From NCBI RefSeq assembly GCF_002865985.1, contig NZ_LNDD01000001.1, forward strand, positions 186,001-250,000: DNA of 64,000 nucleotides, in the 5' to 3' direction. Positions 1 through 64,000 of the stretch are shown here, piece by piece; positions within the stretch are counted from its first letter, which is position 1, and each line of letters opens with the position of its first letter. Origin of the DNA: Thermotoga sp. SG1. GTDB lineage: Bacteria > Thermotogota > Thermotogae > Thermotogales > Thermotogaceae. The position numbers were made by a program, and so were the translations under genes. The notes beneath the pieces are model-generated. The model had not been told where the DNA came from. It searched no databases and was given only the letters and a program-made list of their open reading frames with translations.

Positions 1-552
1 CTTTGCGGCCGGAAACTCTCCCATTCTGCCTGCAGGAAAGACCGATCGACCTATGAAGATCTTTCCCCTCAAAAACGTGCCGGTTGTAATGATGACGACC
101 TTCCCCAGATAGTCTATTCCGTAGTTGTCAACAACTCCGACGACTTTGCCTTTCTCCACAAGAAGCCTCTCAACGATTCCATGTCTCAAAACTACGTTCG
201 GGTTAGTTTCGAGTTTTCTCTTCATGGTTCTGCTGTACGAGATCTTGTCTATCTGAGCTCTCAGAGCTCTTACAGCCGGACCTTTACTCACGTTCAGCAT
301 TCGCACGTTGATCATCGTCTCATCGGTGGTTTTGGCCATCTCGCCACCGAGAGCGTCGATTTCACGAACAACAACACCCTTTGCGGGGCCGCCTATGGCT
401 GGGTTGCAAGGAGCCCAGCCCACCGTGTCGGGATTCACGGTAAGCACCAGTACCCTGAAACCCATTCGAGCAGAAGCCAGAGCCGCTTCTATACCGGCAT
501 GACCGGCACCCACCACTATGATGTCATAGACTCTATCATCGTCTGGTCTCAA
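1..552 (-). CDS. mnmG: tRNA uridine 5-carboxymethylaminomethyl modification enzyme MnmG (GidA), 5' part only
   Basis: This is the N-terminal 184 codons of MnmG; the rest lies beyond the left edge of the window. MnmG, with MnmE, uses FAD and methylene-tetrahydrofolate to modify the wobble uridine of several tRNAs. The FAD-binding dinucleotide motif GAGHAG is at residues 15-20, and the conserved family stretch NPAIGGPAKG follows near residue 50. No ATG fits the start. I chose TTG at 552 because GAGGTGA sits a few bases upstream, immediately after the dnaN stop. The family and the partial status are certain; the exact start is less so. It is the last gene of the leftward run in this window. Confidence 0.93.
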   Translation of the reverse strand, partial: MRPDDDRVYDIIVVGAGHAGIEAALASARMGFRVLVLTVNPDTVGWAPCNPAIGGPAKGVVVREIDALGGEMAKTTDETMINVRMLNVSKGPAVRALRAQIDKISYSRTMKRKLETNPNVVLRHGIVERLLVEKGKVVGVVDNYGIDYLGKVVIITTGTFLRGKIFIGRSVFPAGRMGEFPAAK

Positions 553-561
553 ATTCTCACC

Positions 562-1662
562 TCATGCCAGTCTTATGGGCATGACAATGTAGATGTAGCC
601 GGAGATATCGAGAGGATTTATCTGACAGGGACTGGTTGAGTCCACAAAGTTCATCTCCAGTTCTTCCGTTTCAATGCGCTTCAGAGCATCCACTATGAAC
701 TTCGGATTGAACGCTATGATGAGGTCTTCACCCTCCTTTTGAACCTCCAACTCATCGATGACTTCACCGTAGTCCGGACTCTTACTCACAAGTCTCATCG
801 TGTTCTCTTCTATCTCAAACTTCACGGATTCGCTTCCTTTGCTGGCAATCACCATCACCCTTTTCAAAGACTCCTGAAGGGACTTCTTCGAAACAACCAC
901 CTTCGTTTTGAAGGTCTCGGGTATCACCCTTCTGTAATCGGGGAACTCCGCGTCCACCACTCTCATCACGGTTTCAACATCGTTCGTTGTGAGGGAAACC
1001 CTTCGTCCATCGTATCTCACAACCATTGTCGGTTCCGTTGTGTTGTTCAAAACGTTCTGGACTTCCCTCATGCTCTTCAGAGAAAGCAGGAAGTTCGTCT
1101 CTTCCTCGTTCTCTATTTGCTCTTCGGCCAGTGCCAATCTGAAACCGTCGCTTGCCACGAGCCTGAGAAAACCTTTGTGAAGTTCCCAGAACACACCGTT
1201 CAGGTTTCTCATGAACTCATCTGTTGCTGCTGCAAATACGACCTTCTCAACCATTTCCTCCAGGAGTGATGTGTCGATTTCGAAGGATATTCCAGATTCC
1301 GCGGGGGCAATGTCCGGAAATTCATCGGCCGGCATGGTTGTTATCCTGAAAACAGTACTTCCCGACGTGATCACCAGATTGTCTCCTTCGAGGGAAAGTT
1401 CAGTAGTCTCATCTGGCAAAACTTTCACAAGTTTCTGAAAAACATCCCCCGGCACCACAAATCGAGCATCCCCGGAGATCTCAGCGCAGTTAACAGATGC
1501 CTTAACACCCGTTTCAAGATCTGTAGCACAGATGAAGAAATTTCCGTCCTTCACCTCGAAGAGAAAACCGGCAAGGACCGGTTTGACCGATTTCTTTGCG
1601 AGTGCTTTTGATGCTATCGTTACCTTGTCCTTCAGTTCCAGTGTGGTGGTCACGATCTTCAT
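562..1662 (-). CDS. dnaN: DNA polymerase III beta subunit (sliding clamp)
   Basis: A 366-residue protein of normal length for the bacterial beta clamp. The clamp is a dimeric ring that holds DNA polymerase on DNA and also recruits repair factors. The sequence reads as three repeated clamp folds, with typical family segments such as FAAATDEFMRNLNGV near residue 145 and the C-terminal VMPIRL, where the conserved MPMR/L binding-pocket tail lies. The start ATG is preceded by GGGGGTG. It sits just downstream of the phosphate transporter gene and 9 nt upstream of mnmG. A candidate promoter lies in the short gap before it, so it may be transcribed separately. No dnaA or origin-like repeats are visible beside it. 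Confidence 0.97.
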   Translation of the reverse strand: MKIVTTTLELKDKVTIASKALAKKSVKPVLAGFLFEVKDGNFFICATDLETGVKASVNCAEISGDARFVVPGDVFQKLVKVLPDETTELSLEGDNLVITSGSTVFRITTMPADEFPDIAPAESGISFEIDTSLLEEMVEKVVFAAATDEFMRNLNGVFWELHKGFLRLVASDGFRLALAEEQIENEEETNFLLSLKSMREVQNVLNNTTEPTMVVRYDGRRVSLTTNDVETVMRVVDAEFPDYRRVIPETFKTKVVVSKKSLQESLKRVMVIASKGSESVKFEIEENTMRLVSKSPDYGEVIDELEVQKEGEDLIIAFNPKFIVDALKRIETEELEMNFVDSTSPCQINPLDISGYIYIVMPIRLA

Positions 1663-1675
1663 CTTTACACCCCCA

Positions 1676-2884
1676 TTAGAATTTTAACACGAGTTTCAAA
1701 ATAGAATACACACCCGCAGAAGTCGCAGCGACGGTGGGAACGATCAGAAACCAGGAAATAACAATGTTCTTGAGAACACCGACGTTCACAACCTCAATCC
1801 CTCTGGCCAGCCCCACGCCGGTGACCGCTCCCACAACCACGTGCGTGGTGGAAACAGGAAGACCCAGTGAGGATGCAAGTAGAACCGTCGTTGCCGCTGA
1901 AAAGTCAACAGTGAATCCCCTTGAGTTCGTCAGGGTGGTTATCTTCTCGCCCACCGTCTCCATGACCTTCTGCCCGAGAAAGAAAACCCCCATGGAGATA
2001 CCGATTCCACCCAAAGCAAGTGCCAGAAAGGGAATTTCAACGGTTTTGGGGATAACACCCGTTGATGCAACAATCATGACTGCGGCTATTGGACCAGCAG
2101 CGTTTGCCACGTCGTTTGCACCGTGCGAAAAAGAAACGTAGCAAGATGTCAGAATCTGAGCACGTTTGAACACATTTTCCACCACGTCGTATTCGTTCTT
2201 GCTGTTTCGAAGCAACCTCTTGACGATCAGATGCAGTGAGATAAAAGTCACTACGGCAAGGATCACTCCCAAGATCAAAGACTCAGACAATGGCTGTTTC
2301 AGGGTTTTTTTCACAAAGAGGGATGCCATGGTGAAGATGGCCAAGGATATGAAAAAGGGAACGGCGAAAATAGAAGATCTTTTCGGGTTTTTTGTGTGAA
2401 ATATGGTGAAGGAGATCAGTTTGAAAACAACAAAAGACAGTGCTCCACCCAGGAGAGGCGAAACGATCCAGGACAGGACTATGAAGAAAAACACCTTCCA
2501 ATTTATTCCGTTGAAACCCGCTGCTACAATTCCAAATCCCAGCATGCCTCCAACTATCGAGTGTGTTGTTGACACGGGATAACCCCAGTTCGTGGCAACG
2601 AGAATCCACAAAGAAGCTGCTATCAGCGCCGAAAGAGAACCGTACATGAGTTCGACCGGTTGTATCCTTTCGATCTCCACGATTCCCTTCACTATTGTCT
2701 GTGAAACGTGAGATCCAAACATCACAGCCCCCAGAAACTCCAGCAACATGGCTATCAAAGAAGCCTGCTTTACGGTGATGGCTCTGGCACCCACAGCAGT
2801 CGCCATGGAGTTTGCCACGTCGTTGGCTCCTATGGAGAACGCCATTATGAATCCGAGAACTCCTGCCACAACGAGTATCAACAC
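1676..2884 (-). CDS. PiT-family inorganic phosphate transporter
   Basis: A 402-residue, very hydrophobic inner-membrane protein of the PiT family, which imports phosphate (often as a metal-phosphate complex) driven by H+ or Na+. The diagnostic duplicated signature is present: GANDVANS at residues 19-26 and HGANDVANAAGP near residue 255, one in each half of the inverted repeat. About ten membrane segments can be counted. The start is GTG at 2884, with AAAGGAGGG well placed upstream. The gene directly before it encodes a DUF47 (PhoU-like) protein, the usual accessory partner of bacterial PiT carriers, and the two are almost certainly cotranscribed. Ion coupling cannot be read from the sequence. 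Confidence 0.93.
   Translation of the reverse strand: MLILVVAGVLGFIMAFSIGANDVANSMATAVGARAITVKQASLIAMLLEFLGAVMFGSHVSQTIVKGIVEIERIQPVELMYGSLSALIAASLWILVATNWGYPVSTTHSIVGGMLGFGIVAAGFNGINWKVFFFIVLSWIVSPLLGGALSFVVFKLISFTIFHTKNPKRSSIFAVPFFISLAIFTMASLFVKKTLKQPLSESLILGVILAVVTFISLHLIVKRLLRNSKNEYDVVENVFKRAQILTSCYVSFSHGANDVANAAGPIAAVMIVASTGVIPKTVEIPFLALALGGIGISMGVFFLGQKVMETVGEKITTLTNSRGFTVDFSAATTVLLASSLGLPVSTTHVVVGAVTGVGLARGIEVVNVGVLKNIVISWFLIVPTVAATSAGVYSILKLVLKF
1681..1689 (-). promoter_or_regulatory. Predicted extended -10 promoter for dnaN
   Basis: On the minus strand the bases read TGT TAAAAT, matching the TGNTANAAT pattern found before most transcription units here. Initiation about 7 nt further on would give a leader of only about 12 nt, with the dnaN ribosome site GGGGGTG at its very 5' end. 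No convincing -35 hexamer is visible. The site overlaps the end of the upstream phosphate transporter gene. Confidence 0.4.
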
Positions 2885-2897
2885 AATACTCCCTCCT

Positions 2898-3569
2898 TTA
2901 TTTCAAAATTGCAGAGTTTATCCTCTTCGTTATGTCCTTTCCCTGGTCCGCGATCTTCGAAACAAGACGTGCTATCTTGTTCAGAAAGATGAGATCGACT
3001 GGATTCATGGAATTCTTCAAAGAGTAGAGTTTCTTTCCAAGATCTCTGGAGATAGTGTCCACCTCTCTTTCCTCCATTGAGACGTCAAACACTTCCCTCC
3101 TTTCCTTCTCCTCTTCGATTGGGGAGAAGTCCGTTTCTGCCAGAACCTTCAGTTGCTCAACAGCTTCCACCGTTTCTCTGATCGTGTTGAGAACACTGTC
3201 AACGAGTTCCAGGAAGCGGTCTTTTACCTCCTTTGGCACATCATCAACTCTGTTCATGTCGAGCATGATGACCACATCTCTTACGATGTCGAGTATTTCG
3301 TCCGATTTGTGCACTATGTAGAGGAAATCATCCTTCTCGAAGTAGGAGTATTTGATCTTCTGGTAGATCCTCTTCAGCTTTGCTTTCAACTGGTCAGCGT
3401 CTCTCTCCAGGTCGATGACACGGTTGAGGTGTCCTTCACCGAATTTCTTTTCAAAATAGTCCTGGATGGCATCCTTGAGCAAAACCACCGCTGTTTCTCC
3501 CCGTCGAGCAAGGTCAATGAGCAACTGAATCGGGGATTCCTCAGGTATCATCTTTTCTATGAACCTCAT
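2898..3569 (-). CDS. DUF47 / PhoU-like Pit accessory protein
   Basis: A 223-residue, all-helical, highly charged cytoplasmic protein of the DUF47 family, related to PhoU. Family members usually sit next to PiT phosphate carriers and are thought to regulate transport; the exact mechanism is not established. The sequence shows the repeating E/DxxxD pattern typical of PhoU-type three-helix bundles that bind metal (for example VIDLERDADQLKAKLKR near residue 50). The ATG start follows AAAGGAGAGTGA. It lies 4 nt after the ddl gene and 13 nt before the PiT gene, so it belongs to the same operon. Family assignment is firm; the regulatory role is inferred from context. Confidence 0.87.
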   Translation of the reverse strand: MRFIEKMIPEESPIQLLIDLARRGETAVVLLKDAIQDYFEKKFGEGHLNRVIDLERDADQLKAKLKRIYQKIKYSYFEKDDFLYIVHKSDEILDIVRDVVIMLDMNRVDDVPKEVKDRFLELVDSVLNTIRETVEAVEQLKVLAETDFSPIEEEKERREVFDVSMEEREVDTISRDLGKKLYSLKNSMNPVDLIFLNKIARLVSKIADQGKDITKRINSAILK

Positions 3570-3573
3570 GATC

Positions 3574-4479
3574 TCACTCTCCTTTCAAGAAGGCACTCTT
3601 TATGATTATATCTATCAACTCCTCAAAGTCGATGCCAGCCGCCTTTGCACTCGCAGGAAGGTCACTAAGTTCTGTAAGCCCTGGAACCGTGTTTATCTCA
3701 AGGAAGAAAAATTCTCCATTGAAGAAGATCCCATCCACACGACCAAAACCTCTGCAACCAGCTTCAGTGAACACTCTGAGGGCTGTTTCTTTCACTAGCC
3801 GTTCCTCATCTGGTTCCAATGGGGCTGGTAGCAGAAATTCCGTCTCACCTTTTGTGTACTTTGCGATGTAATCGTAGAATTTCCTCCTCTTTGGTCTCAG
3901 CTCCAATATAGGCAAAACCTTGAATCCTCTTTCGGTCTCTATTATGGATACCGTCATTTCCCGCCCCGGGATGTATTCCTGAACGATCACACTGCCGTAG
4001 AGCGGTAGATCCTCTTTCAGCGCCCTCTGAAATTCCTCGTCTGACTCACAGATGAAAACACCAATGCTGGAACCTTCCCTTCGTGGCTTCACCACACAGG
4101 GATATCCGATAGGAGATGAGTCGAGGTATTCTTTGAGTTCAACGAAGTTCGGTATTTTGACAAGATCTTTCAAGAACCTGTAGGTGAGAAGTTTGTCGAA
4201 ACAGAGCATGCTAGAGAAAGCATCAGAACCCGTGTACCGAACCCCGAGAAAATCCAGTATAGACTGAAGTGAACCGTCTTCCCCAAACGTTCCGTGAAGC
4301 ACGTTGAATACCAGGTCGAATTCTTTCAGTTTCGGCGCCTTTTCCAAGAAATCCTCGCCAACGTCGAAGACAACGTAATCGTATCCCAGAGCATCAAGAG
4401 CTTTTTTTACCCTTTCTCCGCTTCTCAGTGAGATTTCTCTTTCTCTTGATGTTCCCCCCATCAGTAGTGCTATCTTCAT
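3574..4479 (-). CDS. ddl: D-alanine--D-alanine ligase
   Basis: A 301-residue ATP-grasp enzyme that joins two D-alanines for the peptidoglycan stem peptide. The N-terminal fold begins MKIALLMGGTSREREISLRS. Characteristic later motifs are HGTFGEDG near residue 84, KPRREGSS near 140, and the metal-binding LEINTVPGLTELS near 265. The start at ATG 4479 is chosen because GGGAGGA sits 5 nt upstream; an earlier in-frame start at 4509 would lack a ribosome site. The 5' end overlaps the topA 3' end by 86 nt, a large overlap. Its product supplies MurF, encoded in the mur operon 17 kb away, even though ddl itself lies outside that operon. Confidence 0.95.
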   Translation of the reverse strand: MKIALLMGGTSREREISLRSGERVKKALDALGYDYVVFDVGEDFLEKAPKLKEFDLVFNVLHGTFGEDGSLQSILDFLGVRYTGSDAFSSMLCFDKLLTYRFLKDLVKIPNFVELKEYLDSSPIGYPCVVKPRREGSSIGVFICESDEEFQRALKEDLPLYGSVIVQEYIPGREMTVSIIETERGFKVLPILELRPKRRKFYDYIAKYTKGETEFLLPAPLEPDEERLVKETALRVFTEAGCRGFGRVDGIFFNGEFFFLEINTVPGLTELSDLPASAKAAGIDFEELIDIIIKSAFLKGE

Positions 4480-6289
4480 CGTACTTCCTCCCGATGAATA
4501 TCTTTCCATTCTCTATAACAGCAACCTCATCATCTTTCACACTTCTGCTTTTTCCGCATTCACACCTCAAGTAGAACCCATACCTTCCGAAAGAAAGAAC
4601 CATGTCCTTCCCACAGGAACATTTTTGATCCGTTGGATAATTGACAGCAATCCTGTCATTCCTGTCAAAGACCTTTGAAAAGGTTCGATAGAAATCTTGT
4701 AGAACTCCCTTGTCAGTTTTCTTGCCCTGTTCTACCTCGTCGAGTTCTTTCTCCATCTCAGCGGTGAAAGAAACATCCACGATGTCGGCGTACTTCTTTT
4801 CCAGGTAATCCATAACAACACTTCCGATAACCGTGGGATAGAGGTATCCTCTGATTTTCTTCACGTATTTTCTGGAAAGAAGAAGTTTTATCGTGGCAGC
4901 ATAGGTGCTGGGACGTCCTATTCCGAGTCTTTCCATCTCTTTCACCAGAGTACCTTCGGTGTATCTAGGCTTGGGCTTTGTCTCCAGTTCTTTTATCTCT
5001 ACATCCACTGGTTTTACGATCTCCCCTTCTTTGAAAGGAAAATCACCAACGTTCCTCTCCGTTTGCCACACTCTCTCGTAACCATCAAAGATCTTTTTCA
5101 AGATCGATCCTTTGAACCGATATTTCCCGTCTTTCGTTTTCAACACAAAACGTGTTTCTTCGTACTCTGATGGTTTCATTTGAGAGGCGAGAAATCTCTT
5201 CCATATCAGTTCATAAAGCTTTCTCTGATCTGGGTTCAAATACCTGCTGGCCTTTTCGGGTGTCATGAAAACGTTCGTTGGACGTATGGCTTCATGGGCA
5301 TCCTGTACGTTGGTTGTATTGGTCCTCCTTCTCTTTCCAGTTCCGATGTATTCTTTTCCAAAATCCTTTTCTATAAGTTCACGGGCGTCCTCTTTAGCGT
5401 AGTCTGAAACGCGAGTGGAGTCCGTCCTCATGTAGGTGATGAAGGCGATGTGTCCTTCCTCTGTTTCCACCCCTTCGTACAACTGCTGGGCGAGTAACAT
5501 GGTCTTTGCTACAGAAAAACCCAGTTTCGCGTAGGCTTCCTGTTGGAGTGAACTGGTCTTGAAGGGTTCTGGTGGTGAGAACTTCTTTCTGGAGACGGTC
5601 TTTTCCTCCACAACCAGTTCCTCTATGGACTGCAACTCTTTGAGTACATCCTCTTCCAGAAGGGTCTTTTCCTTCGTTATCATCTCGGCTTCCAGACCAT
5701 GGAACTTAACGACAACGCGATGGTATTTCTTCGGTACAAATCTCAGTATTTCCCTTTCCCGGTCACACACAAGTTTCAAAGTAGCAGACTGAACCCTACC
5801 GGCACTCAAGTTGGATTTGAAATTCCTCCAAAGCACAGGACTTAGAGAGTAGCCAACGATTCTATCCAGAATCCTCCTTGCAAGCTGGGCATGAACCTTA
5901 TTCATATCTATTTTCCTGGGATTTTTGACCGCTTCCTTTATGACCCTGGGGGTGATCTCTGAGAAGATGATTCTGTTTCTCTTTCCGAGGGTGTTTGTGA
6001 GTCTGGCCACATGCCACGCGATGGCTTCACCCTCTCTGTCCATATCGGAAGCGATGAATATCTCTCCCTCTTTCGAAATAGCCTTTATCTTTTCGACGAT
6101 CTTTTCCTTTCCTTTTATCACGGTGAACTGTGGTTCGAAGTTGTTCTTCAAATCAACGCCGAACTTACTCTTTGGAAGATCCACGATGTGTCCCATCGAG
6201 GCGAAAACCTCGTACTCGGGTCCCAGAATTCCCTTTATCGTCTTTGCCTTCGCCGGAGATTCCACTATTATGTACTTCTTTTTACTCAT
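4394..6289 (-). CDS. topA: DNA topoisomerase I (type IA)
   Basis: A 631-residue type IA topoisomerase that relaxes negative supercoils through a 5'-phosphotyrosine intermediate. The TOPRIM domain is at the N terminus, with catalytic Glu10 and the acidic DMDREGE at residues 82-88. The active-site Tyr286 lies in ITYMRTDST. A single C-terminal zinc ribbon uses two C-x-C pairs (CSCGK and CECGK, about residues 557-582). A short basic tail follows, and it is this tail that is encoded inside the start of ddl. The gene starts 8 nt inside the upstream nuclease gene. One zinc ribbon rather than several agrees with what is known of Thermotoga TopA. Confidence 0.97.
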   Translation of the reverse strand: MSKKKYIIVESPAKAKTIKGILGPEYEVFASMGHIVDLPKSKFGVDLKNNFEPQFTVIKGKEKIVEKIKAISKEGEIFIASDMDREGEAIAWHVARLTNTLGKRNRIIFSEITPRVIKEAVKNPRKIDMNKVHAQLARRILDRIVGYSLSPVLWRNFKSNLSAGRVQSATLKLVCDREREILRFVPKKYHRVVVKFHGLEAEMITKEKTLLEEDVLKELQSIEELVVEEKTVSRKKFSPPEPFKTSSLQQEAYAKLGFSVAKTMLLAQQLYEGVETEEGHIAFITYMRTDSTRVSDYAKEDARELIEKDFGKEYIGTGKRRRTNTTNVQDAHEAIRPTNVFMTPEKASRYLNPDQRKLYELIWKRFLASQMKPSEYEETRFVLKTKDGKYRFKGSILKKIFDGYERVWQTERNVGDFPFKEGEIVKPVDVEIKELETKPKPRYTEGTLVKEMERLGIGRPSTYAATIKLLLSRKYVKKIRGYLYPTVIGSVVMDYLEKKYADIVDVSFTAEMEKELDEVEQGKKTDKGVLQDFYRTFSKVFDRNDRIAVNYPTDQKCSCGKDMVLSFGRYGFYLRCECGKSRSVKDDEVAVIENGKIFIGRKYDEDSTTDGGNIKRKRNLTEKRRKGKKSS

Positions 6290-7316
6290 TCAGCTCCTCA
6301 CCTCTTATGAATATCCTTCTTTTGAGGTTCTTGTCGTACTCCGTCCACACCTGATCCGAATCGGCGTTCTCTATGATTTCAAAGAACCTGGCAAGTTTTG
6401 AGTCGAGATTTTCCACATGGTGAACGATCAACGCCTCTATGGTCTTCGGTACAACGGGAGATCCCCACTCCAGTTCTCCGTGATGAGAAAGGATGATGTG
6501 TTCCACCTCCAGTACCTTTTTCTCAGGAAGGCCAAGTTCTTTTGCTTTCTCCCTCACCATCATGGCACCTATCGATATGTGCCCCTTCAATTCTCCCTCT
6601 GTGGTCACATCAATCCCAGATTCTGTCACGACGTACTCTCTCACCTTCCCTACGTCGTGAAGAAGTGCCCCAGTTATGAGAAGGTCTCGATCCAGTGGGT
6701 AATACCTGCTGATTTCCCTGCATATTTCTGCAACCGTGAGACTGTGTTCAAGAAGGCCACCTATGTAGGCATGATGAACCCTCATTCCTGCGGGTGATTT
6801 GAAGAACTCCTCCGAAAACTTCTCATCTTCCACGAAAAACGCTCTCAACAATCTCTTGTAATCCCGATCTCTGATCTGATCTATCAACGAGAACAATTTC
6901 TTCTTCATAACCTCAGGGTCTTTCTTTGATTGGGCTACAAATTTTGTGAAGTCGTATTCATCCTTCTTCAAAACTCTGATAGCGTTGTAGTCGTTCTCCA
7001 CGTTTATCTGAATTCTATTTTCGAAAAAGACGACTCTTCCCCTCACCCTGACAACACTTCCTTCTTTCAACCTTTGATCGTTCAGCTCAGCGTTGTACCA
7101 GTCAACGGCCCTCACTGCCCCTGTTCGATCTTCCAGGGTCATTATCAGAAACTTCTTGTTGTCCTTCGTTTCCTGAAGCTTTTTGCTTCGAATCTTCAGA
7201 ACGATTTCAACGTTATCGTTGATGTGATCTTTGAGATCTTGAACGAAGAGTTCCCGACCAAGCAGATCTTTCGGCATCAGATCTCCCAGTTTCAATTCAC
7301 TCACTTCCTTTCTCAA
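6282..7316 (-). CDS. OB-fold plus HD-domain protein, YhaM-type 3'-5' exoribonuclease-like
   Basis: A 344-residue cytoplasmic protein with an N-terminal OB-fold nucleic-acid-binding region (about 30-115, containing VIVLKI-type strands and FLIMTLEDRTG) and a C-terminal HD phosphohydrolase domain. HD metal ligands are visible as HHAY and HSLTV near residues 185-200, LLHDVGK near 228, and HHGEL near 285. This architecture matches YhaM/CBF1, an Mn-dependent 3'-5' exonuclease acting on RNA and single-stranded DNA. The annotated start is TTG at 7316 and has no strong ribosome site. A TTG seven codons on, with AAAGGAA upstream, is an alternative. It overlaps both neighbours by a few bases. Substrate is inferred from the family. 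Confidence 0.82.
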   Translation of the reverse strand: MRKEVSELKLGDLMPKDLLGRELFVQDLKDHINDNVEIVLKIRSKKLQETKDNKKFLIMTLEDRTGAVRAVDWYNAELNDQRLKEGSVVRVRGRVVFFENRIQINVENDYNAIRVLKKDEYDFTKFVAQSKKDPEVMKKKLFSLIDQIRDRDYKRLLRAFFVEDEKFSEEFFKSPAGMRVHHAYIGGLLEHSLTVAEICREISRYYPLDRDLLITGALLHDVGKVREYVVTESGIDVTTEGELKGHISIGAMMVREKAKELGLPEKKVLEVEHIILSHHGELEWGSPVVPKTIEALIVHHVENLDSKLARFFEIIENADSDQVWTEYDKNLKRRIFIRGEELNE

Positions 7317-7677
7317 CGATCAATTTCTTCAAAAAATTGAAATCCTCAACAGGATGTGGAAAAACAACCGATGTTCCATCTTCAAAGTAGAAAACGACAG
7401 ACAAGGCCCTCTTCTCCACACCCTTCACCGAAGAGAGCCTGAAGACTTTTTTCCCCAATCTCAACGCGTCTGCTTCCTGATCGACAACGATTTCTCTTTT
7501 GAATATGGAAAATACCCACACACCGAAGATTATATCCAGAATCAGGAAGAGATACCTCAGAAAAGCCAAGAGGGGTTTGTATAAAAGGAAAATTGTGAGA
7601 TCAAAACTCACAACCCATAAGGCGAGCAAGGCAAACTTGTACCAGAAAGGTGTTCTGAACCTTATTGTCATGAACAA
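7297..7677 (-). CDS. Small two-helix membrane protein, unknown function
   Basis: About 126 residues. Two hydrophobic membrane segments lie near residues 13-32 and 36-55, followed by a soluble C-terminal part of about 65 residues made of short beta strands (REIVVDQEADALRLG, then VFYFEDGTSVVFP). This layout resembles bacterial PH-like (bPH/YdbT-type) membrane proteins, but I cannot confirm the family. The start is uncertain: TTG at 7677 or ATG at 7671. Neither has a Shine-Dalgarno sequence, and a strong GC hairpin ends only 2-8 nt upstream. Translation may depend on the upstream rpmB. It overlaps the following YhaM-like gene by 20 nt. Confidence 0.6.
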   Translation of the reverse strand: MFMTIRFRTPFWYKFALLALWVVSFDLTIFLLYKPLLAFLRYLFLILDIIFGVWVFSIFKREIVVDQEADALRLGKKVFRLSSVKGVEKRALSVVFYFEDGTSVVFPHPVEDFNFLKKLIVEKGSE

Positions 7678-7678
7678 C

Positions 7679-7695
7679 GCGGGCGGAACGCCCGC
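7679..7695 (-). other. GC-rich hairpin just after rpmB
   Basis: A perfect inverted repeat, GCGGGCG and CGCCCGC around a 3-base loop, begins immediately after the rpmB stop codon. On the minus strand it is followed by GTTGTTC, a poor U-tract, so it is at best a weak terminator. It could instead stabilise the 3' end of the smpB-rpmB message or lower expression of the next gene, whose start lies right behind it. Confidence 0.55.
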
Positions 7696-7908
7696 TCACA
7701 CCTCCGAAACCTGACCTACGTATTTCTTCACCTTTCCGGCCTTCAAGCAAGAAGTGCAGACTCGCATTCTCTTGATGGTTCCATCCGAAAGCACGACTCG
7801 CACCTTTTGAAGATTCGGTCTGAACCATCTGCCGGTCTTCTTGTTGGAATGACTCACGTTGTTTCCAGATCTGGGTGCCTTTCCACACACTTCACACCTT
7901 TTTGCCAT
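7696..7908 (-). CDS. rpmB: Large ribosomal subunit protein bL28
   Basis: A 70-residue basic ribosomal protein L28, which binds 23S rRNA in the 50S subunit. The N terminus [12 protein letters not shown] and the C-terminal [11 protein letters not shown] give two C-x-x-C pairs (Cys5/8 and near 53/56), the zinc-binding form of bL28. The start is ATG 7908, spaced 7 nt from AGGAGGT; a GTG six bases earlier would overlap that site. It follows smpB by about 50 nt, so the two may share a transcript that combines ribosome synthesis and ribosome rescue. Confidence 0.96.
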
Positions 7909-7958
7909 GATCACGACCTCCTGTGGATCTGTTTTCTCTCTTCATGAGTATACCACAG

Positions 7959-8408
7959 TTATCTGGAGTACTTCATGTACTCTCTTATCTTTCTTTCCAT
8001 CTCTCTTCTCTTTATCGCCTCTCTCTTGTCGTACTTCTTTCTTCCCCGTGCAACGGCTATCTCTACCTTCGCTATTCCTCTATCGTTGAAATATATCTTC
8101 AAGGGGACTATGGTGATTCCTTCCTCCTGCACCTTTCCCATGAGCCTTTTGAGTTCTCTCTTGTGAAGAAGGAGTTTCCTGGGTCTTTCTGGATCGTGGT
8201 TGTGTATTCCACCGTGACTGTACGGTGGTATGTGGAGGTTCAAAAGGTAAAGTTCTCCGTCTTTGAACCGGCAGAAGGAATCTTTGAAACTGACCGAGCC
8301 GTTTCTGAGGGACTTCACTTCAGTTCCAGTAAGAACGATACCCGCCTCGTACGTTTCAAGAATCTCGTAGTCTGTATAGGCCTTTTTGTTTGTAGCCACG
8401 ATTTTCAC
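7959..8408 (-). CDS. smpB: SsrA (tmRNA)-binding protein SmpB
   Basis: A 149-residue SmpB, which binds tmRNA and brings it to ribosomes stalled on broken messages. The sequence has the SmpB OB-barrel core ([18 protein letters not shown]) and the very basic C-terminal helix ([23 protein letters not shown]) that enters the empty mRNA channel. I chose GTG at 8408 because it lies just after the yraN stop with GGGGTGA upstream. A longer ATG version from 8435 would overlap yraN and add residues not seen in relatives. The ssrA RNA gene itself is not in this window. Confidence 0.95.
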
Positions 8409-8412
8409 TCTC

Positions 8413-8739
8413 TCACCCCAGCCAAAGACCTTCAAAATGGTCTATCCCGTTTGGTGTCACCCTCACGAAATCTACCCTCACAGGTCCTTTCAATTTTTTC
8501 TGGAGTACGTACAGTCTTGCCACTTTTTCTATGTTTCGAACCTTTCTCATATCAATCCTTTCGAGAGGATCCACCCTTCCCTCACCACTTTTGACTTCCA
8601 CGAACACGATTTCTTTTCCACAACGAGCTATTATGTCTATCTCTCCGTACTTTGTTCGGTAGTTTCTTTCCAGGATCTTGTATCCCTTCTTCTTCAGAAA
8701 GTTGCATGCGATATCTTCAGCTGCTTTCCAGTCCATCAT
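8413..8739 (-). CDS. YraN / UPF0102 family nuclease-like protein
   Basis: A 108-residue protein of the UPF0102 (YraN) family. It has the restriction-endonuclease-like core: the E near residue 8 ([10 protein letters not shown]), then GEIDIIA near residue 32 and IVFVEVKSG near 44, equivalent to the E...D...ExK catalytic pattern. The family is widely conserved and often lies near ribosome or recombination genes, but its cellular role is not settled. The start overlaps the gatC stop in ATGA, and the stop is 5 nt before smpB, so it is translationally coupled on both sides. The identification is firm; the nuclease activity is inferred from the preserved motif. Confidence 0.88.
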
Positions 8740-9026
8740 CGATGAATCCCGGGAACTTTTATGTGATCATCTTTTTCATCAGGGAAGTTTTTCTTTATGA
8801 GATCTCTATCTTCGAAAAATCTGGGTTCACCCGTTCTGAGTACGACAACATCTTCGACTGGTGTGTACATCGGTTCGACACCTTCAACGTCCACTTCACT
8901 CAAAAGCTCCACATAATCAAGTATTTCTTGAAAATCTTTCATGAGACTTTCTCTTTGCTCTTCCGAAAGCTCGAGCCTTGCCAGGTTTTCAAGATGAAGG
9001 ACCAGGTCTTTTGTAACCTTTATCAT
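8736..9026 (-). CDS. gatC: Asp-tRNA(Asn)/Glu-tRNA(Gln) amidotransferase subunit C
   Basis: A 96-residue GatC, the small subunit that ties GatA and GatB together in the GatCAB amidotransferase, which makes Gln-tRNA(Gln) and/or Asn-tRNA(Asn) from misacylated tRNAs. The sequence shows the family pattern: LARLELSEEQ near residue 15, then ILDYVELLSEVD and VEPMYTPVED. The end [10 protein letters not shown] is also typical. The ATG at 9026 has AGGAGGT upstream and is preferred over an earlier in-frame start. It overlaps the end of csrA by 38 nt. gatA and gatB are not in the window, so the subunits are encoded at separate sites. Confidence 0.93.
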   Translation of the reverse strand: MIKVTKDLVLHLENLARLELSEEQRESLMKDFQEILDYVELLSEVDVEGVEPMYTPVEDVVVLRTGEPRFFEDRDLIKKNFPDEKDDHIKVPGIHR

Positions 9027-9240
9027 TCTTCCAAACCTCCTTGAGATCGTCCTTTGAAACACTGGCCGCTTTTATGTTCTCGTTTTTGAGCTCTTCATAG
9101 AGCTCTTCTCTCAAAATTTTCACATGCTTTGGGGCCTCTATTCCGATTTTAACAGAATTTCCTTCGATTTTCAGAACGGTTATCACTATATCATTGCCAA
9201 CCACGATCTTTTCTCCAACTTTTCTCGTGAGAACCAGCAT
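8989..9240 (-). CDS. csrA: Translational regulator CsrA
   Basis: An 83-residue CsrA, a small dimeric RNA-binding protein that blocks ribosome access at GGA motifs. The canonical beginning MLVLTRKVGEKIVVGNDI is complete, and the core GIEAPKHVKILREELYEEL follows, with the RNA-binding Arg near residue 44. The C terminus is about 20 residues longer than in E. coli. The ATG at 9240 starts just after the dprA stop; a longer form starting at 9285 would lie inside dprA and is unlikely. In many bacteria CsrA controls flagellin synthesis with FliW; no fliW is in this window. Confidence 0.95.
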   Translation of the reverse strand: MLVLTRKVGEKIVVGNDIVITVLKIEGNSVKIGIEAPKHVKILREELYEELKNENIKAASVSKDDLKEVWKNDKGYKRPGPSS

Positions 9241-9244
9241 ACTA

Positions 9245-10258
9245 TCACCCCAGTGTTCTGTAGGTACCACCGGTAAACTCCACAAGCCCCATAAGTTCCA
9301 GTTCAGAAATCACTCTGAGAACCTCCGACACATCCCATTTCAGTTCTTCTATCAGCTCATCCACGGACTTTGGAGAAACCTTCAAAGATTCGAAAACCAT
9401 CTTTTGCGCCGGATCGAGTGAAAGATCCTTTTTTGAGGCAATTCCAAAGTAAAGTCTCAGGTCTTCTTCGTCTGTGAGAGGATACGCTCCAGACTTGACA
9501 AGATAGTTCGTTCCTTCACTCGTACTCCTGTCTATATCACCGGGGACCGCGAACACATCTCTTCCATTTTCCACAGCAAACTTTGCTGTTATTAGCGCAC
9601 CACTCCTCACAGGAGCCTCCGTGACGATGATCGCTTTGGAAAGCCCTGCTATGATACGATTTCGCGCCGGGAAATGATACTTTTGAGGTCTTATCCCCAT
9701 CGGATACTCACTAACAACACACCCACTCTCCAATATCCTGATGAACAAATCCTTGTTCGACTTCGGATAGATCACATCCACTCCTGTGCCGAGTACCGCA
9801 ACAGTTTTTCCCCCTCTTTCCAGAGCCTCTCTGTGAGCAACAGAATCTATTCCAAGAGCCATCCCAGAAACGATCACAAAACGCTCACACAAAAGTCCCA
9901 CAAAACGCCTTGTTACACTGATTCCGTAACCCGTTGGTTTTCTTGTTCCCACAACTCCTACACAGCTCTTTCTGAGAAGACTGTCATCTCCCCGAACGAA
10001 GAGAACGACAGGTGGAAACTTGCTTTTTCTCAGAGACTCAGGATAAGAATCATCCCAGAAAGAGATGAGTCTCACATCGTATTTTTCTATGAGAAATTTC
10101 TGTCTTTCAAATTCTTCCTCATTGCATCTTTCCCGGAACTTTTGTGCCTTTTTTGGATCGGAGTGCTCTAAAAAGGCCTTCAGCTCAAGATGGGGTTCCA
10201 GTTCTGAAAATCTGTATCCTCCATGGTAAACGAGTAACGCTATCTCAAGGGGCGTCAT
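9245..10258 (-). CDS. dprA: DNA processing protein DprA (Smf)
   Basis: A 337-residue DprA. The protein protects incoming single-stranded DNA and loads RecA during natural transformation. The central Rossmann-like domain is recognisable from VGTRKPTGYG near residue 100, SGMALGIDSVAHREAL near 132, VLGTGVDVIYPKSN near 155 and FPARNRIIAGLS near 195. A C-terminal winged-helix region (about 275-337) is typical of longer DprA proteins. It overlaps the rnfB stop by 14 nt and is followed at once by csrA. Thermotoga species are reported to take up DNA naturally, which fits, but no other competence genes are certain here. Confidence 0.94.
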   Translation of the reverse strand: MTPLEIALLVYHGGYRFSELEPHLELKAFLEHSDPKKAQKFRERCNEEEFERQKFLIEKYDVRLISFWDDSYPESLRKSKFPPVVLFVRGDDSLLRKSCVGVVGTRKPTGYGISVTRRFVGLLCERFVIVSGMALGIDSVAHREALERGGKTVAVLGTGVDVIYPKSNKDLFIRILESGCVVSEYPMGIRPQKYHFPARNRIIAGLSKAIIVTEAPVRSGALITAKFAVENGRDVFAVPGDIDRSTSEGTNYLVKSGAYPLTDEEDLRLYFGIASKKDLSLDPAQKMVFESLKVSPKSVDELIEELKWDVSEVLRVISELELMGLVEFTGGTYRTLG

Positions 10259-10538
10259 TTCTGTGCTCCTCGAGTATCTTCTTTATCTTTTCCTCCACAC
10301 CCTGTGGTCTTCCGGGAAGACATCTGTTGGTTTCTGCTTGCCCTTTCACTATCGCCTTCGCATAGGCTTCACAGCCGGCAAATCCACAAGCACCACAGTT
10401 TATACCGGGAAGAACCTCCACTATCATCTTCACTCTAGGATCTTCTTCCACCTTGAACTTTTGAGCAGAATAAGCAAGAAAAACGCCGAATCCAAATCCC
10501 AGAATAGCGAGAAGAAGTGTAGAGTAAAGAACAACCAA
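10245..10538 (-). CDS. rnfB: Rnf complex subunit B, short form with one Fe-S domain
   Basis: A 97-residue protein: one N-terminal membrane helix (about 3-25) and a four-cysteine [4Fe-4S] domain, Cys48, Cys51, Cys56 and Cys73 in the RnfB pattern NCGACGFAGC. Usual RnfB proteins continue with two or more ferredoxin-type clusters and exceed 180 residues. Here the stop comes about 24 residues after the last cysteine. The open frame begins with GTG at 10547, but that GTG is part of the AGGAGGTG ribosome site, so TTG at 10538 is preferred. As the last gene of rnfCDGEAB it should complete the ion-pumping ferredoxin:NAD oxidoreductase. The electron entry route must differ from long-RnfB complexes. Confidence 0.85.
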   Translation of the reverse strand: MVVLYSTLLLAILGFGFGVFLAYSAQKFKVEEDPRVKMIVEVLPGINCGACGFAGCEAYAKAIVKGQAETNRCLPGRPQGVEEKIKKILEEHRNDAP

Positions 10539-10551
10539 CTCCGTCACCTCC

Positions 10552-11127
10552 TCATAGTTTCACCATACCCTGGAAACCCATGAACGCCAGAGAAAGAAGA
10601 CCAGCGGTGATCAGAGCGATGGCGGTTCCTTTGAAGGATTCTGGAAGATCGTAGAGATCGAGTTTTTCCCTTATACCAGCAAAAATCACCAGTGCAAGAG
10701 CAAATCCCAAACCCGACCCAAGAGCATGAAAGACAGCCTCAACAAAGGTCAACTTCATGAGACTATTCAGAAGTACCATTCCAAGAATCGCGCAGTTCGT
10801 TGTGATGAGAGGAAGAAATATTCCAAGGGCTTCGTACAGATCGGAACTCGATTTTTTCAGGAAGAGTTCAACGAATTGAACGAATGAGGCAATAACCAAA
10901 ATGAAAACGATCGTTCTCAAAAATTCGAGTCCAGTGGAGATGAGGAGTCTATCTAAAAACCAACTGATCGCAGCAGAAATCGTCATGACGAAGGTAACGG
11001 CGATACCCATTCCGGTTGCCGTTTCCAGTCTTTTGGAGACCCCAAGAAAGGGACATATCCCCAGGAACCTGGCGAGAACGAAGTTGTTTACAAAAATGGC
11101 AGAGAAGAAAAGCAAAAAGACCTTCAT
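10552..11127 (-). CDS. rnfA: Rnf complex subunit A
   Basis: A 191-residue integral membrane subunit with six predicted helices, of the RnfA/NqrE family. Diagnostic segments are NNFVLARFLGICPFLGVS near residue 14 and LITTNCAILGMVL near 107. Each contains a conserved cysteine (Cys25 and about Cys111); in related complexes a membrane [2Fe-2S] cluster bridges these RnfA and RnfE cysteines. RnfA and RnfE are homologous, inserted in opposite orientations. The start overlaps the rnfE stop in ATGA, so the two should be made in equal amounts. Confidence 0.95.
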   Translation of the reverse strand: MKVFLLFFSAIFVNNFVLARFLGICPFLGVSKRLETATGMGIAVTFVMTISAAISWFLDRLLISTGLEFLRTIVFILVIASFVQFVELFLKKSSSDLYEALGIFLPLITTNCAILGMVLLNSLMKLTFVEAVFHALGSGLGFALALVIFAGIREKLDLYDLPESFKGTAIALITAGLLSLAFMGFQGMVKL

Positions 11128-11726
11128 TTCGTTTCACCTCTCTTCTTCATTCTCATACCAACGTAAGTGAAAAGAGCCGAAAGAAGTCCTAGTGTTATAT
11201 AAGCGCCAGGCGGAAGTATTTCCAGAAAGATTTTAACTTTCCAGATTTCGTATCCAAAGATCGTTCCGTTTCCAAAGAACTCCCTTACACTGCCGAGCAA
11301 AACAAGAGAACCCGTAAAGCCAAGTCCCATCCCCAGACCATCGAGGAAAGAATCGAAAACTCCGTGTTTAGAAGCAAAAGTTTCTGCCCTTCCCATGATT
11401 ATACAGTTGACGACGATGAGTGGAATGAAAAGACCAAGTGTCTTCCACAGTTCGTAAGTGAATCCGTGCATGAGAAGATCTATCATGGTGACAAAAGATG
11501 CTATGACAACGATGAATATGGGAATTCTGATCTTTTCAGGAACGAGTTTTCTTATGAGAGAAATGACCACGTTTGACATGGTGAGAACCGCCGTGGTGGC
11601 AAGACCCATTCCCAGACCGTTGATCGCACTCGTGGTGACAGCAAGGGTGGGGCACATCCCAAGGACCTGAACATACGTTGGATTTTCCTTTATGAAACCC
11701 TTTGTGAACTCCTTGATACGGCTCAT
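11124..11726 (-). CDS. rnfE: Rnf complex subunit E
   Basis: A 200-residue membrane protein of the RnfE/NqrD family. Family hallmarks are VLGMCPTLAVTTSAINGLGMG near residue 21, with the conserved cysteine, and IPLIVVNCIIMGRAE near 99. It pairs with RnfA in the ion-translocating core. It begins in the ATGA overlap with rnfG and ends in the overlap with rnfA. The gene order C-D-G-E-A-B matches Rnf clusters of Clostridium and Thermotoga, which use Na+ or H+ as coupling ion. Nothing in this subunit alone decides which. Confidence 0.95.
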   Translation of the reverse strand: MSRIKEFTKGFIKENPTYVQVLGMCPTLAVTTSAINGLGMGLATTAVLTMSNVVISLIRKLVPEKIRIPIFIVVIASFVTMIDLLMHGFTYELWKTLGLFIPLIVVNCIIMGRAETFASKHGVFDSFLDGLGMGLGFTGSLVLLGSVREFFGNGTIFGYEIWKVKIFLEILPPGAYITLGLLSALFTYVGMRMKKRGETK

Positions 11727-12400
11727 TTCAACACCTCCTCGGTCAGGTACCTGTACATGAGGTTCAGAGCTGTTACAACCGCTCTGGGTGTGATGGTTGC
11801 ACCCGTCATAACATCGCTCACCTTCACAATTCCTTTCTGTTTCAACTCATCGGGAGTACCTTTTGGAAGACCTGCATCTTTGTCCACCTTCAGTCCATCC
11901 TTCAAACCCTCCGATGGGATGGGAAAGAATCTCTTCTGAATATCTTCCTCTCCTATCTTTGCCCCAAGGCCAGGTGTTTCTTGAGAGTAGTCGATCACCC
12001 TCACGGAGTTGAGCATCAAACCATTTTTCGTTTCAAGAAAGCAGGCCACCACGGTTACGTTCCCTCCAAAACCCGGCGCGTAACCTGACAGAACATATGC
12101 GCTCTTCCCATCTTTTGTTTTGAACTTGTAGATTGGACCCAGTACAGCACCTTCTTTGTATTCCTTCAAAGTGATCGTGTCTATTCCTGTTTTTTTAACC
12201 ACTTCCTCGATCATTTCTTCATCCACCAAATAGTCTCCTGTAAAAGGATCTTTCAGAACGAATTTGATGGCTACCAATTTCGCTGCGTTGTCTGCCTCCT
12301 GGATTTTTCCTTTCACTCCTACGTACACAAAACCAAGAAAGAGTCCCGATATCGCTGTAAAGATCATTAGAATCAGACCAGTTTTGATGATGTCTTTCAT
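11723..12400 (-). CDS. rnfG: Rnf complex subunit G (covalent flavin subunit)
   Basis: A 225-residue RnfG: one N-terminal membrane helix (about 8-28), then an extracytoplasmic FMN-binding domain. The flavinylation motif is visible as DVMTGATIT near residues 196-204, where Thr202 should carry FMN through a phosphoester bond. Other domain features are LSGYAPGFGGNVTV near 104 and the conserved ETPGLGAKI near 141. Flavin attachment needs an ApbE-type transferase, which is not encoded in this window. The gene overlaps rnfD and rnfE by 4 nt each. Confidence 0.95.
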   Translation of the reverse strand: MKDIIKTGLILMIFTAISGLFLGFVYVGVKGKIQEADNAAKLVAIKFVLKDPFTGDYLVDEEMIEEVVKKTGIDTITLKEYKEGAVLGPIYKFKTKDGKSAYVLSGYAPGFGGNVTVVACFLETKNGLMLNSVRVIDYSQETPGLGAKIGEEDIQKRFFPIPSEGLKDGLKVDKDAGLPKGTPDELKQKGIVKVSDVMTGATITPRAVVTALNLMYRYLTEEVLK

Positions 12401-13353
12401 TCTTTCACCTCGCCGAAGATACGTGGTCTGGTGTACCTATCTATCAGAGGAACCAGTGCGTTCATAAAGAGAATCGAAAATGAAACACCCTCTGGATATG
12501 CTCCAAAGAGCCTTATCGCCATGGTGAGAACACCGCATCCCACACCGAAGATCAACTGACCCTTTGCGGTGATCGGGCTCGTCACCATGTCGGTGGCCAT
12601 GAAGAGAGCACCGAGCATGAGACCACCGCTGAGGAGATGAAAGAGAGGATCTCCAAATCTCGGGTTCACCAGATAGGCTATGGAAGAAAACAGAAAAACA
12701 GTTCCTATGTAAGAAATGGGTATGAAGATCTTCACCCTCTTTCTCAGAAGAAGATAGAGAAATCCCACAAGGAGAAGAAGTGCACTCGTTTCACCAAGAG
12801 ATCCCCCCACATTCCCTATGAACAGATCCCAGTAGGAGATAATCACACCGTGTTCCTTGAAGAGGGCAAGAGGAGTGGCCGCTGTCATCACGTCTGCTGG
12901 GGATTTCAAGAATCCCGCACCGGGTACAACCCACGTGGTCATGTAGGTGGGGAAAGAAATAAGAAGGAAGGCCCTGCCGACAAGCGCCGGATTGAATACG
13001 TTCTGTCCAAGACCTCCAAACGCGTGCTTTCCCAATCCCAGTGCGAAGACGAGTCCCACCAGAAAGGCCCAGAAGGGAAGCCTTGTGCTCACGTTCATCG
13101 CAAGAAGCAACCCGGTCACGGCTCCGCTTCCATCAGGAACAAAATCTTTTATACCCCTCAGGTATCTCATGACGAATATGTCGAAAAGTTCCCCAAGCAA
13201 CGCCCCTGAAACGCAAAGAAGCAATGCGTACCACCCGAAAAAATAGGCCGCTCCGGCAACAGCAGGAGAGAGGGCGATGAGAACGTCTATCATGACCTTT
13301 CTCACATCGTCATTTTCCCGAAGATGGGGTGCGTAAGCGCTCGTCAACTTCAT
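12397..13353 (-). CDS. rnfD: Rnf complex subunit D (membrane flavin subunit)
   Basis: A 318-residue membrane protein of the RnfD/NqrB family with about nine helices. The motif DGSGAVTGLLLAM near residue 74 and GGLGQNVFNPALVGRAFLL near 113 are characteristic. The likely covalent FMN site is Thr160 in DVMTAATPL, equivalent to the SGAT-type site known in other RnfD proteins. RnfD and RnfG carry electrons across the membrane while ions are moved. It overlaps rnfC and rnfG by 4 nt. Confidence 0.94.
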   Translation of the reverse strand: MKLTSAYAPHLRENDDVRKVMIDVLIALSPAVAGAAYFFGWYALLLCVSGALLGELFDIFVMRYLRGIKDFVPDGSGAVTGLLLAMNVSTRLPFWAFLVGLVFALGLGKHAFGGLGQNVFNPALVGRAFLLISFPTYMTTWVVPGAGFLKSPADVMTAATPLALFKEHGVIISYWDLFIGNVGGSLGETSALLLLVGFLYLLLRKRVKIFIPISYIGTVFLFSSIAYLVNPRFGDPLFHLLSGGLMLGALFMATDMVTSPITAKGQLIFGVGCGVLTMAIRLFGAYPEGVSFSILFMNALVPLIDRYTRPRIFGEVKE

Positions 13354-14657
13354 TTTCTACCCCTCCTTGTGGCCCGATAGACGGTTTTGGCAAGTTTTAT
13401 GTATCTCACGTGCTCTATCTTGGACGGACAGGTGTACGTGCAGGATCCACACTCTATACAGTCCATGAGACCGTTTTCCACTGCCTCATCGTATCTTCTC
13501 TTCGTGGAAAGAAGATAAAGCAGATAGGGCTGAAGATTCATCGGACACACCTGAACACACTCACTACATCTTATACAGGGTTTCTGAGGTTGGGGTTTTT
13601 TTGGAAGAAAGGCCGTTATTCCGGAGGTTCCCTTCATAACGGGAGTGTCAAGGCTTGTTATAGAAATTCCCATCATGGGACCACCCAGAATGACCCGTTC
13701 CGTGTATTCATCGATCCCACCGCAGTACTCGAGTACGTCTTTTACGGGTGTTCCGATTCTGACAATGAGATTTTTCGGATCTCTGACAGCGTCACCGCTG
13801 ACCGTCATGCCTCTTTCTACAAGGGGTTTTCCATCAACGACCGCTTCTTTCACAGCAACACAGGTTCCAACGTTTTGAACGACTACCCCGACGTCCATAG
13901 GAAGACCGCCTCTTGGGACCTTCCTTCCTGTGATGGCGTATATGAGCTGCTTTTCTGCTCCCTGAGGGTACTTTGTCTTGAGAAGTGCCACATCAACGGG
14001 ATGTCCTTTGAAGACCTTCTTCAAGTGATTGTAGGCATCCATCTTGTTGCTTTCCACTCCGACCACTGCCTTCTGAACTCCCAGCACTTTCATCATGATC
14101 AAAATTCCCTGGAGTATGTCTTCTGCCTTCTCCAACATCAGTCTGTGATCTATTGTGAGGACGGGTTCACATTCTGCACCGTTGATGATCAGGGTGTCTA
14201 TCTTCTTCTCAGGAGGTGGTGAGAGTTTCACGTGGGTGGGAAACATGGCTCCACCGAGTCCAACTATTCCCGCCTTCTTGATAACGTCCAGTATCTCCTC
14301 TTCCGACATGCGTTCGAAATCACCTGTTTCCAGCCCCACCCATTCGTCATCGGAGGTTCTTTCGATCACGACGGCTTCAACGGGTTTTCCAGCGACTGGA
14401 TGAAGGATCTTTTTTATCTCGATCACCTTTCCCGTCACAGGAGAGTGAAGGTAAGCCGAGATGAAACCATCTGGCTCTCCAATGATCTGTCCCGTTTTCA
14501 CCTCATCACCGGGTGAAACTAGTGCTTTGGAGGGACTTCCGGCATGGTTCAACAGAAAAACGTAGACTTTCTGAGGAAGTGGCATCTTTTCGATTGGTTT
14601 TTCCTTTGTCCAATCTTTCAACTGTGGAGGATGTACTCCTCCTTTGAAAGTGAGCAC
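13350..14657 (-). CDS. rnfC: Rnf complex subunit C (NADH-binding, two [4Fe-4S])
   Basis: A 435-residue peripheral subunit that exchanges electrons with NAD(H). The FMN/NADH-binding SLBB region contains KAGIVGLGGAMFPTHVK, and two ferredoxin-type clusters follow: Cys361/364/367/371 and Cys400/403/406/410. I chose GTG at 14657 because GGAGGTG lies about 5 nt upstream; an in-frame ATG 43 codons earlier lies inside the radical-SAM gene. At this length it is a compact RnfC without the long alanine-rich tail seen in proteobacteria. It is the first gene of rnfCDGEAB and follows the radical-SAM gene by 4 nt, so the real operon start is further upstream. Confidence 0.94.
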   Translation of the reverse strand: MLTFKGGVHPPQLKDWTKEKPIEKMPLPQKVYVFLLNHAGSPSKALVSPGDEVKTGQIIGEPDGFISAYLHSPVTGKVIEIKKILHPVAGKPVEAVVIERTSDDEWVGLETGDFERMSEEEILDVIKKAGIVGLGGAMFPTHVKLSPPPEKKIDTLIINGAECEPVLTIDHRLMLEKAEDILQGILIMMKVLGVQKAVVGVESNKMDAYNHLKKVFKGHPVDVALLKTKYPQGAEKQLIYAITGRKVPRGGLPMDVGVVVQNVGTCVAVKEAVVDGKPLVERGMTVSGDAVRDPKNLIVRIGTPVKDVLEYCGGIDEYTERVILGGPMMGISITSLDTPVMKGTSGITAFLPKKPQPQKPCIRCSECVQVCPMNLQPYLLYLLSTKRRYDEAVENGLMDCIECGSCTYTCPSKIEHVRYIKLAKTVYRATRRGRK

Positions 14658-14661
14658 GCTT

Positions 14662-15513
14662 TCACCTCCAGTGCACGTTGTAAACTGGTCCCTTTGGGCT
14701 TTCGTTGTAATAAGGGCGTGTACAATGTGGACAGCCTCTAGTTCTGAACGCCTCTTCTGGAACACCACCAAACCATCTGACGTCAATTATTCTATCATTT
14801 TGATCAAAAATGATATCCTTCGGTGTTATCAGATCCTTTTCCAAAAGATATATCGAAAGCTGGATCCTTCTGTAACGCTCCAGAGAAGGCTTTCCTTTCT
14901 TCTCCAGAGCGGTACCCTTTATGGGAGTGAAGGCAAAAAGAGAGAAGGTGATTTTTCTCTCCTTTGTCCAGAGGAAAAATTCGATGATATCTCTATCTCT
15001 CTCTCCCAGTCCCACTATAACGTGCGTTGTGATCTTCCCCGGGAACATTTCCGAGGCTTTCTCAAGGATGGAAAGATGTCTTTCGTAGTTTCCACCTCTG
15101 ATCTTCTCGAAGAGATCTTTTCTCGGAACGTCCACAGCGATTCCCACTCTATCGACTCCCAGTTCGAAGTACTCTGACACCTCTTCCAAACTGACTGGCC
15201 TTACACTCAGAGAGACAGGTATTGTGAACCTTGGAACGATAGAACGGAGAGCCTTCCTGTAACCTGGCTGGGAGATGACTTGAACACACACCCTTTTGAA
15301 ATGAACGTTCAGTTTGTCAAGAAGATCACTGGAGATCTCTTTCCAGACAACCCGGGAGAGGAAATGTGAAGGGGAAGTGGAAGACCTTGCTTGGGAACAG
15401 TATAGACAATTGTACACACACCTCTCACCGAGCATGAGGTATGCTGTGTCCATACCGAAGACAGTTTTCCCTTCCAACCTTTGAAGTGTTCCTACTGAGG
15501 CCCTCAGTATCAT
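14662..15513 (-). CDS. Radical SAM protein, biotin/lipoyl-synthase-like, function unknown
   Basis: A 283-residue radical-SAM enzyme. The cluster that cleaves S-adenosylmethionine is held by Cys32, Cys36 and Cys39 (RCVYNCLYC). A second cysteine pair near the C terminus lies in GCPHCTRPYYNESP (Cys261, Cys264) and may help bind an auxiliary cluster. This C-terminal signature resembles a group of BioB-like radical-SAM proteins, some of which I recall as parts of an alternative lipoyl synthase; I cannot confirm membership. A substrate lipoyl protein, GcvH, is encoded at 46202. It overlaps the pilin-like gene by 4 nt and precedes rnfC by 4 nt, but nothing shows a role in Rnf assembly. Confidence 0.75.
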   Translation of the reverse strand: MILRASVGTLQRLEGKTVFGMDTAYLMLGERCVYNCLYCSQARSSTSPSHFLSRVVWKEISSDLLDKLNVHFKRVCVQVISQPGYRKALRSIVPRFTIPVSLSVRPVSLEEVSEYFELGVDRVGIAVDVPRKDLFEKIRGGNYERHLSILEKASEMFPGKITTHVIVGLGERDRDIIEFFLWTKERKITFSLFAFTPIKGTALEKKGKPSLERYRRIQLSIYLLEKDLITPKDIIFDQNDRIIDVRWFGGVPEEAFRTRGCPHCTRPYYNESPKGPVYNVHWR

Positions 15514-15773
15514 TGCTCCACCTCGAACCTGTACACTCTTCCAGATTTTTTCAGATATATGAAGCCGTCCTTCACAGATACTTCGAAGCCGTTGTACGTT
15601 CCGGGAACAGTTTGACCCGCTTCGATCCTCATGAGAACACCGTTTGCCGTTCTTTTTGCGATCTCCCGTTCTCTGTACAACACAAACCTCTTCCTGGCCT
15701 GAACCGCAACTTCACAAACCATCAAAAAGGCCATCGTCACAATGAACAGGGCAAAGAGAGTTTCGAGAATCAA
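15510..15773 (-). CDS. Small pseudopilin-like protein lacking a visible leader, unknown function
   Basis: An 87-residue protein with one N-terminal hydrophobic helix (about 2-22), followed by basic residues and a small beta-rich domain (GTYNGFEVSVKDGFIYL). The helix resembles the start of type II secretion/type IV pseudopilins: codons GSLILETLFALF would place Glu at +5 after a Gly. The Gly and Ser codons, however, lie upstream of the only usable start, TTG at 15773. No ATG, GTG or TTG is in frame for about 190 nt before that. The gene begins just after the stop of the preceding gene and ends in the ATGA start of the radical-SAM gene. The frame is real from its packing; the exact start and pilin kinship are uncertain. 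Confidence 0.55.
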   Translation of the reverse strand: MILETLFALFIVTMAFLMVCEVAVQARKRFVLYREREIAKRTANGVLMRIEAGQTVPGTYNGFEVSVKDGFIYLKKSGRVYRFEVEQ

Positions 15774-15778
15774 CGAAC

Positions 15779-16807
15779 CTAACTGAACAGAAGATAAGAC
15801 AGGATCAGAAGTATCCCCATCACGAGCAAAGCCAGAACGAATGCCAGGAAGAAATCCGAACTCGTCACCGCCTGAACAGGTTGTGCGTACTTTCTTGAAG
15901 GCGGCTTTTTTTTCTCTTTTGATGCTTTCTTCCCTTCCAGTATTTCCCCGATTTTTTCCATCCATTCTTCATCGGAAGTCTTCACCCTGTTTTCACCGTA
16001 CTTTATCTTCAGGTTTGGCGACACTATGGCCTTTCCGTAGATGCCCTCGTCGAATTCAACTTTTAGAAGGTAAAAGTTGCCACTTTTCGTCTTTATGAGT
16101 TCTTTCGATATCAGCTTTCCTGGAAGACTCGCCACATTCTCTGTTCCAAACCTCTCTCTGAGAAAATTCTTGAATTTTTCAGAAATTTCGCCATTTCCAT
16201 AGTTGAGGATCACAAAATCCACCACGTCTTCAACGTCTATCTCCTTTATGGTGACACCGTTCAAGGGGTCGAGAACGGGAAAGATCTCGGGGAGGTTTTT
16301 GAGATCTTCCCTTTGGAGGACGCTGAACACCGCCTCCGTCGAAAGTTTTTCGAAGTGTTGCTTCACCGCCTCAAGAGATACTTCTTCGAAGTTCAATGGG
16401 GTGGCGACAATTTCCACCTCAGACTTTTCAGACCACTCCCTCAGGATATCGGAGATGAACACTCTCAAGGCTTCGTGATCACCATTTTCGGTGAGCCTGA
16501 ACAGCTCGCTTCCGATGAGACGGAGGTTCTGTCTTCTGGACTGTATCAACCAGAAGTCGAAGAACTCATCCGTCAGAGTAGAGCTCTCCGCAACATCCAC
16601 CAGTGCTTTCTCCTTTTTTATTCTGAAATCTTCGAGAAAATCCTCGAAACCTCCAGTAAGGTCGACAGAGTACTTCCTTGCGTATCGGCCAGGGACAACG
16701 AAGAAGTCGTATTCAGGAACCTGATTCAATTTTCCAAGAAAATAACCCTGGACGACTTCCGATGTCAGCTTTGAGGTTGCCCTGAACTTCACAAAATAGA
16801 GATCCAC
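15779..16807 (-). CDS. Tail-anchored membrane protein of unknown function
   Basis: A 342-residue protein I do not recognise. About 290 residues of mixed alpha/beta, strongly charged sequence are followed by a lysine-rich linker (about 288-305, EGKKASKEKKKPPSRK) and one C-terminal membrane helix (about 317-341). The main domain should therefore be cytoplasmic and anchored at its end. No enzyme motif, zinc site or repeat is visible. The start is GTG at 16807 with GGGAGGA 8 nt upstream. It follows glgC by 3 nt and leads directly into the pilin-like gene, so the two unknown membrane proteins may act together. Confidence 0.75.
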   Translation of the reverse strand: MDLYFVKFRATSKLTSEVVQGYFLGKLNQVPEYDFFVVPGRYARKYSVDLTGGFEDFLEDFRIKKEKALVDVAESSTLTDEFFDFWLIQSRRQNLRLIGSELFRLTENGDHEALRVFISDILREWSEKSEVEIVATPLNFEEVSLEAVKQHFEKLSTEAVFSVLQREDLKNLPEIFPVLDPLNGVTIKEIDVEDVVDFVILNYGNGEISEKFKNFLRERFGTENVASLPGKLISKELIKTKSGNFYLLKVEFDEGIYGKAIVSPNLKIKYGENRVKTSDEEWMEKIGEILEGKKASKEKKKPPSRKYAQPVQAVTSSDFFLAFVLALLVMGILLILSYLLFS

Positions 16808-16810
16808 CCA

Positions 16811-18082
16811 TCATTCCTCCCTGGGCAAGACAAAGTCTCCTGACTCCAATTTCTTTGTTTTAAAGTCCTCGGGCTTTACACCAACACCTATTACACAGTT
16901 TTTCCCAATTACCACGCCGTCCGGTATCGTTGAATTCATTCCCACCACCGTCAAAAGTCCCGTGTAGATCTTGGAATCAAGTTTGCTTTCTGCGTCCTCA
17001 CCCACTCCCATTTTCACGTTGTTTCCTATCTTCACATTCTCTGCCACTATCACGTTTTCCAGATAACAATTTTCTCCTATCTCTGTCTTCGTCATTATCA
17101 CCGAGTTTTTCACGACGGTACCCTTCCCGATCCTTACTCCCTGAAAGATCACAGAATTGAAAACTTCTCCGTACACTTCTGCACCCTCGCTAACAAGAGA
17201 AGTGGAAGTTTTCGCCTCCGGTGCCACGTACGCCGGTGGCATCTCTTCAGAATGGGTGAAGAATCTCCAATTTGGATCGTAAAGGTTGAAGGAAGGAACG
17301 GGAAGAACGAGTTCCAAGTTTGCTTCCCAGTAAGATCTGATGGTCCCCACATCCCTCCAGTATCCATCGAACCTGAACGCATAGAGGGACCCTTTGTTTT
17401 CTCTTAAAATCCTCGGTATCACATCTTTTCCGAAATCGTGCGAACTGTTCGGATCGTTTTCGTCCTCTATGAGAACCCTCTTCAGGAATTCATAGTTGAA
17501 CACATAGATTCCAAGGGAAGCAAGATTTGAGCGAGGCTTTGGTGGTTTTTCCTCGAAGTCCACGATTCTCCCTTCGACGTCCGTTATCATGATACCGAAT
17601 CTACTCGCTTCCTCCAGAGGCACCTCCATACAGGCTATCGTACCGTCTGCTCCTTTCAACAGATGATAGTCTATCAAGTCGTTGTAGTTCATCGCGTAGA
17701 CGTGGTCACCGGATAGAACCAGAACGAGCTCTGCATCGTTTTCTTCCAGAAATTCCAGGTTCTGATACACCGCGTTCGCCGTTCCCTTGTACCAGTCAGA
17801 TTCGTTTCTTCCAACGTAAGGTGGCAGGATTTCCACTCCTCCGTCCTTTCTGTCCAGATCCCAGGGTCTACCTATTCCTATGTGTTTTGCCAGAACGTGT
17901 GGTCTGTACTGCGTGAGTACTCCTACTCTGTATATACCGGAGTTCACACAGTTGCTCAGCGTGAAATCTATGAGGCGGTATTTCCCCCCAAACGGTACAG
18001 CGGGTTTTGCTACCCTTTCAGTGAGAACACCGAGCCTCGTTCCCTGCCCACCTGCCAAGATCATCGCAACTACGTTTCCCAT
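16811..18082 (-). CDS. glgC: Glucose-1-phosphate adenylyltransferase (ADP-glucose pyrophosphorylase)
   Basis: A 423-residue GlgC, which makes ADP-glucose for glycogen. The nucleotidyltransferase domain begins with [21 protein letters not shown], including the catalytic/allosteric GGxGTRL loop. Further substrate motifs are [12 protein letters not shown] near residue 123 and FEEKPPKP near 177. The C-terminal third is a left-handed beta-helix made of hexapeptide repeats (such as [17 protein letters not shown]). It is followed by glgC's usual partner class in this genome, a GlgD-like subunit, 11 nt upstream. The ATG is preceded by GAGGTGA. Glycogen synthase is not in the window. Confidence 0.95.
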
Positions 18083-18093
18083 GATATCTCACC

Positions 18094-19206
18094 TCACAGA
18101 ACAGCCCTTTTCTCGAAAACAGGAAGATCACCACTGCCTTCCACGACCCGTCCTTCCCGCACAATACAGTTCTTATCGATTATCACGTTTCTCAGAACCG
18201 CACCTTCCTCCACAACCGTGTTTTCCATGATTATCGAGTTCTCCACGACCGCACCAACCTTTATTCTGACGTTTCTGAACACAACAGAATTTCTCACGGT
18301 ACCGGCGATCACGCTTCCATCGGCTATCAGGGAGTTTTCCACAATGGCGGTCGATGTGAACTTTGGAGGTGGAAGATCCTTCAGCTTCGTGTATACCTTG
18401 CCGTTTCTGTAGAACAGTTCATCACGGACTTCCTTTTTCAAGATGTCCATGTTTATTCTGTAGTATTCGTGTATTCCTTTCTTCACATTTCTCCAGTACC
18501 CATCGAACCTGTAAGCGTACACCTTCAATTTGTCCAGATTTGGTATCACCACATCGAGTAGAAGATCGTATTTTCCCTGTGGAACGGTCGCGTAAAGAAG
18601 TTCTTTGAGAAGCTCTTTGTTGAGAAAATAAACTCCGAGAAACGCAATGTTCCCCTTCGGTTTTGCGGGTTTTTCCTCTATCTCCACAACCCTCATATCC
18701 TGATCGAGTTGTACGATTCCATACTCGCTCAAGTTGTAGGTTTCATCCAGTTCTTTCACAAGCAGTGTGATGTCCGCCCCTCTTTTGAGATGGTAATTGA
18801 ACATATCCTTGTAGATCATCTTGTAGATGTGATCTCCCGATCCTATGAGAACGTGATCTTCTTCCCCTCGCCTCAAGATGGTCATGTTCTGAAAGATGGC
18901 ATCCGCCGTTCCCCTGTACCACACTTCCCTGTTCGGTCCAACGTAGGGTTGAAGGATGAAGAGACCACCGCTTTTCCTGTCGAGGTCCCACTCTTTCCCG
19001 GCCCCCAGATGATCCATGAGGCTTCTTGGATTGTACTGGGTCAGGATACCGACTTTTCTGATACCGGAGTTCACCATGTTACTCAACGTGAAATCTATCG
19101 CTCTGTACTTTCCGAAAACAGGAACAGCAGCACTGGCTCTGACCTTCGTCAGAGGCCACAATCTGTCGCTCTTTCCACCAGCGAGGATCAAACCGAGCAC
19201 TCTCAT
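18094..19206 (-). CDS. glgD: GlgD-like regulatory subunit of ADP-glucose pyrophosphorylase
   Basis: A 370-residue homologue of GlgC. It keeps the fold and the C-terminal beta-helix repeats, but the N-terminal loop reads LILAGGKSDRLWPLTK instead of GGxGTRL, so the usual nucleotide-binding motif is altered. This is the mark of GlgD proteins, which in Bacillus form GlgC-GlgD heterotetramers and raise activity rather than act alone. Start ATG 19206 follows GAGGTG at good spacing; a GTG three codons earlier would sit in the ribosome site. It lies directly upstream of glgC in one operon. Confidence 0.9.
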   Translation of the reverse strand: MRVLGLILAGGKSDRLWPLTKVRASAAVPVFGKYRAIDFTLSNMVNSGIRKVGILTQYNPRSLMDHLGAGKEWDLDRKSGGLFILQPYVGPNREVWYRGTADAIFQNMTILRRGEEDHVLIGSGDHIYKMIYKDMFNYHLKRGADITLLVKELDETYNLSEYGIVQLDQDMRVVEIEEKPAKPKGNIAFLGVYFLNKELLKELLYATVPQGKYDLLLDVVIPNLDKLKVYAYRFDGYWRNVKKGIHEYYRINMDILKKEVRDELFYRNGKVYTKLKDLPPPKFTSTAIVENSLIADGSVIAGTVRNSVVFRNVRIKVGAVVENSIIMENTVVEEGAVLRNVIIDKNCIVREGRVVEGSGDLPVFEKRAVL

Positions 19207-19241
19207 CTTCTTCACCTCTCTTCTTCCTCATCGAAATTCTA

Positions 19242-19778
19242 TCACCCCCAGCTTCCCTCAACGAAACCGTTGGAGAGTTTTTTCAAAAGGTTGAGGATGG
19301 AATTGGTCACAGGATCGGGATATTCCCTGATGACAAGGAAGACCCTCTCTCCAACACTTCTCATAGCAGACAGGAAACCCGCTACCCTGAGGACATGCCC
19401 CACCGCCTCCGGAAACACCAGAACATCTGCTCTTTCCACTTCTTCAACCGTTCGTTCCGGTACATCGAGCATCTCTTCGAGGCTCACACCGTAGCGTTTG
19501 GAGAAAAGGTCCAGCATGGCACAGGAAAGAGAGAAAAGCACCTTGGGGTGTTCTGGAAAATACTCTTCGAGTTTCTCAAAAAGACCAAATATCTGCGCGG
19601 ATTTTGCTTCTTTCAGAAGTGCTTCGTACTCTTCCAGCACAGCAACCACTATCTTGTAGTTTTCCCCCAGACTTCTTTCCGGAACGATTGAGGAGATTCC
19701 TTTGAATTTTCCCTCCACCAGTTCCAGTCTGATGATTTCCCTGCCCTGCCATTTCTCCAGATGATAGGTTACAATCAT
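19242..19778 (-). CDS. Unknown protein resembling the N-terminal cap of enolase-superfamily enzymes
   Basis: A 178-residue soluble protein. Residues about 14-110 follow the pattern of the capping domain of muconate-lactonizing / dipeptide-epimerase type enzymes: a strand pair with a glycine turn (LELVEGKFKGISSIVPE), a loop before LGENYKIVVAVLEEYE, and the helix HPKVLFSLSCAMLDLFSK followed by YGVSLEEML. The catalytic barrel with its Lys and metal ligands is absent; only about 70 further residues follow. It may be a shortened relative with a new role or a remnant, though the intact frame and GAGAGGTGAGAAGG ribosome site favour a working gene. It stands first in the leftward glg operon and is divergent from murE. 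Confidence 0.6.
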   Translation of the reverse strand: MIVTYHLEKWQGREIIRLELVEGKFKGISSIVPERSLGENYKIVVAVLEEYEALLKEAKSAQIFGLFEKLEEYFPEHPKVLFSLSCAMLDLFSKRYGVSLEEMLDVPERTVEEVERADVLVFPEAVGHVLRVAGFLSAMRSVGERVFLVIREYPDPVTNSILNLLKKLSNGFVEGSWG

Positions 19779-19814
19779 AACCTTCTCACCTCTCTGGAAA
19801 AGTTTTAAATAAGG

Positions 19815-22593
<2,779 letters not shown>

Positions 22594-22597
<4 letters not shown>

Positions 22598-23502
22598 TAG
22601 CAGCAAGCTTTCTTTTGAACCTTCTGATCTATCCGTTCCTGATAAACCTGTTCAGAAAAAAGAGTGTGGGACAGTACATAAGAAAGGAAGGCCCCGATCT
22701 TCATGGATACAAAGAAGGAACACCGACGATGGGAGGCATTCTGTTCGTCCTGATCGGACTTTTGTTTGGCGCGCTTTTAAAAGAAAATAGTGTGATCCTC
22801 ACCGGAGCATTTTTGTTCTTTCTCATAGGTTTTCTCGATGATTTCCTCAGCATTGCAAAGAAAAACTCCACCGGTCTGAGAGCGTATCAGAAGGCTCTCC
22901 TTCAACTCGTCGCTGCTTCCGTTGTGATCGCTTTTGCCCGGCCAGAAATGGCCGTCGATTTCTTCGGTATCAAACTGGAAATGGGCGTTTGGTACTACCT
23001 GCTTGCACTGATCGTGATCGTGGGAAGTTCGAACGCAATGAACCTGACCGACGGGCTCGATGGCCTTGCAGGATGGGTCTACATCAGTGGAGCCATTCCG
23101 TACTGGTTCTTTCTCAAAGAGAAGGGTTTTTCAGAGAACATCATCATCCTTCTGTGTGCGGGAGTTCTGGCTTTTCTCATCTTCAACTCTAAACCAGCCA
23201 GGATCTTCATGGGTGATACGGGATCTATTGCACTGGGTGGGACGCTGGGTGTTGTCTCCGTTCTCACCAAGACGGAGTTCTACCTGATCCTGTTTTTCCC
23301 GATACTGGTTGTTGAAACACTGAGCGTGATCCTTCAGGTTCTGTCCTTCAAACTCTTCAAAAGAAGAATCTTCAGGATGTCACCCCTTCATCATCATTTC
23401 GAGCTTCTCGGCTGGAAGGAAGAAAAGATCGTGGCGGTCTTCACCGTTTTCAATCTGATATCTTCTCTGATAGCCCTCGAGGCCTTCGGGGTGATAGGAT
23501 GA
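22594..23502 (+). CDS. mraY: Phospho-MurNAc-pentapeptide transferase
   Basis: A 302-residue membrane enzyme with about ten helices that transfers phospho-MurNAc-pentapeptide to undecaprenyl phosphate, giving lipid I. Conserved catalytic segments are present: [10 protein letters not shown] near residue 43, [16 protein letters not shown] near 77 with the paired aspartates, [14 protein letters not shown] near 148, [12 protein letters not shown] near 205 and the HHHFELLGW loop near 265. It is somewhat shorter than the 360-residue E. coli enzyme, mainly at the N terminus. It starts in an ATGA overlap with murF. Confidence 0.97.
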
Positions 23503-24797
23503 GGATAGGTCTTCTTGGATTCGGAAAGAGCAACAGAGCACTTCTGGACTATCTTCTGGAAAATGGGGAAGTTGAGATCTTCGTGAGCGAAGAGAAAAGA
23601 CTCGATGACGATACGAAGAGTTATCTGAGAAAGTGCGGCGTTGATTTTGAGGAGGAAGGCAACACCGAGAAACTTCTGGACTGTGATGTCGTGTACGTCA
23701 GTCCCGGTGTGAAACCTCGCTCGGACATCGTCAAAAAACTGCTTGCAGGTGGTGTGAACATATCCACAGAACTTCAGTTTTTTCTGGACAGAGCAGACAA
23801 AGAAAAGGTTATAGGCATCACCGGAACGAACGGAAAGAGCACTTCTGCTGCTTTAATGCACCATGCCCTCTCACATCAGGGGCTGAAGGTCTTTCTGGGT
23901 GGAAACTTCGGAACACCCGCTGTGGAGGCGCTCGGAGAAGATTACGACTATTACGTTCTGGAGATGAGCAGTTTTCAACTCTTCTGGTGTGAAAGACCTC
24001 GAGTTTCCAGGTTTGTACTTTTGAACATATCGGAGGATCATCTGGACTGGCATTCTTCGTTCAAAGAGTATCTCAACTCGAAATTGAAACCCGCTTTCTT
24101 CCAAGAAGAGAAGGACACATTCGTGTACAACAAGAACATAGAGACTCTGGAAGACCTGAGCAGAGTGAAATCGAAAAAGATCCCGTTTTGGACAGAGGAC
24201 ACCTTCGTTGAAGAAAACAGATTGGTCCTCCAGGGAAGAAGTTTTCCACTACCAGGATCCTATCCGCACCAGATGAAGGAGAACATCCTGGCGGTTTCCG
24301 TTCTGTACAATGAACTTTTCGGTGATGTAGAAGGATTTCTGGACTCTCTCAGAAGTTTCAAACTCCTTCCTCACAGGATGGAGTTTCTCGGAAAGATAAA
24401 GGGAAGATCCTTCTACAACGATTCCAAGGCAACTTCCACCCACGCTGTTTTAGGGGCTCTTTCGAACTTCGACAGAGTCGTTTTGATAATGTGTGGCATC
24501 GGAAAAAAGGAAAACTACTCTGTGTTCATAGAGAGGGCAAAACCCAGAGTGAAACATCTGATCGTGTTCGGTGAGATTTACAGAGATCTCAAACCGTTTC
24601 TGAACGATGTTCCTTACAGCACTGCCTCTGATCTGGAAGAGGCGTTCAGAAAGGCATTCGAGGTGTCAGAAGAAGGAGACGTGGTCCTGTTCAGCCCGGG
24701 CGGTGCCAGTTTCGACATGTACGAAAACTACGCAAAGAGGGGGGAACATTTCAGAGAAATCTTCGAAAGATACAAAAAAGAGGAGGGTGAGTCTTGA
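23499..24797 (+). CDS. murD: UDP-MurNAc-L-alanine--D-glutamate ligase
   Basis: A 432-residue Mur ligase that adds D-glutamate to UDP-MurNAc-L-Ala. The N-terminal Rossmann-like domain starts [13 protein letters not shown], and the ATP loop is [15 protein letters not shown] near residue 106. [10 protein letters not shown] near 150 and [10 protein letters not shown] near 171 are the usual Mur ligase core motifs; [16 protein letters not shown] near 306 marks the third domain. It starts in an ATGA overlap with mraY and ends in a TTGA overlap with ftsW. Length and motifs are normal. Confidence 0.96.
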
Positions 24798-25885
24798 ACG
24801 AAAGATCCCTCGTGTTCTTTATAATCGTCCTTCTGTGTGTTGGTTTCATGGCTCTCAGCAGTTTCGAAATGGTGCAGGACTACATAAGACCCACAAGTGA
24901 GCGTTCTGTGATCTTGAATCACCTTCTGAAACTGACGGTGGCTCTTGCTTTCTTCGTGGTTTTTCTGTACACCGACCACAGACTACTCTTCTCAAAACAG
25001 GTGATAGTGGGTGGATACATCCTTTCCCTGGCACTGTTGGTGGTTGTGCTGATTCTTCCAAGTGGAGAGACAGGAGCACACAGGTGGATCGATCTTGGCT
25101 ATTTTTCCTTTCAACCTTCCGAACTGGTCAAGATATACACGATCCTCTTTCTGGCATGGTATGTTGAAAAAAACCAGCTGTACATGAAACGTCTGTTCAG
25201 GGGATTTCTGAAACCTTTACTTCTGGTGTCTCCGTTTCTTTTTCTCATACTCGTGGAGCCAGATTTCAGCACCTTTGTTTTGCTTCTTCTCACCGTTTTG
25301 CTGACTCTCTACGTTGCCGAAACACGTGGTGTATACGTTCTGGCGTTTTTCCTGATAGGTGTGATTTCCTTCATCTACACGTATAAAATGGGGATTTTGG
25401 ATAACATCCTGAGGAGCTATCAGATGCAAAGAATCGTTTCTTATCTGAAAGGAAACGTTTCAGAGCAGGTGATGAGAGCCGTTGAGGCGATAAGAAGTGG
25501 GGGGGCTGTGGGGAAGGGTCTTGTTCTGGGAGAAGAAAAGCTTTTTGTTCCGGTTGTGACCAGTGACTTCATACTGGCGATAGTTGGAGAAGAACTTGGT
25601 TACATCGGTCTTGGTGTGGTTCTCTTCTCCTTCTACGGATTAATACACAGCCTCGTGAAAGTGGTCTCAAGAATGCAGCCTGTACTTTCTGTTAAAACAT
25701 TCATTTCAGGGTTTGCGATTCTGACCATGCTTCAGGTGATGGTGAACGTCGGTGTTATATCTGGAATCTTCCCTGTAACAGGGGTGACACTTCCTCTGGT
25801 GAGTTATGGAGGAAGTTCTCTTCTTGCTACGATGATAGGGTTTGGCATAGTCGGTAACATGATCCTGGAGAGTGAAAGAGAATGA
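24794..25885 (+). CDS. ftsW: SEDS-family peptidoglycan glycosyltransferase (FtsW/RodA type)
   Basis: A 363-residue protein with about ten membrane helices, of the SEDS family, which polymerises lipid II into glycan strands with a partner penicillin-binding protein. Family signatures are [20 protein letters not shown] near residue 93, VEPDFST near 152, and [22 protein letters not shown] near 330. It starts with TTG in the murD stop overlap. Its position between murD and murG is that of ftsW in other bacteria, but the division versus elongation role cannot be told from sequence alone. No ftsI or pbp2 gene accompanies it. Confidence 0.92.
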
Positions 25886-26901
25886 TACGGGTGGCAGCCG
25901 CCGGTGGAGGTACGGGCGGGCATCTTTACCCTTTGCTTGCCATACTCGAAACACTCTCCAGAGATGTGGAAGCAAAAGTTTTGTTCTTTGCCGTGAGGGG
26001 AAAGATAGACGAAAAAGTCGTGAAACAGCAACATCCAGAGTACGAGGTAGTCACCCTGGACGTTAGAGGCTTCTTCAGGCCACTCTACCATCCAAAGAAC
26101 TTCTGGCGGGGCGCGAAGGTGGTCAACGCGATTTTGAAAGTAAAAAAAGAACTTCACCGGTTCAAACCCGATGTGATTGTTCTCACCGGTGGATACGTTT
26201 CAGGAGTTGTGGGACTTGCGGCAAAAAACATGGGAGTTCCCATCTTCTTGCACGAGCAGAACGTGGTACCCGGTCTTGCGGTGAAAACTGTGGCAAAGTA
26301 CGCTAGAAAGATATTCGTCTCTTTCGAGAGAACAAGAGAGTTCATGACAGAGTGGGAGGACAGGGTCGTCTTCACAGGATGTCCTGTGAGAGAAACAAAA
26401 GAGGAGGTAAATCTGGAAGACTTTGTCCTTGTTCTTGGTGGAAGTTTGGGGAGTGACCTGATAAACAGCCTGATGGAGGAAGTGTACCGCAGGATCTCCC
26501 GTGTTCGTTTTGTCCACTCTACGGGATCTCAGAGATGGGCAGAAAGGCTCTCTGTGTTTCCGAACGTCACGGCGCATCCTTACATAGAAAACATGTCTTC
26601 TTTCTGGAAAAAGGCACACGCGTCCATCTCCAGAGCGGGTGCGAGCACGATAGGTGAAATGATCTACTACGGAGTGCCCGGTGTTCTCATACCCTGGGAA
26701 GGTTCGGCAGAATCACACCAGCTCGAAAATGCCCTGGAAGCTGAAAGGCTCGGTTATGCGATCGTTGTGAGGGAAAAGGAAGCCACTCCTCAGAAGATAA
26801 TTGAGGCTATTGATAAAACAATGAAAAAAGGTAAAATAGAGAAGATGAAGGAAAACCCTGCAACGATAATCTCGAGAGAAATACTGGGGGAGATAAGGTG
26901 A
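25882..26901 (+). CDS. murG: UDP-GlcNAc:lipid I N-acetylglucosaminyltransferase
   Basis: A 339-residue GT-B glycosyltransferase attached to the inner face of the membrane; it converts lipid I to lipid II. The first glycine loop is AAAGGGTGGHLYPLLA at residues 5-20. Later conserved parts are LTGGYVSG near 95, HEQNVVPGLA near 123, LGGSLGS near 184, and SRAGASTIGEM near 251, the UDP-GlcNAc site. It overlaps ftsW and murC by 4 nt. Length is a little under the usual 355. Confidence 0.96.
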   Translation: MIRVAAAGGGTGGHLYPLLAILETLSRDVEAKVLFFAVRGKIDEKVVKQQHPEYEVVTLDVRGFFRPLYHPKNFWRGAKVVNAILKVKKELHRFKPDVIVLTGGYVSGVVGLAAKNMGVPIFLHEQNVVPGLAVKTVAKYARKIFVSFERTREFMTEWEDRVVFTGCPVRETKEEVNLEDFVLVLGGSLGSDLINSLMEEVYRRISRVRFVHSTGSQRWAERLSVFPNVTAHPYIENMSSFWKKAHASISRAGASTIGEMIYYGVPGVLIPWEGSAESHQLENALEAERLGYAIVVREKEATPQKIIEAIDKTMKKGKIEKMKENPATIISREILGEIR

Positions 26902-28271
26902 AAATTCACTTTGTTGGTATCGGTGGAATCGGAATGAGCGCACTTGCACTGCACGAATTTTTCAGTGGGAACGAAGTTTATGGTTCCAACATAGAGGAAA
27001 CGGAAAGAACCACGTATCTAAAAAAGTTGAAAATATCCGTCTTCATCCCTCACTCTGAGGAAAACTGGTTCGACCCGGATGTCCTGGTCAAAACACCGGC
27101 CGTTCGCGAAGACAATCCTGAGGTAATCCGCGCAAGGAAAGAGAACGTACCGGTCGAAAACAGGCTTTCTTACTTCAAAGTGATCCTCAAGCGGGAAAAC
27201 AGGGAAGAATTTGCTGTCACAGGAACGGATGGGAAAACCACCACAACGGCCATGATCGCCCACGTTTTGAAAGAATTGAACAGATCTCCCACGGTGTTTC
27301 TCGGAGGGATCATGGATTCGCTGGAACACGGTAACTATGAAAGTGGAAAAGGACCTGTTGTGTACGAACTCGACGAGAGTGAAGAGACTTTTTCGGAATT
27401 TTCCCCGAACTATCTGATCATCACAAACGCCAGAGGAGACCATCTAGAAAACTATGGAAGCTCGATTTCAAGGTACAGAGCCGCATTCGAAAGAATCAGC
27501 AAGAATTCAGATCTGGTGATAACCTTTGCTGAAGACGAGATCACATCACATCTTGGTGATGTAACTTTCGGTGTGAGAAAGGGAATGTACACACTGGAAA
27601 TGAGAAGTGCGTCCCGCCTTGGCCAGAGAGCGATTGTCGAAAAAAACGGAAAGAGATACGCGGAACTGAAACTCAAGATTCCAGGCTTTCACAACATACT
27701 GAACGCTTTGGCATTGGTGGCCCTCTTCGATTCTCTGGGATACGACCTGGAAGAAATTCTGAAAGCTCTGGAAAAATTCCCTGGTGTTCGAAGGAGATTT
27801 TCGATATCGTATCATGACCCGGAGAACAACATATACGTGGTCGATGACTACGCGCACACCCCAGAAGAGATTAAAAACCTTCTTCGAACGGCAAAAGAAG
27901 TCTTCGAAAACGAAAAAGTCGTGGTGATCTTTCAGCCCCATCGTTATTCGCGTCTGGAAAGGGAAGATGGAAACTTCGCAAGAGCACTTCAGCTGGCGGA
28001 CGAGGTGATAGTGACAGAAGTCTACGATGCGTTCGAAGAAAGAAAACCCAACGTCTCCGGGAAGACCATCTGGGATTCACTGTTGGGCCTTGGAAAAGAG
28101 GCAAAATTTGTGGATGATCTTTCTCGGCTGAACAGCGTTATCGTTCCCAGAGACAACACCGTGTTTTTGTTCGTTGGAGCAGGGGATATCGTTCACTACT
28201 CAAAAAAGTTCGTGGAGGCGCTTCAGAGCTCCACCAACTCTCCTTCGCGCGTTTCTGGATCGAAAAGGTAA
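26898..28271 (+). CDS. murC: UDP-N-acetylmuramate--L-alanine ligase
   Basis: A 457-residue Mur ligase that adds the first L-Ala to UDP-MurNAc. The N-terminal domain begins HFVGIGGIGMSALAL. The ATP loop reads GTDGKTTTTAM near residue 108, whereas most MurC enzymes have GTHGKT; I recall the same Asp in T. maritima MurC. DESEETFSEFSPNYLIITN near 156 and DDYAHTPEEI near 318 are present. The start GTG overlaps murG; the last 49 nt run antisense to the end of the phosphoesterase gene. It closes the operon without a visible terminator. murA and murB are elsewhere. Confidence 0.96.
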   Translation: MKIHFVGIGGIGMSALALHEFFSGNEVYGSNIEETERTTYLKKLKISVFIPHSEENWFDPDVLVKTPAVREDNPEVIRARKENVPVENRLSYFKVILKRENREEFAVTGTDGKTTTTAMIAHVLKELNRSPTVFLGGIMDSLEHGNYESGKGPVVYELDESEETFSEFSPNYLIITNARGDHLENYGSSISRYRAAFERISKNSDLVITFAEDEITSHLGDVTFGVRKGMYTLEMRSASRLGQRAIVEKNGKRYAELKLKIPGFHNILNALALVALFDSLGYDLEEILKALEKFPGVRRRFSISYHDPENNIYVVDDYAHTPEEIKNLLRTAKEVFENEKVVVIFQPHRYSRLEREDGNFARALQLADEVIVTEVYDAFEERKPNVSGKTIWDSLLGLGKEAKFVDDLSRLNSVIVPRDNTVFLFVGAGDIVHYSKKFVEALQSSTNSPSRVSGSKR

Positions 28272-28699
28272 ACGGTCGATCTTCCAGTGAGATATCCACA
28301 TAGCTCCCCTGGATTGATAACCAGGGTTTTTCCCACTTTCCTCACATCGATTCGATGAGTGTGACCGTAGAGCACCAGATCGTACTCCTGGGAATTTGCA
28401 ACGGTTTCTATCAGAATGGGCTCGTGCATCATCACCACCTTCAGGCCATCTGCTTCGACAACAGAGGGTGGCTTCACTATCCTTCCATCGCTTCTTCTGT
28501 GAAGGAGCAGAACTTCTCCATCATTGTTTCCAAACACCCCGTGAAATTCCACTCCTTCTTTCAGGAGCTTTCCCAGAACGAAGGGTGCCACAAAATCTCC
28601 GCAGTGAAATATCCTCTTCACCTTTTTCTCAAAGATCAGGTTCTCAACCTTTTCCAAAACCTTCATGTTATCGTGGGAGTCACTCAAAATCAACCACAT
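28223..28699 (-). CDS. YfcE/MJ0936-type metallophosphoesterase
   Basis: A 158-residue calcineurin-like phosphoesterase of the small YfcE/MJ0936 family. The two-metal site is complete: DSHDN near residues 7-11, HCGDFV near 32, GNND near 57, HEP near 92 and GHTHR near 111. Relatives hydrolyse phosphodiesters in vitro, with Mn or Ni preferred, but the natural substrate is unknown. It starts 4 nt after the AEC transporter gene, so the two form one short operon. Its 3' end overlaps the end of murC by 49 nt on the opposite strand. Confidence 0.9.
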   Translation of the reverse strand: MWLILSDSHDNMKVLEKVENLIFEKKVKRIFHCGDFVAPFVLGKLLKEGVEFHGVFGNNDGEVLLLHRRSDGRIVKPPSVVEADGLKVVMMHEPILIETVANSQEYDLVLYGHTHRIDVRKVGKTLVINPGELCGYLTGRSTVYLFDPETREGELVEL

Positions 28700-28703
28700 A
28701 ACC

Positions 28704-29564
28704 TCACCCCCAGAAACGATCTGTCAGCAAGATGATAGCCGATGAAACGATTGTGGAGAAGGTGATCAACCCACTCGCCAGTTCGGAATCGTAGTCCTTC
28801 TCTATGGAGTAGACAAGAGTCATAATGGCAGATGGAAGAAGCGGAGAAAGAAACAGGTTCATCTTTTCAAACGACGAGAGTGTAAACATCCTTACCGCAA
28901 GAAAAGACACGATGAATCCCAGAAGATACTTCACAGCACCCGCCACCGCTATCAACCGGGCCTTCCTGAAGACCGACTTGAAACTCAGGTAATATCCAAC
29001 GAGGAAGAAAACCAGAAAAGCGTTGGCGTTCTTTATCGTCTGTGCAACTTTGAGGACCATCCCCGGAGGAGAAAACCCGAACAGGTTGAGGGTCAAACTC
29101 AACATAAGAACAAGAAAGGGCGGAAACTCAAAGACTTTCAGAACTCCCTTCACACCTGATCTTTCCGCCACTGCTTTGCCCACCCCGAATATGAAAAAAG
29201 AGTTTCCCAGATCGAAGAGAGCATAATTCACAACAGAATCGACTCCCCAGAGGCTTTCGGCCAGAGGGTACATGAACAAACCCGTGTTGAACCCCACAAA
29301 AGACAAAACGATGGGAATCCTCACTCTCGGATCCTCTATTCTTGAAAAGACGAGCAATGCAACCGAAATCAAAACCAGATTGCTCAGCACCCCAGTCGCT
29401 GTGAAGGCAAACTTGGAAAAGTGAAACCGCGCGGTGGTCAGACTGTAAAAGACGGCCGCCGGCAGGGTGAAGTTCACCACCAGCTTCGACAGGATCTTTC
29501 CCGTTTCTTTCTCGAAGAATCTCTTCGTCAGGTACCCAATCAGTATCACGATTGAAAACTCCAT
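28704..29564 (-). CDS. AEC-family (auxin efflux carrier-like) membrane transporter
   Basis: A 286-residue hydrophobic protein with about ten membrane helices. The pattern fits the AEC family: FSIVILIGYLTKRFF at the start, LVVNFTLPAAVFYSL near residue 28, and the FVGFNTGLFMYPLAESLWG segment near 90. Bacterial members export or import malate, amino acids or unknown acids; nothing here decides the substrate. A promoter lies 20 nt upstream, and AGGGGTG precedes the ATG. It is followed directly by the phosphoesterase gene. Confidence 0.82.
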   Translation of the reverse strand: MEFSIVILIGYLTKRFFEKETGKILSKLVVNFTLPAAVFYSLTTARFHFSKFAFTATGVLSNLVLISVALLVFSRIEDPRVRIPIVLSFVGFNTGLFMYPLAESLWGVDSVVNYALFDLGNSFFIFGVGKAVAERSGVKGVLKVFEFPPFLVLMLSLTLNLFGFSPPGMVLKVAQTIKNANAFLVFFLVGYYLSFKSVFRKARLIAVAGAVKYLLGFIVSFLAVRMFTLSSFEKMNLFLSPLLPSAIMTLVYSIEKDYDSELASGLITFSTIVSSAIILLTDRFWG

Positions 29565-29583
29565 TCACTGCACCCCTGGTAGA

Positions 29584-29592
29584 ATTTTATCA
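29584..29592 (-). promoter_or_regulatory. Predicted extended -10 promoter for the AEC transporter gene
   Basis: The minus strand reads TGA TAAAAT; a start near 29577 gives a leader of about 13 nt that begins with the AGGGGTG ribosome site. The same bases read from the plus strand give TGG TAGAAT (29577-29585), so the element is nearly symmetrical. The -35 region would fall inside the terminator hairpin of the NuoF-like gene. Confidence 0.5.
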
Positions 29593-29593
29593 A

Positions 29594-29620
29594 ACAGAAA
29601 GGGCGCCTTCTTGGCGCCCT
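29594..29620 (-). terminator. Rho-independent terminator after the nuoF-like gene
   Basis: A 7-bp GC stem, GGGCGCC with GGCGCCC, surrounds a 5-base loop (29601-29619). On the minus strand it is followed by TTTCTGTTT. It starts 3 nt beyond the NuoF stop codon. The other strand also has a T-rich side (CTTTATCTGTT), so it could work both ways. Confidence 0.8.
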
Positions 29621-29622
29621 CT

Positions 29623-31260
29623 TTATCTGTTCTTGACACTTATCTTTCTCGTGGCTTTTTTCTTTTTGAATTCACAAACGCCCGCAGGGCACTCCCTAGA
29701 TTCAATGTGTACTCTGAATTCGTCTTCGAAGTTGTCGACGATCGAAAGCAGCGGCACCGGGATGCTCTGGCCAAGCCCACAAAACGATGTTTCACCCGCG
29801 TTTTCTGCCACCTTTCTGAGAAGATCCAGATCCTCTTTCCTTCCCTCTCCCCTGCTTATTCTCTCGAGAATTTCAACGGCGATCCTCGTACCCTCCCTGC
29901 ACGGTGTACACTTACCACAGGATTCGTGTTCAAAGAACCTCATGACGGTGAGTGCAAGATCCACCGCACAGTGTGATTCGTCCGCAACGAGTATGACACC
30001 AGAACCAAGAGAAACGCCGTATTTTGCGTACGAATCGAAATCCAGAGGTACGTCGAGCTTATCGGGACCTATGAACGTTCCCGCACTTCCTCCTGTCTGA
30101 ATCAGTTTCAACTTCCTTCCTTTCTCCACACCTCCGCCGAATTTGAAGATCAAATCTCTGACCGTTACACCCATGGGTACCTCTACGATCCCCTTCCTCA
30201 CCACGTTTCCCACAAGTGAAAAGACCTTGGTGCCGGGCGACGATTCCGTGCCGAACTTCCTGAACCAGTCCGCTCCGTTCAGAATGATCCTTGGAACGTT
30301 CACGAAGGTTTCGACGTTGTTCACGACTGTGGGTTTTCCAAAAAGGCCTGAGGTCGGTGGATATGGAGGCTTCAGTCTGGGACGCGCGGGCTTTCCCTCT
30401 ATAGACTCTATCAGTGCGGTCTCCTCACCCGCCACATAAGCACCGGCGCCGAGTCTGATCTTCAGATCAAAAGAAAAGCCTGTTCCAAGGATGTTTTCAC
30501 CCAAAAATCCGTACTCGTAAGCCTGCTCTATCGCCCTCTTCAGGATCTCGATGGAACTGTAGTACTCTCCCCTGATGTATATGTATCCCTTTCTCGCTCC
30601 AACTGCATATCCTGCTATGATCATGCCCTCTATCAGGGAATGCGGGTCTCCCTCCATGATGAGCCTGTCCTTAAAGGTACCGGGTTCTCCCTCGTCCGCG
30701 TTACAGAGAACGTACTTCTGATCGGAAGAAGCCTTGTAGGTGAACTCCCACTTCAAGCCCGTTGGAAATCCTGCACCACCCCTTCCTCTGAGACCACTCC
30801 GCTTTACCTCTTCTATTATCTCCTCCGGTTTCATCTGAAGGGCCTTTGCGAGGGCAAAGTATCCGTCCCTTGCTATGTACTCTTCTATGCGCGTGGGATC
30901 TATTTCTCCCACGTTCTTCAGGACGATACGTGTTTCTTCCGATACCTTTTCCGCCTCCACTGTTCCCTTTATCTGATCTCTCGATACCTCAAGATCTAGA
31001 ATTCTTCTTCCCTTCAATATGTGTTCTTCGAAGATCCTCTTCACATCGTTTTCACTCTTTACAACGTAGTAGACATCATCCGGAAGAATGGAAACGATCA
31101 CACCCTCAGGATAAACTCCCATGCTTCCCGTTTCCAGCACGTCTACAAAATCCGACAGATTGTGATTTCTGACAAGATCTCTCAGGTAATTGAGAAAGTG
31201 ACGTGCCCCCATCAGAACACTGTTGGAGTCCACCGAAATGAGAACGGTGATCGGTTTCAT
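29623..31260 (-). CDS. NuoF/HydB-like NADH-binding flavoprotein subunit
   Basis: A 545-residue relative of NuoF and of hydrogenase subunit HydB. It has the FMN/NADH domain (RGRGGAGFPTGLKW near residue 165, NADEGEPGTFKDR near 188, AGAYVAGEETALIESIEG near 280) and the [4Fe-4S] site Cys448/451/454 with Cys494. HydB proteins usually also have an N-terminal thioredoxin-like [2Fe-2S] domain and a C-terminal double ferredoxin. Here the N-terminal domain is kept, but its ligands are lost (TGSMGVYPEG at 44-53 instead of TGCxGxC), and the chain ends soon after CPAGVC at 524-529. It overlaps the nuoE-like gene by 4 nt. Partners beyond NuoE are unknown. Confidence 0.85.
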   Translation of the reverse strand: MKPITVLISVDSNSVLMGARHFLNYLRDLVRNHNLSDFVDVLETGSMGVYPEGVIVSILPDDVYYVVKSENDVKRIFEEHILKGRRILDLEVSRDQIKGTVEAEKVSEETRIVLKNVGEIDPTRIEEYIARDGYFALAKALQMKPEEIIEEVKRSGLRGRGGAGFPTGLKWEFTYKASSDQKYVLCNADEGEPGTFKDRLIMEGDPHSLIEGMIIAGYAVGARKGYIYIRGEYYSSIEILKRAIEQAYEYGFLGENILGTGFSFDLKIRLGAGAYVAGEETALIESIEGKPARPRLKPPYPPTSGLFGKPTVVNNVETFVNVPRIILNGADWFRKFGTESSPGTKVFSLVGNVVRKGIVEVPMGVTVRDLIFKFGGGVEKGRKLKLIQTGGSAGTFIGPDKLDVPLDFDSYAKYGVSLGSGVILVADESHCAVDLALTVMRFFEHESCGKCTPCREGTRIAVEILERISRGEGRKEDLDLLRKVAENAGETSFCGLGQSIPVPLLSIVDNFEDEFRVHIESRECPAGVCEFKKKKATRKISVKNR

Positions 31261-31730
31261 TTTTCTTCACCTCTCAATCTGTTTATGAGGTTCTTCACTT
31301 TCTCCGGTGTCATGTTTCCGTAGTACTCGTCGTTCACCATGATCACAGGTGCCACACCGCAAAGTCCCAAGCAGCTTGTCATCTCAAGGGTGAACATGTT
31401 GTCGGGAGTGGTCTGACCGAAGTCTATTTTCAGGATCTCTTTCAACGCCTTCACCACTTCTCTTCCGTTTTCCACGTGACACGGAAGACTCTCACACACT
31501 CTGATCACGTACTTTCCTTTCGACCTTGTGGAGAACATCGTGTAGAAGGTGAGCACTTCGTAGACCTTTGAGAGGGGAACGTTGAGCTCTTCCGAAACGA
31601 TTTCGGCTGCCTCGGGTGGTATGAAGTTTTTGAAACGCTTCTGGATCTCGTGAAGGGTGTTTATCAGGATATCTCTCTCTTCCGCCGATTCTTTTGCCTT
31701 CTGGATGATCTCAACTACTGCTTTCCTCAT
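31257..31730 (-). CDS. NuoE-like [2Fe-2S] subunit
   Basis: A 157-residue thioredoxin-like ferredoxin of the NuoE/HydC type. The four cluster ligands are Cys79, Cys84, Cys120 and Cys124 in CESLPC and CLGLC. The N-terminal helical part (about 1-68) is the usual NuoE leader region. It should pass electrons from the flavin of the NuoF partner. Start ATG 31730 has AGGGGGA upstream and is preferred over an in-frame start 13 codons earlier. A clear promoter precedes it, so nuoE-nuoF form a two-gene unit ended by a terminator. No NuoG or hydrogenase gene lies next to it; the [FeFe] hydrogenase is at 55916-57664. Confidence 0.9.
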   Translation of the reverse strand: MRKAVVEIIQKAKESAEERDILINTLHEIQKRFKNFIPPEAAEIVSEELNVPLSKVYEVLTFYTMFSTRSKGKYVIRVCESLPCHVENGREVVKALKEILKIDFGQTTPDNMFTLEMTSCLGLCGVAPVIMVNDEYYGNMTPEKVKNLINRLRGEEK

Positions 31731-31774
31731 GTACCTTCCCCCTTCGTCAAAAATTTCACAATTATTCATAGAAA

Positions 31775-31783
31775 ATTATACCA
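31775..31783 (-). promoter_or_regulatory. Predicted extended -10 promoter of the nuoE-nuoF unit
   Basis: The minus strand reads TGG TATAAT, a perfect -10 hexamer with the extended TG. Initiation near 31768 gives a leader of about 38 nt. No good -35 is seen. The site lies in the 68-nt gap after the DUF554 gene. Confidence 0.65.
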
Positions 31784-31798
31784 CTTCTAGCCGCACAT

Positions 31799-32476
31799 TC
31801 AGAAAAGGTTCTTCAACCAGTCAAAGAACGGTATCAGAACGAGTGCTGGAAGAAGATTTCCCACCCTCACTTTTTTCAGCTCGAGGATCCTTATTCCAAG
31901 GCCAAGTATCATGATTCCTCCTGTTCCAACGAAATCGGCTATGAAGACGTCACCAGTGAGGAAAGTGAGACTTCGTGCAAAGACAACCAGCAACCCCTGA
32001 ACGATGAACACGGAAAAAGCAGACAGAAATACCCCCGATCCCAGGGTTGCCGTGAGTACAACGGCGGAAACGGTATCCAGGACCGTCTTTATGAGTATCA
32101 ACTCGGCGTTTCCAGAGATCCCTATGTTTATAGAACCGATGATCGTCATTGGACCAACGAGAAAAAGCAAAGAAGACGCAAGAAAACTCTCTGCAAATCC
32201 ACGAGAATCTTTAAACCTTCTGCCGAGGTTTTCTATTCTGTCCTCGATTCTCAAAAGCTCTCCAATTACTCCTCCAGCGACAAGAGAAAGCAGTATCAAC
32301 AAAAAGTCGTTTCCCTGGATGATCATGCGCACACCTATTCCCAGGGTGGTGAGCCCAATCACCGTGAAAAGAATTTCGTGGAGCTTTTGAGGAATCTTCC
32401 TCTTGAATATAGCACCGATAAAAGCACCAAGAAGTACACCAAGAGAGTTCAAAATGACGGCGTAGTGGAACATCAT
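31799..32476 (-). CDS. DUF554 (YdfK-type) membrane protein
   Basis: A 225-residue membrane protein with about seven helices, of the DUF554 family. Recognisable parts are NSLGVLLGAFIGAIFKRKIP at the start, TTLGIGVRMIIQG near residue 43, LLSLVAGGVIGE near 62 and FVGPMTIIGSI near 107. The family is widespread but its transport or other function is unknown. It starts in an ATGA overlap with the PLP enzyme gene, so the two are translationally coupled; a link such as carrying the enzyme's substrate or product is only a guess. Confidence 0.82.
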   Translation of the reverse strand: MMFHYAVILNSLGVLLGAFIGAIFKRKIPQKLHEILFTVIGLTTLGIGVRMIIQGNDFLLILLSLVAGGVIGELLRIEDRIENLGRRFKDSRGFAESFLASSLLFLVGPMTIIGSINIGISGNAELILIKTVLDTVSAVVLTATLGSGVFLSAFSVFIVQGLLVVFARSLTFLTGDVFIADFVGTGGIMILGLGIRILELKKVRVGNLLPALVLIPFFDWLKNLF

Positions 32477-33411
32477 GCCAACCTCCCGCTCTGCGCGAAC
32501 ACACCGAATATTCCTCCTGTATGGACGAATAGAATCTTCTTTCCAGAAGACCTGAACATCTCCAGTGTTCCTCTGAAGGCCTTCGAGGTGTATACTGGGT
32601 CAAGAACGATCGCTTCCTTCGCTGCGATCTCCTTTATAACGTTCACATCTTCATCGGAAGGAACGGCATAGGCCGGTCCTCTGAACGAATCCACTATCTC
32701 GAATCTGGGTTCTTTCACCTCCACGCCGAGTTTTTCCATATCCCTAACGATCTTCTTCACTTTTTCAACGAAGTAATCTGCATTTTTCGTTGTGACGTTC
32801 ACACCGATCACCGGTACACGATAGCCCAGGAAAGAAAGAGCTGTCGAGATTCCCGCTATCGTTCCACCACTTCCCACGGCACAAACGATTGCCTCGAACG
32901 ATTCTACATCAATCTGATCCTTCAACTCCATCACCATGTTGAAATAACCGAGGGCTCCCAGGGCGTTCGATCCTCCCTCCGGTATGATGTAGACTCTTTC
33001 TCCCCTCTTTTCCCTCTCTTTCCTGTACTCCAAAAAGATCTCGTCGATGTTATCGTACTCTTCGGAAGATACCTCCACGATTTCTGCTCCAAGGAGCATA
33101 TCCAGCAGGAGATTTCCGTTCAAGACTTTTTCACCTTTTCTGAGGAACAGAACGGGTTTTAGCCCGAGTTTTTTGGAAACGTACGCAGTTGCCCTGGCAT
33201 GGTTCGATTGAAGACCCCCACAGGTGAAAATTGTTGTCGCTCCCTGTTTCAGAGCATCTCCCATCAGGTATTCAAGTTTTCTGATCTTGTTTCCAGAACC
33301 AAGAAGCTCTGTGAGATCGTCTCTTTTGATGTAGAGATCGAATCCGTACTCTGCCGAGATTTTCCTCAAAAATTGAACGGGAGTTGGCTTGATGGCAAGA
33401 TCGATTCTCAT
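32473..33411 (-). CDS. PLP-dependent D-cysteine desulfhydrase / ACC deaminase family enzyme
   Basis: A 312-residue fold-type II PLP enzyme. The cofactor lysine is Lys42 in GSGNKIRKLEYL, and the phosphate-binding loop is AVGSGGTIAG near residue 178. TCGGLQSNHARATA near 65 is typical of D-cysteine desulfhydrases and ACC deaminases. Sequence alone does not separate these activities, but most non-plant-associated members act on D-cysteine or related D-amino acids. Start ATG 33411 follows GGAGGGG; an alternative two codons earlier is weaker. It shares a divergent promoter region with birA. Confidence 0.85.
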   Translation of the reverse strand: MRIDLAIKPTPVQFLRKISAEYGFDLYIKRDDLTELLGSGNKIRKLEYLMGDALKQGATTIFTCGGLQSNHARATAYVSKKLGLKPVLFLRKGEKVLNGNLLLDMLLGAEIVEVSSEEYDNIDEIFLEYRKEREKRGERVYIIPEGGSNALGALGYFNMVMELKDQIDVESFEAIVCAVGSGGTIAGISTALSFLGYRVPVIGVNVTTKNADYFVEKVKKIVRDMEKLGVEVKEPRFEIVDSFRGPAYAVPSDEDVNVIKEIAAKEAIVLDPVYTSKAFRGTLEMFRSSGKKILFVHTGGIFGVFAQSGRLA

Positions 33412-33430
33412 AACCACCCCTCCTTTCGTT

Positions 33431-33439
33431 TGTTAGAAT
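33431..33439 (+). promoter_or_regulatory. Predicted extended -10 promoter of birA
   Basis: The plus strand reads TGT TAGAAT. A start near 33446 gives a leader of about 16 nt with the GGAGGG ribosome site of birA near its 5' end. The hexamer overlaps the -10 hexamer of the divergent PLP-enzyme promoter by two bases. Confidence 0.5.
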
Positions 33440-33446
33440 TGTAACA
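33438..33446 (-). promoter_or_regulatory. Predicted extended -10 promoter of the PLP enzyme-DUF554 unit
   Basis: The minus strand reads TGT TACAAT. A start near 33431 gives a leader of about 20 nt. Together with the birA element it forms a near-perfect 16-base palindrome, so polymerase could bind in either direction but not both at once. Confidence 0.5.
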
Positions 33447-33461
33447 CGGAGGGATGTTGAA

Positions 33462-34169
33462 ATGATCGGAGAGAAGATCATCTCGTTTGAAACGATAGAT
33501 TCCACGAACCGATTTCTGAAAGAATATTTCTCAAAATACCCCAGTGGAACGGTTGTAGTTGCCCTGGAACAAACTTCGGGATACGGTAGAAACAAAAGAA
33601 AATGGTATTCGTCAAAGGGTGGTCTGTGGTTTTCCGTACTATTCAAGCCAAGAAAACAGGTAGACACAACCTTCTATACCAGGGTGTTTTCCGTTGCTGT
33701 TGTGAGAGCACTGGAGACCTTCAAAGTTCATGCGGACATAAAATGGCCAAACGACATTTACGTACGCGGCAGAAAACTCGCAGGAATTCTTACAGAGGGG
33801 ATCTTCGAAGGAAAAAAGCCGCTGGCGATAGTTGTGGGAGTGGGTATGAATGTGAACAACGAAATTCCGGATGAACTGAAAACGAGGGCGGTCAGTCTGA
33901 AGGAAATCCTCGGTAGGGAAATACCTCTGATGAAACTACTGGGATTGATACTGAAAAATGCCCGGATGCTTTTCAGAAAATACACCAGGAAAAAAGAGGC
34001 ACTGACGAGGATCTGGAAAAGACACCTGCTCCAGAAGGAAGGAAACATCGTTACCTTTTCAGAAAACAACCAGGAAAAGAGAGGAAAGATCCTGAAAATC
34101 CTGCCAGATCATCTGCTCGTCGAAACCGATGAAGGTGTCAGGAAGGTCTATTCACTCTCTCTTCACTGA
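33462..34169 (+). CDS. birA: Biotin--[acetyl-CoA-carboxylase] ligase, catalytic-only form
   Basis: A 235-residue biotin protein ligase that makes biotinyl-AMP and attaches biotin to carboxylase domains. The start at the catalytic domain (ISFETIDSTNRFLKE) shows there is no N-terminal DNA-binding domain, so it is a class I ligase and not a repressor. The biotin loop reads TSGYGRNKRKW at 39-48 (the usual form is GRGRxxRxW). KWPNDIYVRGRKLAGILTE near 94 and the SH3-like C-terminal domain are present. ATG follows GGAGGG. The last 32 nt overlap the end of the S4 gene on the other strand. Confidence 0.93.
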   Translation: MIGEKIISFETIDSTNRFLKEYFSKYPSGTVVVALEQTSGYGRNKRKWYSSKGGLWFSVLFKPRKQVDTTFYTRVFSVAVVRALETFKVHADIKWPNDIYVRGRKLAGILTEGIFEGKKPLAIVVGVGMNVNNEIPDELKTRAVSLKEILGREIPLMKLLGLILKNARMLFRKYTRKKEALTRIWKRHLLQKEGNIVTFSENNQEKRGKILKILPDHLLVETDEGVRKVYSLSLH

Positions 34170-34371
34170 GAATTTCGTACCCTCCGTTTCCCACCACTCT
34201 CAGTTTCACCTTCTTTGTGGGAAGGAACACCTCCACCACATCACCGTCTTTCACCTCGTAAGAGGCTTTGGCCGGTCTTCCATTCACCAGAACCATCTGT
34301 CCCTTCAAAAGTTTTTGTGCAGCGGTCCTTCTCTTTACGACCGAGATCTTCAGGAACACATCCAGCCTCAT
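34138..34371 (-). CDS. S4-domain RNA-binding protein (RqcP/HslR-like)
   Basis: A 77-residue protein consisting of one S4 RNA-binding domain: MRLDVFLKISVVKRRTAAQKLL, then GQMVLVNGRPAKASYEVKDGD. This single-domain layout matches HslR/RqcP proteins, which bind 50S subunits carrying peptidyl-tRNA and assist C-terminal tailing with RqcH. Whether this one does so is inferred from size and motif only. It overlaps the ECF ATPase gene start-to-stop by 4 nt and ends antisense to birA. Confidence 0.82.
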   Translation of the reverse strand: MRLDVFLKISVVKRRTAAQKLLKGQMVLVNGRPAKASYEVKDGDVVEVFLPTKKVKLRVVGNGGYEILSEERVNRPS

Positions 34372-35168
34372 ATCCGATACACCCTGTCTATCAACTCTTC
34401 ATCTCCCATCGAAAAAGGATCTTCACCCGATAGAAGAAGCCTTCTCATCGTCTTCAACCTGGTCGTGAGGTAATGAACATCGATTTCTCTCAAAAAATCT
34501 TCTCTTGAACCATCGAAGATCTTTCTTCCATTTTCCAGAAACACCACACGATCCACATGCTTTATCACCGTCTCTATGTCGTGCGAGATGATGACAACCG
34601 TTCTTTTCAGTCTCTTCCATTTCTCTATTACCTTCAAAAGATCGCCCTTTCCTTCCCTGTCGAGTCCCACAAGCGGTTCATCAAGCATTAGAACGTCCGG
34701 CTCGTGCACGATCACAGAGGCAATGGCGACCCTCCTCTTTTCACCTCCGGATAGAAAGAAGGGTATTCTATCCTTGAACTCATCGAAGTTCAACCCAACA
34801 AATTCCATCGCTCTCTTCACGAAGGGAACGGGATCTTCATCAGGGTAAAAGTTCCGCACAGCGAAAGCGATCTCATCGAAAACAGTTTCTGCAAAGAACT
34901 GATCTTCTGGATACTGGAACGCTATGCCTATGTGTTTTCTCACCTCGTAACCCTTTCTCTGTCTTCCATCGTACAGCACCTGTCCACCGGTAGGCTCTAT
35001 CAAACCCGCAATGATCTGAAGGAGGGTGGATTTTCCAGATCCGGTGTTTCCAGCAACGAGGAGACACTCTCCCTCCTCGATCGCAAGATCGATATCTCTG
35101 AGTGCGATTCTCTCCAAAGGGGTTCCACGGTAAAAGACATAGGTGACGTTGACGACTTCGATCTTCAT
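34368..35168 (-). CDS. ecfA: Energy-coupling factor transporter ATP-binding protein
   Basis: A 266-residue ABC ATPase of the ECF type, which powers uptake of vitamins such as riboflavin together with an EcfT membrane subunit and exchangeable S components. Walker A is GNTGSGKST at residues 40-48, the Q-loop lies in FQYPEDQFF, the signature is LSGGEKRR, and Walker B is DVLMLDEPLVG. The C-terminal extension (about 220-266) is typical of EcfA dimerisation. I recall that T. maritima encodes its two ECF ATPases at separate places, matching this isolated gene. The ATG at 35168 lies only 7 nt from a TATAAT box and has no ribosome site, suggesting a leaderless message. Confidence 0.9.
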   Translation of the reverse strand: MKIEVVNVTYVFYRGTPLERIALRDIDLAIEEGECLLVAGNTGSGKSTLLQIIAGLIEPTGGQVLYDGRQRKGYEVRKHIGIAFQYPEDQFFAETVFDEIAFAVRNFYPDEDPVPFVKRAMEFVGLNFDEFKDRIPFFLSGGEKRRVAIASVIVHEPDVLMLDEPLVGLDREGKGDLLKVIEKWKRLKRTVVIISHDIETVIKHVDRVVFLENGRKIFDGSREDFLREIDVHYLTTRLKTMRRLLLSGEDPFSMGDEELIDRVYRI

Positions 35169-35175
35169 GTTGAAA

Positions 35176-35184
35176 ATTATAACA
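35176..35184 (-). promoter_or_regulatory. Predicted promoter of ecfA, giving a leaderless mRNA
   Basis: The minus strand reads TGT TATAAT, a perfect extended -10. Only 7 nt separate it from the ATG of ecfA, so transcription should begin at or within 2 nt of the start codon. A weak -35 (CTGAAG) lies 17 nt upstream. Confidence 0.6.
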
Positions 35185-35213
35185 AAGACCGACCGTCTCT
35201 TCAGCCACATACG

Positions 35214-35222
35214 TGGTAAAAT
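35214..35222 (+). promoter_or_regulatory. Predicted extended -10 promoter of the fliF operon
   Basis: The plus strand reads TGG TAAAAT. Initiation near 35229 would place the GAGAGGTGA ribosome site of fliF at the very 5' end, with a leader of about 15 nt. This fits the housekeeping-like pattern elsewhere in the window; no sigma-28-type flagellar promoter is seen. Confidence 0.5.
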
Positions 35223-35244
35223 TTAACGAGAGGTGAACAGAAGG

Positions 35245-36846
35245 ATGAATCTTTTCGAGCAAATCAAAAATCTCTGGAAGAAGATCTCCGATTTATGGAA
35301 CTCCATGCCGCGGGAAAGAAGATTTCTGGTAGGGGGCATCGCAGCGGCCCTCATAATATCTATCGTTCTCTTTGCAATAATAGCCGCCACCCCACACTAC
35401 AGACTCCTTGTTGCTGGCCTCAGCGAAGAAGAGGCGGGAACGATCATTCAGAAACTCGAAGAGATGAACATTCTCTACAAAGTCTCCCCAAGTGGAGACA
35501 TTTACATCTCCGACAAATACAACGTCTACGAGTTGAGAATGAAACTCGCTTCCGAAGGAATACTTGGAGGAACAAGACGGGGTTTCTCCATACTCAGCGA
35601 AAACTCGTTCGGGGCCACCAGCTTTGACAAACAGGTGAAATACCAGATCGCTCTACAACAGGAACTTGAAAGAAGTATCATGACCATCAGGGGAGTCAAA
35701 GACGCCCGGGTCCACCTGGTTTTGCCGAAGTACACCTATTACGTCCGCGGAGAGATGGCTGAACCACGTGCCTCCGTCCTCGTTGTGCTGGAACCCGGTG
35801 CTGAGCTCACACGAGAGCAGGTAAGAGGAATCGTTGAACTCGTCTCGGGAGCCGTTGAGGGGTTGAAACCAGAAAATGTAAGAGTGGTGGACAACTACTC
35901 CAGATCGCTCAGTGACATGCTGGAAAGTGACGAAGGAACCTTTTTGGCGTCCAGTAAACTGGAACTGAAACAGCAACTTGAGAAATACTACGAAAACAAG
36001 TTGAAGAAAGCACTTGAGAGCGTTTTTGGTCCAGGAAGGGTAGAGGTGATTCCCGATGTTTCTCTGAACTGGACGAAGATAGAAACGGAAATGAAAAGGT
36101 ACGAAGCACCGGCCAGAAGAGAAGGACTGGTCAGAAGTCAGGAGACAGAGACTGAAAGAAGCCAAAATCTGCCTGTTAGTGGCGGTGAAGTCGGAACTGA
36201 GTCGAATATACCTCCTCTTAGCTATCCATCCGTGAGCGGCGAGGGAACGAGTACATACGAGAGAACCCACACCATCACCAACTACGAGTTGAACGAGATC
36301 TATCAGAAGATCCTTCAGAACCACGAAGGGGAGATATCGTCTCTTTCTGTTGCTGTCATAATCGACGCTTCCTCCACAGTTCTTCAAAGCAACAACAACT
36401 GGAACAATATCATAAACGACCTGGTGGAGAAGGGGATCGGTTCTGTCACCTCTTCCGCTTCTTTGAGCGTTGCGGTGGCGTTCTTGCCTTTCGACAGAAC
36501 GATTGAAAGAACCCTGCAGAGGGAATTGGAGCAGCTTCAGGCAAGAAAGAGGTTCACCATGTACTCGCTTGGAATCGCCATCCTTGGTTTTCTCACCTTT
36601 CTGCTCGTGTACATCCTGATAGTGCAGATCCGAAGAATCAGGGCCAGAAAACTGGCAGAAGAAAGAAGAAGAAAGCTCGAAGAAGAGATAAAAGAAGTCC
36701 TCCAGGAAGAGATGAAAGAAGAAAAAGAACTCTTACCCGAAGAGAAGGAACTGATGGAACTCATAGAAGAGCTGGAGAACATCTTCATCCGATCACCCGC
36801 TGATATCGCTGAGATAGTCCGTCTGTGGTTCTTCGAGAGGGGATGA
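35245..36846 (+). CDS. fliF: Flagellar MS-ring protein FliF
   Basis: A 533-residue membrane protein that forms the MS ring at the base of the flagellum. Two membrane helices bracket a large periplasmic part: about 28-50 (VGGIAAALIISIVLFAI) and about 437-460 (YSLGIAILGFLTFLLVYILI). The ring-building motifs are clear: LLVAGLSEEEAGTIIQKLEE near 54, IALQQELERSIMTIRGVKDARVHL, and SASVLVV-like ASVLVVLEPG. The charged cytoplasmic tail ends IVRLWFFERG, the FliG-binding signature. ATG 35245 is preferred to GTG 35233, which lies in the ribosome site. It opens the fliFGHI operon. Confidence 0.95.
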   Translation: MNLFEQIKNLWKKISDLWNSMPRERRFLVGGIAAALIISIVLFAIIAATPHYRLLVAGLSEEEAGTIIQKLEEMNILYKVSPSGDIYISDKYNVYELRMKLASEGILGGTRRGFSILSENSFGATSFDKQVKYQIALQQELERSIMTIRGVKDARVHLVLPKYTYYVRGEMAEPRASVLVVLEPGAELTREQVRGIVELVSGAVEGLKPENVRVVDNYSRSLSDMLESDEGTFLASSKLELKQQLEKYYENKLKKALESVFGPGRVEVIPDVSLNWTKIETEMKRYEAPARREGLVRSQETETERSQNLPVSGGEVGTESNIPPLSYPSVSGEGTSTYERTHTITNYELNEIYQKILQNHEGEISSLSVAVIIDASSTVLQSNNNWNNIINDLVEKGIGSVTSSASLSVAVAFLPFDRTIERTLQRELEQLQARKRFTMYSLGIAILGFLTFLLVYILIVQIRRIRARKLAEERRRKLEEEIKEVLQEEMKEEKELLPEEKELMELIEELENIFIRSPADIAEIVRLWFFERG

Positions 36847-36850
36847 TATC

Positions 36851-37858
36851 ATGCCCGAAAGAAAAATGGATGGGAAGAGAAAGGCAGCCGTTCTTTTGGT
36901 GGCGCTTGGACCAGAAAAAGCCGCTCAGGTGATGAAACATCTCGATGAGGAAACGGTAGAACAGCTGGTGGTGGAAATAGCAAACATAGGTAAGGTCTCC
37001 CAGGAAGAAAAGAAACAGGTGTTAGAGGAGTTTCTGAACATTGCCAAGGCAAAGGAGATGATCTCAGAGGGTGGCATAGAGTACGCAAAGAGAGTGTTAG
37101 AAAAAGCGTTTGGACCAGAAAAGGCCCGAAAAATCATAGAAAGACTGACTGCCTCTCTTCAGGTGAAGCCCTTCAGTTTCATAAAGGACACGGATCCTGT
37201 TCAGCTTGTGAACTTTCTTCAGGGAGAACATCCTCAGACCATAGCGGTCGTTCTGAGCTACCTTGATCCACCAGTCGCCGCCCAGATACTGGGAGCCCTC
37301 CCGGAGAATCTGCAGAGTGAGGTTTTGAAGAGAATCGCCCTTCTTGAGAGAACATCGCCGGAGGTTGTGAAGGAGATCGAGAAGAATCTCGAGAAGAAAA
37401 TATCCGGCTTTGTGAGCCAGACTTTCAGTAAAGTAGGAGGAGTGGACACTGCAGCCGAAATCATGAACAACATAGACAGAAGTACAGAGAAAAACATAAT
37501 GGACAAACTGGCACAGGAAGATCCCGAACTTGCCGACGAGATAAGAAGGAGAATGTTCGTGTTCGAAGATATTCTCAAACTCGATGACAGATCGATCCAA
37601 CTCGTCCTGAGAGAAGTTGATACGCGGGATCTGGCCCTTGCCCTGAAGGGTGCCTCAGATGAATTGAAGGAGAAGATCTTCAGAAACATGTCCAAGAGGG
37701 CAGCCGCACTGCTCAAAGACGAACTGGAATACATGGGCCCCGTGAGGATAAAAGACGTCGAAGAAGCCCAACAGAAGATCATAAACGTGATCAGAAGACT
37801 CGAAGAGGCAGGAGAAATCGTAATAGCAAGGGGCGGTGGAGAGGAGTTGATCATGTAA
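36851..37858 (+). CDS. fliG: Flagellar motor switch protein FliG
   Basis: A 335-residue FliG, the rotor protein that joins FliF to the C-ring and meets the stator. The N-terminal domain (GKRKAAVLLVALGPEKAAQVMKHL), the middle EHPQTIAVVLSYL motif near residue 125 with the GG-type linker, and the C-terminal torque helix (LREVDTRDLALALKGASDELKEKIFRNMSKRAA) with its alternating charged residues are complete. The known T. maritima FliG structures are of this length. ATG follows GAGGGGATG; the gene starts 4 nt after fliF. Confidence 0.97.
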   Translation: MPERKMDGKRKAAVLLVALGPEKAAQVMKHLDEETVEQLVVEIANIGKVSQEEKKQVLEEFLNIAKAKEMISEGGIEYAKRVLEKAFGPEKARKIIERLTASLQVKPFSFIKDTDPVQLVNFLQGEHPQTIAVVLSYLDPPVAAQILGALPENLQSEVLKRIALLERTSPEVVKEIEKNLEKKISGFVSQTFSKVGGVDTAAEIMNNIDRSTEKNIMDKLAQEDPELADEIRRRMFVFEDILKLDDRSIQLVLREVDTRDLALALKGASDELKEKIFRNMSKRAAALLKDELEYMGPVRIKDVEEAQQKIINVIRRLEEAGEIVIARGGGEELIM

Positions 37859-37859
37859 C

Positions 37860-38567
37860 ATGCTCCTCAGAAGAGACGAGATATTCTACATAGACCTTCC
37901 AAAAAAGATCAAAACAGAGGAGAAAGAGTCCAAAGAGTCCAGAGAGGTCAAAGAAGATCCAAGGGAACAGCTCAACAGGATCAAAGAACAGATCATCTCC
38001 CAGGCCCGAGAAGAGGCCCGAAAGATATTAGAAGAGGCAGAAAAAAGGGCAGAAGAAATATTGAAGAACGCTTCAGAAGAAGCGGAGAGGTTGAAACTCG
38101 AAGCGGAAAGACTACTAGAAGAAAAGAAAAAGGAAAAACAGAAGTTCTCCGAGTACATTCTCTCGCTGAAAAAACAGATTCAAACGCAGATCCACCAAAA
38201 ACTGGAGGAGATCCTTCCCGACATCGTTGAGGTTCTCAGGGTGCTCTTCAGAAAGATTCTCGAGAAGGAAATGGACGAGTCCGTGGTGGAGAGAAAACTC
38301 AGGTCCGCTCTCTCTAAAGTGGCCGGTATCGAGAATGTGAGGATAAGAATACATCCGGAGGATCTGGATAAAGTCGATCTGAAAGAGTTGGAAGGCAAGC
38401 AGGTGATACCGGATCCCAACGTCGAAAAGGGCGGAGTGATCCTCGAGACGGAGTACGGTGTTCTGGACAAGACTTTCTCCTACCAATGGAGGCTGGTCGA
38501 GGACATATTCGAAGAGGTGGTGGGTTTTGAAAGATCTTCTCAGAGAATTGAAGAGGAGACTGAATGA
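37860..38567 (+). CDS. fliH: Flagellar export ATPase regulator FliH
   Basis: A 235-residue, highly charged protein. A long Glu/Lys/Arg coiled coil covers about 15-110, and the C-terminal half (PDIVEVLRVLFRKILEKEMDE onward) matches the FliH/V-ATPase E-subunit-like region that binds FliI. FliH regulates and anchors the FliI ATPase at the export gate. ATG lies one base after the fliG stop without a strong ribosome site of its own, so translation is probably coupled. Its 3' end overlaps fliI by 41 nt. Identification rests on position and composition more than on exact motifs. Confidence 0.87.
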   Translation: MLLRRDEIFYIDLPKKIKTEEKESKESREVKEDPREQLNRIKEQIISQAREEARKILEEAEKRAEEILKNASEEAERLKLEAERLLEEKKKEKQKFSEYILSLKKQIQTQIHQKLEEILPDIVEVLRVLFRKILEKEMDESVVERKLRSALSKVAGIENVRIRIHPEDLDKVDLKELEGKQVIPDPNVEKGGVILETEYGVLDKTFSYQWRLVEDIFEEVVGFERSSQRIEEETE

Positions 38568-39843
38568 AGAGGACTTCAATCGCTTCAACGGAAGAGTGAC
38601 ACGTGTTGTCGGTCTCACCGTCGAATCGCACGGACCCGATGCGTTTCTGGGGGAGATGTGCAAGATCTCCCTGCAGAACGGAAAGAACGCCCTGGCAGAG
38701 GTTGTCGGCTTCAAAGAGGGGAACGTTGTTCTGATGCCCTACGAAGACGTCTCAGGACTGAAGATGGGTTGCGAGGTGATAAGAACAAACAGAGTGCTGG
38801 AAATCGGTGTGGGCAGAAACATGATCGGTCGGGTCTTCGACGGACTGGGCCGACCACTCGATGGAAGATCCTTCGTTCCAGAAGCGCGATACCCCCTGAC
38901 AAACTCACCACCACATCCTCTCAAAAGAAAAAGAATAAAGGATCCTCTTTCAGTCGGTGTCAGGGCAATCGATGGCTTCATCACCATAGGAAAGGGCCAG
39001 AGAATCGGGATATTCGCAGGTAGTGGGGTTGGAAAGAGCACACTTCTTGGTATGATCGCACGGAACACAACGGCAGACGTGTGTGTACTTGCGCTGATTG
39101 GTGAGAGAGGAAGAGAAGTTAGGGAATTCATAGAAAGAGACCTCGGAGAGGAAGGTTTGAAGCGTTCTATCCTTGTGGTTTCCACTTCCGATCAACCAGC
39201 CCTCACCAGGGTGAAATCCCTTCTCACAGCCACCAGCATAGCGGAGTACTACAGGGATCTTGGCTACGATGTGCTCTTGATGGTGGATTCACTCACCCGA
39301 TGGGCCATGGCACAGAGAGAGGTCGGCCTTGCCATAGGAGAGCCCCCGACTACCAGGGGCTATCCCCCCAGTGTGTTCGCAGGACTTCCAAAGATACTCG
39401 AAAGAGCAGGAAACTCAGACAGAGGAAGTATAACAGCCGTCTATACGGTCCTCGTTGAGGCAGATGACTTCAACGAACCCATATCCGATACGGTCCGATC
39501 CATCGTGGACGGCCACATCGTTCTCTCAAGGAGACTCGCAGAGTCGAATCATTATCCAGCGATCGATGTGCTGGCGAGTGTGAGCAGGCTGATGAACGAC
39601 GTGGTCTCAGAAGAACACAAAGAGGCGGCAAACCGCCTCAGGGCATTACTTTCCTCTTACGAGTCAGCAAAAGACCTGATAGAGATAGGTGCTTACAAAA
39701 AAGGAACCAATCCTCTTGTCGACAAAGTGATTGAAATGCAAGAGGATATCAACGCGTTCCTGAGACAGGGAATCTTCGAGAAATCCTCTTTCGAAGAAAC
39801 CGTCCAGAGGCTTCTTGAACTTTCTTCACGTTCTCTTGACTAG
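38527..39843 (+). CDS. fliI: Flagellum-specific export ATPase FliI
   Basis: A 438-residue hexameric ATPase related to the F1 beta subunit; it unfolds or delivers substrates to the flagellar type III export gate. Walker A is GSGVGKST at residues 165-172, Walker B is DVLLMVDSLTRWA near 255, and GEPPTTRGYPPSVFAGLP near 277 is characteristic of FliI/YscN. No ATG or GTG fits the start; TTG at 38527, inside the end of fliH, follows GAGGTGG. fliJ is not next to it. The last 18 nt overlap the end of glyS on the other strand. Confidence 0.95.
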   Translation: MKDLLRELKRRLNEEDFNRFNGRVTRVVGLTVESHGPDAFLGEMCKISLQNGKNALAEVVGFKEGNVVLMPYEDVSGLKMGCEVIRTNRVLEIGVGRNMIGRVFDGLGRPLDGRSFVPEARYPLTNSPPHPLKRKRIKDPLSVGVRAIDGFITIGKGQRIGIFAGSGVGKSTLLGMIARNTTADVCVLALIGERGREVREFIERDLGEEGLKRSILVVSTSDQPALTRVKSLLTATSIAEYYRDLGYDVLLMVDSLTRWAMAQREVGLAIGEPPTTRGYPPSVFAGLPKILERAGNSDRGSITAVYTVLVEADDFNEPISDTVRSIVDGHIVLSRRLAESNHYPAIDVLASVSRLMNDVVSEEHKEAANRLRALLSSYESAKDLIEIGAYKKGTNPLVDKVIEMQEDINAFLRQGIFEKSSFEETVQRLLELSSRSLD

Positions 39844-41838
39844 ATGGGACATGTCTCCTATCATCATGAAAAGCTCGTCGATGTTCTTCAGAAATCCCAA
39901 TCTGTTCATCCTCAGATCATCCCGATTCACCATCACGAAGACGTTGTCGAAGTAGTCGTCGATATACGGTTTCAGTTCTATCAAATATTGGAGTGCCTCT
40001 TCGTAGTTCAGCCTTTCCAGGGCTTTTAGAACCTTCTCCTTCACCTCGAAGAACTTGTTCATCAGTCTCTTTTCCTCTTCCTTCTCAAAAAGTGCACCAT
40101 CGAATTCCCTGGAATCGTGTTTCTTCGTTATGTTGTGTACACGCTCGAATCCAACGAACAGATCCTGAAACTCCGATCTCTCTGATATCTTTTGAAGAGC
40201 CTCCGCTGCGAGTGTTCCTCTCAGGGGTCTTTTCCACAGATGATTCACCGCCCTTGCAACATCGTAGGATACTCCGATCTCGTTGATGAGGAACTGGTAG
40301 AACCTGCTTGAAAAGAATTCTTCCAACTCATTGGAAAGACGGAAACCGACCAGGGACGCTGCGAAATTCAAAAGTTCTTCGAGTGAGACATCCCATTCGT
40401 TCTTCCTCACTATCCTGAAAACGGTGTCCGCTTTACCTTTCAATCCGTACGGATCCTTCGAACTTGTGGGGATGTTTCCTATCGCAAAATTGCCCACGAT
40501 GGTGTCCAGTCTATCCGCCATCCCCAGCACTGACCCTATTACGGTTTCTGGGGTCTCAGAGTAATGATCTTCGATGGCAAACGCGAGTTCTTCATCCATT
40601 CCTTCCTTCAAAGCGTAGATTCTTCCCATGACTCCCTGAAGTTCTGGAAATTCGTACACTACCTTTGAAGCGATGTCAGCTTTACACACCGATGCTACTT
40701 TCAACACTTTGTCAGTGAAATCTTCAGGAAATTTCAGATCCTCACATATCTTTCTTGAGATCCTCACAATCCTCTCCACTTTGTCGTACAACGTGCCGAG
40801 TTTTTCCTGAAAGACGATGCCCTTTAACCTTTCGTTCATCTCCTCAAGAGACATCTCCAGATCCTTGTGGAAGTAATAACGGGCATCCTCCAGACGAGCG
40901 TTTATCACACGCTCATACCCTTTGACAACGTTCTCAGAAGGCTGGGGACCATCCTGAAACGCCACGAAGAAGTTCGTCAGTCCATCTTTATGAGCGACGA
41001 AGGCCCTCTGGTGATGTTTCACAGCTGTGACGATGATCTCCTCTGGAAGTTCGAGATACTTCTGGTCAAACCGCCCCACAAGAATCGTTGGATACTCCGT
41101 TATCGCAACGATCTCATCGATGAGATCTTCATCACGTTCGACCTTCATTCCGTAGTTCTTTTCAAAATCTTCCAACTGTTCCAAAACGTTTTTCTTCCTT
41201 TCTCTATGAGAAGCTATCACGTATCCCGATCTGAGGACATCGTAATACTCGTCCGGAGTGTTTATCTCCAGAGAACCAGAATGGTACCTTTTCCCATAGG
41301 AAAAATGTGAAGCCCTGAGACCGAAGAGAGTGAGGTTTAAAACCCTGTCGTTCAGCATGGCGACGATCCAGTGAACGGGTCTCACATACTCGTACTCTCC
41401 TGTTCCCCATCTCATGGGCTTTTTGAAATTCATCCCCATCACGAGAGATTCAAAGATTTCAGGGAGTACCTCTTCGACGGCTTTTCCCTCTATTTTCCTC
41501 GATATGTAGACGTAACCATCCCTCTCCACGACGTCCTCAACGGTGGCGTTGTTTTTTCTCAAAAATCCTTCCAGTGCCCTGGTGGGAGCACCCTTTGAGT
41601 CATAAGCCACACTCAGTGGAGGCCCTTTCTTCTCTTCCACGAAACCTTCCTGCCTTTCTGAGAGACCACGAAGGAGCACTCCGAACCGTCTGCTGCCGAC
41701 GAACACCTCTATCGAATCGCACTGGATTCTGTTCGCTTTCAACAACTCCCTTGTTCTCGTTTCGAGCTGTTCCAGAATGTTATAAAATTCACTCGCTGGA
41801 AGTTCTTCGAGTCCAACCTCAAGCAGGGCTGTTCTCAT
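39826..41838 (-). CDS. glyS: Glycine--tRNA ligase beta subunit
   Basis: A 670-residue beta chain of the heterotetrameric bacterial glycyl-tRNA synthetase, which binds tRNA. Conserved parts are [18 protein letters not shown] at the start, [22 protein letters not shown] near residue 70, [20 protein letters not shown] near 135, an HD-like [18 protein letters not shown] near 395, and a C-terminal anticodon-binding region. ATG 41838 follows GGAGGTG. It overlaps glyQ by 20 nt. Glycyl-tRNA synthetase sharing an operon with glycine cleavage genes groups glycine use and breakdown together. Confidence 0.96.
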
Positions 41839-42679
41839 GCTCTTGCACCTCCAGGAAAACTCTTGCAACCTTTCGTGCCATCGCCTGAATCCTCTTCACG
41901 TACGTCTGTCTCTGGGATACACTTATCGCCCCTCGAGCGTCCAAAAGGTTGAAGGTGTGGGAACACTTCAAAACGTAGTCGTAAGCGGGAAGATAGAGCT
42001 TTTTTTCTATGAGCCTGTAGAACTCACTCTCAAATTCATCGAAGTGTCTGAACAGAAGTTCCACGTTTGCCTCTTCGAAGTTGAAGAAGGAAAACTCCCT
42101 TTCGTTTTCAAGGAAGACATCTCCATATTTTACGTGCTCGTTCCACTTCACTTCAAAAACGTTGTCGACCCCCTGAAGATACATGGCGATTCTTTCAAGC
42201 CCATAGGTGATCTCAAGGGGGATCTCCCTGAGCGAGATTCCTCCTATCTGCTGGAAATAGGTGAACTGCGTGATCTCCATGCCATCCAGCCACACTTCCC
42301 AGCCAACACCCCAGGCACCAAGCGTAGGAGATTCCCAGTTGTCTTCTACGAACCTGATATCGTGCTCTCTGAGGTTCACTCCCAGGTACTCCAGTGATTC
42401 AAGATAGAGTTCCTGAGAGTTCTCGGGGGAAGGCTTTATGATCACCTGGTACTGGAAGTATCTCTGCAATCTGTTTGGATTTTCCCCGTACCTTCCATCA
42501 GTCGGCCTTCTGCTTGGCTGAACGTAGGCAACCTTCCATGGACCTTTCCTCAAACTGCCGAAGAAGGTTGCAGGATGAAAGGTTCCCGCTCCCACCTCGA
42601 GATCGTACGGTTGTTCAAGAAGGCATCCTCTGGAGGCCCAGAACTCGTTTAATTTCATTATCACATCCTGAAGATACAT
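41819..42679 (-). CDS. glyQ: Glycine--tRNA ligase alpha subunit
   Basis: A 286-residue catalytic alpha chain, forming alpha2beta2 with GlyS. The class II aminoacylation fold is shown by [38 protein letters not shown] and [27 protein letters not shown], then [19 protein letters not shown] near 130. ATG 42679 follows a GGGGAG stretch. It lies 3 nt after ridA and overlaps glyS by 20 nt. Length is normal (about 290-300). Confidence 0.97.
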
Positions 42680-42682
42680 CCC

Positions 42683-43069
42683 TCACTCCCCTTCCTTCAC
42701 GGCTATGGCCTCTATTTCTATTTCCACGTTCTTTGGAAGCTGGGCAACCGCCACAAAGGATCTGGCGGGTTTGTGCGAGGAGAAGTAACGTGAGTACACC
42801 TCGTTGACCTTCGAGAAATGCTCGATACTGGTGGTGAATATCGTCACCTTCACCACGTCTTCCAGGGAAAATCCTCCGGCCTCAAGGATCGCCTTCAAGT
42901 TTTCCAGAACCCTCTCTGTTTTCTTTTCGATCGTACCCTCAACGATCTCACCCGTTTCGGGATCCACGGGGATCTGTCCGGAGACGAACATCATGTTACC
43001 GGCAACTATCGCCTGAGAGTAGGGGCCTATGGCCTTAGGTGCCCTGTTGGTTTCGATCACCCGCTTCAT
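42683..43069 (-). CDS. ridA: RidA-family enamine/imine deaminase
   Basis: A 128-residue RidA protein (YjgF/UK114 family). RidA hydrolyses reactive 2-aminoacrylate-type intermediates made by PLP enzymes, protecting other PLP enzymes. The family pattern is complete: [32 protein letters not shown], and the active Arg lies in [13 protein letters not shown] near residue 103. ATG follows GGAGGGGAG. It overlaps the gcvPB end by 35 nt and stands between the PLP-dependent glycine decarboxylase and glyQ, a sensible place for a PLP protector. Confidence 0.95.
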
Positions 43070-44495
43070 ACTCTCCCCTCCATCTGAAAACAGGCTTTCT
43101 CGAGGCGAGCACTTCGTTCACCCTTCGAACGGGGGTTCTGTGAGGTGCGTTTTTCAGAACATCCGGATTTTCGAACGCTTCTTTGACCACTTTTTCGAGA
43201 ATCTCTGCGTACCTGTCCAGTGTTTCCTTGCTCTCTGTTTCGGTTGGCTCTATCATGAGGGCTTCTGGTACTATCAGCGGGAAGTACACCGTCGGTGGGT
43301 GGACCCCATTGTCCAGAATCCGCTTTGCGATGTCCAGGGTTCTAACTCCTGTTTTTTTGAACACCTCTTCGGCACTGGCTACAAATTCATGCATGCAGAA
43401 ACCGTCATAGGGCACCCTCAAGAATCTGGAAATCTTTTTCTTCAAATAGTTCGCATTCAAAACGGCCATTTCACTGACTTTTTCAAGGCCATCTCTTCCC
43501 ATCATCAGGATGTAACTGTAAGCTTTGACAAGAACAGGAAAGTTTCCGAAGAAACTCCTCACGCGCCCTATGGTCTTCTTCGGGACGGTGAGTCTGTAAC
43601 GATCTTCTTCTTTCTCCACATTTGGAAACGGTAGAAAGTCGACAAGATGCCGCTTCACGCCGACGGGCCCTGAGCCGGGTCCCCCCATACCATGTGGTGT
43701 GGAAAACGTCTTGTGAAGGTTCAGATGAACGATATCGAACCCCATGTCACCCGGCTTCACCTTACCCATGATGGCGTTGAGATTTGCTCCATCGTAGTAA
43801 AGGAGTGCTCCACAGTTGTGAGTCAACTCTGCTATCTTCAAAATATCCCTTTCGAAGAGACCGAGCGTGTTGGGATTTGTGAGCATGACGGCTGCAACCT
43901 CATCGTCTAGATGCTTTCTCAAATCCTCCACGTCCACCATGCCATCTTTACTCTTTATCTCTACTACCTCAAAACCTACCATGGAAGCAGATGCAGGATT
44001 TGTCCCATGGGCAGAGTCTGGGACCAGTACCTTTCTTCTTCTCGTGTCCCCTCTGTCATCGAAGAACTTCTTCACTATGAGCATGCCAGTGAGTTCACCG
44101 TGAGCGCCTGCCGCAGGTTGAAGCGTCATGTCATCCATTCCGGTGATCTCACACAGCATCGCTTTCAATTCGTACATCAGTTGCAAACAGTCCTGAAGCG
44201 TTTCTTCAGGCTGGTATGGATGCACGTTTCTGAAACCCGGTAGATTCGCCACCTTTTCGTTCAACTTGGGATTGTACTTCATGGTGCACGAACCAAGCGG
44301 GTATATTCCCACATCTACCGCATAATTTTTGTGGGCAAGTTCTGTGTAGTGTCTCACAACGTCGGGCTCGCTCACCTCTGGCAGTCTCAGAGGCATCCGA
44401 CGAACAAATCGTTCAGGAAGAGAGTACTCCGGAACACTCTTTTCTGGAAGGGTGAAAGCCCTTCTTCCCTTTTTTGATTTATCGAATATCGTCAT
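43035..44495 (-). CDS. gcvPB: Glycine dehydrogenase (decarboxylating), P-protein subunit 2
   Basis: A 486-residue C-terminal-type half of the split P-protein. With GcvPA it decarboxylates glycine and passes the aminomethyl group to lipoyl-GcvH. The PLP lysine is Lys262 in [30 protein letters not shown] near 65 and [12 protein letters not shown] near 159 are typical. It starts just after the gcvPA stop with GGAGGC upstream and ends inside the start of ridA. Two-subunit P-proteins are usual in thermophiles and Gram-positives. Confidence 0.96.
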
Positions 44496-45808
44496 CTCAT
44501 CGCCTCCAGAAACCTTTCGATGTCATCTTTGGTGGTCATCTCTGTGGCACACGCAAGGGCAACGCTGCCCAGCTCAGGATACATCCTTTCCAGAGGCAGA
44601 GGACCAAGAATCTTCTTTTCCATCATCTTCTTCCATCTTTCGGGGTAGTCTTCGGGAACCTCGAAAACAAACTCGCTGAAGAAATCCCCCGAAAATTTCT
44701 TTCTGAAACCTCTTTCCTCCAGTTTCTCCTGAAGGTAGTGCGCCGCATCGTAGGAGCGTTTTGCCACCTCTTTCAAGCCCTCCGGTCCCATCACACTGAG
44801 ATACACAGCTGCGATCAAAGCAGCGTGGGCATGGTTCGAACAGATGTTGGAGGTGGCCTTTGCACGTCTTATGTGTTGTTCTCTTGTTTGAAGGATCATC
44901 GTGTAAGAAGTGTTCCCTTCTGCGTCAACGGTTTCTCCTATCAACCTTCCGGGCATCTGTCTGACGTATTTTTCTCTTGTGGCGAAGATTCCAAGAGAGT
45001 AACCCCCAAGCCACATCGGTATACCAAGAGATTGCCCTTCTCCTACGACAACATCTGCTCCGAAGTTTCCAGGAGGTTCCAGAATCGCCAGCGAAACAGG
45101 CTCCACAACGACCACCATCATGGTATTCTGCGTTTTTTTCCTCACGTACTCAAGATCCTCTATCACCCCGAAGAAGTTTGGATACTGAACCACCACAGCC
45201 GCCGTTTCATCGTCGATATCTTCGAGGACGACCCTTCCTGTGTCATCGTAACCTATTTCGTCTATCCTGAAACCGCGAGTTTTAAGATAAGTTCCGAGAA
45301 CTTCTCTGTACTCCGAATGGACAGATCTTGCAACAAGAACTTTCTCTTTTCCCGTGAGGCGAAAACACATCAAAACAGCCTCGGCAAGAGCGGTTGCCCC
45401 ATCGTACATGGAAGAATTTGCCACTTCCATTCCTGTCAACTCGCAGACCATGGTCTGGTATTCGAAGAGTGCCTGGAGTGTTCCCTGGGAAATCTCCGCC
45501 TGATAGGGTGTGTAGGCCGTCAGGAACTCTGGCTTCATGGCAAGATCGTAAACGACCGATGGAACGTATCTTTTGTAGATACCCGCTCCAAGAAGAACGG
45601 TGTATTCTTCAAGATCTGCGTTCCTCTTAGAAATTCCTTTGAGATGAGTGAAAACGGTGAACTCATCTTGAGATTTTGGAAGATTCAGAGAAGACCTCGT
45701 AGAAACTGGAACTTCAGAAAACAGATCGTCTATCGATGAAACTCCTATGAAGTCAAGCATCTCACGTATATCTTCTTCCGTATGAGGAATGTAGGGATGT
45801 TTCAACAT
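44492..45808 (-). CDS. gcvPA: Glycine dehydrogenase (decarboxylating), P-protein subunit 1
   Basis: A 438-residue N-terminal-type half of the split P-protein. It starts [18 protein letters not shown] and includes [29 protein letters not shown] near residue 134, a segment typical of gcvPA. It lacks the PLP lysine, which lies in GcvPB; the two halves form the active dimer. ATG follows GGAGGTG. It overlaps gcvPB by 4 nt. A long open frame on the opposite strand here has no independent support. Confidence 0.96.
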
Positions 45809-45827
45809 CTATACACCTCCGGAAAAC

Positions 45828-46202
45828 TCACTTCTGCTCACAGAATTCCTTGTACGCCTGTTCATCGAGAAGATCCGACAGCTCACTTTCATCGGCGATT
45901 TCCATCTTGAAAATCCACCCTTCTCCTTCAGCATCTTTATTTATGAGCTCAGGCTCAGTCTCAAGCCTTTCGTTCACCTCTGTGATCTTTCCACTGAGTG
46001 GTGCGTAAACATCCGCAGCGGCTTTAACAGATTCTATACTGGCCACAACATCTCCCTTTTTCACTTCCTTTCCCACTTCCGGAAGATCCACATAAACCAC
46101 GTCTCCCAGTTCTTCCTGCGCGTGGTTTGTGATTCCAACGGTTGCCACCTTTCCTTCGATCTCGACCCACTCGTGGGTTCTGGTGTACTTCTTCATCCTC
46201 AC
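45828..46202 (-). CDS. gcvH: Glycine cleavage system H protein
   Basis: A 124-residue lipoyl carrier that shuttles the aminomethyl group between P-, T- and L-proteins. The lipoylated residue is Lys60 in ASIESVKAAADVYAP; the start KKYTRTHEWVEIEG and EGWIFKMEI are usual. It begins in a GTGA overlap with gcvT, or at an ATG two codons later (46196), which is better spaced from GGGAGG. No lipA, lipB or lplA is recognisable in the window; a radical-SAM protein at 14662 may be relevant to lipoate supply. Confidence 0.96.
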   Translation of the reverse strand: MRMKKYTRTHEWVEIEGKVATVGITNHAQEELGDVVYVDLPEVGKEVKKGDVVASIESVKAAADVYAPLSGKITEVNERLETEPELINKDAEGEGWIFKMEIADESELSDLLDEQAYKEFCEQK

Positions 46203-47290
46203 GCCTCCCTTCTCACACTTCCTCTGTAGAAAGGTTTTTTCACAACATGGGCTTCCACATTCTTTCCAGGAAATGCAACTTCCAGTCGATCACCGGTCTT
46301 CACACACCTAGATACGAGAGCCAGGGCTATCGATTTTCCAAGGGTGGGTGAAAAGTTCCCACTTGTTATCGTTCCTACCTCTTTTCCTTCTTTCAAAACG
46401 ATGTAACCCTTTCTTGCGATTCTTCTTCCCGAAAGTTCCAGTGCCACGAGTTTCCTTTCGACCTTTTCTTTCAGTTCGAGCAGTGCCTCTTTTCCGACGA
46501 AGTCTTTGTTCATCTTCACCACCCATGAGAGTCCCACTTCGAACGGATTGGTGCTCTCATCCATATCCTGTCCGTAGAGGAGGTAAGATGCTTCAAGACG
46601 ACACACATCCCGAGCCCCCAGACCGGCGGGTTTCCCATCCACGGCACCAGCAATCTCTACGAGCGTATCCCAGATCCTCGCAGCACTTTCCGCGTTCATC
46701 ATCAACTCGAATCCATCTTCTCCTGTATATCCCGTTCGAGACACAAGAACGCTTTCTCCATCCAATCTTCCCCACTGGAACGAATAATAACCAATTCCTT
46801 CAAGATCAACATTCACAACCCTTTGAAGTGCCTCCTGAGACTTCGGCCCCTGAAAGGCCACAAGCGCCGTTTCATCGGAGACATTTCTCACTTCGACGTT
46901 GAAATTTTTCGAATGCGTTTTTATCCACTCGTAATCTTTCTCGATGTTCGCAGCGTTCACAACCATGATCGCTTTTTCACGAGAGATCTTGTAAACCACG
47001 AGATCATCAACGATTCCCCCTGCTTCGTTACACATCACAGTGTACATCGCCTTTCCTTCAGGAACGGAGGAAAAATCGTTCGTGACAAGAAAATTCACAA
47101 AGTCCACAGTTTCCTGACCTTCCACGACGATCTCGCCCATGTGTGAAACGTCGAACACCCCTACTGATTTTCTGACGGCCATTACTTCCTCGAATATGGA
47201 TGAGTAATAAAGAGGCATGGTCCAGCCTGCAAAATCGACCATTTTTGCCCCCAAAGCAATGTGCCTTTCATAGAGAGGAGTCCTATTCAT
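46199..47290 (-). CDS. gcvT: Glycine cleavage system T protein (aminomethyltransferase)
   Basis: A 363-residue tetrahydrofolate-dependent enzyme that releases ammonia from aminomethyl-GcvH and forms methylene-THF. It begins RTPLYERHIALGAKMVDFAGWTMPLYY, with GVFDVSHMGEI near residue 43 carrying the conserved Asp/His, and GYTGEDGFELMM near 189. ATG follows GGAGGGAA. It overlaps the DUF2007-like gene by 8 nt and gcvH by 4 nt. A structure of the T. maritima protein is known and has this length. Confidence 0.97.
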   Translation of the reverse strand: MNRTPLYERHIALGAKMVDFAGWTMPLYYSSIFEEVMAVRKSVGVFDVSHMGEIVVEGQETVDFVNFLVTNDFSSVPEGKAMYTVMCNEAGGIVDDLVVYKISREKAIMVVNAANIEKDYEWIKTHSKNFNVEVRNVSDETALVAFQGPKSQEALQRVVNVDLEGIGYYSFQWGRLDGESVLVSRTGYTGEDGFELMMNAESAARIWDTLVEIAGAVDGKPAGLGARDVCRLEASYLLYGQDMDESTNPFEVGLSWVVKMNKDFVGKEALLELKEKVERKLVALELSGRRIARKGYIVLKEGKEVGTITSGNFSPTLGKSIALALVSRCVKTGDRLEVAFPGKNVEAHVVKKPFYRGSVRREA

Positions 47291-47495
47291 TCTGTATTCC
47301 CTCCAGAATCTTTTTCGCCTTCTCCAGAAGATCCTTCGGTACTTTTACCTGAACAAGAGCGGATGAACCAAAGATGGCTCGGGGAGTAACGTCATCACAT
47401 GTTTCGATTATGTACGGTATGTCGTTTTCTTTCAAAAGACTCTCTACCATTCGGATCTCCAGTTCGCTTCCCTCGATTAAAACACTCCACTCCAA
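47283..47495 (-). CDS. Small DUF2007-like protein, unknown function
   Basis: About 70 residues. The pattern WSVLIEGSELEIRMVESLLKENDIPYII, then VQVKVPKDLLEKAKKILEG resembles DUF2007 domains, small ferredoxin-like folds of unknown role, sometimes called putative signal-transducing proteins. The open frame reaches a GTG at 47525, but the strong AAGGAGG lies inside that extension; TTG at 47495, nine bases after it, is the better start. It is the first gene of the glycine cleavage operon and overlaps gcvT, so it may sense or tune the system; that is only inferred from position. Confidence 0.72.
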   Translation of the reverse strand: MEWSVLIEGSELEIRMVESLLKENDIPYIIETCDDVTPRAIFGSSALVQVKVPKDLLEKAKKILEGIQNE

Positions 47496-47555
47496 AGATT
47501 GAAACCTCCTTACACTATGATTCACAATGTGTTAACGCTCCACAGAAGTGGTAAA

Positions 47556-47584
47556 TTGACATAGGGATTCCAATCAGATTTTAT
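47556..47584 (+). promoter_or_regulatory. Candidate promoter of the pfkA operon
   Basis: A perfect TTGACA (47556-47561) is followed, after 17 bases, by TTTTAT (47579-47584). An alternative is an extended -10-like TGC TAAACT at 47601-47609, which would give a shorter leader of about 38 nt. I cannot choose between them from sequence. Confidence 0.45.
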
Positions 47585-47586
47585 CA
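47578..47586 (-). promoter_or_regulatory. Predicted extended -10 promoter of the glycine cleavage-glyQS operon
   Basis: The minus strand reads TGA TAAAAT, with a -35-like TTAGCA 17 nt upstream. Initiation near 47571 gives a leader of about 76 nt before the first TTG, longer than most here. The leader is too short for a glycine riboswitch. The element overlaps a candidate pfkA -10 on the other strand. Confidence 0.55.
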
Positions 47587-47654
47587 CCTTCTGCCACATA
47601 TGCTAAACTCTCAATTGAGGTTAACAAATAAACTTTTGAGGGAGGACGATAGCC

Positions 47655-48614
47655 TTGAAGAAAATAGCAGTGCTCACGAGTGGAGGAGATGCCCCCGGTA
47701 TGAACGCTGCAGTGCGAGCTGTTGTGAGATATGGAATCAAAAACGGTCTGGAAGTCATAGGTGTGAGGAGAGGATACTCTGGACTCATCGATGGAGATTT
47801 TGTGAAACTCGAGTACAAAGACGTAGCAGGTATCACAGAGAAAGGCGGTACGATTCTGAGGACCTCAAGATGCGAGGAATTCAAAACAGAAGAAGGTAGA
47901 GAAGCAGCGGCAAAACAGTTAAAAAAACACGGAATAGAAGGTCTTGTCGTCATCGGTGGCGAAGGAAGTCTCACAGGAGCACACCTTCTCTATGAAGAAC
48001 ACAATGTACCCGTTGTGGGAATTCCTGCGACCATAGACAACGACATCGGACTCACCGACATGTGCATTGGAGTCGACACATGTTTGAACACTGTAATGGA
48101 TGCCATTCAGAAGTTGAAGGACACGGCGAGCTCCCACGAAAGGGCGTTCATCGTGGAGGTTATGGGAAGGCACTCTGGTTACATTGCGCTCATGGCAGGT
48201 CTAGTAACGGGAGCAGAAGCCATCATAATTCCGGAAATCCCCGTGGATTACTCTCAACTCGCAGACAGGATACTCCAGGAGAGAAGAAGAGGAAAGATAA
48301 ACAGTATCATCGTTGTTGCAGAGGGTGCGGCGAGCGCGTACACCGTTGCTAGACACCTCGAATACAGGATAGGCTACGAGACGAGGATCACGATACTGGG
48401 ACACGTTCAAAGAGGTGGTTCTCCAACGGCGTTCGACAGAAGACTCGCCCTGAGCATGGGAGTAGAAGCCGTTGAAGCCCTTCTGGGCGGTGAAGCGGAT
48501 GTGATGATCGCTCTCCAGGGAAACAAATTTGTCAGGGTTCCCATCATGGAGGCGCTCTCAACCAAGAAGACCATCGACAAGAAGCTATATGAAATCGCAC
48601 ATTTACTCTCGTGA
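47655..48614 (+). CDS. pfkA: ATP-dependent 6-phosphofructokinase
   Basis: A 319-residue bacterial PfkA that phosphorylates fructose 6-phosphate in glycolysis. It shows [20 protein letters not shown] near residue 7, [12 protein letters not shown] near 102 (ATP site; Gly-Gly-Glu-Gly-Ser marks ATP rather than pyrophosphate preference is not certain), [12 protein letters not shown] near 124 with the catalytic Asp, and [10 protein letters not shown] near 169. The start is TTG with GGGAGGA upstream. It leads an operon with pyk 15 nt downstream, so the two control points of glycolysis are coexpressed. T. maritima has a second, pyrophosphate-dependent enzyme elsewhere. Confidence 0.96.
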
Positions 48615-48629
48615 AACGAGGTGAAAAAA

Positions 48630-50033
48630 GTGACAAGGAGCACCAAGATCGTCTGCACAGTCGGGCCAAGAACGGACAGCTATGAAATGATAGAAAAAAT
48701 GATCGATCTTGGAGTCAACGTTTTCAGAATCAACACCTCCCATGGAGACTGGAACGAGCAGGAACAGAAGATTTTGAAGATAAAGGACCTGAGAGAGAAG
48801 AAGAAAAAACCTGTGGCGATCATGATCGATCTTGCAGGACCAAAGATCAGAACAGGCTATTTCGAAAAAGAGTTCGTGGAATTGAAGGAAGGCCAGATCT
48901 TCACGTTGACCACAAAGGAGATCCTGGGAAACGAGAAGATCGTATCTGTCAACCTGAGCACTCTTCCAAAGGATGTGAAAAAAGGAGACACCATCCTTCT
49001 GAGCGACGGAGAGATCGTCCTTGAAGTACTCGAAACAACGGACACGGATGTGAAAACGGTTGTGAAGGTTGGTGGAAAGATCACACACAGAAGGGGTGTG
49101 AACGTTCCAACGGCAGACCTTTCAGTCGAATCCATCACAGACAGAGACAGAGAATTCATCAAACTCGGCACACTCCACGATGTGGAATTTTTCGCACTCT
49201 CCTTTGTGAGAAAACCAGAGGATGTTCTCAAAGCGAGGGAAGAGATCAGAAAGCACGGGAAGGATATACCCATAATCTCGAAGATAGAAACGAGGAAGGC
49301 CCTGGAACGTCTGGAAGACATAATAAAGGTGAGCGATGCCGTCATGGTAGCCCGTGGAGACCTGGGTGTGGAGATCCCCATAGAAGAGGTACCGATCGTT
49401 CAGAAAGAGATCGTGAAGATCTCCAAGTACTACTCCAAGCCCGTCGTGGTGGCAACACAGATCCTTGAATCGATGATAGAACGCCCGTATCCAACGCGCG
49501 CAGAGGTCACGGATATAGCGAACGCCATCTTCGACGGTGCGGATGCCCTGCTTCTGACGGCCGAAACTGCCGTTGGGAAGTATCCAATAGAGGCGATAAA
49601 GGTCCTGAGTAAAGTGGCGGAAGAGGTGGAGAAGAAATCGGAATTTTTCAGAACACTGGAATACGATACAAATGACGTCTCCGAAGCCATTTCCCATGCA
49701 TGCTGGCAGCTTTCCAATTCCCTGAAAGCAAAGTTGATCATCACACCCACCATCTCCGGCAGCACGGCCATCAGGATCTCAAAGTACAATGTGTCACAGC
49801 CCATCGTGGCTCTGACTCCTGAAGAGAAAACCTATTACAGACTCTCCATCGTCAGAAAGGTGATCCCTGTTCTCGCTGAAAGATGCTCACAGGAACTAGA
49901 ATTCATCGAAAAGGGTCTGAAAAAGGTCGAAGAGATGGGACTGGTCGAAAAGGGAGACCTCGTGGTCCTCACTTCCGGAGTGCCCGGGAAGGTGGGAACG
50001 ACGAACACCATAAGGGTGTTGAAGGTGGAGTGA
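48630..50033 (+). CDS. pyk: Pyruvate kinase
   Basis: A 467-residue pyruvate kinase, making pyruvate and ATP from phosphoenolpyruvate. Conserved parts: STKIVCTVGPRTDSYEMIEKM, FRINTSHGD near residue 33, IDLAGPKIRTG near 67, ISKIETRKALE near 213, MVARGDLGVEIP near 236 and the C-terminal allosteric domain. The start is GTG at 48630, spaced 6 nt from GAGGTG; a GTG three codons earlier lies in that ribosome site. It follows pfkA. Length is typical. Confidence 0.96.
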   Translation: MTRSTKIVCTVGPRTDSYEMIEKMIDLGVNVFRINTSHGDWNEQEQKILKIKDLREKKKKPVAIMIDLAGPKIRTGYFEKEFVELKEGQIFTLTTKEILGNEKIVSVNLSTLPKDVKKGDTILLSDGEIVLEVLETTDTDVKTVVKVGGKITHRRGVNVPTADLSVESITDRDREFIKLGTLHDVEFFALSFVRKPEDVLKAREEIRKHGKDIPIISKIETRKALERLEDIIKVSDAVMVARGDLGVEIPIEEVPIVQKEIVKISKYYSKPVVVATQILESMIERPYPTRAEVTDIANAIFDGADALLLTAETAVGKYPIEAIKVLSKVAEEVEKKSEFFRTLEYDTNDVSEAISHACWQLSNSLKAKLIITPTISGSTAIRISKYNVSQPIVALTPEEKTYYRLSIVRKVIPVLAERCSQELEFIEKGLKKVEEMGLVEKGDLVVLTSGVPGKVGTTNTIRVLKVE

Positions 50034-50045
50034 GGGGGGATTGGC

Positions 50046-50672
50046 ATGAAGATCACCTGGTTCGGTCACGCGTGTTTCTCCCTGGAAATCGAAGGAATAA
50101 CCATCGTCACCGATCCGTTCGATGAGAGTGTAGGATATCCCATCCCAAATGTCACTGCCAACGTTGTTACGGAAAGCCACCAGCATTTCGATCACAACGC
50201 CCACCACCTTGTTAAAGGGAACTTTCGGCTGATCAACTCTCCTGGAAGTTATACCGTGGACGGTGTGAAGATAAAGGGTATAGAGACCTTCCACGATTCT
50301 TCACACGGAAGAGAAAGGGGAAAGAACATCGCCTTCGTTTTCGAAGGTGAAGGGTTGAGGGTCTGTCATCTGGGTGATCTGGGACATGTGCTCACACCAT
50401 CTCAGGTGAAGGAGATAGGAGAGGTCGACGTGCTACTGGTTCCGGTTGGAGGAACGTACACCATAGGTCCGCGTGAGGCAAAGGAAGTTTCGGGGTTGCT
50501 TGAGGCAAAATTCATCATTCCCATGCATTACAAGACAAAATACCTGAAATTCAATCTTCTGCCCGTCGACGAATTTTTGAAACTGTTTGAAAAACACGAG
50601 CGTGTCGGGAACATACTGGAGCTCTTCGAAAAACCCACCGAGCGAAAAATTGTCGTCATGGAGGTGCAGTGA
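50046..50672 (+). CDS. Metallo-beta-lactamase-fold hydrolase (UPF0173-like)
   Basis: A 208-residue metal-dependent hydrolase-fold protein. It begins KITWFGHACFSLEIEGITIVTDPF, typical of the UPF0173/YtkL group. The metal-binding HxHxDH motif reads SHQHFDHNAHH near residue 55, then HDSSHG near 82, HLGDLGH near 108 and PMHYKTKY near 160. No natural substrate is known. ATG lies 12 nt after pyk, and its stop overlaps the hpt start, so it is part of the pfkA operon. Confidence 0.87.
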   Translation: MKITWFGHACFSLEIEGITIVTDPFDESVGYPIPNVTANVVTESHQHFDHNAHHLVKGNFRLINSPGSYTVDGVKIKGIETFHDSSHGRERGKNIAFVFEGEGLRVCHLGDLGHVLTPSQVKEIGEVDVLLVPVGGTYTIGPREAKEVSGLLEAKFIIPMHYKTKYLKFNLLPVDEFLKLFEKHERVGNILELFEKPTERKIVVMEVQ

Positions 50673-51184
50673 TGATAAAGGTGCTGATAGACGAAGAGAC
50701 GCTGAAGAAGAGAGTGAAGGAACTTGCTCAGGAAATAGAAGAATACTACAAAGACAAAACAGACACCATCCACGCCGTGTGCATCCTGAAGGGTTCCATA
50801 CACTTCTTCAGTGATCTCGTGCTGAACATGAGGAACCTGAACGTCAAGTACTCTTTCATTCATGTATCGAGTTACCAGGGAACCTCCTCAACGGGAAGAA
50901 TCAGGGTGAAATCCTGGATCGATGAATCCATACACGACGAGTACGTGCTTCTGGTGGAAGACATCGTCGACACGGGTCTTACACTCCAGCACATAGTCAG
51001 ATACCTGAAGAAGTACGATCCCAGGGACTTCAAGATAGTGACTCTCATAGAAAAAATGGTTCATGACCACGGTGTTCCTCTGGACTTTGTTGGTTTCAGA
51101 GTGGATGATAAATTTCTCGTCGGGTACGGTCTGGACGTGGATGAAAAATTCAGAAACCTTCCGTACATCGGTTATGTGGAATAA
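50669..51184 (+). CDS. hpt: Hypoxanthine-guanine phosphoribosyltransferase
   Basis: A 171-residue purine-salvage enzyme that forms IMP or GMP from the free base and PRPP. The PRPP loop is VLLVEDIVDTGLTLQHI near residue 93, the early glycine-rich CILKGSIHFFSDL near 38 holds the cis-peptide pyrophosphate loop, and VDDKFLVGYGLDVDEKFRNLPYIGYVE matches the HGPRT C terminus. It starts with GTG or the ATG directly following, overlapping the previous stop. It overlaps a possible small membrane-peptide gene by 11 nt. Confidence 0.94.
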   Translation: MMIKVLIDEETLKKRVKELAQEIEEYYKDKTDTIHAVCILKGSIHFFSDLVLNMRNLNVKYSFIHVSSYQGTSSTGRIRVKSWIDESIHDEYVLLVEDIVDTGLTLQHIVRYLKKYDPRDFKIVTLIEKMVHDHGVPLDFVGFRVDDKFLVGYGLDVDEKFRNLPYIGYVE

Positions 51185-51278
51185 GGGATTTGTTCTCATC
51201 TTCGCTTTGGTTGTTCTTTCGATAGTTTCTTTCATAATATTTCAAATACTCTACATCCTCTCCTTTCTGGTGGGGTGA
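51174..51278 (+). CDS. Possible 34-residue single-helix membrane peptide
   Basis: An open frame from ATG 51174 to TGA 51278 encodes a basic N terminus (MWNKG) followed by one long hydrophobic helix of about 28 residues. It exactly fills the space between hpt and recG, overlapping hpt by 11 nt, and its stop codon lies inside GGTGGGGTGA, a good ribosome site for recG. It has no strong ribosome site itself and could be translated by coupling to hpt. Composition fits a small membrane protein, but a chance frame is possible. Confidence 0.4.
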   Translation: MWNKGFVLIFALVVLSIVSFIIFQILYILSFLVG

Positions 51279-51326
51279 ATCCTTCTGCCTGTACTTCTGG
51301 AGGAGTTTCTCGACGAAATCGAGCGT

Positions 51327-53579
51327 ATGTTGAAGGATCAAATCGACGAAAAGAAGATCCTCCAGCTCCACAGGGAGCTGGATGATCCTTTACTGGAAAA
51401 CGAAGATCTCAAAAGTAAACTTTTTGCCTTTGTGGAATACGTGAAAGAGATACCCCATCTTCCAGAACCGAGAAAAAGATACAGAGTTGGGAAAACCTTT
51501 GAGATGATAGAAAAGCTCAGAAGGTGGTATCTCGTAGAGTATCTGAGCTGCTTTTCAGCAGAAAAGATAGACCTTTCAACGGACGTTCAGTACGCCAGAG
51601 GAGTTGGTCCTGGAAGAAAAAAGAAGCTCAAAAAACTTGGAATAGAAACCCTAAAGGACCTTCTCGAATTCTTTCCCAGAGACTACGAAGACAGAAGAAA
51701 GGTTCTGAAACTGAACGAGCTGGTACCGGGAAGAAAGGTAACAACGCAGGGAAAAATCTCGAGTGTGGAGAAGAAAAAATTTCAGAACATGAACATACTG
51801 GTAGCCGTTCTGTCCGATGGGTTGATGCACGTGCTGCTCAAGTGGTTCAACCAGGACTTTCTCCACACCCAGCTGAAACAGCTCATTGGCAAGGAAGTCT
51901 TTGTGACAGGGATTGTGAAGTTGAACCCTTACACCGGTCAATACGAAATCCACAACGCCGAAGTCCTTCCAAAGGAAAGGGAAATCATAAGGCGGATATT
52001 CCCTATCTACCGACTGACTTCCGGTATTTCCCAGAAACAGATGAGAAGAATCTTTGAGGAAAACATACCCTCTCTTTGCTGTTCTCTTGAAGAGACCCTC
52101 CCGGAAAGGATCATAAAGAAAAGGAATCTTCTCAGTATAAAAGACGCTTACTATGGTATGCACTTTCCAAAGACCCTCTATCATCTTGAAAAGGCAAGAG
52201 AAAGGCTGGCTTACGAGGAACTGTTCACGTTGCAACTTGCTTTCCAGAAAGTGAGAAGGGAAAGAGAAAAACACGGAGGAATTCCAAAGAAAATAGAAGG
52301 AAGACTGGCAGAGGAGTTCATAAAATCTCTGCCCTTTCAACTCACAGGCGCCCAGAAAAGGGCTCACGAAGAAATACGAAGAGACATGGTCTCCGAAAAG
52401 CCCATGAACCGTCTTCTTCAGGGGGATGTTGGCTCTGGAAAAACGGTGGTTGCCCAACTTGCCATTCTGGACAACCACGAAGCAGGGTTTCAGGCCGCTT
52501 TCATGGTCCCAACCTCGATCCTTGCGATACAGCACTACAGAAGAACCGTTGAGAGCTTCTCCAGATTCGATATTCGGGTGGCACTTCTCATCGGGGCAAC
52601 TTCTCTGTCTGAGAAAGAAAAGATAAAATCTGGTCTCAAAAACGGTCAGATAGATCTTGTGATAGGGACGCACGCCCTGATACAGGAAGACGTTCATTTT
52701 AAGAATCTCGGTCTTGTCATAATCGATGAACAACATCGTTTTGGGGTGAGACAGAGAGAAGCCCTCATGAACAAGGGCCGGATGGTAGATACGCTGGTGA
52801 TGAGTGCCACACCGATTCCTCGAAGTATGGCCCTTGCCTTTTACGGAGATCTGGACGTCACCGTGATAGATGAGATGCCCCCCGGGCGCAAAGAGGTACA
52901 GACCATCCTTGTTTCAATGGACAGGGTAAACGAGGTGTACGAGTTTGTGAGGCAGGGGGTGATGAGAGGAGGCCAGGCTTTCATTGTTTACCCGTTGATC
53001 GAAGAATCCGACAAGTTAAACGTAAAATCCGCTGTTGAGATGTACGAGTATCTCTCCAAGGAGGTGTTCCCGGAATTTCGTGTAGGTCTCATGCACGGCA
53101 AGCTCTCTCAGGAAGAGAAAGACAGGGTGATGATGGAATTTGCAGAGGGAAGATACGACATCCTCGTATCCACGACCGTTATAGAGGTCGGTATAGACGT
53201 TCCGAGGGCAAACGTTATGGTGATAGAAAACCCCGAAAGGTTCGGTCTTGCACAGCTTCACCAGCTTCGCGGAAGGGTTGGAAGAGGGGGCCAGGAGGCT
53301 TACTGTTTCCTTGTGGTGGGCGACGTGGGAGAGGAAGCCATGGAAAGGCTCAGGTTCTTCACACTCAACACAGATGGATTCAAGATAGCAGAGTACGATC
53401 TAAAGACAAGGGGACCAGGAGAGTTCTTCGGACTCAAACAGCATGGTATGAGCGGCTTCAAAGTGGCGAATCTCTACAGGGACCTGAAGCTTCTCGAGTG
53501 GGCAAGAGAGGATGTTCAAGAGATCGATGTCGACAAAATAAATCTTCCAGAGGAAATAAAACTCATAGAGGTAGGTTGA
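51327..53579 (+). CDS. recG: ATP-dependent DNA helicase RecG
   Basis: A RecG of 750 residues from ATG 51327. It remodels stalled replication forks and branched DNA. The wedge/OB domain (about 120-250), Walker A GDVGSGKT, the DEQH box in IIDEQHRFG, SATPIPRSMAL and the C-terminal helicase lobe with EVGIDVPRANVMV and QLRGRVGRG are all present. Upstream codons continue the frame with a helix-like LLPVLLEEFLDEIER. GGGGTGA lies 7 nt before an in-frame CTG at 51285, so the true start may be this rare codon (764 residues). The ATG itself has no ribosome site. Confidence 0.95.
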   Translation: MLKDQIDEKKILQLHRELDDPLLENEDLKSKLFAFVEYVKEIPHLPEPRKRYRVGKTFEMIEKLRRWYLVEYLSCFSAEKIDLSTDVQYARGVGPGRKKKLKKLGIETLKDLLEFFPRDYEDRRKVLKLNELVPGRKVTTQGKISSVEKKKFQNMNILVAVLSDGLMHVLLKWFNQDFLHTQLKQLIGKEVFVTGIVKLNPYTGQYEIHNAEVLPKEREIIRRIFPIYRLTSGISQKQMRRIFEENIPSLCCSLEETLPERIIKKRNLLSIKDAYYGMHFPKTLYHLEKARERLAYEELFTLQLAFQKVRREREKHGGIPKKIEGRLAEEFIKSLPFQLTGAQKRAHEEIRRDMVSEKPMNRLLQGDVGSGKTVVAQLAILDNHEAGFQAAFMVPTSILAIQHYRRTVESFSRFDIRVALLIGATSLSEKEKIKSGLKNGQIDLVIGTHALIQEDVHFKNLGLVIIDEQHRFGVRQREALMNKGRMVDTLVMSATPIPRSMALAFYGDLDVTVIDEMPPGRKEVQTILVSMDRVNEVYEFVRQGVMRGGQAFIVYPLIEESDKLNVKSAVEMYEYLSKEVFPEFRVGLMHGKLSQEEKDRVMMEFAEGRYDILVSTTVIEVGIDVPRANVMVIENPERFGLAQLHQLRGRVGRGGQEAYCFLVVGDVGEEAMERLRFFTLNTDGFKIAEYDLKTRGPGEFFGLKQHGMSGFKVANLYRDLKLLEWAREDVQEIDVDKINLPEEIKLIEVG

Positions 53580-54264
53580 GGAGTCTTTCGATCACCCTCT
53601 TTTCCATTTCGAACAGTCTTTCATCAGTGAGATCCATTGCCCGTTCATCCAGCGTTACTTCATCGACGATCCTGGAGGGCCTTCCAGAAAGAAAGAAGAT
53701 CCTGTCTGCTATGAAAACAGCCTCTTTCACATCGTGAGTCACAAAGACAATGGAAAAATTTCTCTCTTCCCACTGTTCCATCAAAAGGTCCATCACCCGT
53801 ATTTTCGTCTTCAAGTCCAGGGCGTCAAAAGGTTCATCGAGAAGGAGAAGATCCGGCTCCACAAGGAAAGCTCTCACGAAGTTCACCCTCTGCTTCATCC
53901 CCTCGCTGAGTTGCCAGGGATAGTGTCCTTCAAAACCCTTCAAACCCACTTTTTCCAGGAAAGACCTTATCCTTTCTGGATCGTCTCTGATCAGTTTCAG
54001 GTTCTCCATGACCGTTTTCCATGGAATCAACCTGGGATCCTGAAACACGTATCCTATCCTTTCTGTGAAAATCTCCACCCTTCCATGGAAACTCTCAAGA
54101 CCAGCGATTATCCTCAAAAACGTGGTCTTCCCACAGCCGGACGGTCCAAGGAGGGCCACTTTTTCTCCTTTCTTTACTTCAAGGTTCCAGTCTTCTATCA
54201 CCGCAACGCCATCAAAGTCTTTCTTCAAATTCTCTACTCTCAGGAGAGTCTCCACCTTCTCCAC
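53563..54264 (-). CDS. ABC transporter ATP-binding protein (SsuB/TauB/ThiZ type)
   Basis: A 233-residue ABC ATPase. Walker A is GPSGCGKTTFLR, Q-loop FQDPRLIPW, the signature reads LSEGMKQRVNFVRA (usual form LSGG), Walker B DLLLLDEPFDALD, and the switch His lies in FVTHDVKEAVF. The short length and GRVEIF...GYVFQDPRLIPWKTVMENL pattern belong to the nitrate/sulfonate/taurine/thiamine-precursor importer class. It overlaps the permease gene by 25 nt and the recG 3' end by 17 nt on the opposite strand. Confidence 0.9.
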   Translation of the reverse strand: MEKVETLLRVENLKKDFDGVAVIEDWNLEVKKGEKVALLGPSGCGKTTFLRIIAGLESFHGRVEIFTERIGYVFQDPRLIPWKTVMENLKLIRDDPERIRSFLEKVGLKGFEGHYPWQLSEGMKQRVNFVRAFLVEPDLLLLDEPFDALDLKTKIRVMDLLMEQWEERNFSIVFVTHDVKEAVFIADRIFFLSGRPSRIVDEVTLDERAMDLTDERLFEMEKRVIERLLNLPL

Positions 54265-54971
54265 ACCCTCCCCGTGAGTACTCTCACAAGTCTCTCGAAA
54301 GATATTCCAAGAGCCACGGTGAAGATGGTGAGAGCGTACACACGAGGCACATCCACGTACTGCCTTGCCCAGGAGATCAGAACACCGAGTCCCCTGTCAC
54401 CACAGAGATACTCTGCCATGACAACCGCTTTCCAGACGTTCCCGGAGGAAACCTCGAGGATGGAAAGGACGAACGGCCAGAGCGAGCCGAGGTACACCTC
54501 TTTCAGAACCTTTGTTCGGGGTACTCTGTAAACCCTCATCACTTCCACAAGTTTTCTGTCGACACTTCTGACACCCGATACGGTTGTGAAGATGGCAATC
54601 GGAAGGAGGGAAAGGATGGATATGACAACGGGCCCCTGCCATCCTATACCCCACAGGAAAATCACAACGGCAAGCCAAGAAATGACCGGTACCGCCTGTA
54701 TCACCGTGATCACAGGGCGCAAAAATTCGTACACCCTATCACTAGTTCCCATGAGAAATCCCACCGGAAGTCCCACAGCAATGACAACCACTGTGGAAAG
54801 TGCACCTTTCCACAGTGTACTCAGAAAAGCCTCGAGTGTTTCTCTGTTCAGCGTTTCAACGAAAACTTTAAAAGTCTCCAGAGGACCGGGAAGAATCAGA
54901 GAAGAGGGAAAGAGAAGATGAAGAAGATACCACACAAAGAGAACGAAAACGATTCCAAAGAGTATCTTCAT
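54240..54971 (-). CDS. ABC transporter permease (SsuC/TauC type)
   Basis: A 243-residue inner-membrane permease with about six helices. The BPD coupling motif that contacts the ATPase is visible as EVMRVYRVPRTKVLKEVYLGSLWPFVLS near residue 150 (EAA loop). The family pattern GLPVGFLMGTSDRVYEFLRPVITVIQAVPVISWLAVVIFLWG near 68 is typical of sulfonate/nitrate/thiamine-precursor importers. ATG 54971 lies in an ATGA overlap with the binding-protein gene, showing tight coupling. Substrate cannot be told. Confidence 0.9.
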   Translation of the reverse strand: MKILFGIVFVLFVWYLLHLLFPSSLILPGPLETFKVFVETLNRETLEAFLSTLWKGALSTVVVIAVGLPVGFLMGTSDRVYEFLRPVITVIQAVPVISWLAVVIFLWGIGWQGPVVISILSLLPIAIFTTVSGVRSVDRKLVEVMRVYRVPRTKVLKEVYLGSLWPFVLSILEVSSGNVWKAVVMAEYLCGDRGLGVLISWARQYVDVPRVYALTIFTVALGISFERLVRVLTGRVWRRWRLS

Positions 54972-55870
54972 TTCCTGTAGAATCCTTCGTCCGGCACCTT
55001 CTGAAGACCTTCCGGATAGAGTTCGTTCAGTTTTCGAAGAAAGAGCGAGACCTCGTCCTTGCATTCCCTCGACGGTACATACTGAAACTCTATCCTCTCA
55101 AGTGAAGCCCTGAGGATCTCATACGGAATGCCAAGCCTTTCAGAAGAGAGCCGAACGGTCTCTTCGGGATTTTTCTTCATCCATTCTATCGAGGCCGAGA
55201 GAACCTCTTCAACTTTCCTGACCGTTCCTTCATCCACTCCCTCTCTCACAAAAAGACCCGCAATCGGAATTCTTCCGAGAACTCCCGTTTCTTTTCCCCA
55301 CTCCTCCTGAAAATCAAGCACCACCTTCCCTCTGTCAAGACACATGGAGACGAAGGGTTCAGGCAGGGCCGCATACTTCACTTTCCCAGCCTTGAAAAGG
55401 ACCACTATCTCCTGAGGGGGAGCGTAGAGAATCTTCACGTCTTCATCGGGTTTCAAGCCTGACTTCGACAGGAAATACCTCATCAGGACATCAACGGTCT
55501 GTCCTCTTCCATGTGGAGTGTAGACTTCCTTTCCCCGAAGACTCTCCCAGCCATCGAAACTAGCATCACTTGCAGCAACAAGATAGAACACCTTCCACTC
55601 GTGTACACCCACGAGTTGAACTCCAATACCTTTAGCGTAAAGATTCGCTCCGACGGTCACAGGAAGCACCGCAAAGTCAACTTTTCCAGAAACGATCTTT
55701 GCTACAGCCTCTTCTGGATTTTTCCAAATTTCGATGTTCACATCATCCGAAACCTTTCCACTCATTATCGGCACAACGGGGATCAGTGCAGGACCGAAGG
55801 GGTTGAGAACGGTGAGTCCAAAAAGGAAAGAAACCGACAGAAGGATCAGAACAAGAGTCATCCTTTTCAT
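54968..55870 (-). CDS. ABC transporter substrate-binding protein (NMT1/SsuA-like)
   Basis: A 300-residue secreted binding protein. A signal peptide occupies about 1-20 (KRMTLVLILLSVSFLFG) with no lipobox cysteine, so it is probably periplasmic (under the toga) rather than a lipoprotein. The mature part shows the NMT1/THI5-like fold (GKVDFAVLPVTVGANLYAKG, YTPHGRGQTVDVLMRYFLSK, KVKYAALPEPFVSM), used for sulfonates, nitrate-like anions or thiamine pyrimidine precursors. ATG 55870 follows GGGGGTG. That ribosome site directly follows the U-tract of the hydrogenase terminator, and no promoter is visible. Confidence 0.87.
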   Translation of the reverse strand: MKRMTLVLILLSVSFLFGLTVLNPFGPALIPVVPIMSGKVSDDVNIEIWKNPEEAVAKIVSGKVDFAVLPVTVGANLYAKGIGVQLVGVHEWKVFYLVAASDASFDGWESLRGKEVYTPHGRGQTVDVLMRYFLSKSGLKPDEDVKILYAPPQEIVVLFKAGKVKYAALPEPFVSMCLDRGKVVLDFQEEWGKETGVLGRIPIAGLFVREGVDEGTVRKVEEVLSASIEWMKKNPEETVRLSSERLGIPYEILRASLERIEFQYVPSRECKDEVSLFLRKLNELYPEGLQKVPDEGFYRK

Positions 55871-55883
55871 ATGGATCACCCCC

Positions 55884-55912
55884 AAAAAAGAAAGGGAGGG
55901 GACAACCCTCCC
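55884..55912 (-). terminator. Rho-independent terminator after the [FeFe] hydrogenase gene
   Basis: A 7-bp stem GGGAGGG/CCCTCCC with a 5-base loop (55894-55912) is followed on the minus strand by TTTCTTTTTT. It lies 3 nt after the hydrogenase stop codon and 14 nt before the ATG of the binding-protein gene. Confidence 0.9.
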
Positions 55913-55915
55913 GTA

Positions 55916-57664
55916 TCACTTTATCGCAAGTTTTTTCTTCCTCGACCTGTCTTCATAGTAGGTATGCAAGAGCTCATGCGCTTTGTGACTGAGAGGGTGT
56001 TCGAGGTATTCCTCGTAGAGTTTCTTGATGGCCGGATTTTCGTGAGATTTTCTGATGGTCATTCTTTCATCGATGTTGTAGATCGCCTCAGCCCGCTTTT
56101 TGAGCACTTCGGGATCTCTGCTGTAGGGTTGACCTCCTCCACCGATACAACCACCGGGACACGCCATGACCTCGACAAAGTGGTACTTCACTTCTCTCCG
56201 GAGAATCTTTTCAATGAGGTTCCTCACGTTGGCCGTGCCGTGAACCACGGCTATTCTGATCTTCTGGCCGTCAAGATCGACCTCTGCTTCTTTAACACCC
56301 TTCAATCCCCTGACATCTTCGAAAACGATCTTTGGAAGAGTCTTTCCCGTCTTGAGCTCGTACGCTGTTCTCAGGGCAGCCTCCATCACACCACCAGTGA
56401 CACCGAACAGTACAGCGGCACCTGTCGAGATTCCAAGAGGTGCGTCGTACTCTTCTTCAGGCAAGTTTGCAAACGGTATGTTCTTGATTTTGATCAATTT
56501 TCCGAGTTCCCTCGTGGTGAGGACAACATCCACCGCGGGCACACCGTTTATCATGAGTTGCTTCCTCATTGCCTCGTCTTTCTTCGCCGTACAAGGCATG
56601 ATAGATACGTGGAAAATGTCTTCTGGTTTCACTCCGAGTTTTTCTGCAAAGTACGTTTTCACCATAGCAGAGAGCATTCCCTGCGGAGACTTGGCACTGG
56701 AGAGTCTTGTTCTGAGCTCAGGATACACCTTCTCTACAAGGTTCACCCATCCAGGACAACACGAAGTGAACATGGGAAGATCATCGAGGTCTCCCTTCTC
56801 TAACCTTTCCAGGAATTCGCTTCCTTCCTCCATTATGGTGAGGTCTGCTCCAAAGTTCGTATCGAAGACGTAATCGAAACCGAGTCGTCTGAGAGCGGCG
56901 ACAAGTTGACCTGTCGAAATTGTGCCGGGAGCGTAGCCGAATTCCTCACCGATCGCAACCCTCACAGAAGGTGCCGTTTGAACGACCAGGATCTTTTCTT
57001 TCTTTTCAAGTTCTTCAAGGACCACCTTCACCGCGGAGTTTTCAACGATGGCACCCGTTGGACAGAACACGGCACACTGTCCACAACCGATACAGTCTGT
57101 CTCGTAAACGGGCATGTCGAAGGGCGTTCCGGGGTAGGTCCTGTAACCTCTTTCCACCATAGAGTAGATGTGCATTCCCTGGATCTCAGAACATGCCCTG
57201 ACACACCTCTGACACTTGATACACTTGGAGATTTCTCTCACGATAGCAGGACTACTTTTGTCGATCAGGCCCTCTTTTGTACCGTAGCCAAAAATAGGTT
57301 CCACATCGTACTTGTAGATCAAATCCTGAAACTCACACCTTCCGTTCGCCTCACAGGTCATACAGTCGTTGGGGTGCTCAGAGAGGAGCAAAGCGAGGTT
57401 GAACTTTCTTGCGGTCTTCACTCTTTCAGAGGAGGTCTTTATGACCATACCATCTCTCACTTTCGTCACACATGCTGGCTGGAGATTCCTGGCTCCCTCC
57501 ACCTCAACGATACACACCCTGCAGGCACCGATCGACTCACCAAGTCTTGGATGGTGACACAGCGCAGGGACCTCCACTCCTGCCCTTTCACAAGCTTCCA
57601 GAACGGTGAGATTGTCCGGTACACTCAAAGTCCTTCCATTTATGACAACCGCCACCTCAGCCAA
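55916..57664 (-). CDS. [FeFe] hydrogenase, CpI/HndD-type catalytic subunit
   Basis: A 582-residue [FeFe] hydrogenase. Domains in order: a [2Fe-2S] ferredoxin (Cys36/48/51/65), the His97/Cys101/104/110 cluster, two [4Fe-4S] sites (Cys148/151/154/158 and Cys191/194/197/201), then the H-cluster domain with TSCCPGW at 300-306, MPCTAKKDE near 357 and EVMACPGGCIGGGGQP with Cys502/506. All catalytic ligands are present, so it should be active once HydEFG mature it (those genes are not in the window). TTG 57664 is chosen from GGGGAGGTG upstream. It stands alone, away from the NuoEF-like pair at 29623-31730. Confidence 0.94.
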   Translation of the reverse strand: MAEVAVVINGRTLSVPDNLTVLEACERAGVEVPALCHHPRLGESIGACRVCIVEVEGARNLQPACVTKVRDGMVIKTSSERVKTARKFNLALLLSEHPNDCMTCEANGRCEFQDLIYKYDVEPIFGYGTKEGLIDKSSPAIVREISKCIKCQRCVRACSEIQGMHIYSMVERGYRTYPGTPFDMPVYETDCIGCGQCAVFCPTGAIVENSAVKVVLEELEKKEKILVVQTAPSVRVAIGEEFGYAPGTISTGQLVAALRRLGFDYVFDTNFGADLTIMEEGSEFLERLEKGDLDDLPMFTSCCPGWVNLVEKVYPELRTRLSSAKSPQGMLSAMVKTYFAEKLGVKPEDIFHVSIMPCTAKKDEAMRKQLMINGVPAVDVVLTTRELGKLIKIKNIPFANLPEEEYDAPLGISTGAAVLFGVTGGVMEAALRTAYELKTGKTLPKIVFEDVRGLKGVKEAEVDLDGQKIRIAVVHGTANVRNLIEKILRREVKYHFVEVMACPGGCIGGGGQPYSRDPEVLKKRAEAIYNIDERMTIRKSHENPAIKKLYEEYLEHPLSHKAHELLHTYYEDRSRKKKLAIK

Positions 57665-57748
57665 AGCAAAGCACCTCCCCATGGAATTGGTTTCACGATT
57701 TTGTGATAAAATTCTCAAATTGTTTTTAAAAAAACTACTTCATGAAAT

Positions 57749-57757
57749 ATATTACCA
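57749..57757 (-). promoter_or_regulatory. Weak candidate promoter for the hydrogenase gene
   Basis: The minus strand reads TGG TAATAT just after the disA stop codon, a partial match to the extended -10 seen elsewhere. Initiation near 57742 would give a leader of about 78 nt that includes a T-rich stretch. There is no clear -35. Confidence 0.3.
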
Positions 57758-57760
57758 CAA

Positions 57761-58828
57761 TCATTCGGAAGTTCTTCTGTGTTTTAATGAACTGATACTT
57801 TCCGATATGGCTTTTGCTCTTTTTTCACCGATTCCCTCAACTTTTTTGAGATCTTCCACGGAGGCTTTACTGATCTGGTCCAGGGTTTTGAACATCTTGA
57901 CAACGTTGTAGCCAATACTGATGGGTATTCTTGCTGCGGTCTTGAGCAGTCTGTACCCTCTTGCAGAAACGAGTATATCGTCCAGTTGAGAGGCCTGCTG
58001 AACATCGTACCCAAGCACTCTGGATATTGAGACAGGAGAAGGTTCTCTTCTTGTTACAAAATCCTGTAAAATAGCCTGTGCTGTTTCTTCATCCACCTCG
58101 TCGGAAGAGTAATCCATTATGAGAAGAACCATCAGGTCATCCACATCCTCTGTCAGTTCTCTGAGTTGCATCCTTGCGAGTCTTCCCTCTTCTCCGAGTT
58201 CTACAATGTAAGGACGTGTTTCCTCGGTTATCCTCAAAAGTTCCACACCCTTCATCAGCGTTCTCACCACGTCTGCGAGTGTAACCCTGTTCTCCAGCTC
58301 AAGTACTTCAAGATCGGACAGCAACTTGTCGAAGTTGTCCTTGTACTTTTCAAGAGTGCTGATCGCCTGTGTCACCTTCGAGATCAAAAAGTCCACCTGA
58401 TTCACAACGTACTTGTAATTCTTGTAGTAGAGAGAGATGATGTTCCTCCTTCTGGAGACCGCTATGACAACCTTCCCTGTCTGTTTCGCCAGCCTTTCGG
58501 CTGTTCTGTGTCTCGTTCCAGTCTCTCCTGTTGGTATGGTTGGATCGGGGACAAGATGAACGTTTGCATAATATATTCGTGTGAGGTCCTCAGAGAGCAC
58601 GATGGCGCCATCCATCTTCGAAAGTTCATAAACCTTCTCCGCAGAAAAATCCGTATCCAGCCAGAATCCCCCCTGAATGATATCGTCGTATTTTTTCGGA
58701 TCATCGACAAGGAAAATGAGGGCCCCGAAATTGGCACTTATGATGTCATCAAGCGCTTTTCTCAACTCTGTTCCGGGTGAGATGAGTTTGATCTTTTCAA
58801 TCAGTTCCTGTGGGACCAAAAGACTCAC
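57761..58828 (-). CDS. disA: DNA-integrity-scanning diadenylate cyclase DisA
   Basis: A 355-residue octameric c-di-AMP synthase that scans DNA and slows synthesis at branched structures. The DAC domain carries DGA at residues 73-75 and GTRHRTA at 104-110, both needed for catalysis. A long helical linker follows, and a C-terminal helix-hairpin-helix (VEDLKKVEGIGEKRAKAISESI) binds branched DNA. T. maritima DisA is the structural prototype. It overlaps the end of radA by 32 nt. Linkage with radA, a branch-migration factor known to restrain DisA in Bacillus, is functionally coherent. Confidence 0.97.
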   Translation of the reverse strand: MSLLVPQELIEKIKLISPGTELRKALDDIISANFGALIFLVDDPKKYDDIIQGGFWLDTDFSAEKVYELSKMDGAIVLSEDLTRIYYANVHLVPDPTIPTGETGTRHRTAERLAKQTGKVVIAVSRRRNIISLYYKNYKYVVNQVDFLISKVTQAISTLEKYKDNFDKLLSDLEVLELENRVTLADVVRTLMKGVELLRITEETRPYIVELGEEGRLARMQLRELTEDVDDLMVLLIMDYSSDEVDEETAQAILQDFVTRREPSPVSISRVLGYDVQQASQLDDILVSARGYRLLKTAARIPISIGYNVVKMFKTLDQISKASVEDLKKVEGIGEKRAKAISESISSLKHRRTSE

Positions 58829-60119
58829 CCCCGACCAGAGAAACTGCCTCCTTCAGGTCATGAACGATGAAAACCCCTTCTTTTTCTCCTTCAAAAGGAG
58901 GAGCAATGATTTTGCCAAAACCCTTCAACGAGTTCAATCTTCTATTAATATTGTAAACCTTTTTCACCCTTCCGTCCAAACCTATCTCTCCGATGGCCAC
59001 CGTATCTCGAAGGGACACCTCCAGATACGAAGAGACGATAGCAAGGGCGATGGCAAGATCTGCGGCGGGATCGGTTATCCTGAGCCCTCCTACCACGTTC
59101 ACATAAACATCGTGCGTCTCCACTGGAAGCTTCAGAAGTTTGCTGAGAACCGCTATCAAAAGCATAACCCTGTTCACGTCCACTCCCTTGCACACCCTCT
59201 TCGGTGAAAAGGTTTTGTTCTTGGAAACGAGCGCCTGTATCTGAACGACAAAGGGTTTTGTCCCTTCGAAGACACAGGTGAGAACGTTCCCTGGAAGGTC
59301 GGTATCACCCTCTGTGAAAGAGGGATTTTCGACCTGAACGAATCCTTTTTCACCGAGTTCGAAAACGGCAACCTCGTCTGAGGGGCCGAACCTGTTCTTT
59401 GTGATCTTCAACAGTCTCAGACCTGTGCGTCTGTCACCCTCGAAGTAGGCGACGGTGTCCACCATATGTTCTACGAGCTTCGGTCCGGCTATTTCCCCTT
59501 CCTTCGTCACGTGTCCTATCAGCAGAACAGGCACGTTCTTTTTCTTCGCAAAGTTTATCATCTTCATCGTCACGTTTTTCACCTGAGAGATACTGCCGGG
59601 GCTACTTCCCAGTTCCGAAGAGAAAACCGTCTGGAGTGAATCAACGATCACGAATTTGACCTTTTCCCTTTGGAGTACCGGTATCAACTCTTCCAGATCG
59701 TTTTCTACCGCAAGCAATATGTTCTTCTTTCCCCTGATGGCCAGTCTGTCTGCCCTCATTTTCAACTGCTGTGGAGATTCTTCACCGGAGATGTAAACAA
59801 CCAGTCCACTTTGTGCAAACGTTTCTGCAAGTTGAAGGGCAAGGGTGCTTTTTCCTATGCCCGGCTCTCCAGAAAGAAGAATCACCTGCCCTGGTATGAA
59901 TCCTCCCTTGAACACCCTGTCCATTTCTGAAAACCCAGTGGCAATTCTCTGCAAGGAAACTTCACCAGCTACCTCCAGATTCAAAAACAGGGAGGGTTTC
60001 CCCTCCCTGCCTTTTTTTTCCAGAACTTCTTCAGCCGTATCGTATTCACCACATTGGGGACATCTTCCAAACCATTTCGGAGAAACGTAACCACAACTGG
60101 AACACACAAACTTCTTCAC
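58797..60119 (-). CDS. radA: DNA repair protein RadA (Sms)
   Basis: A 440-residue RadA. The N-terminal zinc finger uses Cys6/9/20/23, the RecA-like ATPase has Walker A GEPGIGKST near residue 82, the RadA-specific KNRFGPSDEV lies near 240, and the C-terminal Lon-protease-like domain follows without a Ser-Lys protease site. RadA is a DnaB-like helicase that extends heteroduplex DNA in recombination. It overlaps clpC by 4 nt and disA by 32 nt. Confidence 0.96.
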   Translation of the reverse strand: MKKFVCSSCGYVSPKWFGRCPQCGEYDTAEEVLEKKGREGKPSLFLNLEVAGEVSLQRIATGFSEMDRVFKGGFIPGQVILLSGEPGIGKSTLALQLAETFAQSGLVVYISGEESPQQLKMRADRLAIRGKKNILLAVENDLEELIPVLQREKVKFVIVDSLQTVFSSELGSSPGSISQVKNVTMKMINFAKKKNVPVLLIGHVTKEGEIAGPKLVEHMVDTVAYFEGDRRTGLRLLKITKNRFGPSDEVAVFELGEKGFVQVENPSFTEGDTDLPGNVLTCVFEGTKPFVVQIQALVSKNKTFSPKRVCKGVDVNRVMLLIAVLSKLLKLPVETHDVYVNVVGGLRITDPAADLAIALAIVSSYLEVSLRDTVAIGEIGLDGRVKKVYNINRRLNSLKGFGKIIAPPFEGEKEGVFIVHDLKEAVSLVGGESFGPTGTD

Positions 60120-62578
60120 TGAACCACCTTCTCTTTCTTTTCCTTCTTCTTCGTGAATCTCAAACCGTTCTTGTGAGCCCTGCAGACGATCGTGTCTCCT
60201 TCTTCGAACTTGCTCTTCAGTATTTCTTCGGAGAGAGGATCTTCAACGTATCTCTGAATCGCTCTCTTCAAGGGTCTGGCACCGTACACTGGATCGAATC
60301 CCTTCTCAACCAGAAATTCTTTTGCACTCTTTGTCAGGACAAGTTTCATGTTCTTCTCCGCCAGTCTCTTTCTGAGATCCCTCAGGAGTATATCGATGAT
60401 CTGCTCTATGTGTTCCTTCCTGAGTGGATGGAAGATGATGGTCTCATCGATCCTGTTCAGGAACTCCGGTCTGAAAGTCCTCTTCACCTCGTCGAGCACG
60501 AGTTCCTTTATCTTATCGAATTCTTTTTCTTCGTCATCGTCGCTGACAAAGCCAAGGGTCCTCTTGGACTTATTGATGTAGGAGCTTCCAATGTTGCTTG
60601 TCATGATGATTATGGTGTTTCTGAAATCAACCTCGCGACCCTGGGAGTCGGTGAGCCTTCCATCATCCATGATCTGAAGAAGCAGGTTGAAAACATCTGG
60701 ATGAGCCTTTTCTATTTCGTCGAACAGAATGACGGAGAACGGCCTTCTTCTCACTTTCTCAGTGAGCGTTCCTCCTTCCTCGTAACCCACGTATCCGGGA
60801 GGTGCTCCGATGAGCCTGGAGACAGAGAATCTCTCCATGTACTCGCTCATGTCGAATCTTATGAGCGCTCTTTCGTCACCAAACAGATACTCTGCGAGGG
60901 CCTTTGCAAGTTCTGTTTTTCCAACTCCCGTCGGTCCGAGGAAGAGGAAGACACCAATTGGTCTTCTTGGATCTTTCAAACCGCTTCTCGCTCTTCTTAT
61001 AGCCCTCGCAACAGCCCTTATAGCCTCATCCTGGGCAACGATCCTCTGGTGGAGCGCTTCTTCAAGATTGAGAAGCTTTTCCACTTCTGTCTCCTCGATT
61101 TTCTTGAGAGGCACTCCTGTCCAGGAGGACACAACCTCTGCTATATCATCGACATCCACCTTCACAACGGCCGTTTCTGCTTTCCTTCTCCATTCAGTGT
61201 ATTTCTTTCTGTACTCCGCCTCAAGCTCCATCTCCTTCTCTTTCAACTTTGCTGCCTTTTCGTAATCCTGATTCAAAACGGCAAGTTCTTTGTCGGTTCT
61301 TATCTTTTCCAGTTCGTTTTTGATTGATTTCAACTCAGGAGGAATAATGAAGACCTTGAGCCTTGCCCGGGCTCCTGCTTCATCGATCACGTCGATCGCC
61401 TTGTCTGGGAGGAAATGATCGGTTATGTACCTTTTGGACAGGTAAACCGCTGCCTCCAGTGCTTTGTCCGTGTATATCACCCTGTGGTGCGATTCGTATT
61501 TCTTCTTCAGACCTTTCAAGATTTCGAGTGTTTCCTCCTCGGTTGGTTCTTTCACGTATATCTTCTGGAACCTTCTTTCCAAAGCCGCATCTTTTTCTAT
61601 GTACTTTCTGTACTCATCCGGCGTGGTTGCACCTATACAGCTTATCTCCCCTCGAGCAAGAGCGGGTTTCAGAATGTTCGCCGCGTCGATGGCACCCTCG
61701 GCTGAACCTGCCCCAACGATCGTGTGTATCTCGTCTATGAAGAGTATGATGTTTTTGTCCTTCGTCACTATCTGAAGCAACTTCTTCATTCTCTTTTCAA
61801 ACTCTCCTCTGTACTTTGTGCCGGCAACCAGAGCGGCGACGTCCAGCGAGAAGATAACCTTGTTTCTCAAAATCTCCGGAACGTCGCCCGCTACTATCCT
61901 CTGGGCGAGCCCTTCGACGATAGCGGTCTTACCAACTCCTGGATCTCCTATCAGAACTGGATTGTTCTTCTTCCTTCTCACAAGAACCTGCATGACCCTC
62001 TCTATTTCCTCGTCTCTTCCTATAACCGGATCTAGCTCTTTCTTTGCAGCAAGTTCTGTGAGATTGACACCGAATCCCTCGAGTTGTTTCACAGACCTGT
62101 AGGTGAAGTCCTCTTCTTCTTCGTATTCCAGGCTCCTGTTCGAAGAATAAGAGTACAGGTCTATGATCTCCCTTCTCAAAGCGTTGAGATCCACTCCCAG
62201 TTTTCTCAGTATGTGGATCGCTATCCCTTCACCCTCTCTGAGGATGCCAAGGAGAATGTGCTCGGGATTTATCTTGTCGCTTCCAAGGATCTTTGCCTCT
62301 TCATAGGCAAGCTCAGTCACCCTCTTGGCTCTGGGGGTCATCTGAGGTGAGGGAACAAAACCTCTCATTCCCATGCCAACCATGGAGATGATCTCCGATC
62401 TTACCTTCGAGTAAGATGCGCCCATCTCTTCAAGAACTTCCACAGCGGGGCCTTTATCTACCTTCAGGATTGCGAGCAGAAGGTGTTCTGTTCCCACGTA
62501 AGAATGCCCGAGTTCTTTTGCCTCTTCCTGGGCGGTCACAAAGATCTGAGCCGTTTTTTCTGAGAACTTATCAAACAT
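60116..62578 (-). CDS. clpC: ATP-dependent Clp unfoldase ClpC
   Basis: An 820-residue Hsp100 unfoldase. It has a double Clp-N domain (about 1-145), AAA-1 with GDPGVGKT near residue 207, a middle region with the UVR motif ([21 protein letters not shown]) that marks ClpC and binds adaptors, and AAA-2 with GPTGVGKT near 545. [14 protein letters not shown]-like sensor-2 segment ([18 protein letters not shown]) completes it. ClpC feeds the ClpP protease and can refold proteins. ATG follows GGAGGTG; no CIRCE or CtsR site is seen. It leads the clpC-radA-disA operon, the same order as in many Firmicutes. Confidence 0.97.
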
Positions 62579-62605
62579 AGTCTCACCTCCGGGTCTTTCA
62601 ATTTC

Positions 62606-62614
62606 ATTATATCA
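62606..62614 (-). promoter_or_regulatory. Predicted extended -10 promoter of the clpC-radA-disA operon
   Basis: The minus strand reads TGA TATAAT, a perfect -10 hexamer with the extended TG. Initiation near 62599 leaves a leader of about 21 nt. No -35 at the standard distance is visible. Confidence 0.6.
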
Positions 62615-62740
62615 CCCTTATGGACATGGTACCTTTCAAAAATGTTCAAAATGTGTTTGAAAAGAAAGGAGAAAGTAAAAATTATCCTCACCAAATTCAC
62701 ACTCGATCTTCTCTGAAAAAACAGAGATTTGTGGCCAGTA

Positions 62741-62749
62741 TGGTACAAT
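62741..62749 (+). promoter_or_regulatory. Predicted extended -10 promoter of ttuA
   Basis: The plus strand reads TGG TACAAT. A start near 62757 gives a leader of about 41 nt with AAAGGAGGG before the ATG. Between it and the clpC promoter, about 125 nt hold no gene that I can support. Confidence 0.6.
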
Positions 62750-62797
62750 TTAATCGAACCGAATTCAAACTCCTGTTTCTCAGAAAGGAGGGAAAGA

Positions 62798-63712
62798 ATG
62801 AAGTGTACGAAGTGTAAAAGAGCCGCCTCGGTGAAACTGAGACACTACAACATCAAGCTCTGCAAAGAACACTTCAACGAGTTCATAGAAGGAAGAGTAG
62901 AAAAGGCAATAAAAAAGTTTAAAATGTTCAGAAGAGACTCGAAGATACTGATAGCCGTCTCCGGCGGAAAAGACAGCGTTTCATTGTGGCACATGTTGAA
63001 AAAACTAGGATACGAAGTGGACGCCCTGTTCATACGAGCAGGACGAAGCGGAATGGTTCAGAAAGCCCAGGAGATCGTTGAAAAAAACGCAGAGCTTCTT
63101 GGAACAAAGCTTCACATCGTTGATGCAACAGAGTACTTCGAGGGACTTTCTACTCAGGAAATTTCCATCATGTTGAGAAGACCTGTGTGCTCGATCTGTG
63201 GTGTCGTGAGAAGATACCTTATGAACAAATTCGCTTACGAAAACGGATACGACGTGGTGGTAACAGGTCACAATCTGAACGATGAAGCATCCGTTCTTCT
63301 GGGGAACATCCTGCACTGGCAGGAAGGATACCTTGAAAGGCAGTGGCCTCTTCTTCCAAAGACACACGAAAAACTCGTTCCAAAAGCCAAACCCCTCGTG
63401 CTCAATTATGAAGAGGACATAAAACTGTACGCAACGCTCAATGAGATACCCCACCTCGAAATGGCCTGTCCGTTCTCGGTGGGAGCAACGTCTCTTGTGT
63501 ACAAAAAAGTTTTAAGAGAACTCGAAGAAGATCAGCCTGGTATCACATTGAACTTCTACCTCGGTTTCCTGAAAAGAAAGAAAGAACCCAAATACGAAGT
63601 GGAAAACCTGAGAGAATGTGAAGAGTGCGGGTATCCAACGACAGCTCAGGTATGTTCTTTCTGCCGTTTGAGAAAACAGGTAGAAAAGAGAAAAAACAAA
63701 GCCCCCGCATGA
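62798..63712 (+). CDS. ttuA: tRNA-5-methyluridine(54) 2-sulfurtransferase (TtuA)
   Basis: A 304-residue PP-loop enzyme of the TtuA group. It thiolates ribothymidine-54 of tRNA, a modification that stabilises tRNA in thermophiles. An N-terminal zinc finger (Cys3, Cys6, Cys22, His25), the PP-loop SGGKDS at 55-60, the [4Fe-4S] ligands Cys131, Cys134 and Cys224, and a C-terminal zinc finger (Cys274, Cys277, Cys286, Cys289) distinguish it from TtcA. ATG follows AAAGGAGGG. The sulfur carrier TtuB is not in the window. Its stop lies inside the terminator hairpin. Confidence 0.93.
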   Translation: MKCTKCKRAASVKLRHYNIKLCKEHFNEFIEGRVEKAIKKFKMFRRDSKILIAVSGGKDSVSLWHMLKKLGYEVDALFIRAGRSGMVQKAQEIVEKNAELLGTKLHIVDATEYFEGLSTQEISIMLRRPVCSICGVVRRYLMNKFAYENGYDVVVTGHNLNDEASVLLGNILHWQEGYLERQWPLLPKTHEKLVPKAKPLVLNYEEDIKLYATLNEIPHLEMACPFSVGATSLVYKKVLRELEEDQPGITLNFYLGFLKRKKEPKYEVENLRECEECGYPTTAQVCSFCRLRKQVEKRKNKAPA

Positions 63713-63719
63713 GCGGGGG
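63702..63719. terminator. Bidirectional terminator between ttuA and the kinase-like gene
   Basis: Perfect 7-bp stem CCCCCGC/GCGGGGG with a 4-base loop. To the right it is followed by ATCATTTTTT; read leftward it is followed by CTTTGTTTTTTC. Both convergent genes end here: the ttuA stop lies inside the hairpin, and the other stop begins 2 nt after it. Confidence 0.93.
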
Positions 63720-63720
63720 A

Positions 63721-64000
63721 TCATTTTTTGTACTTCGTTACCTCCCTGAGGAACGTGTGGCGTTTCTTTTTGTCTTCCTCTCCTTCCACACCCTTCGGTG
63801 AGTAACCGTCGACGACTCCCAGAACCGCCCTTCCCTGAGGGGTTATGCCAACGATCACCTGAAGAGGATTGGCGGTTGCAGTGTAGATTCTACATACTTC
63901 CTGAACGTTCTTGATCTGGTTCAGTATGTTGATGGGGTATCCTCCCTTTATGTAGATCACGAAGGTGTGGCCGGCCCCTATCTTCTTTGCTGTTTCGATC
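63721..64000 (-). CDS. Adenosine-specific kinase family protein (DUF355), C-terminal part
   Basis: The last 93 codons of a gene whose start lies beyond the right edge. The segment [24 protein letters not shown], then [17 protein letters not shown] and [21 protein letters not shown] matches a family of about 165 residues annotated as adenosine-specific kinase, best known from hyperthermophilic archaea. The TATANPLQV and [10 protein letters not shown] segments are conserved family motifs. Function in bacteria is not well established. Genes of this family shared between archaea and Thermotoga are often discussed as transferred, but nothing in the bases here shows it. Confidence 0.8.

Follow-up and report, generated by a model that had tools for sequence, protein, structure and literature searches.

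The 64,000-nt window, by which we mean the whole stretch of Thermotoga sp. SG1 DNA that was analysed, carries ecfA2 and an S4-domain gene on its minus strand, with fliF diverging from them on the plus strand. The features of the locus are as follows.

35176..35184, minus strand: extended -10 promoter element of ecfA2, TGT-TATAAT (TGTTATAAT), read directly.
35169..35175, minus strand: discriminator of ecfA2, TTTCAAC, 7 nt long in all seven Thermotoga genomes, this one included.
35168 (the A of the ATG) or 35169, minus strand: predicted ecfA2 transcription start.
34368..35168, minus strand: ecfA2 coding sequence, 266 aa, with its ATG at 35168..35166 and no Shine-Dalgarno (SD) site; orthologue of TM_0222 (EcfA2).
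34138..34371, minus strand: S4-domain gene (open reading frame, Pfam S4), 77 aa, second gene of the predicted transcript.
35214..35222, plus strand: probable fliF promoter, an extended -10-like TGG-TAAAAT in the direct reading.
35245..36846, plus strand: fliF (TIGR00206, 263.5 bits), the divergent neighbour, led by an SD site of -11.9 kcal/mol.

The ecfA2 product contains a Pfam ABC_tran domain, and its best PDB matches were 2yz2, 4zir, and 4hlu (TM_0222/EcfA2 chains), at 454 to 456 bits. The 455.7-bit match to 2yz2 identifies it as the TM_0222 orthologue; against TIGR04521 it scored 245.5 bits, under the cut-off of 330. The ecfA2 stop codon and the start of the S4 gene overlap as ATGA. Read on the minus strand from 35184 to 35166, the sequence runs TGT-TATAAT-TTTCAAC-ATG, which bears out the claim of an earlier sequence-only reading that the element lies 7 nt from the ATG of this gene (there called ecfA): TGTTATAAT occupies 35184..35176 and the spacer 35175..35169. 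This element occurs once in the window, against 0.11 expected from shuffles, and 19 times in the whole genome. The -35 region was poor, with no good match by eye. A consensus scan listed no minus-strand promoter at ecfA2; it returned a chance-level plus-strand promoter match at 35149-35177 and, just upstream of the gene on the minus strand, two chance-level terminator-like stems (35207..35187). No Rfam match in the window reached the gathering threshold.

To place the missing ribosome site in context, SD duplex energies were compared across 442 genes called with a home-made hexamer caller in 464 kb, made up of the window and 400 kb of contig C3. The energy at the ecfA2 ATG was -0.5 kcal/mol, the third weakest among the 442, and with such a caller the two starts below it may have been misplaced. 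The median was -11.9 kcal/mol, with 421 of 442 genes at -5 kcal/mol or stronger; for the 65 genes called in the window the corresponding values were -11.8 kcal/mol and 61 genes. The sequence-only reading had stated that ecfA lacks a ribosome site while almost every other gene here has a strong one, and both statements proved accurate. The sample held 45 divergent pairs, 23 of them with starts less than 110 nt apart; among these 23, a start weaker than -5 kcal/mol was seen only in the ecfA2-fliF pair.

The distance from the -10 hexamer to the start codon also sets ecfA2 apart, as it was the only one of the 442 called starts with a TA...T hexamer (at least 5/6 identity to TATAAT) 5 to 9 nt upstream. 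When such hexamers were searched for to 44 nt, all lay at least 13 nt upstream save three, at 1, 3, and 7 nt, the last being that of ecfA2. With TGn required and 4/6 identity allowed, one lay at 7 nt (ecfA2), one at 11 nt, and the others at least 16 nt upstream. The short-leader group of T. maritima has leaders of 11-17 nt, according to the available text of PMC3636130. Taken with -10 distances that begin at 13-16 nt, these leaders put the transcription start about 6 to 7 nt past the hexamer in our calibration, and a spacing of 7 nt would then correspond to a leader of 0 to 1 nt.

From the layout of the sequence, we hold with good confidence that ecfA2 and the S4 gene are transcribed as a leaderless mRNA. 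The extended -10 element would be recognised by sigma-A RNA polymerase, with transcription starting on the A of the ATG or on the preceding C and giving an mRNA that begins (C)AUGAAG, and we infer that ribosomes would initiate on this 5'-terminal AUG without SD pairing.

A family search over 14 genomes recovered eight syntenic orthologues of ecfA2, seven from Thermotoga and one from a sister genus (G004); the seven include close relatives and represent about four Thermotoga lineages by eye. The S4 gene lies downstream in all eight and the upstream neighbour is always the divergent fliF, and translational coupling to an upstream gene does not explain the start. TATAAT is present in 8/8. Its distance to the ATG is exactly 7 nt in all seven Thermotoga genomes, so the spacing is kept, the check that the sequence-only reading had proposed; in G004 the hexamer precedes a GTG by 8 nt. 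Across the seven Thermotoga genomes, identical columns made up 6/6 of the hexamer, 3/7 of the spacer, and 1/37 of the upstream region. Such clustering would have a chance of about 1e-6 if seven identical columns fell at random, although the genomes are related. The SD energy of the orthologues ranged from -0.3 to -0.8 kcal/mol in four genomes, including this one, and was -2.2 in G004; the value of -5.4 in G005, G007, and G008 appears by eye to be a weak pairing of the promoter's GTGAT, far from the ATG.

Some further observations concern the wider family. In G004, a start 7 nt past the hexamer would give a message beginning AUGUGAAG (locus L016, around 1501), in which a stop codon comes directly after the 5' AUG and the two overlap the ecfA2 GUG. 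The SD-led ecfA2 homologues of G001-G003 were considered as an older state of the locus and set aside; neither fliF nor the S4 gene was detected within 1.5 kb on either side, and they were not counted as orthologues. No syntenic SD-led relative was found in the search over 14 genomes. A scan of genome contigs returned nine loci, none from Thermotoga, with near records possibly left out.

The conservation pattern bears directly on other accounts of the locus. On the opposite strand the hexamer reads ATTATA and might be part of the fliF promoter, its nearness to the ecfA2 ATG being a by-product; the two promoters do lie close together in compact genomes, with 49 nt between the starts in G005. 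However, the spacing to ecfA2 is fixed among the Thermotoga genomes while fliF lies anywhere between 49 and 147 nt away, which assigns the element to ecfA2, and fliF carries its own TGGTAAAAT in this genome. We regard this account as very improbable, and we give similarly little credence to the idea that ecfA2 translation begins elsewhere, at the in-frame ATG at 35210 or at a downstream start. Upstream candidates of this kind exist, namely the ATG 14 codons up in this genome, one in G006, and an in-frame TTG in G010, but the ATG at 35210 is likewise without an SD site (-0.3 kcal/mol), and 5/8 orthologues (G005, G007, G008, G009, and G004) have no in-frame ATG, GTG, or TTG before the upstream stop. 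The next in-frame start within the gene, 17 codons in (SD -3.3), would remove an N terminus that aligns with the TM_0222 structure from residue 1.

It is unlikely, in our judgment, that a more distant promoter, beneath or within fliF, gives ecfA2 a leader and that translation proceeds by other means than an SD site (e.g., protein S1 or an unstructured start), with TATAAT as a relic or a minor start. The published map, which in its available text contains no leaderless transcripts (PMC3636130), would suit such a leader, and the first 45 coding nt of ecfA2 are slightly less structured than usual (-4.9 against a median of -6.3 kcal/mol, with 135 of 442 genes weaker still). Yet the hexamer and its spacing are kept where the upstream sequence is not, and there is no evident reason for a transcribed leader to hold a 7-nt spacing.

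It is also important to set out what counts against a leaderless ecfA2. In the available text of their report, Latif et al. did not detect leaderless transcripts in T. maritima and tied this to the exclusive use of ribosome sites; their map comprised 748 transcription units and 676 unique start sites, with 5' ends kept when supported by at least five reads (PMC3636130). The 2017 survey of Nakagawa et al., in the part available, included a single Thermotogae genome with a negative leaderless/S1 component, -5.58. The SD value of -5.4 in three genomes and the consensus scan, with no minus-strand promoter listed at ecfA2, also weigh on this side. Searches confined to open-licence PMC papers, in the text available, turned up no leaderless gene described for Thermotoga, and no paper was found that links 'TM0222' with T. 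maritima. The leaderless start proposed in the sequence-only reading is thus strengthened by the fixed spacing above an unconserved upstream region, by the five orthologues without an alternative start, and by two more genes of the same build, and it stands against the published report for T. maritima. The further suggestion of that reading, that ecfA might react to conditions in its own way, is a conjecture.

These two genes came from a partial survey of the same genome, in which TATAAT-N4-9-ATG occurred at 31 places and 30 were examined (C5:269500 was left out). Frames of at least 150 aa with no SD site, no SD-led start nearby, and no longer frame around them were found only at spacing 7, and they were ecfA2 and the following.

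G000:C1:46938, minus strand: HhH-GPD gene (endonuclease III-like), 219 aa, TATAAT-N7-ATG, no SD site (L050/L117).
G000:C4:27811, minus strand: DUF429 gene, 225 aa, TATAAT-N7-ATG, no SD site (L088/L125).

All three genes stand head-to-head with a neighbour. The HhH-GPD gene carries TATAATTTTAAGTATG in 7/7 Thermotoga genomes and has a divergent nitroreductase gene 27-28 nt away (27 in this genome). G004 keeps this neighbour, at 76% identity, with about 71 nt between it and the HhH-GPD homologue, which is cut by the contig end and has a GTG start with an SD site of -13.7 kcal/mol. Because the sister genus has both the longer gap and the SD site, we infer that the leader was lost at this locus. 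The DUF429 gene was found in five of the seven Thermotoga genomes, with TATAATGTACACGATG in 5/5, and is separated from its divergent neighbour by 28-30 nt (28 nt, from a radical-SAM gene, in this genome); its homologues are SD-led in G004 (-8.6, start uncertain) and G003 (-15.3). The gaps at these two loci are shorter than the smallest divergent gap in the 442-gene sample, which is 42 nt with SD sites on both sides. Lack of space alone was rejected as the cause of a leaderless ecfA2, since pairs 42-51 nt apart keep both SD sites. As a separate observation, the divergent genes at 33411-33462 of the window and at C3:279050-279093 (L110), 42-55 nt apart with SD sites on both sides, have near-symmetric -10 elements by eye, the appearance of very compact bidirectional promoters.

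Several other candidates were rejected. A response-regulator gene (Pfam; L206, G000:C1:326140, minus strand) with TGTTAAAAT-N7-ATG was considered as a fourth case, and TG(T/C)TAAAAT-N7-ATG is kept there in 7/7 Thermotoga genomes. In all seven, the hexamer is part of the coding sequence of the upstream frame (...PMLKFS-stop), whose stop overlaps the ATG as TGATG, and coupling therefore explains the start; the G004 gene has 18 nt between hexamer and ATG, together with an SD site. Among frames of at least 150 aa with TATAAT near the start, L070, L093, L195, L198, L205, and L245 show, by eye, a start with an SD site a few codons downstream. Longer frames enclose L094 and L187, the coding score of L229 is negative, and the frames of L072 (100 aa) and L091 (63 aa) belong to tRNA genes. 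The relaxed pattern TGnTA...T-N7-ATG occurred at 66 places in this genome, 18 of them with a frame of at least 40 aa and a coding score above 5; beyond ecfA2 and the response regulator, these were mostly continuations of an upstream coding frame, with an SD site of -11.6 kcal/mol at one of them. None of 17 TATAAT-N6-8-GTG and five TAAAAT-N7-ATG places was accepted, and 20 regions of the 54 matches listed for G005, examined along with the three known genes, gave no further case. As the genome-wide survey was confined to these -10 patterns with ATG or GTG, three leaderless genes may be too few. At L074 (G000:C1:393874), the frame after TATAATAATACCATG has 35 codons here and 242 in G005 (L195), possibly through a frameshift or an assembly error.

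The layout of ecfA2 resembles that of known leaderless genes. The available text of PMC12340547 describes -10-adjacent-ORF leaderless genes in Deinococcus, in which the ribosome site is replaced by a -10 hexamer some 6-7 bp ahead of the reading frame, and states that almost a third of D. radiodurans genes are of this type. In Deinococcus-Thermus as at ecfA2, the -10 element lies 6-7 nt before the start and there is no SD site, the 5' end of ecfA2 being placed from sequence. The scale differs, with three genes in the partial Thermotoga survey, each with a full TATAAT, in an SD-dominated hyperthermophile. The TA-led genes of Zheng et al. 2011, as presented in the available text (PMC3160421), have the same layout, and 'Thermotoga' does not occur in the main text of that paper.

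Bidirectional promoters of E. coli with a shared -10 element offer a second comparison, likewise involving start sites that diverge across a very short piece of DNA, 10-23 bp and commonly 18 bp apart according to the available text of PMC12825309, in which the word 'leaderless' is absent. The HhH-GPD and DUF429 loci, with estimated starts 16-17 bp apart, are near the common E. coli distance and fit better than ecfA2. The ecfA2-fliF pair does not share an element; its -10 elements are separate, with 35 bp between them, and the estimated distance from one start to the other is about 61 bp in this genome and about 34 bp in G005.

Taken together, the sequence places ecfA2 probably in a very small Thermotoga class of known layout, in a genus where the class has been reported absent. 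On balance, we favour the view that Thermotoga holds a tiny, evolutionarily stable leaderless set, which would have arisen as tightly packed head-to-head genes (27-30 nt at two loci) cost one partner its leader, with the -10 element placed for a start at the AUG. If this is true, three conserved exceptions would correct the T. maritima report of exclusive ribosome-site use, as given in the available text of PMC3636130, and the packing of divergent genes may turn an SD-led gene leaderless, with the sister genus showing the 'before' state at one locus. It would also mean that hyperthermophile ribosomes are able to begin translation at a bare 5' AUG, a process that would become open to direct testing at about 80 C.
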